The position numbers were made by a program, and so were the translations under genes. This document shows positions 1 to 40,142 of a stretch of DNA of 40,142 nucleotides, piece by piece; the first letter of the stretch is position 1, and every line of letters starts with the position of its first letter. The DNA comes from an uncultured Oscillospiraceae bacterium (GTDB lineage Bacteria > Bacillota > Clostridia > Oscillospirales > Ruminococcaceae). The DNA lies in contig CASEAH010000014.1 of assembly GCA_949285935.1 (NCBI GenBank), positions 1-40,142 of the forward strand, written 5' to 3'. The notes beneath the pieces were generated by a model, which did not search any database, was not told the DNA's origin, and saw only the letters and a program-made list of their open reading frames with translations.

Positions 1-180
1 CTGCCCCTTCATAAGCTTACCCTCAAGCCCAACATCCTCATTGCCTGCATCACCCGGGGCGGCAGGATCATCATCCCCAGCGGCAGCGACCACATCCAGG
101 AAGGGGATACGGTCATTGTAGTCACCACCTCGGAACAGGGGATCTGTGATCTCAACGATATCTTTTTGGATCATGCATAA
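1..180 (+). CDS. trkA: TrkA potassium uptake regulatory subunit, C-terminal end (partial)
   Basis: The window opens inside a reading frame that gives 59 residues and stops at TAA 178-180. The segment reads as a TrkA_C (RCK_C) domain: a hydrophobic strand, then ITRGGRIIIPSGSDHIQEGD and a final TVIVVTTSEQG strand, the usual end of cytoplasmic TrkA proteins. TrkA binds nucleotides and gates the membrane channel subunit TrkH. trkH starts 30 bases downstream on the same strand, which supports the assignment. The N-terminal NAD-binding domains lie outside the window. Other RCK_C proteins (for example antiporter subunits) are possible from this fragment alone, but the neighbour makes TrkA by far the best reading. 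Confidence 0.85.
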   Translation: MPLHKLTLKPNILIACITRGGRIIIPSGSDHIQEGDTVIVVTTSEQGICDLNDIFLDHA

Positions 181-210
181 GACTGCCGGCGGAAAGGAAG
201 ATCAGGTTTT

Positions 211-1665
211 ATGAACATACGGGCCATCGGCTTTTTTCTGGGGCATATCCTACGCCTGGAGGCGCTTTTTATGCTTCCGGCCATGGGTCTTTCCTTCTTT
301 TATGGGGAAACCGTGGCAGCCCAGGCTTTTTTTCTCACCATTCTGGTCATCGGCGTTTTTTCGGGGCTGCTGATACTGCAGAGGCCCCGGGATATGCGCA
401 TCCATTCCAAAGAAGGCTTTGTGACGGTGGCCCTGTCCTGGGTGGTCATTTCCATTATGGGCGCCCTCCCCTTCTGGCTCAGCGGCAACATCCCCAGCTT
501 TGTGGACGCCTTTTTTGAGACGGTCTCCGGCTTTACCACCACTGGTGCCAGCATCCTCACCGATGTGGAAGCCCTCCCCAAAGGCCTTCTTTACTGGCGC
601 AGCTTTACCCACTGGCTGGGAGGCATGGGGGTGCTGGTATTCATGCTGGCGGTGGTGCCCATGAGCACCGGCAACGGAGATTCCCTTCATCTGCTTCGGG
701 CCGAGAGCCCCGGCCCCGTAGTGGGCAAGCTGGCGCCCAAGATGTACCGCAGCGCCCGCATCCTCTACACCATTTATGTGGCCATGACCCTGATCGAAAT
801 TTTTCTCCTGCTGTTGGGAGGTATGCCCCTTTTTGACAGTATTACCGTTTCCTTCGGCACCGCCGGTACCGGAGGCTTTGCCATCACCAACACCAGCATC
901 GCTGCTTACCCCAGCTACTATCTCCAGGGGGTCATCGCCGTATTTATGGCGCTGTTCGGTGTCAACTTCGGCATTTACTACCTGATTCTGGCGGGAGATT
1001 TCCGCCAGGCGCTGCGCAGTGAGGAGCTGCGCACCTACTGGGGGATCATGCTGATTTCCACCCTGCTCATCGCCTTCAATTCCGCCAGCCACTTCCCCAC
1101 CCTCTTTGACGCCTTTCACCACAGCTTCTTTCAGGTTTCCTCCATTATGACCACCACCGGCTTTGCCACGGCGGACTTTAACCTATGGCCGGAGTTCAGC
1201 CGGTATCTGCTGGTGCTGCTGATGGTGCTGGGAGCCTCTGCCGGCTCCACCGGCGGCGGCATTAAAACCGCCCGGGTGGTGATCCTGTGGAAGGCTGCCA
1301 AAAACGGGATCCAGAAGATGCTTCACCCCCGCAGTGTCCGGGTTATCAAAATGGAGGGTAAGGTGGTGGAGGATCAGGTAGTGGCGGGAGTCAACGTCTT
1401 TATGACCGCTTACTGCATCATTGCCGCGGTGTCCATGGGTCTGGTGGCTCTGGATAACTTCAGCATGGAGACCACCATTACGTCGGTGCTGGCCTGTCTG
1501 AACAACATTGGCCCTGGCCTGGATCTGGTGGGACCCACCGGCAACTATTCCGCCTTGTCCGACATGAGCAAACTGGTCCTCAGTTTGGACATGCTGGCCG
1601 GCCGCCTGGAAATTTTCCCCCTTTTGCTGCTTTTTGCCCCATCGGTATGGAAGCGGGGACGGTAG
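211..1665 (+). CDS. trkH: TrkH family potassium uptake channel subunit
   Basis: A 484-residue polytopic membrane protein, the normal length for TrkH/KtrB transporters, which move K+ into the cell. The four pore-loop selectivity segments are recognisable: SGFTTTGAS near residue 108, FGTAGTGGFA near 215, MTTTGFA near 313 and LNNIGPGLD near 430. GASAGSTGGGIKT (about 343-355) is the typical conserved stretch after the third repeat. The ATG at 211 follows AAAGGAAG at a workable distance and lies 30 bases after the trkA stop, so the two genes are very probably co-transcribed and form one K+ uptake system. A strong intrinsic terminator follows at 1754-1799. Confidence 0.95.
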   Translation: MNIRAIGFFLGHILRLEALFMLPAMGLSFFYGETVAAQAFFLTILVIGVFSGLLILQRPRDMRIHSKEGFVTVALSWVVISIMGALPFWLSGNIPSFVDAFFETVSGFTTTGASILTDVEALPKGLLYWRSFTHWLGGMGVLVFMLAVVPMSTGNGDSLHLLRAESPGPVVGKLAPKMYRSARILYTIYVAMTLIEIFLLLLGGMPLFDSITVSFGTAGTGGFAITNTSIAAYPSYYLQGVIAVFMALFGVNFGIYYLILAGDFRQALRSEELRTYWGIMLISTLLIAFNSASHFPTLFDAFHHSFFQVSSIMTTTGFATADFNLWPEFSRYLLVLLMVLGASAGSTGGGIKTARVVILWKAAKNGIQKMLHPRSVRVIKMEGKVVEDQVVAGVNVFMTAYCIIAAVSMGLVALDNFSMETTITSVLACLNNIGPGLDLVGPTGNYSALSDMSKLVLSLDMLAGRLEIFPLLLLFAPSVWKRGR

Positions 1666-1753
1666 CCTTCAACCATATGACCGCAGAACGGGAAGAACTG
1701 CTGCAAAATAAAAAGGCAGCAGCGCTCCCCAAAAAGTCAGAAACAATAACGAG

Positions 1754-1812
1754 AATCGGCCCCCTGAAGAAGCTGTCCTGGCTTCCTTGGGGGCCGATTT
1801 TGCGCATGATTT
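1754..1812 (+). terminator. Intrinsic terminator after trkH, possibly bidirectional
   Basis: Perfect 11-bp stem: AATCGGCCCCC (1754-1764) pairs with GGGGGCCGATT (1789-1799); inside it GAAGC/GCTTC extends the hairpin. T-rich sequence follows on the plus strand. The minus strand after the stem is also moderately T-rich (TCGTTATTGTTT), so it may also stop the convergent glycerate kinase operon, which ends at 1942. Confidence 0.8.
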
Positions 1813-1941
1813 TTATTTTTTGCAAAGTTAATGCTGCGCAGCCTCTTATGGCACTTTTTCAGCAACCGCGTTTGGCTTTTTACATGGATGCCTGTCAGCC
1901 GGCAGTGCGCCGCAGAAAGGGCGGGCTGAGACAGAGGCTTT

Positions 1942-3072
1942 TTATTTTACCAGTGCTTTGGCAAAACGGGCGATATCCTCCATGGTCTCGGCATAATCCC
2001 GCTTGCTGCGGAGCCGGGCTTCGGAGAAGGGGACGGCGACCCGGTTGATGCTGAACACTGCGGTGACGCCGGTATCGTACACTTTCTCAATCTCGTCACC
2101 CACGTCGCCTACCACGGCAATGACGGGCTTCTGCTGCTTTTTGGCGCGGCCGGCGATGCCTACCACGACTTTGCCCCGGAGGCTCTGGGAATCCAGCTTG
2201 CCCTCACCGGTGATGATGAGGTCTGCATCAGAAATGACCTGATCAAAATCCACAGCGTCCAGGACCGTCTCAATGCCGGCCTTCAGCTGTCCGCCCAGGA
2301 GGGCGACCATCCCTGCACCCATGCCGCCGGCAGCGCCGCCGCCGGGCAGAGTGCCGATATCCAGGCCCAGGGACTTCTGCACCGCCTTGTCAAAAGCCCG
2401 CAGCTGCTGGTCCAGACGCTCCACCATGGCCGGGTCGGCGCCCTTCTGGGGAGCAAAAATGTAGGCGGCGCCGGTGGGACCCCACAGGGGATTATCGATG
2501 TCGTACATCACCGTGATCTTGCAGTCCTTCAGGATCTCCTTGGCGGGGGCGACGTCGATGGAGTCGATCTCGCTCAGGGTGAAGCCGGTGGGGACAAATT
2601 CCTCTCCCTTGGCGTTGCGGAAGACTACGCCCACTCCTGCGGCAGCGCCTGCGCCTGCGTCGTTGGTGCAGCTGCCGCCCAGGCCCAGGATGATCTCCCG
2701 GCAGCCGTTGGCGGCGGCATGGCGGATCATTTCACCCACACCGTAGGTGGTGGTGGCGCCGGGGTTCTTCCGGTCCTCCACCATAGGCAGGCCGGCGGCG
2801 GCGGCCATCTCAATAATGGCCCGGTCGCCGATGCGGGCATAATAAGTCTCCACTTTGTCAAAATAGGGGCCGCTGACAGTAACGGGGACACGCTCGCCGC
2901 CAATGGCGTAGAGGAAGCACTCCACCGTGCCCTCGCCGCCGTCTGCTACGGGAATCCCCACCACCTGGCAGTCGGGGAAATGCCGGGTGAAGGCCTTTTT
3001 GATCAGCTCACAGGTTTCAATGGAGCTGATGGTGCCCTTAAAAGAGTCAGAAATGGCAATGATTTTTTTCAT
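1942..3072 (-). CDS. glxK: Glycerate 2-kinase (GlxK/GarK family)
   Basis: A 376-residue protein of the glycerate kinase family (PF02595), which phosphorylates D-glycerate with ATP to 2-phosphoglycerate. It begins MKKIIAISDSFKGTISS, the family start, and carries ADGGEGTVECF (near 44) and the glycine-rich GLGGSCTNDAGAGAAAGVG (near 130), both diagnostic. AAAGGACGG precedes the ATG by about 11 bases. It is the last gene of a minus-strand operon with an EamA transporter and a CdaR-type regulator. In enterobacteria CdaR controls glucarate/galactarate/glycerate use including the glycerate kinase genes, so the neighbourhood fits a glycerate or sugar-diacid role. The number 2 versus 3 of the phosphorylated position is from family knowledge only. 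Confidence 0.93.
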   Translation of the reverse strand: MKKIIAISDSFKGTISSIETCELIKKAFTRHFPDCQVVGIPVADGGEGTVECFLYAIGGERVPVTVSGPYFDKVETYYARIGDRAIIEMAAAAGLPMVEDRKNPGATTTYGVGEMIRHAAANGCREIILGLGGSCTNDAGAGAAAGVGVVFRNAKGEEFVPTGFTLSEIDSIDVAPAKEILKDCKITVMYDIDNPLWGPTGAAYIFAPQKGADPAMVERLDQQLRAFDKAVQKSLGLDIGTLPGGGAAGGMGAGMVALLGGQLKAGIETVLDAVDFDQVISDADLIITGEGKLDSQSLRGKVVVGIAGRAKKQQKPVIAVVGDVGDEIEKVYDTGVTAVFSINRVAVPFSEARLRSKRDYAETMEDIARFAKALVK

Positions 3073-3132
3073 GGTATGTTGTCCGTCCTTTCTGCGGATA
3101 ATGAAACATAAAAAGAGGGTGAGCGGTCGGCC

Positions 3133-4296
3133 TCAGCTGTTGGGACGGCCGTGAAGAAGCAGATACAGGATAAAATCCCGCTGGAACCGGTTCTCATTTT
3201 CCAGGCCTGCCAGTTCGGTGAGACGCTTCATCCGGTAGACCATGGTGTTTTTGTGGATATGGATGCTTTCGGCGGCTTTCTGGATGTTCATATCGTTGTC
3301 AAAGTAGGCGTTGATGGTTTCGGGGACCCACTCTTCTCCCTGACCCCGGTCAAACAGGCGCCGCCGCACCTGGCCCAGCATCCGTTCCGTTTCGTCAGGG
3401 GGGATGCACCAGATAAGGGAATCCACCCGGGCCGCCAGGGAGGTGAGATTGTGAACGCCGGAGGGGTAAATGGAGCAGAGCCGGGAGGCCTCCCGGTAGG
3501 ACCAGGCATAGGCCCAGGCACCCCGATCCGCGTAAGCGGCGCCGTAAGCTGCTTTGATCCGCAGGCCCAGGTGTTCCTGCACCGACCGGCACACCCGCTG
3601 CAGGTAACCGGTATCCTCAGCCTCCGGCCCGGAAACATCAGGCCGCCAGGGGCGAAAGATGACATATTCCTGATGGATCATGCCGTAAAGATCTTCTCCC
3701 GGAAGGACCAAGCCCTGCCGGAGGAGGTGTTTCTCAATCTTTTCAAAGCTTTCCACCAGAGCGGAGGTCTCTCTGGGCGGGCGCACCAGGTTGAGCACCG
3801 CCGCCCGCCGGGGTGTTTCCCAGTTCAGGTTCAGCAGCAAAAATTCGTCGCTCATTTCCCGGGGGCCCACTTCCTCCGGATGGCGGACCATCCGATGGAT
3901 CAGCTTGGTACGCAGTTCCCGCTCCACCTGCACCTTTTGGGAGAGGAGCGCCTGTTCGATGGTCAGCTGCACGCACACCCGCACCAGGTTGGCGATGCCC
4001 CGCACCTCCTGGGGATCTCCCACGATCCCCACGGCGCCCACCGTTTCGCCGTCGATGACAATGGGCATATTCACCCCGGGTTTGGAGCCGGGATACCGCC
4101 ACTGCTGGTCCTCGTCGATCTCCACTGTCCGGCCCAGACGGATGGCGTCCAGGGCCCCTTTGTGGCAGTCTCCCACCCGCTCTTTCTCTCCTGATGCCAG
4201 GATGATCCCTTGCTGGTTCATGACATTGACGGACCGGTTGCCGATGAGTTCCATAATGGCGTCTACAATTTTCTGAGCAATTTCAGGGGAAATCAC
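3133..4296 (-). CDS. cdaR: CdaR family transcriptional regulator (sugar diacid regulator)
   Basis: 387 residues, close to the E. coli CdaR length. Residues 1-135 form the putative sugar diacid recognition domain: MISPEIAQKIVDAIMELIG, a VNVMNQQGIILASG segment and a NMPIVIDGETVGAVGIVGDP strand pair. The C-terminus (about 325-375) is a PucR-type helix-turn-helix with AYFDNDMNIQKAAESIHIHK followed by NTMVYRMKRL. The start is a GTG that overlaps the last codons of the upstream EamA gene (GTGA, 4293-4296), with AAGGAGGAG about 10 bases upstream, implying translational coupling. The glycerate kinase lies 60 bases downstream, so it probably autoregulates the operon in response to glycerate or a related acid (inferred). 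Confidence 0.88.
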   Translation of the reverse strand: MISPEIAQKIVDAIMELIGNRSVNVMNQQGIILASGEKERVGDCHKGALDAIRLGRTVEIDEDQQWRYPGSKPGVNMPIVIDGETVGAVGIVGDPQEVRGIANLVRVCVQLTIEQALLSQKVQVERELRTKLIHRMVRHPEEVGPREMSDEFLLLNLNWETPRRAAVLNLVRPPRETSALVESFEKIEKHLLRQGLVLPGEDLYGMIHQEYVIFRPWRPDVSGPEAEDTGYLQRVCRSVQEHLGLRIKAAYGAAYADRGAWAYAWSYREASRLCSIYPSGVHNLTSLAARVDSLIWCIPPDETERMLGQVRRRLFDRGQGEEWVPETINAYFDNDMNIQKAAESIHIHKNTMVYRMKRLTELAGLENENRFQRDFILYLLLHGRPNS

Positions 4297-5273
4297 AGGG
4301 ATTCTTCTCCTCCTTCCGGGGTCCCGGCCACGGCAGCCGCGGGGATCTCAGCGGGCTGCTGGGTCTGGGAGGCCTCAGGCAGCTGCTCCGAAGCAGATTG
4401 TTCTTTCCGGGCCAGACGGCGCGCATCCAGGGAGATGAACAGGGCGGAAAGAATGATCATGCCGCAGCCAATGGCAGACTTGACGGAAAGACGGTCATGA
4501 AAGATGAGGAATCCCGCAGCCAGGGAGGTGACCGGCTCGATCATGTTCAGGACGGAGGCGGTGACGGGCCCCAGCAGATGGATGCCGGTGGTGAGCAGGC
4601 ACAGGGCAAAAACGGTGCAAAGAAGGGACACAGCCAGAATAGCCAGCCAGACAAGAGGCCCGGCGGGCAAACGGAAGGACCCGGAAACCAGGGACTGGGC
4701 TCCAAAAAGAATGGAGCTGAAGAGTGTTACATAGAAAATTACGGTAAAAGTGGGAAGCAGGGAAAAGGCGCTTTTACGGGTGGCGATGACATAAAGGGCA
4801 TAGGTAATACCCGAGCTGACCGCCATAAGGACGCCCGGCACCGACAGGCCGCCGCTGAAGTCGGCCATCAGCACCAGACCCCCCACTGCCGAAGCCATGG
4901 ACAGAATCTTGAAAATGGTCTTGGGCTCCCGATAGAGGAAGATCATCACCAGGGTCACAAAGAGAGGATAGGTAAAGTGGAACATGGTGGCCAGGCCGAT
5001 GGGCACATAGTTGTAGGACTGCGTCAGCAGAAAAGCGGTCATGCCAAAACCGGTGATGCCGAAAAACAGCAGATGGGTAAACTGATAACGGGTGATGCGC
5101 AGGGAGATATGCCGGACCCTGGTAATAACGGCCACTGCCAGGCAGGCAAAGAAAAAACGATAAAAGACCAGGCAGCCGGAAGGAAGACCGGAAGCCAGGA
5201 TAAACTTGGAAAAGACAGGAAGCACGCCATAGGCGACCGAAGCGGCCACAACGGCCAGAATGCCTTTCAACAT
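4293..5273 (-). CDS. EamA/DMT superfamily transporter
   Basis: A membrane protein with about ten hydrophobic helices in two EamA repeats (roughly residues 5-140 and 150-290), the drug/metabolite transporter fold. Motifs typical of the family are VAYGVLPVFSKFILASGLPS in helix 1 and the loop PVTASVLNMIEPVTSLAAGF in repeat 2. The hydrophilic C-terminus is rich in Ala, Glu and Pro. The frame stays open to a GTG at 5306, but the ATG at 5271-5273 places the first helix directly at the N-terminus as in relatives and has a GGATGGTG box upstream, so I prefer it (326 residues). It overlaps cdaR by four bases and precedes glycerate kinase, making it a candidate importer or exporter of glycerate or a related acid; the substrate cannot be read from sequence. 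Confidence 0.85.
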   Translation of the reverse strand: MLKGILAVVAASVAYGVLPVFSKFILASGLPSGCLVFYRFFFACLAVAVITRVRHISLRITRYQFTHLLFFGITGFGMTAFLLTQSYNYVPIGLATMFHFTYPLFVTLVMIFLYREPKTIFKILSMASAVGGLVLMADFSGGLSVPGVLMAVSSGITYALYVIATRKSAFSLLPTFTVIFYVTLFSSILFGAQSLVSGSFRLPAGPLVWLAILAVSLLCTVFALCLLTTGIHLLGPVTASVLNMIEPVTSLAAGFLIFHDRLSVKSAIGCGMIILSALFISLDARRLARKEQSASEQLPEASQTQQPAEIPAAAVAGTPEGGEESL

Positions 5274-5351
5274 GGTACATGACACCATCCGAATTGTATT
5301 TTTCACAAAAGGGTGTTGCGGAACATTTCAAAAAATCGGGAGAACATACCC

Positions 5352-5380
5352 ATTATAGCAAAAGAAAAAGAGGCTTTCAT
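5352..5380 (-). promoter_or_regulatory. Sigma-A promoter of the EamA-cdaR-glxK operon
   Basis: Minus strand: -35 ATGAAA (5375-5380), 17-bp spacer, perfect -10 TATAAT (5352-5357). Transcription would start near 5345, leaving a short leader before the EamA start. Confidence 0.7.
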
Positions 5381-5400
5381 TGTATTACAGCACAAATATC

Positions 5401-5421
5401 GGCGGCTTTCTGCCTGCCGCC
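5401..5421 (-). terminator. Weak hairpin after the CAP-domain gene
   Basis: GGCGGC/GCCGCC arms (5401-5406 and 5416-5421) 35 bases past the stop of the CAP-domain gene. Only a weak T-rich tail (GATATTTG) follows on the minus strand, so terminator function is uncertain. Confidence 0.3.
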
Positions 5422-5455
5422 TATGGCGAGGGCACCAAGATATGCCGGAGGCTGC

Positions 5456-6823
5456 TTATTCCATGACCAGCAGCTGGCACCAGCAGGTATATTCCTCTCC
5501 CTGCCACACCCCCGCGCCCATTCCTGTAAAACGGGCGTCCAGCAGGTTCCGCCGGTGATCGGGGGACGCCAGCCAGGCATCCACCACTTCCCTGGCTGAC
5601 AAAAGAGCATTGGCGGAAAAGAGATTTTCTCCTACCCCGGGATAGCTGAGGCCCACCTGTGCGAAGACGGTATTAAAATTGCTGCCGTCTGGCCGGGTGT
5701 GGGACCAGAGGGTATCCGATTCCCGGGCCCGGAGCATGGCGGGGGTATCCACAGCGGGAATGTGCTTCAAAGGAGGAACTCCCTCCGCTGCCCGGGCCTG
5801 ATTGGTATATTCCAGGATCCCGGCGATCATTTCGTCCCAGGCCGATGTATCCGCAGGAGGGACGGAAAGGGTGGAGTCAGAAACAATGGCGTCCGACCGG
5901 CTCACAGAGACAGGGATCACCAGCTCCCCGGCGGCAAAGCCGGGAGCCTTGGCCCGTACGGTTACCTGGGCGTCAGTCTGTCCCGCGGTAACGGTAAGGA
6001 GATTTCCCTCAATCCGGACGGCTGCGTCCCCTGTCCCCTCCGCTTCAAACGACACTTCCGGCGGGTCGGAAGAAAGGGTTACCTGAGCCGATTCTCCGGG
6101 GGCCAGGACCAGGCTTTCCCGGTCGGCGGACACCTGGATCACCGGAAGAACCTCTACCTCCAGCGTCAGGACCGCATCCTGATACCGGGAGGCGGAAGCG
6201 GTCACCGTCAGCGTTCCCTTGCCAACCCCCAGAGGGGTCAGGGTGAGGGTATTCCCTTCCAGCGCCGCCGCGGCCACGCCCCCGCAGCCGGAGTCGTCCA
6301 GCTTCAAAAGCGCATCCGGCGCTCCGGCCCGGATGGCCAGTTCCTTGGGGGTCCCCCCTTCCGCCAGCAGCAGGGTGGTGCCGTCGGCAAGGGGTTCTTC
6401 CTGGGAAGGCAGGGAAACTTCCAGGGTCATGGAATGGAGAGCCACCTCCACCGGCCAGGTGCAGACGGCATCCCGGTAACCAGGAGCTGAAAAGGTAAGA
6501 GAAAATTCCTGGGGGCCCTCCCGGGAACAGGTAGCGGTCAGAACCCCCTTATCAGCATCCCAGACAAGATCCGCAGAGTCAGGGGCGGACGCCCCGGCAA
6601 CCCGGACGCTTTCCACCTGGGGCAAAACCGCCTCCAGGGAAGTGGGGGTATCTATTTCCAGCACAATGGGGTCTTCCCTGCTGACTGTGCCGTCCTTTAC
6701 TGTTCCGGGAGCTTTGCCCCCCAGGAGGACCCCCTCCAGGGGCATTTGTTTGGGCAGCAGCCACCAGATAGCCAGCAGAAAAAACGCCGCGGCCAGGCCC
6801 CCAAAAAATATTTTCCGATTCAT
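5456..6823 (-). CDS. Membrane-anchored or secreted CAP-domain (SCP/PR1) protein with Ig-like repeats
   Basis: 455 residues from the ATG at 6821-6823, chosen because it gives a clean signal/anchor (MNRKIFFGGLAAAFFLLAIW) and has AAGGAA upstream; the frame extends 17 codons further without such a start. Residues ~35-330 look like several beta-sandwich (bacterial Ig-like) units with recurring segments such as LVLAPGESAQVTLSS and VTASASRYQDAVLTLEVEV. Residues ~345-455 are a CAP domain of the YkwD type: YTNQARAAEGVPPLKH, SHTRPDGSNF, GVGENLFSA and SPDHRRNLLDARFTGMGAG, containing the conserved His and Glu residues of the CAP cavity. The role is extracellular but not specified by the sequence. It stands alone between a repeat-rich gap and the EamA operon. 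Confidence 0.87.
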   Translation of the reverse strand: MNRKIFFGGLAAAFFLLAIWWLLPKQMPLEGVLLGGKAPGTVKDGTVSREDPIVLEIDTPTSLEAVLPQVESVRVAGASAPDSADLVWDADKGVLTATCSREGPQEFSLTFSAPGYRDAVCTWPVEVALHSMTLEVSLPSQEEPLADGTTLLLAEGGTPKELAIRAGAPDALLKLDDSGCGGVAAAALEGNTLTLTPLGVGKGTLTVTASASRYQDAVLTLEVEVLPVIQVSADRESLVLAPGESAQVTLSSDPPEVSFEAEGTGDAAVRIEGNLLTVTAGQTDAQVTVRAKAPGFAAGELVIPVSVSRSDAIVSDSTLSVPPADTSAWDEMIAGILEYTNQARAAEGVPPLKHIPAVDTPAMLRARESDTLWSHTRPDGSNFNTVFAQVGLSYPGVGENLFSANALLSAREVVDAWLASPDHRRNLLDARFTGMGAGVWQGEEYTCWCQLLVME

Positions 6824-7463
6824 AAAAAGTTCGTTTCCTTCCCGTGCCCTGCCAAACCAAAAAGGACAGGGCAAAAGCTTTCTGCAGTCCCTTTCCGCAG
6901 TGGCAGCCTGCTTTCGGTTTCCTCTATGGCCCCCGCTCTGTTGTCAAGGGCCTGTTTTTTTCCATGCAACCCTTGCACACCTTCTTGCAGCGCCGTTCCC
7001 GGCCATCAAAGGGGATCCGGTGACCCGACGGTTTCCGCCGTCTGGTGGGGATACTTTTCCCATACCGGGTATGGAGAGTATTTGGCGTATCCTTCAGCCC
7101 CCCGGGAAACTGCAAAAGATTCCGATGGCGGCGTTGCCTTTGCCGTTCCGGGAAGGGCTTTTCGCACCGGAGACAGGAATTTATCTCTGTTTTGCTCCTG
7201 CGCCATTCCTGGGCCGTCCCTGCAGGCCGGCAGGTTCCCTGCCCCGCTGCCAGGTATCCGCTTTTTAACAGGAAGAGAAATTTGCCTCTGCCTTATTCCT
7301 GCGATATTTCCAGACCACCCATGCAGACTGGCAGGTTCCTCGCACGCTGTTTGACAGCTGTTTTTATGCCGGGAACGAAAATTTAACTTTGCTCCTGCGT
7401 CATTCCTGAGTTGCCCCCGCAGACCGGCAGGTTCCCCGCCCCGCCGTCCGGGTGCTTTTCCCA
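6824..7463. other. 640-bp gap without a gene, containing diverged repeats
   Basis: No credible gene: all frames are open for short stretches but none has a start with a ribosome binding site or a recognisable protein. The part next to the CAP gene (6840-6960) should contain its minus-strand promoter; TTGACA is present near 6942 but I find no matching -10 at the right distance. The part 7180-7450 is made of three similar ~100-bp units, listed separately. Confidence 0.6.
7180..7450. repeat. Three diverged ~100-bp tandem units
   Basis: The core GCAGRCYGGCAGGTTCC occurs at 7222-7238, 7323-7339 and 7419-7435, and the preceding YTCCTGCG at 7195, 7296 and 7392, so the same order recurs at periods of 101 and 96 bases. 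Each unit also starts with an AATTT...CTCTG/CTTTG box. The copies differ at many positions, so this is an old duplication. The last unit ends just before the tadA stop codon. Confidence 0.7.
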
Positions 7464-7970
7464 CTAAAGGTGGGAGAATGGAGAGATGTCCTGCCGCTGT
7501 TCCGGCACTGCCCTCTCTTCCTCTGACCTGCGGGAGCAGAAAAATTCCCGCAGGAGGGCGGCGCATTCCTCGGCCATGACCCCGGGGAGAATATAGGGGG
7601 ACGGACCCAGATCCAGAGCAAACAGGTTGATCCGGGAGCCAAGGCATCCGGCGGCAGGATCCGACGCGCCATAGACCACCCGTTCCACCCGGGCGTTAAG
7701 CGCCGCTCCCGCGCACATGGGGCAGGGTTCCAAAGTTACATAGAGAGTGCAGCCTGTCAGCCGCCACGAGCCCAGCGCACGGCTGCCGGCCTGCAAAGCC
7801 ATCAGTTCCGCATGCCCCAGAGGGTCCCGGAACTGCTCCCGGGTGTTTCTGCCCCGGGCAATGATCTTTCCGTCCCGCACCAGAACAGCTCCCACGGGGA
7901 TCTCGCCTTCCGCCAGGGCCAGCCGGGCCTCCGCCAGAGCCTGCTCCATAAAATACCGGTGATCGGTCAC
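7464..7970 (-). CDS. tadA: tRNA-specific adenosine deaminase TadA
   Basis: 168 residues. TadA deaminates adenosine 34 to inosine in the anticodon of tRNA-Arg(ACG) in the cytoplasm. The zinc site is intact: HAE (GHAELMALQAG, near residue 53, with the proton-shuttling Glu) and PCPMCAG (near 83). The N-terminus MTDHRYFMEQALAEARLALA and GEIPVGAVLV are typical. The start is GTG with AAGGAGG just upstream, overlapping the stop codon of the CPBP protease gene 15 bases before, so the pair is co-transcribed. The C-terminal 25 residues after EFFCSRR are charged and not part of the conserved fold. Confidence 0.95.
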   Translation of the reverse strand: MTDHRYFMEQALAEARLALAEGEIPVGAVLVRDGKIIARGRNTREQFRDPLGHAELMALQAGSRALGSWRLTGCTLYVTLEPCPMCAGAALNARVERVVYGASDPAAGCLGSRINLFALDLGPSPYILPGVMAEECAALLREFFCSRRSEEERAVPEQRQDISPFSHL

Positions 7971-7985
7971 TTAAGCTCCTCCTTT

Positions 7986-8936
7986 TCAGCCGGGCGCACC
8001 CACCCGGGTGAGAGTGGAGGCCATCAGCCACAAAAAAGCGCCCCCGGCACAAATCAAGGGCAGGCTGGTCAGAACCGCCCCAAGACGCTGCCCCGAAGAA
8101 AGGGAGCATCGGGAAGGGGGCAGGGCGAAGACCGGTCCAAATCTCCGGGAAAGAAACCATCCGCTTCCGGCGGCAGCGGCGGCACAAAAGGCAAAAAACA
8201 GGAAGCTTGCCAGGGAATAGGCCATGTCCCCCCACTGGCGCTGGACCATATACAGGCCAATGACCAGGGCGTTGTAAACAAAATGAAAGACCATTCCCGG
8301 CAGCAGGCTGCCGGAGCGCACCGCGAAGCAGCCAAGACAGAGCCCCATCACCAGCGCGGGAACAAACTGGGCCGCAGAACCATGGCAGAGGGCGAAAAGG
8401 AAGGCGCTGACCGCCACGGCCAGGCCGTTGCCCCAGGGGCGGAGGGACTGGAGGATGGCGCCCCGGAACAGGAGCTCTTCCAGCAAAGCGGGACAGACTG
8501 CCGCCAGCATCATGGTAAGGAAAACCGCGCCGGGACCGCCTTCAAACACCGGTACCACCACCTGGGTCTGCCATCCCAGCGCCGCCAGGATGCCCAGGAG
8601 CAAAGAGGAAAGAAGATTGCCCAGAGCACTGGCGCCAAAGGAGACGCCCACTGCCGGCAGCAGATAATCCGCCCGGGGAAGGGACAAAGGCAGCAGCCGT
8701 CTGGCGGGCACTCCCCCGGTACAAAGGAGAAAGACAAGAGGCGTCAGAACATAGAGGGCGTTGACCGCCACCGTCACCCCCTGCCAGGCCAGAGGCGGCC
8801 ATCCCCAGCCGTAGAGGGCGTCCCACCGGACCAGCAGTTCCACTCCCCGGGCCAGCAGCCAGGAAACTGCCGGCATCAAAAGGAGGGCGACGCCGATGAT
8901 GGAGCAGCGCAGGCGCAGCCGTGCGATATCCTCCAT
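7986..8936 (-). CDS. CPBP family intramembrane metalloprotease
   Basis: 316 residues with about eight hydrophobic helices and the three CPBP (Abi, PF02517) motifs: EELLFRG (near 152), FALCHG (near 182) and HFVYNAL (near 217), providing the Glu and His residues expected for the metal site of Rce1-type membrane proteases. Members process prenylated or membrane substrates or act in bacteriocin immunity; nothing here indicates which. It lies directly upstream of tadA in a two-gene unit. The ATG at 8934-8936 follows GGGAGGGGGACGCCAT, and a TATAAT lies 36 bases upstream. The C-terminal 70 residues add two further helices. Confidence 0.85.
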   Translation of the reverse strand: MEDIARLRLRCSIIGVALLLMPAVSWLLARGVELLVRWDALYGWGWPPLAWQGVTVAVNALYVLTPLVFLLCTGGVPARRLLPLSLPRADYLLPAVGVSFGASALGNLLSSLLLGILAALGWQTQVVVPVFEGGPGAVFLTMMLAAVCPALLEELLFRGAILQSLRPWGNGLAVAVSAFLFALCHGSAAQFVPALVMGLCLGCFAVRSGSLLPGMVFHFVYNALVIGLYMVQRQWGDMAYSLASFLFFAFCAAAAAGSGWFLSRRFGPVFALPPSRCSLSSGQRLGAVLTSLPLICAGGAFLWLMASTLTRVGAPG

Positions 8937-8971
8937 ATGGCGTCCCCCTCCCTTGTGCAGTCACTCAATCC

Positions 8972-8977
8972 ATTATA
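8972..8977 (-). promoter_or_regulatory. Probable -10 element for the CPBP-tadA unit
   Basis: Perfect TATAAT on the minus strand between the sodium-pump peptide gene and the CPBP gene. The hexamer 17 bases upstream, TGTAAA, is a poor -35, so the promoter is probable rather than certain. Confidence 0.5.
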
Positions 8978-9014
8978 CACAAAAGACAGCGGATTTTACA
9001 GTGGGAACAGACAT

Positions 9015-9155
9015 TTATTGCTGATCTTTTTTCTCCGGGAAAAGAGCGCCCAGCGCCCGAATCACCAGGTAAATGACGATCATGACCAGGAAAATGCCGC
9101 CCATCCCGGCGCCCAGCACCGGCAGCGTGGCCAGGAATGCGTCCACAGAGATCAT
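9015..9155 (-). CDS. 46-residue single-helix membrane peptide, OadG-like position
   Basis: The ATG at 9153-9155 has GAGG eight bases upstream and gives a 46-residue product: a short N-terminus MISVDAFLATLPVLGAG, one hydrophobic helix (GGIFLVMIVIYLVIRALGAL) and a charged tail FPEKKDQQ. Position and topology resemble the gamma subunit of sodium-translocating decarboxylases (OadG, one membrane helix), which anchors the complex, but this is about half the usual gamma length and lacks the hydrophilic C-terminal domain. It lies 37 bases after the beta-subunit gene and is surely co-transcribed. An OadG role is inferred from context, not from a diagnostic motif. Confidence 0.7.
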   Translation of the reverse strand: MISVDAFLATLPVLGAGMGGIFLVMIVIYLVIRALGALFPEKKDQQ

Positions 9156-9192
9156 GTCAGGTACCTCGCTTTCTGAAAGTCGGCCCGCAAAA

Positions 9193-10344
9193 TCAGCGGG
9201 CAATCAGGCTGAGGATCAGGCCGCCGGCGATGACCGATGCGATCTGTCCGGAAACGTTGGAGCCCACGGCGTGCATGAGCAGGAAATTCTGGGGATCCTC
9301 CTTGAGGCCCATGCGGTGGATGACCCGGGCCGACATGGGGAAGGCGGAGATGCCGGTGGCGCCGATCATGGGGTTGATCTTCTCCTTAAGGAAGAGGTTG
9401 AGGAACTTGGCAAAGAAAACGCCGCCCACGGTATCAAAGACAAAGGCCACAAGGCCCAGGCCCATAATGAGGATGGTTGCGCCGGACAGGAACTGGTCGG
9501 CCTGCATCTTGGTGGAGATGGTGATGCCCAGCAGCAGGGTGACCAGGTTGGCCAAAGCGTTCTGGGCGGTTTCGGACAGGCTGCCCAGGACGCCGCATTC
9601 CCGGATCAGGTTGCCGAACATCAGGAAGCCCACCAGAGCCACGGAACGGGGAGCCAGCAGTCCTGCAATGACGGTGATGATAATGGGAAACAGGATCTTG
9701 GTGGTGCGGGAGACGCCCCGGGGGTTGTATTTCATCCGGATCATCCGCTCCTTGCGGGTGGTAATAGCCCGGATGACGGGAGGCTGAATAATGGGCACCA
9801 GAGCCATGTAGGAATAGGCGGCCACAAAGATCGCCCCTTTGAAGGGAGTATCAAAGTAGTTGGCCACAAAGATGGAGGTGGGGCCGTCCGCCGCGCCGAT
9901 GATGCCGATGCAGGCGGCGTCCTGAATGCCGAAATCATAGCCCATGCTCTGGAACATGGGGGTAAAGAGGCTGGCCAGGCTCAGGGTAAAGAAAATACCG
10001 AACTGGGCTGCCGCGCCAAAGAGGAGCATCTTGGGGTTGCTCAGGAGGGGGCCGAAGTCGATCATGGCGCCGATGCCGATAAAGAGCAGCAGCGGGAGCA
10101 GCTCATTCTGGATGGTGGCGTTAAAGAGCACATCAATGATGCCGTGCTCGGTGGCCCCTTCCACCACCTGGTCCACCGCGCCGGAAAAGGGCAGGTTTAC
10201 CAGAATGGCGCCAAAGCCCATGGGCAGCAGCAGGGCGGGCTCCATCTGATACCGGATGGCCAGAAAGATCAGCAGACCGCCGATGGCCCACATGATTACC
10301 ATGGGCAGGGTCAGGTTCTGCAGGTTGCCGAACAATGCTTCCAT
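9193..10344 (-). CDS. oadB: Sodium ion-translocating decarboxylase beta subunit (OadB/GcdB/MmdB family)
   Basis: 383 residues from the ATG at 10342-10344 (AAAGGA nine bases upstream; the frame continues 20 codons further without a better start). It is a polytopic membrane protein with family motifs: ALLLPMGFGAILVNLPFSG (near 35), GIGAMIDFGPLLSNPKMLLF, and IGIIGAADGPTSIFVANYF, corresponding to the conserved GGADGPT sodium-site segment. OadB-type subunits couple decarboxylation of carboxybiotin to Na+ export. No biotin-carrier or carboxyltransferase gene is adjacent, so its partner subunits must be elsewhere or it acts with other partners. A yybP-ykoY-like riboswitch and terminator sit between its promoter and start codon. 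Confidence 0.9.
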   Translation of the reverse strand: MEALFGNLQNLTLPMVIMWAIGGLLIFLAIRYQMEPALLLPMGFGAILVNLPFSGAVDQVVEGATEHGIIDVLFNATIQNELLPLLLFIGIGAMIDFGPLLSNPKMLLFGAAAQFGIFFTLSLASLFTPMFQSMGYDFGIQDAACIGIIGAADGPTSIFVANYFDTPFKGAIFVAAYSYMALVPIIQPPVIRAITTRKERMIRMKYNPRGVSRTTKILFPIIITVIAGLLAPRSVALVGFLMFGNLIRECGVLGSLSETAQNALANLVTLLLGITISTKMQADQFLSGATILIMGLGLVAFVFDTVGGVFFAKFLNLFLKEKINPMIGATGISAFPMSARVIHRMGLKEDPQNFLLMHAVGSNVSGQIASVIAGGLILSLIAR

Positions 10345-10402
10345 ACACACGTTCCTTTCTCTTCTTTGCGTCTGGGAATCTCTCCCCGATGTAGCGGCGG
10401 GC

Positions 10403-10446
10403 AAAGAAAAAAGACCGTCCCCGCCTGTGACGGAAAAAGTCTTGCT
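10403..10446 (-). terminator. Riboswitch-controlled terminator upstream of oadB
   Basis: On the minus strand AAGAC and CCGTC pair with GACG/GTCTT around the loop ACAGGCGGG, followed by TTTTTTC. The left arm uses the GCAAGAC end of the riboswitch aptamer, so forming the aptamer P1 helix and forming this terminator are mutually exclusive, as expected for an ON switch. Confidence 0.65.
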
Positions 10447-10525
10447 TTTTATAGTATCCGCGGGCGGGGATCCCCACCGTCATGACGCGGGATACGACAG
10501 ACTTGCTGCAAGCTACTCCCTTTTT
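10433..10525 (-). promoter_or_regulatory. yybP-ykoY-type (Mn2+) riboswitch aptamer
   Basis: The minus-strand RNA carries both conserved metal-binding segments of the yybP-ykoY family: AAAAAGGGAGUAGC at the 5' side (10525 down to about 10512) and AGCAAGACUUUUU at the 3' side (about 10447 down to 10434). AAAAAG and CUUUUU close helix P1. Between them a stem GUAUCC(C)GCG/CGCGGAUAC encloses the GGGGAUCCCC hairpin. The known class senses Mn2+ and normally turns on Mn exporters; here it precedes oadB. Identification is from memory of the consensus, not a covariance search. Confidence 0.75.
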
Positions 10526-10535
10526 ACTCTTCCTA

Positions 10536-10541
10536 AATATA
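10536..10541 (-). promoter_or_regulatory. Extended -10 promoter for the riboswitch-oadB transcript
   Basis: TGG-TATATT on the minus strand places the start at about 10529, directly before the riboswitch aptamer. The -35 region is only A/T-rich (TTTATT at a 17-bp spacing). Confidence 0.5.
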
Positions 10542-10593
10542 CCACAGCTTTTTTAAAAAATAAAGGGTATGGTTTACAAAAATTTTCCGGTAT

Positions 10594-11115
10594 TTACCGC
10601 CGGTTGTGGCCGCTGCGCACAAGGGGAACTGGGATGCCACCCTCTTCCTCCCGGGACGGCTGGGAAAGCCCCGTACCCTGCGCGGAAAGGCTTTGCGGGC
10701 ATGAAGGCATCACAGGCCGGTTGTTGCCGCCGGAGACGGTGCCGGAAGTTTCCGGGGCCCGGCCTGAAGTCGTGGCCTTCCCGGCGGTATTCCCCATTTC
10801 TGCCGGGAGACATTTCCCCGTAGCGGATGCTGGGTCCTCGCCGGCCAGCCCCTGCAAAAGCAGCGCTGCGTCTCCCAGGACCCCACGGTCCAGACGGTAG
10901 CAGGTCCTTCGCCCCTGACGGCAGGGAATCACCAATCCGCAGACGGTGAGGATTTTCATATGATGGGAAAGGGTGGCCTGCCCCACTGGCAGTTCCTCCA
11001 GCAGCCGGGCGGCCCACAGCTCCTCCCGGGCCAGGGCAGCGACGATCTGCAAGCGGTTGGGTTCCGCCAAAGCATCCAGAACCGTACAAATTTTTTTAAA
11101 ATCCCCCACAGTCAT
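10594..11115 (-). CDS. ArsR family winged-helix repressor with a long C-terminal extension
   Basis: The first ~95 residues are a complete ArsR-type winged helix: LAEPNRLQIVAAL (near 16), recognition helix GQATLSHHMKILTVCGLV (near 45-62) and wing CRQGRRTCYRLD. The alpha-3 CxC metal site of classical ArsR is absent, but Cys10, Cys59, Cys65 and Cys72 are present, leaving metal or persulfide sensing possible. From about residue 95 a Gly/Ser/Pro-rich tail with no recognisable fold continues to residue 173; ArsR proteins are normally 95-120 residues. Its start faces the TauE/SafE genes, with a perfect palindrome in between, so it probably represses both directions. By analogy to BigR-type regulators of TauE-like exporters, a sulfur signal is a plausible inducer (inference). 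Confidence 0.85.
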   Translation of the reverse strand: MTVGDFKKICTVLDALAEPNRLQIVAALAREELWAARLLEELPVGQATLSHHMKILTVCGLVIPCRQGRRTCYRLDRGVLGDAALLLQGLAGEDPASATGKCLPAEMGNTAGKATTSGRAPETSGTVSGGNNRPVMPSCPQSLSAQGTGLSQPSREEEGGIPVPLVRSGHNRR

Positions 11116-11125
11116 TCTTCCCTTC

Positions 11126-11153
11126 TGATATATTGATAAATATCAATATATCA
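11126..11153. promoter_or_regulatory. ArsR-type operator 1: perfect 13-bp inverted repeat
   Basis: Arms TGATATATTGATA (11126-11138) and TATCAATATATCA (11141-11153) are perfect inverses around AA. It lies 11 bases upstream of the arsR start codon, so bound repressor would block arsR directly (autoregulation). The A/T-rich sequence resembles ArsR/SmtB family operators. Confidence 0.8.
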
Positions 11154-11193
11154 TCCAAGGAACGGTTTTGCAAGCTTGGCGTTGCCTTTAAAT

Positions 11194-11213
11194 ATATTGA
11201 TATTCATCTATAT
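11194..11213. promoter_or_regulatory. ArsR-type operator 2 (imperfect)
   Basis: ATATTGAT (11194-11201), four-base spacer, ATCTATAT (11206-11213): same half-site as operator 1 with one mismatch. It lies on the tauE/safE side, so it could serve the divergent transcript. Confidence 0.6.
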
Positions 11214-11451
11214 TTGATTTTCTGTTTGCTGCCATTCACCCACCCGCCGCGCCTTCCGGCAAAAATGGCAAGGAATTGCGGACAGCTGCCGGATAAATGC
11301 AGGTAAAAGGATGCGGTCTCCCTTTCTTCCGCGCCTGCGCTTGATCCATCTTCACACGGCGGACTTCTTTCAGGATATTTTTAAAAGATGCCGGCACACT
11401 AAAGATGAAAAACGGCATGTTCCGCCCTGCCGCAAAAGAAAGGGGTAGAAG

Positions 11452-11835
11452 ATGAAAAAAATCTTGCAAAAGAATCAAAAGCGGCGCCTGTTCCCTGCTC
11501 TGCTGGGTGGGGCCGCGGCCGGAGCCCTCAACGGCCTGTTGGGAGCGGGAGGCGGCATGGTGCTGGTGCCGCTGCTGGAGACTCTGGGTGTCCGGGGCAA
11601 AAAAAGCCATGCTACCTCTCTGGCGGTGGTGGTGCCCCTTTCGGCGGCCAGTGCCTGGCTCTACCATAGCCGGGGATGGCTGGATACAGGGCTGGTGCTG
11701 GCCTGCCTGCCGGGGGCTTTGGCGGGCGCCGCAGCGGGGGCTTGGCTCCTGCACCGGGTTCGGGCGGGCTGGCTCAAAACGGCCCTGGGGGTTTTGATGC
11801 TTTGGGCGGGGGTGCGCAGCCTGTGGGCCGGCTGA
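11452..11835 (+). CDS. TauE/SafE family exporter, N-terminal half-protein
   Basis: 127 residues with about four hydrophobic helices, half the ~250-residue size of a TauE/SafE permease. The family glycine motif appears in the first helix region (GALNGLLGAGGGMVLVPLL, residues 24-42), followed by KKSHATSLAVVVPLSAAS. The ATG has AAAGGGG eight bases upstream. It stops at TGA 11833-11835, whose last base is the first base of the ATG of the second half-gene (TGATG), a translational-coupling arrangement. TauE/SafE proteins export sulfite, sulfoacetate or related anions. The two halves presumably assemble as a heterodimer; regulation by the divergent ArsR is likely. Confidence 0.82.
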   Translation: MKKILQKNQKRRLFPALLGGAAAGALNGLLGAGGGMVLVPLLETLGVRGKKSHATSLAVVVPLSAASAWLYHSRGWLDTGLVLACLPGALAGAAAGAWLLHRVRAGWLKTALGVLMLWAGVRSLWAG

Positions 11836-12242
11836 TGCTGCTGGCCGCGTCGGCTGTTTCAGGAGTTTTGGCCGCTATGGGCCTGGGCGGCGGCAGCATA
11901 CTGCTTCTCTGCCTGCGGGCGGGGGGCGTGGAACAGCTCCCGGCGCAGGGAGCCAATCTGGCCCTGGTGGTGCCCGTAGGGCTGCTGGGGCTTTGGTTTC
12001 ACCGCAAAAGAGGACTGGTGGAGTGGCGGACAGCCCTGCTGATGGCGCTGGGCGGATTGGGCGGGATCTGGATGGGCGCCTGGGCGGCGGGATGGCTGCC
12101 GGAGCATTGGCTGCGCAGGATGTTTGGCGCGCTGGTGACGGTCATTGGCGTGCGGGAGCTGCTGGGCGGGATCCGGCAGCTTAAAAACCCACAGGACGGG
12201 TCCGGCAAAGGCGGGAAAGAAAAGGAGCTTTCCGCTGAATAA
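11835..12242 (+). CDS. TauE/SafE family exporter, C-terminal half-protein
   Basis: 135 residues from the ATG at 11835, which shares one base with the stop of the first half-gene; the frame is open further upstream but that region codes for the first half. It has about four hydrophobic helices and its own copy of the glycine motif (AAMGLGGGSILLLC, near residue 14), then ANLALVVPVGLLGLWFHRKR, the internal repeat equivalent of the first half. The tail GGIRQLKNPQDGSGKGGKEK is hydrophilic. Fusing both products would give one typical TauE/SafE permease, so the gene is split rather than broken: both parts have proper starts and intact motifs. Confidence 0.8.
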   Translation: MLLAASAVSGVLAAMGLGGGSILLLCLRAGGVEQLPAQGANLALVVPVGLLGLWFHRKRGLVEWRTALLMALGGLGGIWMGAWAAGWLPEHWLRRMFGALVTVIGVRELLGGIRQLKNPQDGSGKGGKEKELSAE

Positions 12243-12288
12243 TCTTTTCCGGGGCGGTGAACACTATGGGCGAGGTGATAAAAGGACC

Positions 12289-13065
12289 ATGAAAGAAAAT
12301 AAAGTATTCTCTTATATCAAAGACAAGGGTTTTTACATTGCGCTGGCCGTCTGCATCGTGGGTGCGTCGGCCGCGGCCTGGGTGACAGCCAGCCGCACTC
12401 TGGACAGCATTGATGAGAGCAACCGTCAGATCGTAGACCGCAGCGTCAGCGGGGAGGAAAAGAAATGGGGATATTCGGAACTGCAGCCCGCCTCGGAGCC
12501 GCCGGTATCGCAGCCCGCGGCCAAGGATACCAAAGAGATCGAAAAGCCGTCGCAATCCTCTTCCTCTTCGCCTGCGCCGTCATCTGCGGCGTCCAGCTCT
12601 TCCGCGCCTGCCGGGGCATCCTCCGGGCAAGGCGGTGGGCAAGGGGCGCTGCGCTGGGACTATACGCCGCCCGTAGCCTCCGTCAAGGTGCTTAACGCCT
12701 ACAGCGGCGGACAGCTGGTAAAGAATCAGACCCTGAACGTCTGGCGGACCCACGACGGCGTGGACCTGGCCGGCAGCAAGGGAGATAAGGTCCTGTGCGT
12801 GGGAGACGGCACCGTTGTCAGTGTGGTTACCGACCCTCTGTGGGGCGGCACGGTAAGCATCCAGCATCCTGACGGGTATGTATCGGTATATTGTGGCGTT
12901 GCCGCCGACCCTGCGGTGAAGAAAGATGCCCAGGTCAAGGCGGGACAGGCCCTGGGTACGCTGGACCAGATCCCCGCTGAGATCTCCATGGACAGCCATC
13001 TGCATTTCGCGGTGATGAAGGACGGAAAGTACGTGGACCCTGCCCTGCTGGTGGAGTTGGGCTGA
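12289..13065 (+). CDS. spoIIQ: SpoIIQ-like M23 (LytM) peptidase, membrane anchored
   Basis: 258 residues: short cytoplasmic start MKENKVFSYIKDKGFYI, one membrane helix (ALAVCIVGASAAAWV), a Ser/Pro/Ala-rich linker (~80-125) and a LytM domain (~145-258). The zinc ligands are complete: HDGVD in the segment THDGVDLAGSKGDKV, and SHLHFAV near the end. SpoIIQ is the mother-cell-facing forespore protein that pairs with SpoIIIAH; B. subtilis SpoIIQ lacks a full zinc site whereas clostridial ones can keep it. The N-terminal layout matches clostridial SpoIIQ, but a general M23 endopeptidase is an alternative since no other sporulation gene is in view. The ATG at 12289 follows GATAAAAGGACC; a terminator closes the gene. 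Confidence 0.8.
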   Translation: MKENKVFSYIKDKGFYIALAVCIVGASAAAWVTASRTLDSIDESNRQIVDRSVSGEEKKWGYSELQPASEPPVSQPAAKDTKEIEKPSQSSSSSPAPSSAASSSSAPAGASSGQGGGQGALRWDYTPPVASVKVLNAYSGGQLVKNQTLNVWRTHDGVDLAGSKGDKVLCVGDGTVVSVVTDPLWGGTVSIQHPDGYVSVYCGVAADPAVKKDAQVKAGQALGTLDQIPAEISMDSHLHFAVMKDGKYVDPALLVELG

Positions 13066-13125
13066 ACGGCTCCCATGGGCCCAACTGCCTCTCTGTTTGC
13101 AGAAAATTTGCGCAAAGTTCACAGA

Positions 13126-13163
13126 GCCGCGGCCTTTTTTGGCCGCGGCCTTCTTTGCTTTTG
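13126..13163 (+). terminator. Intrinsic terminator after the M23 gene
   Basis: Perfect 9-bp stem GCCGCGGCC (13126-13134) and GGCCGCGGC (13141-13149) with a TTTTTT loop, followed by CTTCTTTGCTTTTG. Confidence 0.8.
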
Positions 13164-13182
13164 TCAAAATATGTGCTATAAT
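13155..13182 (+). promoter_or_regulatory. Extended -10 promoter for the 186-residue protein gene
   Basis: TGC-TATAAT (13174-13182) is a perfect extended -10; TTGCTT (13155-13160) sits 16 bp upstream as a -35. It starts a new transcript immediately after the terminator of the M23 gene. Confidence 0.7.
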
Positions 13183-13243
13183 GGCCCCATTACGGAGGCA
13201 GGAGCCTCCGGGCCATTCCCCGCCCAAGAAAGGTACGAGATCC

Positions 13244-13804
13244 ATGCCGTATTTTATCTGCAGCCAGCCTGCCAGCCCCAAGCTGGACACGCTGCCCACC
13301 TACAAAATCACCGATTATCCCCTGGAGCAGCGGGATTACAAGCCCTTTGCCCAGGCCAAAGTGTGTGTCACGCCCCAGGACTTTCTGGTACAGATGTGGG
13401 CCTTTGAAATGGTCCCCCAGCCGGAAAGCCTGTTGCGGGCGGTTTTTACCCGGCCGGCCAGCCACAACCTGCTGGTGCTCACTGCCGGAGCCACCGGGAC
13501 CTGCACCTGCCTGGCCCGAAGCCCTGAAGGGGACAAGCCCCTGGACGCCATCGTCCATTCCCTGGACGGGGAGGACCTGCAGGGGATCTACTGGGGGGCC
13601 ACCATCACCCTGCGCCGGGCTGTTGTGGAGCAGCTGCTGGGAGAGGGCTGCACTCAGGCAGGCGGTACTCTTCTGGGGAATTTTTATAAGCTGAGCGACA
13701 GCCCTTTGAAGCCCCATAAGGGCAGCCTGTATCCGGCGGATTTTGCCGCAGGGCGGGAATATGCTCTTTCCTCCCTGGGAGAATTCCGCATCGTGTCCTA
13801 CTGA
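13244..13804 (+). CDS. Uncharacterised 186-residue protein, possibly a CBM9/DOMON-like fold
   Basis: I do not recognise it with certainty. The ATG at 13244 is preceded by AAGAAAGG; the frame is open 49 codons further upstream, but that stretch covers the terminator and promoter. The product has no signal peptide or membrane helix. It reads like a beta-rich protein: PLEQRDYKPFAQAKVCVTPQ, DFLVQMWAFEMVPQPES, VFTRPASHNLLVLTAGATGT, and a C-terminal KPHKGSLYPADF plus REYALSSLGEFRIVSY. The segment order resembles carbohydrate-binding family-9-like proteins found in gut Clostridia, which is only an impression. It is its own transcription unit, followed 105 bases later by a small membrane peptide gene. 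Confidence 0.7.
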   Translation: MPYFICSQPASPKLDTLPTYKITDYPLEQRDYKPFAQAKVCVTPQDFLVQMWAFEMVPQPESLLRAVFTRPASHNLLVLTAGATGTCTCLARSPEGDKPLDAIVHSLDGEDLQGIYWGATITLRRAVVEQLLGEGCTQAGGTLLGNFYKLSDSPLKPHKGSLYPADFAAGREYALSSLGEFRIVSY

Positions 13805-13909
13805 CCTGTTTTATGAGCCTGAACTGCCCGGGTGCGGACAGCAGGCCCCCGCAACCGTTATGACCGGCCGCTTTGCCGGCGGCCGTCCAATGTAAGGAGG
13901 CTGACAATT

Positions 13910-14053
13910 GTGAGATTCATTGGAAATTTGGTTTCCCTGGTGGTCAAGCTGGCGCTGCTGGCGGCCGCGGTGGTGCTGGCCCTGGAGGCGGCCGACGCCT
14001 ACAGTGAGCGCAGCCACCGCCGGTATTTGATTACGGAAGATTTGGGAGAATAA
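13910..14053 (+). CDS. Small 47-residue membrane peptide
   Basis: GTG start at 13910 with a textbook AAGGAGG nine bases upstream. The product is an N-terminal hydrophobic helix (NLVSLVVKLALLAAAVVLAL) followed by a charged tail EAADAYSERSHRRYLITEDL ending GE. No family is recognised. The strong ribosome binding site, the terminator directly after the stop and sensible amino acid composition argue that it is real. Confidence 0.6.
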   Translation: MRFIGNLVSLVVKLALLAAAVVLALEAADAYSERSHRRYLITEDLGE

Positions 14054-14072
14054 CCTGTCCCCTGCCCCACTG

Positions 14073-14105
14073 CAGCCCTGCCGGATCCCGGCGGGGCTGT
14101 TTTTT
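14073..14105 (+). terminator. Intrinsic terminator
   Basis: CAGCCCTGCCGG (14073-14084) pairs with CCGGCGGGGCTG (14088-14099) over 12 bp with one G-U pair, loop ATC, then TTTTTT. Confidence 0.85.
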
Positions 14106-14106
14106 G

Positions 14107-14330
14107 TCTGAAATCCTGCACGGGCAGACCCAGAAAAAGGCGTCCGGAAAATTTTCCAACCGGACATAAAACAGATTTTCTGTCTCCTCCCTGAAGGCTT
14201 GGATGACAGTACCCACCATTTCCCCCTGATGAAGAAAGAGTTGCTCCCCTCCAAAGGTCTGGATGACGGGGAGGCCTCCTGCCTCAAAATCTGTTTTTTG
14301 CCAAGATAAAAAATGTGTTCCGTCCCGGGC
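14107..14330 (-). pseudogene. Possible decayed gene fragment on the minus strand
   Basis: The minus-strand frame reads GTHFLSWQKTDFEAGG, LPVIQTFGGEQLFLHQGEMV, GTVIQAFREETENLFYVRLE and NFPDAFFWVCPCRIS, with a balanced composition unlike the Pro/Arg/Gly-rich shadows elsewhere. It has no start codon with a ribosome binding site and runs without a stop through the terminator hairpin at 14073-14099, so it is not an intact gene. I do not recognise a family. It could also be a chance frame. Confidence 0.25.
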
Positions 14331-14542
14331 AGAGATCTGCGCCCGGGCTCTTGGAAGACCCGCGGCGGGGAGAATACCCGGGCAATCTTTGGGAAGACTG
14401 CACGGTCTGCCCATACTTTTCAACCTCTTGCCTGCCAATCGGTGCAAAACTTTATCAATAAACAGGACTGGACGGCCCCCAAAATCCATGAAATGGACCA
14501 AAAGGAGAATTTTGGGAAAAATGTTAAATTTCCTCCGTACAA

Positions 14543-14571
14543 TTGAGTTTATCTCCCAATAATGGTATAAT
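14543..14571 (+). promoter_or_regulatory. Sigma-A promoter for the GH25 lysozyme gene
   Basis: -35 TTGAGT (14543-14548), 17-bp spacer, extended -10 TGG-TATAAT (TATAAT at 14566-14571). Confidence 0.8.
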
Positions 14572-14633
14572 AAAATCCGACACGATTTGACAGCCGGGGA
14601 CAGGATCCCCCATTCGAAAACGGAGGAAACGCA

Positions 14634-15734
14634 ATGAGAAAAAACAGAAAGTCCAGTATCAGGGCTGCGGCGCTGTTGAGCGCAGTCATGCTGCTCTTTT
14701 GTCCTCTGGCCATGGGGGCGGACACCCCGGAGGCGCTGGCGGATACCGGCCTTTCGGCCCAAACGGAGACCCCCAAACTCAACTCCTTTGTGAATGACGG
14801 GTTCATTCAGGTCCGGGATCTGGAAAAGGTGGCCCGGGATTACGAGAAAGTGCCCGCTGAGTTCCTCTGGGCCATTGAGGACCAGGAGGATATGACGGTG
14901 GAGGAATTTGAGGAGTATGCTCTGGAATACAAGCTCCCCGCCCAGTATGTGCAGCGGTTCATCGATGACAATTTTGTCTTCCAGCAGGGGAATACCTATC
15001 AGTACATACCGGTACGGGACGATCTGACCCGCCACAGCTACAACTGGGACAACCTTACCCATAACGACTGGACGGGAGAAAAGGATTACATTGTGGATGC
15101 CCAGAGCCGGGCCGTCAAGGTCATTGATGTATCGGTCCATCAGGGGGACATCGACTGGGAGGCGGTCAAGGCCGACGGCGTGGACTATGCCTTTATCCGG
15201 CTGGGTTACCGCGGCTACACCAAGGGCGAGATCTTCCTGGATGATAAATACGAGCGGAATATGCGCAAGGCTGCCGAAGCGGGAGTCAAGGTGGGGGTTT
15301 ATTTCTATTCCCAGGCCATCAATCCCCGGGAGGCCATAGAGGAAGCCCAGTTTGTGCTGGAGCATGTTGAGGGCTGGGAGCTGGGGCTGCCGGTGGTTTT
15401 TGATATCGAGGGCGCCCAGAACAGCCATTACCGCACCAACGGGATGTCGGTACAGACCGCCACTGATGTGGCCTATGCCTTCTGCGATACCATCCGCCAG
15501 GCGGGCTATGATGTAATGCTTTATTCTTACAGCAAATTCCTCATCGAGAAGATGGATCTTTCCCAGCTGGAGGAGTTTGATTTGTGGATGGCGCAGTATT
15601 ACCATGTGCCCTTCTTCCCCTACAACTTTGAGATCTGGCAGTATGACTACCAGGGCCAGGTGGCGGGGATCAACGGCGGCGTAGACATGAATCTGATGTT
15701 CCTGGATTATCAGCCCACCACGCCGGCCCAGTAA
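14634..15734 (+). CDS. Secreted GH25 lysozyme (N,O-diacetylmuramidase)
   Basis: 366 residues with a signal peptide (MRKNRKSSIRAAALLSAVML, cleavage after ...PLAMGA). Residues ~45-155 are a non-catalytic N-terminal region with acidic helices. Residues ~160-366 are a GH25 domain cleaving the MurNAc-GlcNAc bond of peptidoglycan: VIDVSVHQGDIDWEAVK (Asp165), FIRLGYRGYTKG, GVYFYSQAI, VVFDIEG (Asp257 and the catalytic Glu259), LWMAQYY and the closing IWQYDYQGQVAGINGGVDMN. The ATG has GGAGGAAA upstream, its own promoter and a terminator 12 bases after the stop, so it is monocistronic. Likely a cell-wall remodelling enzyme or an autolysin. Confidence 0.95.
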   Translation: MRKNRKSSIRAAALLSAVMLLFCPLAMGADTPEALADTGLSAQTETPKLNSFVNDGFIQVRDLEKVARDYEKVPAEFLWAIEDQEDMTVEEFEEYALEYKLPAQYVQRFIDDNFVFQQGNTYQYIPVRDDLTRHSYNWDNLTHNDWTGEKDYIVDAQSRAVKVIDVSVHQGDIDWEAVKADGVDYAFIRLGYRGYTKGEIFLDDKYERNMRKAAEAGVKVGVYFYSQAINPREAIEEAQFVLEHVEGWELGLPVVFDIEGAQNSHYRTNGMSVQTATDVAYAFCDTIRQAGYDVMLYSYSKFLIEKMDLSQLEEFDLWMAQYYHVPFFPYNFEIWQYDYQGQVAGINGGVDMNLMFLDYQPTTPAQ

Positions 15735-15745
15735 ACCGGCGGGGA

Positions 15746-15780
15746 GGCGGAGGGCCCGGCGGCCCTCCGCCTTTTTATTT
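15746..15780 (+). terminator. Intrinsic terminator after the GH25 gene
   Basis: Perfect 11-bp stem GGCGGAGGGCC (15746-15756) and GGCCCTCCGCC (15761-15771) with loop CGGC, then TTTTTATTT. Confidence 0.9.
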
Positions 15781-15928
15781 GGGAGAAAAATTTTTCGCAG
15801 CCGGGCGATCCGGACAGACGCAGACGCCGGGAGATGGGGAAGAAAAGAGCCCCAGGGAGAATAGAAGCCCGGCGCCGCGTCAAAGATGAGGTGTGGAAAT
15901 CCGGAGGAGGAACCGGGAGGCGGAACAG

Positions 15929-16819
15929 ATGAAAAGAAAGATATGGAGACGGCTACTGGCCGCAGCGGCGGTCACGGCGGCGGCAACAGGCTGCGCCCTC
16001 TGGCTGGAACCCCGCCAGCTGACAGTGCGGACCGCCCGGGCCGAGATCCCCGGGATCACACGGCCGTTCCGGGCGGTGTTTTTTACCGACACCCATTTTG
16101 GACGGCTGTACAGCCCCGCCCGGGCGGAGCGGCTGGTTCGGGTCATCAATGATCTGGAGCCGGATCTGGTGCTTTTTGGCGGAGACCTGCTGGATAATTA
16201 TGCCCGGGACAAGGAACTGCTGGATCTGGAGGCCCTGGCCGGGACACTGGAGGAGATCCGGGCGCCCATGGGCAAGTTTGCCGTTTGGGGCAACCACGAC
16301 CACGGCGGAGGTGCTTCCCGGGTCTATGAGGAAATTTTAGCCGCCGGCGGTTTCCAGACGCTGCGCAACCAAAACGTGCTGCTGGAGGAATACAACCTCC
16401 GGCTGGCAGGGTATGACGACCTGATGGCGGGGCAGCGGGACCCCCGGGGCTATCAGCTTCCGGAAGGACCCTTTACCATTGCCCTGTCCCATGAACCGGC
16501 GGTGGCGCTGTCCCTGACCTGCCCGGGAGGCTGCTGGCTTTTAGCGGGCCATACCCATGGCGGACAGGTGGGGATCCCTCTGCTGGCCGAGGCGGTGCTT
16601 CCCCCGGGATCCGGCCCCTTCCGCAAGGGCAGATACAGCCGGGAAGACATTGGTACAGGGGAGCCGCTGGAAATGTATGTCAGCAGCGGTGTGGGGATGA
16701 CCCACCTGCCTCTGAGGATCTTCAACCTTCCGGAAGTGGTGGCGATGGATTTTATCCCCGGGACCCCTGAGACGGAAGAAGCTGATACACCAATTGCCGC
16801 AAAAGAAAGTTACAATTAA
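15929..16819 (+). CDS. YkuE-like metallophosphoesterase, membrane anchored or exported
   Basis: 296 residues from the ATG at 15929, chosen over an in-frame GTG at 15893 because GGGAGG lies eight bases upstream. N-terminus MKRKIWRRLLAAAAVTAAAT is a signal or anchor; the following TGC could be a lipobox but is not canonical. The calcineurin-like metal motifs are all present: FFTDTHFG (DxH), FGGDLLDN (GDxxD), WGNHDH (GNHD), LSHEP and LAGHTHGGQVG (GHxH). The YkuE group includes exported enzymes acting on lipids or wall-linked phosphates; substrate unknown. A terminator follows at 16862-16911. Confidence 0.9.
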   Translation: MKRKIWRRLLAAAAVTAAATGCALWLEPRQLTVRTARAEIPGITRPFRAVFFTDTHFGRLYSPARAERLVRVINDLEPDLVLFGGDLLDNYARDKELLDLEALAGTLEEIRAPMGKFAVWGNHDHGGGASRVYEEILAAGGFQTLRNQNVLLEEYNLRLAGYDDLMAGQRDPRGYQLPEGPFTIALSHEPAVALSLTCPGGCWLLAGHTHGGQVGIPLLAEAVLPPGSGPFRKGRYSREDIGTGEPLEMYVSSGVGMTHLPLRIFNLPEVVAMDFIPGTPETEEADTPIAAKESYN

Positions 16820-17248
16820 AACCTCTCCGGGCCTGACAAAAGAAATTTCAGGAAAATCATGAACCGGCGTCCTTTTTGAGCCAGAATGGCTTTCAAAGGA
16901 GCCGGTTTTTTGAGTAAAAACCATGCCGGTAGCGGCAGGGGATTTTGCAGATTCATATAAAACTGCCGATAGCGAGGGCAATTCCCCCAAAAGCGGCCAT
17001 GGGTGAAAAAATCCGGATACCAGACCGCTGTGTGCAAAATGGAGTCCCCCATCCGGTAAGGTTCGCAGGTGGAAATTTGTAAGCCGTTCCCACGACAGCA
17101 GCCCCACCAACACAGAGAAAATGATCCATGAATCCCGCTGCGGCAGGACCTGCCGGAGCACGCCCAGGCTATCGCCAGTGTGGCTTGCTGTGTTGTATCT
17201 GTATGATTTTTCGAAAATTTGCTTGCCAATTCCCGGGCCCTGCTCCAA
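16820..17248. other. 429-bp gap, no confident gene
   Basis: Contains the terminator of the metallophosphoesterase gene at its left end. Two long minus-strand frames run through it but share no start with a ribosome binding site and show no recognisable protein. The sequence is somewhat more A/T-rich than the genes around it and may be a remnant. Confidence 0.5.
16862..16911 (+). terminator. Intrinsic terminator after the metallophosphoesterase gene
   Basis: AACCGGCGTCC (16862-16872) pairs with GGAGCCGGTT (16898-16907) with a one-base bulge, an inner AGCC/GGCT helix, then TTTTTT. Confidence 0.8.
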
Positions 17249-17800
17249 TCAATATGAAATACATTTTTCAAGCCACTGTTTCCGGGTCATACAGCTGATA
17301 TGTTCTGTTCTGATTTCACCCATCAGGGGCACAGGCACGTTATTACGGGTATGGTGATGTACAAATCCCAGTTTTTCCTGAACCCTTTTGGACCGAATGT
17401 TTCCTTCATAGTAGCCGCACCAGATGGTTGCCATTTTTAAATCTTCAAATCCGTGCCGAATCAGTTCCGACGCCGCTTCAGGCATATACCCTCTTCCCCA
17501 GAATGGCTTGCCCAGCCAATAGCCAAGCTCGCATTCATCGCTCCCTCCGGCCAGGGAGGTATGCCCGTTAAGCATGAGCTCTGCTGCTCCAATGGCTTCC
17601 GGATCCCCTTTTTGACATATTGCGTAGCACTCGGGACCGCTGAATACCTTCCGGATAACATCAAGGCTTTCCGTGACGCTTTTATGGGGCGGCCACCCTG
17701 CCACCGGCCCCACATCCGGATCCTTTGCATATTGAAAAAGACTTTGGGCGTCTGTCTCTTTCCATGGACGAAGCAGCAGCCTGTCTGTCGTCAGCAGCAT
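17249..17800 (-). CDS. GNAT family N-acetyltransferase (RimJ/RimL-like)
   Basis: 183 residues from the ATG at 17798-17800, with AAAGGAGG seven bases upstream; an in-frame ATG eight codons earlier overlaps the ribosome binding site and is rejected. MLLTTDRLLLRPWKETDAQS is the typical start of the ribosomal-protein alanine acetyltransferase group; ELGYWLGKPFWGRGYMPEAA is the acetyl-CoA-binding motif A (Q/RxxGxG/A variant GRGYMPEA), and NIRSKRVQEKLGFVH is motif B. The acceptor (protein N-terminus or small molecule) cannot be told. Its base composition is noticeably lower in GC than its neighbours, which could mean horizontal acquisition. It is flanked by gaps and seems monocistronic. Confidence 0.9.
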   Translation of the reverse strand: MLLTTDRLLLRPWKETDAQSLFQYAKDPDVGPVAGWPPHKSVTESLDVIRKVFSGPECYAICQKGDPEAIGAAELMLNGHTSLAGGSDECELGYWLGKPFWGRGYMPEAASELIRHGFEDLKMATIWCGYYEGNIRSKRVQEKLGFVHHHTRNNVPVPLMGEIRTEHISCMTRKQWLEKCISY

Positions 17801-17995
17801 ATCCTTTCCTCCTTTAAGCATCAAAAATCTTAGGTTCTTTCATCTGGCCCGTCCGTTGACAAAGGCTGCCGGAGGCTGCGTTGGCATCAGATGGGATATA
17901 TGGTACGGCCTCAAGCTGCTGCCTCATCCCCCGAGTTTCAGACTTTTGCGGGAGGGTGGGGTGGCTGGGTCCTCCCGAAAGGAATGGGATGGGGC

Positions 17996-19111
17996 TTACA
18001 GCCTGTGCCCTGCCAGATAGACACTGTGGATAGTCCAGTCAGGGGTGAAAACAGCAAGATCGGCCCGGCGGCCGGGAAGGATGGCTCCCAGACGGTCCTC
18101 CATACGGATAGCGGCGGCGGGAGCGGCAGTAGCGGCATGGAGAGCCAGCTGGGGGGAAATGCCAAACCGGATGGCGCTGCGTACTGCGGCGTCCAGAGTG
18201 ATGACCGAACCGGCCAGGGAATCGCCGTGGGTGAGGACCGCCCTTCCCTGTTCCACCGTGACTTCCAGCCCGCCCAGGGTATAATGGCCGTCCGGCATTC
18301 CTGCGGCGCAGATGGAATCGGACACCAGCACCGCCCGGTCCCCCAGGCTGCTGAAAGCAGCGCGGATGGCAGAGGGATGCAGATGGATGCCGTCACAGAT
18401 CAGTTCGGCGGTGACGGTGCTGTCAAAGGCCGCCCCCACCAGCCCCGGCTCCCGGTGGAGGAATGGAGCCATGGCATTGAACAGGTGGGTGACATGGGAG
18501 GCCCCGGCTTCCATAGCGGCCATGGCCGTGGAGTAGCAGGCGGGGGTATGGGCCAGGGAAACCACCGTCGAGTCCTTTACAGCCCGGATAAAATCCAGAG
18601 CCCCGGGGAGGCAGGGACAGAGATCCACCATCCGCACGGCTCCGCCGCAGGCCTGTTGGATCTGCCGGAAGCCCTCCTCTGTGGGGGGGAGAAGGTGGCG
18701 GCTGTCATGAGCGCCTTTTTTGGCGGAAGAAAGATAAGGACCTTCCATGTTGATCCCCACAATGGCAGCGCCGGCGCAGGGGCGCTTCATTTGGGCGGCG
18801 ATCCGGGCAAAGGCGGCCGAAAGGTCCTCCAAAGGGAGGGTCATCCCCGCCGCCAGGAGGGCGGTGACTCCGTGATCCGCATAAAACCGCTGCATCAGGG
18901 CCATTTCTTCCGGCCCGGCAGTCATGAAATCAAATCCGGCGCATCCGTGGGTGTGGATATCCACCAGGCCCGGAGATATTACCAGACCGGTGAGATCGTC
19001 GCCCCTGCCGGGGATCCGGGGGGCCACCCGCAGAATCCGTTCTCCCTCCAGTTCCAGATCCAGCTTCTGCAAAGCTCCCCGGAAGTAAACCACCGCATTT
19101 TTTAAAAGCAT
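17996..19111 (-). CDS. nagA: N-acetylglucosamine-6-phosphate deacetylase
   Basis: 371 residues, the usual NagA length. It hydrolyses GlcNAc-6-P to GlcN-6-P and acetate in amino sugar and wall recycling. Motifs: metal site DIHTHGCAGFDF (near 51), NMEGPYLSSAKKGAHD with the metal-binding Glu (near 122), SLAHTPACYSTA, THLFNAM, and VSDSICAAGMPDGHYTLGG with the catalytic Asp. The ATG is preceded by AAAGGAGGG at a good distance. No nagB or PTS gene is adjacent in the window; upstream lies a 760-bp non-coding gap that should hold its promoter. Confidence 0.95.
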   Translation of the reverse strand: MLLKNAVVYFRGALQKLDLELEGERILRVAPRIPGRGDDLTGLVISPGLVDIHTHGCAGFDFMTAGPEEMALMQRFYADHGVTALLAAGMTLPLEDLSAAFARIAAQMKRPCAGAAIVGINMEGPYLSSAKKGAHDSRHLLPPTEEGFRQIQQACGGAVRMVDLCPCLPGALDFIRAVKDSTVVSLAHTPACYSTAMAAMEAGASHVTHLFNAMAPFLHREPGLVGAAFDSTVTAELICDGIHLHPSAIRAAFSSLGDRAVLVSDSICAAGMPDGHYTLGGLEVTVEQGRAVLTHGDSLAGSVITLDAAVRSAIRFGISPQLALHAATAAPAAAIRMEDRLGAILPGRRADLAVFTPDWTIHSVYLAGHRL

Positions 19112-19871
19112 GTCAAAACCCTCCTTTTGCCTGCCGCATGCTTAAAAAGCAAGCGATCCTGCTTGTGTCCGTCCACCCCGCGGAATACATACATTCTGCA
19201 GAGATTCAGGGGGCCGGAGAAAAGGAAAAAAGACAGAGTTCCCCACCGGCAGGCCGTCTCATGTTCCCTTTTTTTGGCTGGATTGCCTTGCTGTGAGCGC
19301 TGTTGACATGTCCCTTGGGAATCAAGTGAGGGACCCTGGGAGGCCAGCTTTTCTTCCTCACCCTGAACCCTTGAAAACCTTGCTCTGACGGGAAAGATGC
19401 GCAAAGCAAGTCTTTTATCCCGGCTCCGGTCTGCAGGCCCGACGGGGCCATTTATTGCTGCTTTGCGCCTTCTCCCATTTGAGATGGACGGTCTTGCTGT
19501 GAGCGCTGTTGGCATGACCCTTGGGAATCAAGCGAGGGGCCCCTGGGAGGCCAGGGCTCCTTTCCGGCCCCAGATTTTTGAAAACCCCGTTCTGACGGGA
19601 AAGATGTGTGGAGCGAGTCTTTTGTCACAGCTCCGGTCTGCAGGCGCGTGGGGGCTTTCGTTGGTGCTTTGCCCCCTTCGCCGGGCCTGCCTCTGCCAGA
19701 AGGTAACCCGCGGGGAGGCCCATCCCCGAGATCAGCCCAGGGAAACATCCTTGCAGCCGGGCGGTGCGGGAATGTGGGAAAAGTCATTTTCAAGGATAAA
19801 ATTTTGGAAAACCGGCCTGAAAGAAGATCCCTCCGCAATGCTTCTCTACACAGCTATAACAATCTGTTTGC
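19112..19871. other. 760-bp gap without a gene, containing a tandem duplication
   Basis: No credible coding sequence: the open frames on both strands have no ribosome binding sites and repeat the same peptide in register with the DNA repeat. It includes the 206-bp duplication listed separately. 19690-19871 is unique sequence with no structure I can name. Confidence 0.6.
19287..19680. repeat. 206-bp tandem duplication (two diverged copies)
   Basis: Copy 1 begins CTTGCTGTGAGCGCTGTTG at 19287 and copy 2 with the same 19 bases at 19493. Further shared blocks in the same order are CTTGGGAATCAAG, CCTGGGAGGCCAG, TCTGACGGGAAAGATG, GAGTCTTTT/AAGTCTTTT and GCTCCGGTCTGCAGG. Copies are roughly 75-80 % alike by eye. 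Confidence 0.8.
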
Positions 19872-20744
19872 CTAACGGTTGGGAGCAGCCTCCGTTCTCC
19901 CGTCCCAGGTGCGCCGTATAGCCTCCAGAAAAGCATAGGGCACTGCCAGGTCACCGTAGCCAACTCCCAGTTTCAGGCCGGGCTTCAGGGCACCGTGAAA
20001 ATCGCTGCCTCCGCTGCGCAGCAGCCCCATTTCTTCAGCCAGGGCTTCGGTACGCTCCCGCCATCTGTCGTCAAACTGGCAATACCGGGTCTCCAGTCCA
20101 TCGGCTCCCGCCAGGATCACCCGCCGGCAGATTTCCATGGAGGAAACAGGATCGCCCCGGAGGATCTGGTTGGGGTGAGCCACAAAGGCCAGTCCGCCCG
20201 CATCGTGAATGGCCCGGATGCATTCTGTGGGGGTGGCCCCCTCCATCCGGACATAGCCGGGCCGGCCCTTTGCCAGCCAGTCGCCGATAGCCTGACCCAC
20301 TGTGGGAGCCAGGCCCTTTCCCACCAGAAGATGGGCAATATGTCCCCGGGTAACGGTACCGGCGGCCAGAGTTTCCACCTCCTCCCAGGTGATGGGGACC
20401 CCGGCAGCGGCCAGAGCGGCCACCATCCTGTGGTTGCGCCGTTCCCGGCAGGCTACCCGCTGGCGCAGGAAAGCTGCCAGCGAAGGATCTCCGGGGCGGA
20501 TGTACAGTCCCACCACATGGACCTGAAGTTCTCCGTAAAGAGAGTTCAGCTCAATGCCGGGCACCACCTCCATCCCCAGCTTGTGTCCGGCCGCGCAGGC
20601 CTCCTCCAGACCTTCCACCGTGTCGTGATCGGTGACGGCAAGAGCAGCCAGCCCCAAAGCGGCGGCCCGGGCCACCAGTTCCCGGGGAGAAAGGGTGCCG
20701 TCGGACGCGGTGGTATGGGTGTGCAGATCCACAAATTTTTCCAC
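19872..20744 (-). CDS. PHP domain phosphoesterase (RNase AM/TrpH-like)
   Basis: 290 residues from the GTG at 20742-20744 (GGCAGGGAT upstream); the frame extends much further upstream into the promoter and gap and is not used. All PHP metal motifs are present: DLHTHTTASDGTLSP (near 6), VTDHDTVEG (near 37), PGIELNS, LAFVAHPNQI and SGGSDFHGA. An insertion of about 100 residues after the third motif matches the RNase AM/YciV group, 5'-3' exonucleases acting on short RNAs and on 5S rRNA ends. The C-terminus LKLGVGYGDLAVPYAFLEAI is typical. It is preceded by its own promoter and flanked on both sides by large gaps. Confidence 0.88.
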   Translation of the reverse strand: MEKFVDLHTHTTASDGTLSPRELVARAAALGLAALAVTDHDTVEGLEEACAAGHKLGMEVVPGIELNSLYGELQVHVVGLYIRPGDPSLAAFLRQRVACRERRNHRMVAALAAAGVPITWEEVETLAAGTVTRGHIAHLLVGKGLAPTVGQAIGDWLAKGRPGYVRMEGATPTECIRAIHDAGGLAFVAHPNQILRGDPVSSMEICRRVILAGADGLETRYCQFDDRWRERTEALAEEMGLLRSGGSDFHGALKPGLKLGVGYGDLAVPYAFLEAIRRTWDGRTEAAPNR

Positions 20745-20781
20745 AGAGATCCCTGCCTTTCGGGGAAAGTTTCTGACTGAC

Positions 20782-20811
20782 AGTGTAGCATATTTTTCCC
20801 TTCCGGTACAA
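20782..20811 (-). promoter_or_regulatory. Promoter of the PHP gene
   Basis: Minus strand -35 TTGTAC (20806-20811), 18-bp spacer, extended -10 TGC-TACACT (TACACT 20782-20787), about 30 bases upstream of the expected ribosome binding site. Confidence 0.6.
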
Positions 20812-21353
20812 GCTGGGCAAATATGCTGCCATCCGGAAAAGGGTCGGATGATTTTTCTCTGAAAGCAAGGGGGAGTGCCCCTGAAAATGGCCTTAGTGCA
20901 AGGCAAAAGGATACCTTGCATCCGAAAACCACCATTCACGGGCAAAAAGATTTTAAGAGCGGCAAGAAAGGATCGGGTACACAAACATGGCCATCTTCCG
21001 CCGTTGAAGCCGTGGGCAAAGGGGATTTTTTCCAGGCGCCCGGGCACGGTGGGAAGAGGCTGCCGGGAGAGGAAAAGCAAAACACGATCTTACACCCACG
21101 GATGCGGCATGAACGGGAGCAATTTTGCAGGCTTGGGAATACGGCCAAGGGCGGGCCCCGACAGAGAAAACACAAAATGCGTTCCGTTGGTGTGCAGTAT
21201 GACAGGAAGAGTCTGATTCCGGGATTTGCAAAAGATCCGGGAGAGGATCGCTGCAGGAAAGCCGGAAAGGAACCCACGCTTTGTGCCGGGAACAGCGAGG
21301 GCAAAAGGGGATGTTCAGGCGGGTGGTATAAAAGATTGCCCGGGAAATACAGA

Positions 21354-21401
21354 ACCGACGCCTTGGGAGGCTGGCCGCCTTCCAAAGACGTCGGTTTTTT
21401 T
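21354..21401 (+). terminator. Plus-strand intrinsic terminator with no plus-strand gene
   Basis: ACCGACG (21354-21360) pairs with CGTCGGT (21389-21395), extended inward by CTT/AAG and GG/CC and an AGGC/GCCT top, then TTTTTTT. On the minus strand the tail is only TCTGTATTT, so it is a weak stop for the ABC exporter operon that ends at 21448. Confidence 0.7.
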
Positions 21402-21447
21402 GTGCTGCTTTTTACAAAATGATTTTGGGGCAGCTTTATGGGCATGT

Positions 21448-22134
21448 TCAGCTGATCTGACCGTCTACGATATGAAGCGTCCGGCGGGCATAGGCCGCCA
21501 CTTTTTCGTCATGGGTGATCATGATAATGGTGTTGCCCATCCGGTTCAGCTCCACAAAAAGCTGGAGCACTTCCCGGCCGGTGGCGCTGTCCAGGGCGCC
21601 GGTAGGCTCGTCTGCCAGGAGGATGCTGGGGTGCCCTACCAGTGCTCTGGCAATGGCCACCCGCTGCTGCTGCCCGCCGGAAAGCTCGCTGGGTTTGTGG
21701 CTCAGCCGTTCCGAAAGCCCCAGCAGGCGGATGGTTTCCATGCACTGGGCTTCAGCCTCCCGGCGGGTCTCACCCCGGATGAGGATGGGCATGGCGATAT
21801 TCTGCAGCACCGAGTATTTGGGGATCAGCTGATATTTCTGAAAGATAAAGCCGATTTTGTGGTTTCGGATATCGGTGAGCCGGGCGTCGTCACAATGATG
21901 GATGGGTACGCCGTCCAGATAATATTCGCCGTCTTCGGGGATATCCATACAGCCGATGATATTCATAAGAGTGGATTTGCCTGAGCCGGAGGGCCCCAGA
22001 ATGGCCACAAAGTCTCCCCGATCCACCGTCAGATTTACATCCTTGAGGACGTGGAGGGTCTCCTCCCCCATGCGGTAATATTTATGGATGCCCTGCATCC
22101 GGATGATGCTGTCCTGCGCCTGCGTCTGTTCCAT
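21448..22134 (-). CDS. MacB-type ABC exporter ATPase
   Basis: 228 residues from the ATG at 22132-22134, with AAAGGAG 11 bases upstream; an in-frame ATG at 22158 overlaps the stop of the lipoprotein gene (ATGA) and has no good site. Complete ABC motifs: Walker A GPSGSGKSTLMN, Q-loop FQKYQLIPKYSVLQNI, signature LSGGQQQRVAIARAL, Walker B ILLADEPTGALD and the switch His in MITHDEKVA. It is the last gene of the operon adaptor-permease-lipoprotein-ATPase and powers the mechanical export of peptides, antibiotics or lipids by the FtsX-type permease. The order with the ATPase last, after the lipoprotein, is slightly unusual. Confidence 0.95.
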   Translation of the reverse strand: MEQTQAQDSIIRMQGIHKYYRMGEETLHVLKDVNLTVDRGDFVAILGPSGSGKSTLMNIIGCMDIPEDGEYYLDGVPIHHCDDARLTDIRNHKIGFIFQKYQLIPKYSVLQNIAMPILIRGETRREAEAQCMETIRLLGLSERLSHKPSELSGGQQQRVAIARALVGHPSILLADEPTGALDSATGREVLQLFVELNRMGNTIIMITHDEKVAAYARRTLHIVDGQIS

Positions 22135-22154
22135 TTTCAAGGGGGCTCCTTTCG

Positions 22155-22835
22155 TCATACGCTTTGGAGGACCCGTACGGAGACGGGACGGAGAGTTCCG
22201 TCTTCCCGTTCCTCCAGGGTGATGGTGATGAGGGTATCGGTGGCAAGAAAGTTAAAATCCTTCACCGTGCCCGCCAAAGTGGTGACCGGCGCGCCAATGG
22301 GGATCTGATACACGGCGGTTTCGCCGGTGCGGCGGTAACTGACAGGCCCGCTGCCCGGACCCCTCTCTCCTGTGGGACCATCCGACCCCACGGGGCCGGC
22401 GGGATCAGCGCCGGCGGGCCGTGCGGCCTGCACCGCATCCAATGCCTCTGCTGCCGCTGCGTCCTTTTCTCCGGCGGGACCGGAAGAGGGCTGCGCCCCG
22501 GGAAAGCTGCCGGAGGGCTGTGCGGCTGCCCCTTCGCCGGGTGTTTTTTCCGCTGTCCCGCTATCCGCCCCGGCAGGGGCTTCCTCCCCTTGGGCTGCTC
22601 CCGCCACGGAAGAACTGCCGGGAGCCATGCCGCCGCCCAGGGTCACCAGTTCCAGCGTTACCTCGTTGCCGTTGACCGCAGTGACCACGCCGCTGACGGT
22701 AATGGCATCCGGGTCTTCTCCGGAGGAGGAAGACGAAGCGGCAGAAGGAGTGGAGGAAGAAAGTGAGGAGCAGCCTGCCGTCAGGCAAAGACCTGCCGCC
22801 ACCCAAAGGCAGAGGAACTTTTGAAAGCTTCTCAT
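22155..22835 (-). CDS. Lipoprotein of the MacAB-like export operon
   Basis: 226 residues from the ATG at 22833-22835, with AAGGGGG nine bases upstream. A lipoprotein signal ends in LTAGC (Cys22), followed by a Ser/Ala-rich linker. Residues ~45-70 form a short domain DAITVSGVVTAVNGNEVTLE, repeated in spirit near the C-terminus (VTTLAGTVKDFNFLATDTLI), like small OB/beta modules. The middle (about 75-165) is Gly/Ala/Pro-rich low complexity. It lies between the permease and ATPase genes and overlaps the latter's region by four bases, so it is part of the same exporter. Specific function unknown. Confidence 0.8.
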   Translation of the reverse strand: MRSFQKFLCLWVAAGLCLTAGCSSLSSSTPSAASSSSSGEDPDAITVSGVVTAVNGNEVTLELVTLGGGMAPGSSSVAGAAQGEEAPAGADSGTAEKTPGEGAAAQPSGSFPGAQPSSGPAGEKDAAAAEALDAVQAARPAGADPAGPVGSDGPTGERGPGSGPVSYRRTGETAVYQIPIGAPVTTLAGTVKDFNFLATDTLITITLEEREDGTLRPVSVRVLQSV

Positions 22836-22851
22836 GGTGAGCGTCCCCCTT

Positions 22852-24189
22852 TTATTCATAGTTGAGAGCCTCAATGGGCTTGAGGCTGGCGGCCTTGAGA
22901 GCGGGATAGAACCCAAAGAGAGTGCCGGTACCGATGGCAAACAAAAGGGCGGCTGCCGCGCCCATGAACGAGGGCTCCACCCGCATATAGCCGGCCAGCA
23001 CAGGCATAAGAGCGGAGGCGACGCCCACCCCCACGATTCCGCCGAAGGTGCTGATGACATTGGATTCCAGCAGGAATTCCAGCAGGATATCCCGGCGCAG
23101 GCACCCCAAAGCCTTGAGGATGCCGATTTCCCGGGTGCGCTCCTTGACAGAGACAAACAGGACGTTCATGATGCCGATACCGCCGACGATAAAGACGATG
23201 CTGGCCACGGCGATGAGCAGGAGAGAAAGGGTGTTGGCAGAACTGAGGGCGGCTTCCATGCTGCTGCCGGCATCGGTGATGGTATAGGTAACGCTGGGAT
23301 GGATGGCTTCCAGGGTGGTCTGCACGTCGGCCATCACCGATTCCACATGATCCACGTCCTCCGCCAGTACGGTGATGGTGGGATCGATCTCCCGGCCAAA
23401 GAGATATTTGGAGCCGGTGTCGTAGGGCACATAGATGGCGGTATCGGGGCTGATGCCGGAGGAAACGGTGCCCATGGACTCCAGGATGCCGATGACGGTA
23501 TAATCCCGACCGTCGATGGTGACCACGCTGTTGTAGGCATTGAGGTTACTGCCGAAGATATCCTGGGCCACCCGGGCCCCCAGAACACAGACCTTATCCA
23601 TCATGTCATTGTTTTCCTGGGTAATAAATTCCCCCATGGCCACCGTCAGGTTGGAGATGTCGGCATAAGCGGGCAGGACCCCTGCGATGGTGTAGTCTTC
23701 CTCTTCCTCCATATCGTAGGCCAGGACACTGTAGGTGCCGCTGGCAGAGATGGTGACGGAAGTGATATTGGGAACAAAGAGGGCGATTTCTTCTACGTCC
23801 TCATAGGAAAGGGTGGCATCCTGTGCGCTGCGGACCCCGGCAAAGCCGCCCGCCGGGACGCTCCCTGCGCCGGGCAGCCCCGCCGGTCCGCCTCCGGGGC
23901 CGCCAGCCCGGGCGGCAGGCATTCCTCCGGGAGCGCCTGCAGGGCCTCCCGCCATGCCGCCGGGCATCCCTTCCATCCCCTGCATATTGGCCTGGTAACG
24001 GACTTCAATGGCCCCGGCGCTCAGGTTTTTAAACTGATCGGCCACATCCGCCTTTCCTCCCTGACCGATGGCGATGACCAGAACGATGGTGGCCGCGCCC
24101 ACAATGATGCCCAGGGATGTGAGGAGGACCTTGAATTTGTTTTCCATGATATTGACCCATACCAGGCCCAGAAGCTCTCCCAGGCGCAT
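22852..24189 (-). CDS. MacB/FtsX-type ABC exporter permease
   Basis: 445 residues with one N-terminal helix (FKVLLTSLGIIVGAATIVLV), a large extracellular domain and three C-terminal helices with the FtsX core ending GFYPALKAASLKPIEALNYE. MacB signatures include GGIGIMNVLFVSVKERTREI and GILKALGCLRRDILLEFLLE. Residues ~70-119 are a Gly/Met/Pro/Ala-rich insert (GMPGGMAGGPAGAPGG and onward) inside the extracellular domain, absent from typical MacB. The ATG shares one base with the stop of the upstream adaptor gene (TGATG), so translation is coupled. Together with the adaptor and ATPase it forms a tripartite-like exporter in a Gram-positive envelope. Confidence 0.93.
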   Translation of the reverse strand: MRLGELLGLVWVNIMENKFKVLLTSLGIIVGAATIVLVIAIGQGGKADVADQFKNLSAGAIEVRYQANMQGMEGMPGGMAGGPAGAPGGMPAARAGGPGGGPAGLPGAGSVPAGGFAGVRSAQDATLSYEDVEEIALFVPNITSVTISASGTYSVLAYDMEEEEDYTIAGVLPAYADISNLTVAMGEFITQENNDMMDKVCVLGARVAQDIFGSNLNAYNSVVTIDGRDYTVIGILESMGTVSSGISPDTAIYVPYDTGSKYLFGREIDPTITVLAEDVDHVESVMADVQTTLEAIHPSVTYTITDAGSSMEAALSSANTLSLLLIAVASIVFIVGGIGIMNVLFVSVKERTREIGILKALGCLRRDILLEFLLESNVISTFGGIVGVGVASALMPVLAGYMRVEPSFMGAAAALLFAIGTGTLFGFYPALKAASLKPIEALNYE

Positions 24190-25766
24190 CAGCTGTTCAC
24201 CTTGCTTTCAATGAGGACCGTCTGGCCCTCCTCCAGCCCGGAAAGGATCTGGACGCTGCGGCCGTCGGAAAAGCCGGTTTCCACCTCCACCGTGGTGATG
24301 TTTCCGGCATCGTCCTTTACCTTGACGGTGGAAACGCCGTCGGTGGTGGTCACCGCCCGGTTGGAGACATACAGCGTGTCCTTCTCCTGCCGGGTGATAA
24401 AGGTGGCGTCGCAGGTCATTCCTTCAAAAACCTTGTCCAGTTCTTCGTCTACCAGGATGGTGACGGTATAGCTGACGCTGGTGGAGCCCATCCGCGCGGC
24501 GGAGTAGGAGATGCTGTCCACCGTGGCGGTATAGGATTCCTCGGGATAGGCGTCAAAATCCAGCTGCACCGCCATTCCCAGTTCCAGGTCGGCGATATCG
24601 TCCTGAGACACGGCGGTAAGGACATAGATCTTGCTGGTAGCCAGATTCAGGAGGACGGTGTCAGGGTTCAGGCTGTCCCCCTCGGAACAGTTGACCGACA
24701 TGACCAGGCCGTCCACATCCGCGGTGATGATCCCGTCGGTGAGGTACTGGCCCACCTCTTCCATCTCCTTGCGGGCAGCATTCATTTCCGCCCGGGCCGA
24801 GGAGACGGCGGTGGCAAGCTGGGAGACCGTGGCGTTATAAATAGTCTCGGCGCTGCTTCCCTGGGCAATGGATTTTTCCTTGTCTGCCTCAGCGGTGACG
24901 GTATTCAGTTCCAGCTGGCTTTCCAGCTTTTCCAGATTCAGTTCCGCTGTGGAAAGTTCGGATTTTTTTTCGGAGTATTCATTGTCGGTGTCCTCATACT
25001 CCTGGTCGACCCGGTCATAGGCGTCTTTGGCCTGGTCTGCTGCGTCCTGAGCGTCCGCTACCGCCAGCTTGGCTTCTTCGTAGGCTTCTCCGTCCGCATT
25101 GGTCAGACCTGCCAGTACCTCCTGAGCGGCGGTAAGCGCCTCCTTGGCGGCATTGTAGGCGTCCAGAGCCTCCGCCCGCTGGCTGCGCAGTTCGGTGCGC
25201 TGGTCGGCCAGGTCGGTGATTTCGTCTCCCAGCTTATCCACCTTTTCATCAGCGGTATCCAGCTCCGCGTAAATCTCGCTGATGGAATAATCATACTGCA
25301 GTTCCGCCGTCTCGCTGCCCAGCACGGTGGAATCATAATCCAGCTTGGCGTCCAGCAGTCCGGTGGTCTGGTTCAGCTGGGCCTGCTCCAGCTTCAGGAC
25401 GGCAGAGTTATAGGCGTCCTCCAGAGTGCTGTACTCATCCTGAAGGCTGTCCAGATTCACCTTCAGCAGCGGCTCCCCCGCTGTTACCCGCTGGCCCGCC
25501 TTGACGTAGATCTCTTCTACTTCCACAGCCACAGGGTAGGTGACGGTAAAGGTTTCCAGAGAGGCGGTGCCGGATTCGGTCACACCCACCGTCAGGTCAC
25601 CCCGGGAAACGGTCTCTTCCTTGTAGGCCACACCGGAATCGGACTGCCCCTGCCCCAGAGAGGCAAAAGCAGGCCGCAGCAGGAGGCCCGCGCCTCCGGC
25701 GACGATCAGCACCGCCGCAAAGGCGGCCAGACGGCGGTGTGCCCTTAAAAGCTCCAGGAATTTCAT
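24189..25766 (-). CDS. MacA/HlyD-type membrane fusion adaptor
   Basis: 525 residues. An N-terminal helix (LAAFAAVLIVAGGAGLLLRP) anchors it; the start of the hairpin region is a lipoyl half VEVEEIYVKAGQRVTAGEPL, then a long coiled coil of heptads (about 110-340: EQAQLNQTTGLLDAKLDYD..., SELSTAELNLEKLESQLELN), the second lipoyl half with DGIITADVDGLVMSVNCSEG, and beta-barrel plus membrane-proximal domains ending EGQTVLIESKVNS. This is the RND/MacA adaptor layout, longer than average because of the extended coiled coil. The ATG has AAAGGAGA upstream. It is the first gene of the operon, overlapping the permease gene by one base. Confidence 0.93.
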   Translation of the reverse strand: MKFLELLRAHRRLAAFAAVLIVAGGAGLLLRPAFASLGQGQSDSGVAYKEETVSRGDLTVGVTESGTASLETFTVTYPVAVEVEEIYVKAGQRVTAGEPLLKVNLDSLQDEYSTLEDAYNSAVLKLEQAQLNQTTGLLDAKLDYDSTVLGSETAELQYDYSISEIYAELDTADEKVDKLGDEITDLADQRTELRSQRAEALDAYNAAKEALTAAQEVLAGLTNADGEAYEEAKLAVADAQDAADQAKDAYDRVDQEYEDTDNEYSEKKSELSTAELNLEKLESQLELNTVTAEADKEKSIAQGSSAETIYNATVSQLATAVSSARAEMNAARKEMEEVGQYLTDGIITADVDGLVMSVNCSEGDSLNPDTVLLNLATSKIYVLTAVSQDDIADLELGMAVQLDFDAYPEESYTATVDSISYSAARMGSTSVSYTVTILVDEELDKVFEGMTCDATFITRQEKDTLYVSNRAVTTTDGVSTVKVKDDAGNITTVEVETGFSDGRSVQILSGLEEGQTVLIESKVNS

Positions 25767-25954
25767 AAACCACTGTCTCCTTTTCGGATTTTTCAGGTTC
25801 AGTATACCGGGCCAATGTGTTGATGGGGTGATAAAAGGGTGTATTAAACTTGAAAAAATTCCCTTTGTTTCGGTAGAAAAATCCTGCAGGACAAAAGAAA
25901 ACCGCCCCTTTTTCCGGAATTTTCCGGAAGAAAGAGGTGGTGAAAGGAATGATG

Positions 25955-26425
25955 TTACCGGCCAAAAAGTGAGGACAGAGGATGTACCACGTCATACAGT
26001 CCCTGGATGGCTTCATTGAGGGTGGCGATGTCCAGCTGCTGGATCATTTCCAGAGCCTCCTGAACGTCGGTGAGGGCCTGGGCAAGGCTTTCCTCCCCCT
26101 GAAGCACCAGCTGGTTGACGTTGCGCAGGATCCCGGCCAGGTCAGCTTCCGTCAGCTCCTTCGTTACCGTTTCCATGTCGGCCAGCACCCGGTTGGCGTT
26201 ATTCAGGGTGACGGAGATTCTGGGCATCAGGACCCCTACAAACACCAGAACCGCCACGGTCATTACCGTCAGCAGCAGGGTGTTGATCCGGGAAAGGAGC
26301 AGCTGCCGGCGGGCCGCCGAAGCATGGGCGGCGGTATTGTCCCGGATCTCCCGGAGAAGGGCCTGGGTATCTTCCGAAGCGTCGGAAGAAGGAAGCACCT
26401 GTTCAAGAGCGGTTTGCGGCGTCAT
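25955..26425 (-). CDS. Small coiled-coil membrane protein, function unknown
   Basis: 156 residues from the ATG at 26423-26425, with AGGAGG seven bases upstream; the frame is open 34 codons further but without a site. Residues 1-45 are hydrophilic (MTPQTALEQVLPSSDASEDT), 50-75 form one membrane helix (INTLLLTVMTVAVLVFVGVL), and the remainder is helical and probably coiled coil (TLNNANRVLADMETVTKELT ... LAQALTDVQEALEMIQQLD). I do not recognise a family; the layout is like DUF948-type or chemoreceptor-like helical proteins. It lies between an MscS channel gene and the MacAB operon on the same strand. Confidence 0.75.
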   Translation of the reverse strand: MTPQTALEQVLPSSDASEDTQALLREIRDNTAAHASAARRQLLLSRINTLLLTVMTVAVLVFVGVLMPRISVTLNNANRVLADMETVTKELTEADLAGILRNVNQLVLQGEESLAQALTDVQEALEMIQQLDIATLNEAIQGLYDVVHPLSSLFGR

Positions 26426-26565
26426 AGAGAATCCTCCTGTTATGGTGTAATGGTCAAAAAAGGAAGGGAGCGGATCGCATCCGGGCGTCCAGAGGGACGG
26501 CACAGGGCAGATATTCCGCCGGGGCAAGACAGAGGAAAAGCAAAAGCCGGTTCCGTGGTCCTCCT

Positions 26566-26693
26566 TCGGGCCTGCCCGGTGGGGCAGAGTCCGGCACCTT
26601 GCCGGATGACGGATTGGGGCTGAAGGAGCCGGAAAGCGGGCCCGCAGGGTCTGTCAGGTCAGGCTGGAACAAGGCGGCACACCGTGCGCTGCC
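26566..26693. repeat. 128-bp direct repeat, copy 1
   Basis: Identical to 26735-26862 except one base (G26676 versus A26845), repeat distance 169. It contains several hairpins: TGCCC/GGGCA, TCCGGCA-CCT-TGCCGGA, GCGGGCCCGC and GGCGGC/GCTGCC. The single difference is in the last hairpin and keeps a G-U pair there on the plus-strand RNA. Confidence 0.9.
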
Positions 26694-26734
26694 CGAAAGA
26701 AAAAGAAGGGAAAACATAGCTTCCCAGTTCGCTC

Positions 26735-26862
26735 TCGGGCCTGCCCGGTGGGGCAGAGTCCGGCACCTTGCCGGATGACGGATTGGGGCTGAAGGAGCCG
26801 GAAAGCGGGCCCGCAGGGTCTGTCAGGTCAGGCTGGAACAAGGCAGCACACCGTGCGCTGCC
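26735..26862. repeat. 128-bp direct repeat, copy 2
   Basis: 127 of 128 bases equal copy 1. The downstream linker continues into the 3' end of the MscS gene: GGTTC...TCCTCC at 26892-26913 resembles 26549-26570 (18 of 22), a spacing of about two repeat units, so the original duplication may have included the end of that gene. Confidence 0.9.
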
Positions 26863-26894
26863 AGTGAGGAAAAAGCAGGAGGAAAAAGAACGGT

Positions 26895-27893
26895 TCAGCG
26901 GTCCTCCTCCGAGTCCACCCAGTCAGGGAGATCCTGGCGGTCCTGCCACACGGTATGATCCGACTGAGGGCCGCTATCCTGAGCGGACGCGCCGGCAAAG
27001 GGCGCCACCACGACCCGGGGATAGGGGAACTCCACACCCTTGCGGTCAAAGGTTTCCTTGACGGCCAGCCGCAGGCCCCGTTCCACCTGCCACTGCGACA
27101 TGGCAGGGGTCTTGCAGATGACGCCGATGTCCACGCTGGATCCCGCCAGAGCCGTGATGCCCTGAACCACCGGTTCCTCCAGCACCAGGTCGGGATGCTC
27201 CTTGGCATAGTTGTCCACAGCCTCCTGGATGATGCTCAGCACCTGCCGCGTATCGGCTTCGTAGGAGGTGGAAATGGTGATCTGGGCCACGCTGCTCCCC
27301 CGGGTGTAGTTGATGACCCGGGTGATGGTGCCGTTGGGGATAATGACCTGTTCGCCCTTGAAGGTGCGCAGATAGGTGACCCGCATGGCGGTGGCCTCCA
27401 CAGTGCCTACGTTGTCGTCGATCTGGATGTAATCCCCCACCGAGAACTGGCTTTCAAAAATCATGAAAAAGCCGGTGACCACATCCTTCACCAGGTTCTG
27501 GGCGCCGAAGCCGATGGCCAGGGAGCCCACCCCGGCGGCGGCAATGAGGGCGTTGAGGGGTTTGGCAAAGCCGAACTGATCCAGCACCAGCAGGATGGCG
27601 ATGAAGTAGATGCCGTACCGCGCCACGCTGCGCACCAGAGTCATGAGGGTATCCACCCGGCGGCCCTGGCTTTCTTCCCAGTGGTACCGCTCCCCTTCCA
27701 TCACCTTGCGGGTGGCCTTGGAAACCAGCCCCATGGCAAAGCGGGCAATGAGCAGAATGACAACTACCGACACCAGGTTCCACAGCAGGTCTCCCAGACC
27801 TGCCTGGATGGTTTTCCAGAATTCGTCAAAGCGGGTCATGAACTGTTCGCCGACAGATACGGCGGCAGCAGCGGTGGGGGTATCCAGATTCAT
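26895..27893 (-). CDS. mscS: MscS-type mechanosensitive ion channel
   Basis: 332 residues. Three hydrophobic helices are followed by the pore helix GVGSLAIGFGAQNLVKDVVT (near 120) and the MscS beta domain FESQFSVGDYIQIDDNVGTV, then VIIPNGTITRVINYTRG and the alpha/beta C-terminal domain ending before a hydrophilic tail QDSGPQSDHTVWQDRQDLPD. Such channels open on membrane tension and release solutes in hypo-osmotic shock. The ATG has AAGGAG nine bases upstream. TATACT and TATAAT hexamers lie at about 27915-27942 on the minus strand and probably include its promoter, but no good -35 fits. The last codons resemble the sequence flanking the downstream repeats. Confidence 0.93.
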   Translation of the reverse strand: MNLDTPTAAAAVSVGEQFMTRFDEFWKTIQAGLGDLLWNLVSVVVILLIARFAMGLVSKATRKVMEGERYHWEESQGRRVDTLMTLVRSVARYGIYFIAILLVLDQFGFAKPLNALIAAAGVGSLAIGFGAQNLVKDVVTGFFMIFESQFSVGDYIQIDDNVGTVEATAMRVTYLRTFKGEQVIIPNGTITRVINYTRGSSVAQITISTSYEADTRQVLSIIQEAVDNYAKEHPDLVLEEPVVQGITALAGSSVDIGVICKTPAMSQWQVERGLRLAVKETFDRKGVEFPYPRVVVAPFAGASAQDSGPQSDHTVWQDRQDLPDWVDSEEDR

Positions 27894-28067
27894 GGGTAAA
27901 CGCTCCTTCCGGGGATTATAATAAAATCAGTATACCATGCCGGGGATCAAAGAAAAAGCCTTGACCCCAAGATAAGAAAAGACCTCGTAAAATTTTCATA
28001 AATTGGGCCACGGGCGGGGGCCTTTCTTGTGTGTTTGGCTGAAAATCCATTTTTGGCCGTTTGTCCA

Positions 28068-28096
28068 TTGCTTTTGGGGCGCAAAACCGATATGAT
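28068..28096 (+). promoter_or_regulatory. Promoter of the purine biosynthesis operon
   Basis: -35 TTGCTT (28068-28073), 17-bp spacer, -10 TATGAT (28091-28096). Start expected near 28103. Confidence 0.55.
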
Positions 28097-28102
28097 AAAG
28101 AT

Positions 28103-28379
28103 GTCAATTTTACGGGAATGGCGGCAGTACGGCAGAAGGAGGCGGGAGCATGGGTCCTTTCCATCGGTTTGCGGCTGAGGGAAAAGTCAGGGTCCTGTCC
28201 TGTCTGCGGTCTCCGAGGATTCTCCCGGGGGCTTTGTTGTCCGCCGCCGCAGGGGAGAACCGTCCTTTGACCGGAATAAAGGCGGAAGTGTAACCAGGGC
28301 CGTGGTGCAGTTATGTACCATAGCCTTTTTTATTTTTGCCAAAACCACCGGCATACTGCCGGCACAGGAGGAGAATTTT
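28103..28379 (+). promoter_or_regulatory. Long structured purE leader, candidate attenuator
   Basis: About 277 nt between promoter and purE start, with inverted elements GGATTCTCCC (from 28208) and GGGGAGAACC (near 28252-28261) and a late hairpin followed by T-run (listed separately). I cannot match it to the purine, PRPP, ZTP or THF riboswitch consensus. Confidence 0.35.
28298..28337 (+). terminator. Candidate attenuator terminator upstream of purE
   Basis: GGCCGTGGT (28298-28306) pairs with ACCATAGCC (28317-28325), one mismatch and one G-U, followed by TTTTTTATTTTT. It precedes the purE start by about 40 bases, so full read-through would have to be regulated or inefficiently stopped. Confidence 0.5.
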
Positions 28380-28874
28380 ATGGAACAGAAAACAGTAGCG
28401 GTCATCATGGGCAGCGACAGCGACCTGCCCGTGGTGGAGAAAGCCATCAAACAGCTGCGGGAGCTGCATATTCCGGTGGAGGCCCATGTCATGAGCGCCC
28501 ACCGCACCCCGGAGGCGGCCTGCGCCTTTGCCCGGTCTGCCCGGGATAACGGCTTTGGCGCCATCATTGCCGCGGCGGGCAAGGCGGCCCATCTGGCCGG
28601 CGTGCTGGCGGCTCACACCACCCTTCCCGTTATCGGCATCCCCATCAAGTCCTCCACCCTGGACGGCCTGGACGCTCTGCTGGCCACCGTCCAGATGCCC
28701 GGGGGCATCCCCGTGGCCACGGTAGCCATTGACGGGGCCCAGAACGCTGCTCTGCTGGCGGCCCAGATGCTGGCCATCGGAGACGGCGCCCTGGCGGCCC
28801 GGCTGGATGCCATGCGGGAGGACATGACCCGCGCAGTGATGGAAAAGGACCGGAAGCTTCAGGAAAGCCTGTGA
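28380..28874 (+). CDS. purE: 5-(carboxyamino)imidazole ribonucleotide mutase PurE
   Basis: 164 residues from the ATG at 28380 with CAGGAGGAG upstream. PurE interconverts N5-CAIR and CAIR in purine synthesis. Motifs: [14 protein letters not shown] (phosphate-binding SDSD loop, near 10), [11 protein letters not shown] (near 38) and [20 protein letters not shown], then [14 protein letters not shown] and [11 protein letters not shown]. The SAHRTP motif is class I-like (N5-CAIR substrate), though the usual GGAAHLPGM has GKAAHLAGV here. No purK, which would supply N5-CAIR, is in the operon. It is the first gene of the purine operon. Confidence 0.95.
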
Positions 28875-29106
28875 TCTCCCCAAGCCGGGACAGGCCTGCA
28901 CCCCTCCGGGCCCCTGAGGAATAGCCGGCGGCGTGCCTGCCCACCCGCCGGAGAAAGCCCGGGAGCCCCGGCCATGGCGCCAGGCCCTTGCCGGACCGGC
29001 CCGTTGCCCGCGGTGCGGCAGAATGCGGCGACGCGGGGTACAGATGATACGTTTCACCCCGGAAAATAAAACCGATATACCATAGAGAATAAAGGAGACG
29101 AAGAAC

Positions 29107-29817
29107 ATGAAAAAACTGGAACAGCTGTACGAAGGAAAAGCCAAAAAAGTCTTTAAGACCGACGATCCCGAACTGTACATCGTGGACTACAAGGACGATG
29201 CCACCGCCCTCAACGGTCTGAAAAAGGGCACCATCGCCGGCAAGGGCGTCATCAACAACCGGGTCACCAACCATCTGATGAAGATGCTGGAAAAGCAGGG
29301 CATCCCCACCCATTTTGTGGAGGAGCTCTCTGAGCGGGAGACCCTGGTGAAAAAGGTCTCCATCGTACCCCTGGAGGTAATCGTCCGCAACATCGCCGCC
29401 GGCTCCCTGGCCAAGCGGGTGGGCGTTCCCGAGGGCACCAAGCTGGGCAGCACCGTGCTGGAGTACTGCTACAAGGACGATGCCCTGGGCGATCCCATGG
29501 TCAACGAGTATCACATCGCCGCCATGGGCTGGGCCACCCGGGAGGAGATGGAGACCATCGCCTCCTATGCCCTGAAGATCAATGAGATCCTTACCGCCTA
29601 CCTGAAGGACCTGAACATTGAGCTGATCGACTTTAAGCTGGAGTTTGGCAAGCTGAGCGACGGCACCATTGTCCTGGCCGATGAGATCAGCCCCGACACC
29701 TGCCGCTTCTGGGACAGCGTTACCAAGGAAAAACTGGACAAGGACCGCTTCCGCCGGGATATGGGCGGCGTGGAGGACGCTTACCAGGAGATCATGAAGC
29801 GTCTGATGGGCGAATAA
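29107..29817 (+). CDS. purC: SAICAR synthetase PurC
   Basis: 236 residues, standard length. It joins CAIR and aspartate with ATP to SAICAR. It starts [20 protein letters not shown] and has the ATP/substrate segments [20 protein letters not shown] and the DELSPDT equivalent [13 protein letters not shown] near 198, followed by [12 protein letters not shown]. The ATG follows AAAGGAGACGAAGAAC. A 232-bp GC-rich spacer separates it from purE, containing small hairpins but no convincing terminator. Confidence 0.96.
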
Positions 29818-29936
29818 CACCCTTTCGCTTCCAATTTTACCGTGGCAAACGGCAGACAGGGAGATTCCTGCCGGGATAATCCGGGCGGGAATCCCCGGCT
29901 TTTGCCCCGGCATACGCGATACAGAGGAGGAAAACC

Positions 29937-31361
29937 ATGGGAGGCTTTTTTGGAGCCGTCTCCAAACGGGACGTTACGCTTGACATTTTCTTTGGGGTGG
30001 ATTACCACTCCCATCTGGGCACCCGCCGGGGCGGCATGCTGATTCACGACGCAAAGGACGGCTTTCAGCGCCAGATCCATTCCATTGAGAACAGCCCCTT
30101 CCGCACCAAGTTTGAAAGGGACCTGAACGAATTCCACGGCTGCAGCGGCATCGGGTGCATCAGCGACGCCGATCCCCAGCCCCTGCTGGTGCGCTCCCAC
30201 CTGGGACTGTACGCCATCACCACCGTGGGCATCATCAACAACGCCGAGGAGCTGATCGGACAGTACTTTGCCGACCACGGCCACCAGTTTATGGCCATGA
30301 GCTCCGGCAAGGTCAATGTTACCGAGCTGACCGCCGCCCTTATCAACCAGAAGGAGGATCTGGTCTCCGGCATCCTCCACGCCCAGCAGCAGATCCAGGG
30401 CTCCCTCACCCTCCTCATCCTCACCGACCGGGGCGAGATCATCGCCGCCCGGGACGCCATGGGCCGGCTGCCCGTGCTGGTGGGCAAAAGCCCCGAGGGA
30501 CACTGCGTCTCCTTTGAATCCTTTGCCTACCACAAGCTGGGCTATACCGACGCCTATGAGCTGGGACCCCGGGAGATCGTCCGGATTACCGCCGACGGGT
30601 ACCAGACCCTCTCCCCGGCGGGAAAGGACATGAAGATCTGCGCCTTCCTCTGGACCTACTACGGTTACCCCAACTCCAACTATGAGGGGATGAACGTGGA
30701 GGTGATGCGGTACCGCAACGGTGAGATCATGGCCCGGGATGAAATAGCCCGGGGACAGCTGCCGGCGGTGGACTATGTGGCCGGCGTCCCCGATTCCGGG
30801 GTCCCCCACGCCATCGGTTTTGCCAACCGCAGCGGCAACTCCTTTGCACGCCCCTTTGTCAAGTATACCCCCACCTGGCCCCGTTCCTTCATGCCTGCCA
30901 ACCAGGAGGTGCGCAACCAGGTGGCCAAGATGAAGCAGATCCCCGTTCCCGAACTCATCGAGGGGAAGAAACTCCTCTTCGTGGACGACTCCATTGTCCG
31001 GGGCACCCAGCTGCGGGAAACGGTGGAGTTCCTGTACGCCTCAGGGGCACAGGAGGTCCATATGCGTTCCGCCTGTCCCCCCATCATGTACAGCTGCAAG
31101 TATCTGAACTTCTCCCGGGGCAACTCCGACATGGACCTGCTGGCCCGGCGCACCATCCAGGAGCTGGAAGGAGACGAGGGGCAGCGCCACCTGGAGGAGT
31201 ACGCAGACGGCACCACCAAGCGGGGCCGCTGCATGCTGAGTACCATCTGCAAAAAATTCGGTTTCACCTCTCTGGGCTACCAGTCCCTGGACGGCCTGCT
31301 GGAGGCCATCGGCCTGGACCGGAGCAAGGTGTGTACCTACTGCTGGAACGGCAAGGAATGA
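29937..31361 (+). CDS. purF: Amidophosphoribosyltransferase-like PurF without the catalytic Cys
   Basis: 474 residues. PurF makes 5-phosphoribosylamine from PRPP and glutamine, the first committed purine step. The PRTase half is intact: PRPP loop LLFVDDSIVRGTQ (346-358) and VAGVPDSGVPHA. The C-terminus has ACPPIMYSC and CTYCWNG, matching the cysteines that bind a [4Fe-4S] cluster in B. subtilis-type PurF. The N-terminal glutaminase domain begins MGGFFGAVSK where active PurF begins with the nucleophile Cys directly after Met (MCGIFG) or after a propeptide: Cys is replaced by Gly and the GTRRGGM, NN (100-102) and RDAMGRLP segments deviate from canonical. The ATG has GGAGGA directly upstream and there is no alternative start with a Cys. 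It may use free ammonia or another amidotransferase. Confidence 0.9.
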   Translation: MGGFFGAVSKRDVTLDIFFGVDYHSHLGTRRGGMLIHDAKDGFQRQIHSIENSPFRTKFERDLNEFHGCSGIGCISDADPQPLLVRSHLGLYAITTVGIINNAEELIGQYFADHGHQFMAMSSGKVNVTELTAALINQKEDLVSGILHAQQQIQGSLTLLILTDRGEIIAARDAMGRLPVLVGKSPEGHCVSFESFAYHKLGYTDAYELGPREIVRITADGYQTLSPAGKDMKICAFLWTYYGYPNSNYEGMNVEVMRYRNGEIMARDEIARGQLPAVDYVAGVPDSGVPHAIGFANRSGNSFARPFVKYTPTWPRSFMPANQEVRNQVAKMKQIPVPELIEGKKLLFVDDSIVRGTQLRETVEFLYASGAQEVHMRSACPPIMYSCKYLNFSRGNSDMDLLARRTIQELEGDEGQRHLEEYADGTTKRGRCMLSTICKKFGFTSLGYQSLDGLLEAIGLDRSKVCTYCWNGKE

Positions 31362-31436
31362 GAATCCCCTGACTTTTGGACTTCCCTGTTTTCCCCCGCG
31401 TCCGGGGGTTCATCACGACAATCTGGAGGTTTGGAA

Positions 31437-32474
31437 ATGAAAAACTCCCACTCTGCGTCCTACGCCGCCGCCGGCGTGGATGTCACCGCCGGCTACCGGG
31501 CTGTGGAGCTGATGAAGGCCCATGTGGCCCGCACCGTCACCGACGGCGTCCTCAGCGGCATCGGCGGCTTCGGCGGACTGTTTGAACTGGATATGACCGG
31601 CCTGACCCGGCCGGTGCTGGTTTCCGGCACCGACGGTGTGGGCACCAAGCTGAAGCTGGCTTTCCTCATGGACAAGCATGACACCGTGGGCATCGACTGC
31701 GTGGCCATGTGTGTCAACGACGTCATCTGCTGCGGCGCCCGGCCTCTTATTTTCCTGGACTACGTGGCGGTGGGCAAGAACGTCCCTGAGCGGGTGGCCC
31801 AGATCGTCTCCGGTGTGGCCGAAGGCTGCGTTCAGGCGGGCTGCGCCCTCATCGGAGGCGAAACTGCCGAAATGCCCGGCTTCTATCCCGCCGACGAGTA
31901 TGACCTGGCAGGCTTTACCGTGGGCGTGGTGGACAAGGCCCGCATTCTGGACAACACCCGGATGAAAGAAGGGGATGCCCTCATCGCCCTGCCCTCCTCC
32001 GGCGTCCACTCCAACGGCTTCTCCCTGGTGCGCAAGGTTTTTGAGGTGGAGAAGGGCGGCCTGGACCGCTACTGCGACGAGCTGGGCCGTACCCTGGGCG
32101 AGGCCCTGCTGGAGCCCACCCGCATCTATGTCAAGCCTGTCCTGGCCCTGCTGGAGCAGGCGGATGTTTCCGCCATCAGCCACATCACCGGCGGCGGCTT
32201 CTATGAGAATATTCCCCGGGCCCTGGCTCCCGGCTTTACCGCCCGCAGCGAAAAGGCCCGGGTCCAGACCCCTCCCCTTTTCGATCTGATCCGCAAGGCC
32301 GGGAACATCCCGGAGCGGGATATGTTCAACACCTTCAATATGGGCGTGGGCATGTGCGTCACCGTGGCTGCTGCCGATGCCGACAAGGCAGTGCGGGTCC
32401 TGCGGGAGCAGGGCGTGGACGCCTACATCTGCGGCGAAGTGGTCCGGGGCGAAGGCGGTGTGGAGCTGTGGTAA
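31437..32474 (+). CDS. purM: AIR synthetase PurM (phosphoribosylformylglycinamidine cyclo-ligase)
   Basis: 345 residues from the ATG at 31437 (GGAGG seven bases upstream; a TTG two codons earlier is not used). PurM closes FGAM to AIR with ATP. Motifs: [14 protein letters not shown] (near 64), [30 protein letters not shown] (near 141), [11 protein letters not shown] and [13 protein letters not shown] (near 242). The family signature DGVGTK and GGETAEMP are intact. The following purN gene overlaps its end by seven bases. Confidence 0.96.
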
Positions 32475-33082
32475 GGGTCGCGGTACTGGTGTCGGGAGGC
32501 GGCACCAATCTTCAGGCCATCATTGACGCCAAGGCTGCCGGCAAGATCCCCAGCGCCCAGCTGGCCCTGGTGGTGTCCAGCAAGTACGGCGTCAAGGCTC
32601 TGGACCGGGCCAAGGCGGCGGGGATCCCCTGCTGCGCGGTGCGCCGGGCGGGCTACGCCAGCGGGGAGGATTTTGACGACGCCCTCCTGGCCGTCCTGCA
32701 GGACCATCATATCGACTTTGTGGTGCTGGCGGGCTTTTTGTGCATCCTGGGCCCCAGGATCCTGGAGGCCTACCGGGACCGGATCATCAATGTACATCCC
32801 AGCCTGATCCCTGCCTTCTGCGGGGACGGCTTTTACGGGCTTCGGGTCCATCAGGCCGCTCTGGACCGGGGGGTCAAGGTCACCGGAGCCACCGTCCACC
32901 TGGTCAACGAGATCACCGACGGCGGACGCATCCTTCTCCAGAAGGCGGTGGATATCCGGGAGGACGACACCGCCGAGACCCTCCAGCGGCGGGTGATGGA
33001 GGAGGCGGAGTGGCAGATCCTGCCCCGGGCGCTGGAACTGTGCTGCCGGGAGCTGGCGGACCATGAGAACAAGGAGGAATAA
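32468..33082 (+). CDS. purN: GAR transformylase PurN (10-formyl-THF dependent)
   Basis: 204 residues. It starts at a GTG at 32468 that lies inside the last codons of purM, giving [20 protein letters not shown], the standard PurN beginning; no ATG fits. PurN formylates GAR using 10-formyltetrahydrofolate. Active-site residues: Asn and His in [19 protein letters not shown] (near 100) and Asp in [15 protein letters not shown] (near 135). The ribosome binding site is weak (GGAG two bases before), suggesting translation coupled to purM. Confidence 0.93.
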
Positions 33083-33085
33083 ACC

Positions 33086-33805
33086 GTGGAAAAAATGGAC
33101 CTGATGGCCCTGCTTCGGGGGAACAGCTACCCCGGCCGGGGCATTGTCATCGGCAAGAGCGCCGACGGCGGCAGCGCCGTGATCGCCTACTTTATCATGG
33201 GCCGCAGCGAGAACAGCCGCAACCGCATCTTTGTGGAGACGGAGGACGGCATCCGCACCGAGGCCTACGACCCCTCCAAGGTCACCGATCCCTCCCTCAT
33301 TATCTATCATCCCGTGCGGGAGCTGGAAAACCTGACCATCGTCACCAACGGCGACCAGACCGACACCATCTGCGACGTAATGGACTGCGGCGGCGAATTT
33401 GAGGAAGCCCTGCGGACCCGGACCTTTGAGCCGGACGGCCCCAACTGGACCCCCCGCATCTCCGGGCTGGTCACCTGGTACCACTGCCGCAAGGACTTTG
33501 AGATGCAGATGTCCATCCTCAAAAGCGCCGACGGCAACGGCGACTACGTCCAGCGTCAGTTCTTTGATTACCCTGGCCTGCCTGCCGGAGAAGGGCGCTT
33601 CCTCCACACCTACAAGTGCGACGGAAACCCCATCCCCTCCTTTGAGGGCGAGCCGGAGCGGGTGGCCCTGGAAGGGGACATCGACGCCTTTGCCGCCCGC
33701 CTGTGGGAGAGCCTCAATGCCGACAACAAGGTATCCCTTTTCGTCCGCTACATAGACCTTGCCACCGGCGAGGCCGATACCCGCATCATCAACAAGCATT
33801 GCTGA
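33086..33805 (+). CDS. PurO-type IMP cyclohydrolase
   Basis: 239 residues from a GTG at 33086 with AAGGAGG eight bases upstream. It resembles the archaeal PurO family (PF07826), an NTN-fold IMP cyclohydrolase unrelated to the PurH N-terminal domain: GNSYPGRGIVIGKSADGGSA, AYFIMGRSENSRNRIFV, DPSLIIYHPVRELENLTIVT, NGDQTDTICD and FEPDGPNWTPRISGL. It would catalyse the last step, FAICAR to IMP. It lies directly between purN and the AICAR transformylase gene, which lacks its own cyclohydrolase domain, so the pair replaces bifunctional PurH. Recognition is from motif memory; the context makes it convincing. Confidence 0.85.
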   Translation: MEKMDLMALLRGNSYPGRGIVIGKSADGGSAVIAYFIMGRSENSRNRIFVETEDGIRTEAYDPSKVTDPSLIIYHPVRELENLTIVTNGDQTDTICDVMDCGGEFEEALRTRTFEPDGPNWTPRISGLVTWYHCRKDFEMQMSILKSADGNGDYVQRQFFDYPGLPAGEGRFLHTYKCDGNPIPSFEGEPERVALEGDIDAFAARLWESLNADNKVSLFVRYIDLATGEADTRIINKHC

Positions 33806-33856
33806 AGGCGGGAGCGGGCCTGACCCCTCCCCCTTCCCCTTGAAAGGAGTGTTCCC

Positions 33857-35032
33857 ATGGCTACCCAACTGGAACTGAAATATGGCTGCAACCCCAATCA
33901 GAAGCCTTCCCGGATCTTTATGCAGGAGGGCCAGCTTCCCCTTGAGGTCCTTAACGGCCGTCCCGGCTACATCAACTTCCTGGACGCCCTCAACAGCTGG
34001 CAGCTGGTGAAGGAGCTGAAGGCGGCCACCGGCCTGCCCGCCGCCGCTTCCTTCAAGCATGTAAGCCCCGCCGGCGCCGCCGTGGGCCTGTCTCTCAGCG
34101 ACACCCTGCGGAAGATCTATTTTACCGGCGACGGGGAGCTGTCCCCTCTGGCCTGCGCCTATGCCCGGGCCCGGGGCGCCGACCGCATGTCCTCCTTCGG
34201 GGACTGGATCGCCCTTTCCGACGTCTGCGATCTGCCCACCGCCCGTCTCATCCAGCATGAGGTGTCGGACGGCATCATTGCCCCCGGCTATGACGACGAC
34301 GCTTTGGAGGTGCTCAAATCCAAGCGCAAGGGGGGCTACAACATCGTCAGGATCGACCCCGACTATGTTCCCGCTCCGGTGGAGCACAAGGATGTGTTTG
34401 GCATTACCTTTGAGCAGGGCCGCAACGAACTGAAGATCGATGCCGGGCTGCTGGAAAACGTGGTCACCGTCAACAAGGAGATCCCGGAAAGCGCCAAGAT
34501 CGACCTGGTGCTGGCCCTCATTGCCCTGAACTACACCCAGTCCAACTCGGTCTGCTACGCCAAGGACGGCCAGGTCATCGGCGTGGGCGCCGGACAGCAG
34601 TCCCGGATCCACTGCACCCGCCTGGCGGGCAACAAGGCAGATATCTGGTGGCTGCGGCAGCATCCCAAGGTGCTGGCCCTGCCCTTCCGGGAGGACATCT
34701 CCCGCCCCAACCGGGACAACGCCATCGACGTCTATATCTCCGACCAGAGCGAAGATGTACTGGGAGAGGACGTCTGGGCCGAGACCTTCTCCACCCGGCC
34801 GGAGCCCCTGACCCCGGAGGAGAAGCGGGAGTGGCTGGAAAAGCTGGACGGGGTTTCCCTGGGCAGCGACGCCTTCTTCCCCTTTGGCGACAACATTGAG
34901 CGGGCCCGCCGCAGCGGCGTGCGGTATGTGGCCGAGCCGGGCGGCTCCATCCGGGACGATCAGGTCATTGCCACCTGCGACAAGTACGGCATGGCCATGG
35001 CCTTCACCGGCATCCGCCTGTTCCATCACTGA
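33857..35032 (+). CDS. purH: AICAR transformylase (PurH C-terminal domain only)
   Basis: 391 residues corresponding to the AICARFT part of PurH, with no MGS-like cyclohydrolase domain. It starts MATQLELKYGCNPNQKPSRI and has FKHVSPAGAAVG (the catalytic Lys-His pair KH, near 66), SFGDWIALSD, NYTQSNSVCYAKDGQVIGV, GAGQQSRIHCTRLAG, SDAFFPFGDNIERARR and PGGSIRDDQVIATCDKYG. It transfers a formyl group from 10-formyl-THF to AICAR giving FAICAR. The ATG follows GAAAGGAG. A typical full PurH is about 515 residues, so this one is the stand-alone form known in Clostridia. Confidence 0.94.
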   Translation: MATQLELKYGCNPNQKPSRIFMQEGQLPLEVLNGRPGYINFLDALNSWQLVKELKAATGLPAAASFKHVSPAGAAVGLSLSDTLRKIYFTGDGELSPLACAYARARGADRMSSFGDWIALSDVCDLPTARLIQHEVSDGIIAPGYDDDALEVLKSKRKGGYNIVRIDPDYVPAPVEHKDVFGITFEQGRNELKIDAGLLENVVTVNKEIPESAKIDLVLALIALNYTQSNSVCYAKDGQVIGVGAGQQSRIHCTRLAGNKADIWWLRQHPKVLALPFREDISRPNRDNAIDVYISDQSEDVLGEDVWAETFSTRPEPLTPEEKREWLEKLDGVSLGSDAFFPFGDNIERARRSGVRYVAEPGGSIRDDQVIATCDKYGMAMAFTGIRLFHH

Positions 35033-35131
35033 GAAAGACGCTCCCCGGGAGCAGGACGCTGGCCGCCCAAGGAGGCGGCAGACCGGCCCCGGGGAGGACA
35101 GTATGACTGTTTGACCGGGAGGAAACTCTGT

Positions 35132-36418
35132 ATGAAGCTTCTGGTAGTAGGCGGAGGCGGCCGTGAACACGCCATCATCCGCAAACTGAAAGAAAACCCC
35201 ACTGTTACCGAGATCCACGCCCTGCCGGGCAACGGCGGCATCGCTCAGGACGCTGTCTGCGCCCCCATTGCCGCCACCGATATCCCCGGTGTGGTGGCCT
35301 ATGCCCGGGAGCATGCCATTGACTTTGCCGTGGTGGCTCCTGACGATCCCCTTTGCCTGGGCATGGTGGACGCCCTGGCCGAAGCGGGCATCCCCGCCTT
35401 TGGCCCGGACAAGAAGGCCGCCATCATCGAGGGCAGCAAGGTCTTTTCCAAGGACCTGATGAAAAAGTACGGCATCCCCACAGCGGATTACCGGGTTTTT
35501 GACGACCCGGCCAAGGCCCTGGCCTATGTGGAGGAAGAGGCTCCGGTGCCCCTGGTAGTCAAGGCCGACGGCCTGGCGCTGGGCAAGGGCGTTCTCATCT
35601 GCGCCACCCGGGAGGATGCCCGTCAGGCGATCCATGAGATCATGGAGGACAAGGTCTTCGGCCAAAGCGGCAGCCGGGTGGTCATTGAGGAGTTCCTCAC
35701 CGGCCCGGAGGTGTCCGTCCTCAGCTTCACCGATGGGGAAACGGTAGTGCCCATGGTGTCCTCCATGGACCACAAGCGGGCCCTGGACGGCGACAAGGGC
35801 CTGAACACCGGAGGTATGGGCACGGTGGCCCCCAACCCCTATTACACCCCCCAGGTGGCCCGGGAATGCATGGAGACCATCTTCCTGCCCACCATCCGGG
35901 CCATGAAGGCCGAGGGCCGTCCCTTCCGGGGCTGCCTCTATTTCGGCCTGATGCTTACCCCCAAGGGCCCCCGGGTCATTGAGTATAACTGCCGCTTCGG
36001 CGACCCCGAGACCCAGGTGGTGCTTCCCCTGCTCAAGAGTGATCTCCTCACCATCATGGAAGCCACTGTCAAGGGCACCCTGGCCCAGACTCCGGTGGAG
36101 TGGAGCGACGGCAGTGCCTGCTGCGTCATCCTGGCCAGCGGCGGATACCCCCAGTCCTACCCCAAGGGGCTGCCCATTTCCGGGCTGGAAAAAGGCCAGA
36201 TCCCCGGGTGTGACGCCACCGTCTACCACGCCGGCACCAAGGTCCGGGAGGACGGCGCCCTGGTTACTTCCGGCGGGCGGGTACTGGGCGTCACCGCCAC
36301 CGCACCCACCCTGCGGGAGGCAGTGGACAAGGCCTATGCCGCCAGCGACCGGATCACCTTTGAAGGGGTCCACCGCCGCAGCGACATCGGCGCCCGGGCG
36401 CTGGCCGCCCTGGGCTGA
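35132..36418 (+). CDS. purD: GAR synthetase PurD
   Basis: 428 residues from the ATG at 35132 with GGGAGG nine bases upstream; the frame opens at a TTG seven codons earlier that overlaps the ribosome binding site. PurD ligates phosphoribosylamine and glycine to GAR with ATP. ATP-grasp motifs: LLVVGGGGREHAI at the start, VVKADGLALGKGVLI (near 148), MDHKRALDGDKGLNTGGMGT, and YFGLMLTPKGPRVIEYNCRF followed by GDPETQ. The 3' neighbour is purL, 83 bases away. Phosphoribosylamine from PurF is unstable, so co-production of PurF and PurD is sensible. Confidence 0.96.
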   Translation: MKLLVVGGGGREHAIIRKLKENPTVTEIHALPGNGGIAQDAVCAPIAATDIPGVVAYAREHAIDFAVVAPDDPLCLGMVDALAEAGIPAFGPDKKAAIIEGSKVFSKDLMKKYGIPTADYRVFDDPAKALAYVEEEAPVPLVVKADGLALGKGVLICATREDARQAIHEIMEDKVFGQSGSRVVIEEFLTGPEVSVLSFTDGETVVPMVSSMDHKRALDGDKGLNTGGMGTVAPNPYYTPQVARECMETIFLPTIRAMKAEGRPFRGCLYFGLMLTPKGPRVIEYNCRFGDPETQVVLPLLKSDLLTIMEATVKGTLAQTPVEWSDGSACCVILASGGYPQSYPKGLPISGLEKGQIPGCDATVYHAGTKVREDGALVTSGGRVLGVTATAPTLREAVDKAYAASDRITFEGVHRRSDIGARALAALG

Positions 36419-36501
36419 AAGCAGGACGGAGCGCCCTGTTCCTGGCTTTTGCCGGCGGAGCGCCATTCCTGACACAACTCAGTAAGATTGGGAGAGAAAC
36501 C

Positions 36502-39500
36502 ATGTCTGTTTTCAGAATCTATGTGGAAAAACGTAAGCCCTACGACGTGGAAGCCATGGGCTTCCTGACGGAGATCCGGGATCTGCTGGGCATTACCGGA
36601 GTCACCGGCCTGCGCCTGCTCAACCGCTACGATGTGGAGGGCATGGACGAAGACCTGTTCCGCCGGTGTCTGCCCATTGTCTTTTCCGAGCCGCAGCTGG
36701 ACGTGACCTGGGACACCCTGCCCCAGGGCGCCGATGCGGTTTTTGCCACCGAGTACCTGCCCGGCCAGTTTGACCAGCGGGCCGATTCCTGTGCCGAGTG
36801 CATCCAGCTGGTCTCCCAGGGGGAGCGCCCCCTGGTGCGCACCGCCCGGGTGTTCCTCCTTTCCGGCTCGGTTTCCCCCGAGGAGCTGGCCCGGATCAAA
36901 AAGTATTTCATCAACCCCGTGGAGAGCCGGGAGGCGGATCTGGCGGAGAAGTCCACCCTGGCGGTGGAATATCCCGTCCCCGATCATGTGGAGACCCTGG
37001 AGGGCTTTACCGCCCTGGACCGGGCGGGCCTGGAGGCCTTTGTGGCCCGGTACGGCCTGGCCATGGATGTGGATGACGCCGCTTTCTGCCAGGAGTATTT
37101 CCGCTCCGAGGGGCGCAACCCCACCATTACCGAGGTGCGGATGATCGACACCTATTGGTCGGACCACTGCCGCCATACCACCTTCGGCACCATTCTGGAC
37201 CATGCGGAGATTGCTGACAGCGACGTCCGCCGGGCCTATGACCGGTATCTGGACCTGCGCCGGGAGCTGGGCCGGGAGGGCAAACCCATCACCCTGATGG
37301 ATATGGCCACCATCGGCGCCCGGTACCTGAAGCACCAGGGCCTGCTGGAGAATCTGGACCAGTCGGAGGAAATCAACGCCTGCTCCATCCACATCACGGT
37401 GGACAACGGCGGCCGGGATGAGGACTGGCTGCTGATGTTCAAGAACGAGACCCACAACCACCCCACCGAGATCGAGCCCTTTGGTGGGGCCGCCACCTGC
37501 ATCGGCGGCGCCATCCGGGATCCCCTCTCCGGGCGGAGTTATGTGTATCAGGCCATGCGTGTCACCGGCGCCGCAGATCCCCTGCGCCCGGTGGAGGACA
37601 CCATGCCCGGCAAGCTTCCCCAGAGGAAGCTGGTGACCACCGCCGCCGCGGGCTACAGCTCCTACGGCAACCAGATCGGCCTTGCCACCGGCCAGGTGGA
37701 TGAGCTGTACCATCCCGGCTATGCCGCCAAACGGATGGAGATCGGCGCGGTGGTGGGCGCGGCTCCCGCTGCCAACGTCCGCCGGGAGCGGCCCCAGCCC
37801 GGAGACGTCATTGTGCTGCTGGGCGGCCGTACCGGCCGTGACGGCTGCGGCGGCGCCACCGGTTCTTCCAAGGCCCACGGTCTCCAGAGCCTGGAGACCT
37901 GCGGCGCCGAGGTGCAGAAGGGCAACGCCCCTGTGGAACGGAAGCTTCAGCGGCTGTTCCGCAATCCCCAGGTCACCCGCCTGATCAAGCGGTGCAACGA
38001 CTTTGGCGCCGGCGGCGTTTCGGTAGCCATCGGCGAGCTGGCGGACGGCCTGGCCATCGACCTGGACGCCGTGCCCAAAAAATATGACGGCCTGGACGGC
38101 ACCGAGCTGGCCATCTCCGAGAGCCAGGAGCGGATGGCCGTGGTGCTGGATGCCGGGGATCTGGATACCTTCCTGGAAAAAGCCGGGGAGGAGAACCTGG
38201 AAGCCACTCTGGTGGCCCGGGTCACGGAGGAGCCCCGTCTGCGGATGACCTGGAAAGGCCGCACCATTGTGGATATTTCCCGGGAATTCCTCAACTCCAA
38301 CGGTGCGGAAAAGCACGCCTCGGTGGCGGTGCCTGCCGCCCGGGTGGAGGACCGCTCTCCCGTCCGGGGCAGCACCCTGGAGGAGAAGTTCCGCAGCCTG
38401 ATGACCGACCTGAACACCTGCTCCCGCAAGGGGCTTTGCGAGCGGTTTGACAGCACCATCGGCGCGGCTACGGTGCTGATGCCCTTTGGCGGCCGCACCC
38501 AGCTGACCCCCGCTCAGGCCATGGCCGCCAAGCTGCCGGTGGAGGGCGAGACCACCACCTGCTCCGGTATGGCCTGGGGCTTCAACCCCTTCCTTTCGGA
38601 GCAGAGCCCCTACCACGGCGCCTACCTGGCAGTGGTGGAGAGCGTTTCCCGGCTGGTAGCCTCCGGCTTCAGCCGCAAGGATACCTACCTTACCTTCCAG
38701 GAATACTTTGAGCGGCTGCGCACCCAGCCCCAGCGCTGGGGCAAGCCCTTTGCCGCCCTGCTGGGAGCTCTCAGCGCCCAACTGGACCTGGGGATCGCCG
38801 CCATCGGCGGCAAGGACAGCATGTCCGGCAGCTTTGAGGATCTGGATGTGCCCCCCACCCTGGTGTCCTTCGCCGTGGCTCCCGGCAAGACCGACCGGGT
38901 CCTTTCCCCCGAGTTCAAGAAAGCCGGCAGCCGTCTGGCCCTTCTTTCCGCCGACCCCTTTGATTCCAAAGCTTGCCTGGCCCTGCTGGACCAGGTGGAA
39001 GAGCTGATCCGGGAGGGCAAGGTACTGGCCGCCGCAGTCCCCGGCCATGGCGGCGTGGCCGAAGCCCTCTTCAAGATGGGAGCGGGCAACCGCCTGGGCG
39101 TGGAAATCGATCCTTCCTTTGATGAGAAGAAGCTCTTTGGCTGGCAGTACGGCAGCTTTGTGCTGGAGCTGGCCGACGGCGCCGACGCAGGCGTCCTCCT
39201 GGGCCGCACCACCGATGCCTATACCTTCTCCGCCGGCGGCGAGACGGTGGATCTGGCGGGTGTACGGGAAGCCTGGGAGAGCAAGCTGGAACCGGTTCTT
39301 CCCTATCGCTCGGCCCCCGGCAGCCAGACCGCTCCGGTGGAAACCGTGACCTTTGCCGCCGCCAGCCGCAAGGCCCCCAAGGTGGGGATTGCCCGGCCCA
39401 AGGCCCTGATCCCCGTCTTCCCCGGCACCAACTGCGAGTATGACACCGCCCGGGCGCTGCGCCGGGCAGGAGCCGACCCGGAGATCATGGTGCTGCGCAA

Positions 39501-40142
39501 CCTGACTCCCGGCGATGTGGCGGAAAGTATCCGCCGGATGGAGCAGCTGATGGGTCAGAGCCAGATCGTGGTCATTCCCGGCGGCTTTTCCGGCGGCGAC
39601 GAGCCGGACGGCTCCGGCAAGTTCATCACCGCATTTTTCCGCAATCCCCGGATCACCCAGGCGGTCCATACCCTGCTGGACAGCCGTGACGGCCTGATGC
39701 TGGGCATCTGCAACGGCTTCCAGGCCCTCATCAAGCTGGGCCTGGTGCCCTATGGCCGGATCATTGACACCGACCAAAGCTGCCCCACCCTCACGTTCAA
39801 CACCATCGGCCGCCACCAGAGTATGCTGGTGCGCACCCGGGTGGCCTCCAACCTCAGCCCCTGGCTGTCCCGGTGCTCTGCCGGAGACGTCCACACGGTG
39901 GCGATTTCCCACGGAGAGGGCCGCTTTGTGGCTCCTCAGGAACTGATCGCCCAGCTGGCTGCCGCCGGTCAGGTAGCAACCCAGTATGTGGATCTGGAAG
40001 GCAATCCCACCATGGATCTGCGGCATAATCCCAACGGCTCCCTGTGGGCCATTGAGGGCATCACCTCTCCCGACGGCCGCGTCCTGGGCAAAATGGGCCA
40101 CAGCGAGCGCAGCGGCAACGATCTGTACAAAAATGTGGAGGG
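36502..40142 (+). CDS. purL: FGAM synthetase PurL, large single-chain form (3' end cut off by window)
   Basis: 1,213 residues to the window edge with no stop, so only about 20-50 residues of the roughly 1,250-residue protein are missing. It converts FGAR, glutamine and ATP to FGAM. Layout: N-terminal PurS-like region (1-150), linker with TYWSDHCRHTTF (near 214), two AIRS-like halves with FKNETHNHPTEIEPFGGAAT and GGRTGRDGCGGATGSSK, then GGKDSMSG, and a C-terminal glutaminase with PGTNCEYDTARAL, nucleophile Cys in LGICNGFQAL and the His in ISHGEGRF. So unlike PurF this protein keeps a complete glutaminase. The ATG follows GGGAGAGAAACC. The plus-strand frame is uninterrupted. Confidence 0.95.
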   Translation, partial: MSVFRIYVEKRKPYDVEAMGFLTEIRDLLGITGVTGLRLLNRYDVEGMDEDLFRRCLPIVFSEPQLDVTWDTLPQGADAVFATEYLPGQFDQRADSCAECIQLVSQGERPLVRTARVFLLSGSVSPEELARIKKYFINPVESREADLAEKSTLAVEYPVPDHVETLEGFTALDRAGLEAFVARYGLAMDVDDAAFCQEYFRSEGRNPTITEVRMIDTYWSDHCRHTTFGTILDHAEIADSDVRRAYDRYLDLRRELGREGKPITLMDMATIGARYLKHQGLLENLDQSEEINACSIHITVDNGGRDEDWLLMFKNETHNHPTEIEPFGGAATCIGGAIRDPLSGRSYVYQAMRVTGAADPLRPVEDTMPGKLPQRKLVTTAAAGYSSYGNQIGLATGQVDELYHPGYAAKRMEIGAVVGAAPAANVRRERPQPGDVIVLLGGRTGRDGCGGATGSSKAHGLQSLETCGAEVQKGNAPVERKLQRLFRNPQVTRLIKRCNDFGAGGVSVAIGELADGLAIDLDAVPKKYDGLDGTELAISESQERMAVVLDAGDLDTFLEKAGEENLEATLVARVTEEPRLRMTWKGRTIVDISREFLNSNGAEKHASVAVPAARVEDRSPVRGSTLEEKFRSLMTDLNTCSRKGLCERFDSTIGAATVLMPFGGRTQLTPAQAMAAKLPVEGETTTCSGMAWGFNPFLSEQSPYHGAYLAVVESVSRLVASGFSRKDTYLTFQEYFERLRTQPQRWGKPFAALLGALSAQLDLGIAAIGGKDSMSGSFEDLDVPPTLVSFAVAPGKTDRVLSPEFKKAGSRLALLSADPFDSKACLALLDQVEELIREGKVLAAAVPGHGGVAEALFKMGAGNRLGVEIDPSFDEKKLFGWQYGSFVLELADGADAGVLLGRTTDAYTFSAGGETVDLAGVREAWESKLEPVLPYRSAPGSQTAPVETVTFAAASRKAPKVGIARPKALIPVFPGTNCEYDTARALRRAGADPEIMVLRNLTPGDVAESIRRMEQLMGQSQIVVIPGGFSGGDEPDGSGKFITAFFRNPRITQAVHTLLDSRDGLMLGICNGFQALIKLGLVPYGRIIDTDQSCPTLTFNTIGRHQSMLVRTRVASNLSPWLSRCSAGDVHTVAISHGEGRFVAPQELIAQLAAAGQVATQYVDLEGNPTMDLRHNPNGSLWAIEGITSPDGRVLGKMGHSERSGNDLYKNVE

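Follow-up and report, generated by a model that had tools for sequence, protein, structure and literature searches.

The closest described systems to the locus treated here are the Mn2+ riboswitches of the yybP-ykoY type (RF00080) and the oxaloacetate decarboxylase Na+ pump OadABG. The metal-site loop of the riboswitch is UCA41AU43UC in L. lactis and ACA48UACU in X. oryzae, and the N7 of the A makes the Mn-specific contact (PMC6754395). In L. lactis, Mn2+ stabilizes P1.1 and prevents termination (PMC11087558). The mgtA leader of S. pneumoniae was described as a Mn/Ca-sensing yybP-ykoY riboswitch (PMC11434433). A further riboswitch, Na+-I (DUF1646), occasionally leads oxaloacetate decarboxylase genes, according to a paper on Na+ (PMC9337991). 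As for the pump, residue roles were described for Salmonella OadB (the beta subunit), where the effects were small for R258A and moderate for R304A and N311A; the protein is structurally related to CitS, NapA and NhaP (eLife.53853). The tail of the Salmonella gamma subunit (residues 61–84) was dispensable for binding to beta, and its loss severely reduced the co-purification of alpha (eLife.53853).

The DNA analyzed is a stretch of 40,142 nucleotides from an uncultured Oscillospiraceae bacterium, referred to as the window. An oadB gene on its minus strand is preceded by a leader RNA with the following parts:

about 10403-10544, minus strand: whole riboswitch element, 5' of oadB, read directly from the sequence
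10536-10544, minus strand: extended -10 promoter, TGG plus TATATT, a consensus match made by eye only
10434-10526, minus strand: aptamer of the yybP-ykoY Mn2+ riboswitch kind, with a short L3 and a three-way junction (P1, P2, P3), placed with models R1 and R2 (see below)
10513-10520, minus strand: L1 segment GGGAGUAG, from the sequence, common to 26 of 27 oadB leaders
10478-10487, minus strand: L3 loop CGUCAUGACG on P3, from the sequence
10483, minus strand: A within L3 that corresponds to the Mn-discriminating A41 of L. lactis, from the alignment of oadB leaders (role of A41 from PMC6754395)
10439-10445, minus strand: GCAAGAC, at once the L1 partner, the P1 3' strand and the start of the left arm of the terminator, from the sequence and a terminator survey
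10407-10443, minus strand: intrinsic terminator (expression platform), a stem at 10411-10443 followed by a U run, overlapping the P1 3' strand, from the fold

Read from 5' to 3', the extended -10 is followed by P1 with L1 (AAAAAGGGAGUAGC), a short P2, P3 with its L3 loop, AAAAAGCAAGACUUUUU and the terminator; the GCAAGAC segment is part of AGCAAGAC on the minus strand. P2 is short and weak and contains mismatches. P4 is missing, and a short unpaired stretch comes after P3, which leaves a three-way junction. Since the solved structures have a four-way junction with P4, the RNA of the window is filed as a variant. By eye, P4 is also absent from streptococcal P-type-ATPase leaders with a short L3. 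This short form of L3, CGUCANN(A)CG, is found in the window and in most of its orthologues. A long form, about GUCAACAUACU, occurs in E. coli mntP and in the RF00080 matches of related genomes (L036 and L038-L040; L037 carries one extra change). The leader of the oadB orthologue L027/L189 (G035:C108), which belongs to the stand-alone type defined below, has a long-L3-like loop, GUCAACAGCACUG, and both L3 forms therefore serve the same gene.

The initial annotation had taken this leader for a Mn2+ (yybP-ykoY) riboswitch and had proposed a search with RF00080. That search found no match in the window, an outcome on which the annotation would itself have given up the reading. Across the full window, no Rfam family reached its gathering score, and RF00080 matched neither the 271 bases around the element at E-values up to 10 nor any place in the window's own genome. 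The best Rfam match of the element (271 bases, E up to 10) was SSRC10 (RF02617), whose score of 20.5 bits (E = 0.086) falls short of its cut-off, 56. RF00080 gives 41.6 bits to the mntP element of E. coli itself, below the cut-off of 45 bits, so that the limit lies with the model and not with the class. Over 61 genomes, RF00080 gave matches at E up to 1 in eight and matches above the cut-off in none; the cut-off was exceeded in two of 14 control genomes. When nine short-form loci were scored, RF00080 passed one (L125, a TerC leader), SSRC10 passed three, all of them streptococcal P-type-ATPase leaders, and five were passed by neither. RF00080 is thus insensitive to the short-L3 subtype.

Model R1, built from an alignment (A1) that included oadB leaders and the window itself, scores 78.8 bits on the window, a sequence of its own training set. 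Model R2 was trained on 28 leaders of P-type-ATPase and TerC genes, with no oadB leader among them, in an alignment made with R1, which had seen the oadB leaders. R2 gives the window 69.2 bits (E = 2.2e-15), the runner-up place in the 40 kb reaching only 12.2 bits, and it recovers all 27 oadB leaders. It also picks up E. coli mntP (33.8 bits) and alx (27.8 bits), both of which lie outside its training.

The helices were examined for covariation. Alignment A1 (MAFFT) holds 40 mixed leaders out of 93 located aptamers, for the scanned ones of which the search pattern had fixed the loops, not the helices. Double changes occur in 24 of 30 pairs, and the covariation is 0.544, as against 0.193 in shuffled alignments and at most 0.182 when the pairing is slid. 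In the 27 oadB leaders alone, double changes occur in 26 of 30 pairs, 90.5% of cells are paired and the covariation is 0.589 versus 0.203 shuffled, in an alignment that was fitted to the structure and so leans towards it. The conserved segments proposed at the outset recur in these orthologues, GGGAGUAG in 26 of 27 and C(A/G)AGAC in all 27. As for folding energies, 10403-10449, which holds the terminator, reaches -15.5 kcal/mol (z = -3.57) and is equaled by none of 200 shuffles, the entire leader barely beats its shuffles (MFE z = -1.42, 13 of 200 as good), and the fold of the aptamer alone is unremarkable (z = -1.62). A chance resemblance, or an unrelated terminator leader, might be argued from the missing RF00080 match and the modest z of the whole leader; it is hardly conceivable in view of the R2 score, far above that of any other place in the window, and of the covariation in orthologous leaders. 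With the fold and the kinship to Mn2+ riboswitches established computationally, the element 5' of oadB is confirmed as a real riboswitch RNA, and the reading of the initial annotation is supported. It is almost certainly a member of the Mn2+ riboswitch class, in the form of a P4-less, short-L3 variant.

Other genes carry the same aptamer. A scan of genome contigs with the short-form pattern gave at least 118 stretches, of which 109 have a downstream ORF of at least 80 aa and nine do not. Target classes were taken from BLAST clustering, with a Pfam check on one representative per class. Among the 109 matches listed, the downstream genes include at least 21 P-type ATPases, at least 20 members of the Na_Ca_ex family, at least 18 TerC and at least 12 OadB proteins, besides at least seven of the CitMHS family, at least seven Na_Pi_cotrans and at least 24 others. 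The CitMHS (L049-type) and Na_Pi_cotrans plus PhoU (L052-type) genes are recurrent targets and thereby further candidate Mn2+-related transporters. The targets are not just transporters: genes of the SPFH/Band_7 and flotillin type lie behind the short-L3 pattern at L108, L122, L160, L089 and L155 (L108 and L155 by BLAST clustering only), as do M48 membrane proteases (L117, L144) and a Zn_peptidase_2 gene (L066). Paired riboswitch matches on a single strand, with spacings of about 0.4 to 3.3 kb, were seen at G153:C199, G034:C48, G056:C21 and G060:C11. It was also observed that RF02617, to judge from the streptococcal leaders L053, L069 and L109, is a Mn2+ riboswitch aptamer, and the class appears to have two Rfam entries whose names are unrelated; the three streptococcal loci that pass SSRC10 appear to be orthologues of the S. 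pneumoniae mgtA leader. Since the Rfam model mostly misses the short-L3 subtype, and the streptococcal cases are held as sRNA, the Mn2+ regulons of Firmicutes are probably undercounted.

The ligand can be approached through the letters of the metal site. Every one of the 27 aligned oadB leaders has A in the discriminator column; 26 have C just before it, and all have C at the position of C45. The discriminator A is likewise present in 28 of 28 P-type-ATPase and TerC leaders, nearly all of which match the oadB leaders in the letters of L1 and L3. A ligand change specific to oadB was considered by comparing L3 across leaders and was rejected, as the difference between CCGC and CCGG is, by eye, a covarying closing pair. 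A Na+ riboswitch was also considered, given that OadB is a Na+ pump subunit and that DUF1646 RNAs have been linked to OAD genes, and was rejected: there is no DUF1646 match above the cut-off in the window, and the L1/L3 core is like that of Mn2+-exporter leaders. There remains the idea that this relative of the Mn2+ riboswitch responds here mainly to another ion, for example Ca2+, and that the transporter handles that ion. The Mn/Ca sensing described for the mgtA leader (PMC11434433) and the frequency of Na_Ca_ex genes among the targets of the same subtype lend it something, but the shared discriminator A and the near identity of L1 and L3 in oadB and exporter leaders leave it only a slim chance. 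We strongly infer that Mn2+ is very likely the ligand of the window's riboswitch in vivo.

It had been noted earlier that the left arm of the terminator reuses the GCAAGAC end. This overlap is present in the window, and in 25 of 27 oadB leaders the terminator hairpin starts inside (G/A)C(A/G)AGAC, from which it follows that the terminator competes with P1. By analogy with L. lactis, the window leader is very probably an ON switch. When Mn2+ is scarce, the P1 3' strand GCAAGACUUUUU would pair into the terminator, and transcription would stop; when Mn2+ fills the site between L1 and L3, P1 would be locked and the terminator blocked, so that oadB and the gene behind it could be made. The two oadB leaders without such a terminator (L172 and L145) may act on translation.

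The two genes behind this leader are the following:

9193-10344, minus strand, ATG at 10344: stand-alone oadB, 383 aa, PF03977 with E = 1.1e-147, in a separate clade
9015-9155, minus strand: mini-oadG, coding for 46 aa with a single membrane helix and lacking the alpha-binding tail, PF04277 with E = 0.0014, under the cut-off

The OadB of the window is about 50% identical to canonical OadB. In the 61 genomes, 26 close relatives including the window's own (E below 1e-140, one per genome) were classed as stand-alone and 47 more distant OadBs as canonical, and a quick tree separates the two groups by a branch whose SH-aLRT support is full. Genes for an alpha subunit within 6 kb (PF02436, or PF01039 at 2.2e-31 or better) accompany none of the 26 stand-alone genes and 24 of the 47 canonical ones, in line with the earlier remark that no alpha or biotin subunit lies beside oadB. 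An R1 element was found upstream of 15 of 26 stand-alone genes and 0 of 47 canonical genes (Fisher 5e-9, kinship ignored), and the riboswitch label needs six changes on the tree of OadBs. R2 gave a single match on 45 canonical oadB loci, at E = 0.7.

These counts were repeated on a held-out sample of 147 genomes of the class, from which previously seen genomes had been removed. The R1 element precedes 12 of 54 stand-alone genes and none of the 90 canonical genes listed (3e-6). Of the 42 held-out stand-alone loci that R1 had left unmatched, 40 were scored with R2, which added one (L292); in 20 canonical loci it gave none. Within about 4 kb, on contigs some of which were shorter, OadA or MmdA was found at 0 of 40 stand-alone and 19 of 20 canonical loci, and a biotin-carrier-like match at one of 40 and 19 of 20, respectively. 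Many stand-alone oadB genes have no riboswitch (11 of 26 in the 61 genomes, 42 of 54 held out); a search for other riboswitches near the 11 such loci of the 61-genome sample at the Rfam gathering score returned just a tRNA. The initial annotation had also suggested looking for alpha and biotin subunit genes elsewhere, and the window's genome does contain a full pump operon at another place, with alpha (PF02436), a 159-aa gamma (PF04277), a biotin carrier (PF00364) and a canonical OadB.

The short gene behind oadB had escaped mention in the initial annotation. A single-helix ORF of 39-68 aa directly follows oadB in 30 of 33 stand-alone genes, these being the ones with enough sequence past the stop, and in one of 25 canonical rows (24 genes), where the ORF is unlike a mini-gamma. 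Most of the stand-alone ORFs are of the form ...GMLGIFVVM... and end shortly after the hydrophobic helix. In the held-out loci, a short ORF (38-71 aa) follows 41 of 42 stand-alone and 0 of 20 canonical oadB genes; the ORF at L260 is of a different look, which leaves 40 of the 41 alike by eye. As the tail of Salmonella gamma binds alpha (eLife.53853) and the stand-alone gamma ends early, the latter resembles a natural tailless form. It would be expected to form a complex with beta and to fail to bind alpha. The tailless gamma and the missing alpha genes, like the separate clade, are results of computation, and the first two are independent of whether a riboswitch is present; they therefore support a stand-alone transporter, not Mn2+.

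Residues were compared in Salmonella numbering between 38 stand-alone and 46 canonical rows (45 genes). E40, D203, Y229, N373, G377, S382, N412 and S419 are unchanged in all stand-alone rows that have a letter there; for the cation site D203, S382 and N412, letters are present in 37, 35 and 34 of the 38 rows, and all are kept. Of 35 stand-alone rows, 32 have S, N or A in place of R304; R258 is replaced in 31 of 36, and N311 is replaced in 16 of 35 and still N in 19. Fixed differences between stand-alone and canonical rows are T148I, G201A, V381I, V384F, V416Q and G418A, with A420V nearly fixed (33 of 34), and several of them adjoin cation residues in sequence. The ion site is thus kept in changed surroundings, and the residues important for decarboxylation are under less constraint.

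These results bear on the reading that OadB is still the beta subunit of a carboxybiotin-decarboxylating Na+ pump, which borrows alpha and the biotin carrier from an operon elsewhere and is induced by Mn2+ because metabolism or the carboxyltransferase uses a divalent metal. The identity to canonical OadB, the conservation of E40, D203, S382 and N412 and the complete alpha-gamma-BCCP-beta operon in the genome are all compatible with it. However, that operon has its own beta and its own long gamma; the stand-alone gamma ends soon past the helix, and the deletion of this tail severely reduces alpha co-purification in Salmonella (eLife.53853); R304 and N311 are relaxed, the latter in part; and the riboswitch precedes canonical OadB in 0 of 47 cases and in 0 of the 94 listed. 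A borrowed enzyme half is thus quite improbable.

The neighborhood of oadB was surveyed for other transporters. In G172, the riboswitch leads an operon in which a Na_Ca_ex-family gene is followed, on the same strand and after about 25 bases, by stand-alone oadB. In G173, stand-alone oadB lies just 5' of a riboswitch and P-type ATPase, and one contig of G107 carries a riboswitch before a GDT1-family gene and another, some 9 kb off, before oadB. These three were picked from same-contig matches and are not a random sample. One query each for P-type ATPase, Na_Ca_ex, TerC, MntP, GDT1, CitMHS and Na_Pi genes gave no match in the surroundings of the remaining 40 held-out loci, so that transporter neighbors of oadB are uncommon (3 of 43). 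The known Mn exporter family MntP occurs in 53 of the 61 genomes as well as in the window's own, and OadB therefore fills no obvious gap; a complementary loss of MntP in genomes with riboswitch-led oadB was looked for and not seen. Of the 15 genomes with riboswitch-led oadB in the 61-genome sample, several of which are incomplete, 12 have no R1 match other than the oadB leader; in G007, which is among the 12, there is in addition an RF00080 match next to MntP.

Two further features of the window were recorded. An ArsR/SmtB-type metalloregulator gene (HTH_5, NF033788) with a long tail past the matched domain lies directly 5' of the riboswitch (10594-11115, minus strand); by eye, the sequence upstream of the element at L007 is not like an ArsR gene. 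Positions 28302-40101 hold what we take to be a long run of purine-biosynthesis genes, and no purine riboswitch was found in the window at the Rfam cut-off.

The neighbors and the residues are also relevant to an indirect role, in which stand-alone OadB would be a Na+/H+ (or Na+) transporter that aids Mn2+ export without carrying Mn2+, for instance by recycling Na+ for a Na+-coupled Mn2+ exchanger. This would agree with the Na+-site residues of Salmonella OadB being kept, with the structural relation of OadB to CitS, NapA and NhaP (eLife.53853) and with the single genome in which oadB follows a Na_Ca_ex-family gene in a riboswitch-led operon. On the other hand, a riboswitch-led Na+-coupled exchanger is usually unseen, given the 12 of 15 genomes (several incomplete) where the oadB leader is the sole R1 match, and the surroundings of the site changed as a group. 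Such a helper function is unlikely.

The explanation that we consider most likely for the whole, with somewhat better than even confidence, is a riboswitch-induced Mn2+-relief transporter that evolved from OadB. OadB and mini-OadG would assemble in the membrane as a beta-gamma complex that has ceased to recruit the biotin-carrying alpha subunit and that acts as an elevator-type cation transporter relieving excess Mn2+. In the simplest case, Mn2+ (perhaps also Ca2+) would be exported against Na+ or H+. Points against this explanation are the many stand-alone oadB genes that lack a riboswitch, the wide occurrence of MntP, the N311 retained in 19 of 35 rows, the missing RF00080 match and the weak P2 of the window. 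Judging from sequence, the gene product probably takes part in Mn2+ relief, and the prediction that OadB itself carries Mn2+ has about an even chance of being right. Tentatively, and marginally short of that, stand-alone OadB with the tailless mini-OadG may be an unrecognized family of Mn2+ (perhaps Mn2+/Ca2+) exporters, which arose from the membrane half of a biotin-dependent decarboxylase pump after the loss of the enzyme half and which came under Mn2+ riboswitches in several Clostridia lineages and in one assembly labeled Treponema. The initial annotation had left two readings side by side. The one in which this OadB exports Mn2+ or supports its export is now favored by the absence of alpha and biotin subunits beside the gene, the pump operon elsewhere, the separate clade and the tailless gamma, and a Mn2+-induced pump is the less favored. 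If the Mn2+-relief transporter is real, a new transporter family would be added to Mn2+ homeostasis, the membrane half of a primary Na+ pump would be reusable without its enzyme, and a whole clade annotated as 'sodium ion-translocating decarboxylase subunit beta' would be misnamed. No report linking oxaloacetate decarboxylase or oadB to a Mn riboswitch or to Mn export was found in the literature searched; the gene lists of Dambach 2015, Price 2015 and Martin 2019, reportedly the defining papers on the riboswitch or its streptococcal case, may mention OadB.

Compared with the yybP-ykoY elements of RF00080 (L. lactis yoaB, E. coli mntP and alx), the RNA of the window shares P1 with L1 (GGGAGUAG/GCAAGAC), P2, P3 and the A of the Mn site, but it has no P4, is missed by RF00080 and has oadB as its target. 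It is of the same L3 type (UCA...) as L. lactis yoaB, for which an overlap with the terminator has also been described, whereas the elements of E. coli and X. oryzae have a longer L3. The streptococcal leader SSRC10 (RF02617) contains the same short-L3, P4-less aptamer, but it is classified in Rfam as an sRNA gene and leads a P-type ATPase instead of oadB. The likeness to the Na+-I (DUF1646) riboswitch is confined to an ion riboswitch standing before an OAD-type gene; the RNA is unrelated, and no DUF1646 match above the cut-off occurs in the window. With the pump OadABG (Salmonella beta, 6IVA/6IWW), the stand-alone system shares the OadB family, the Na+-site residues and a gamma-like membrane helix. 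It differs in lacking genes for alpha and the biotin carrier in its vicinity (one BCCP-like match in 40), in forming a separate clade, in a gamma without the alpha-binding tail and in the relaxation of R304, N311 and R258.
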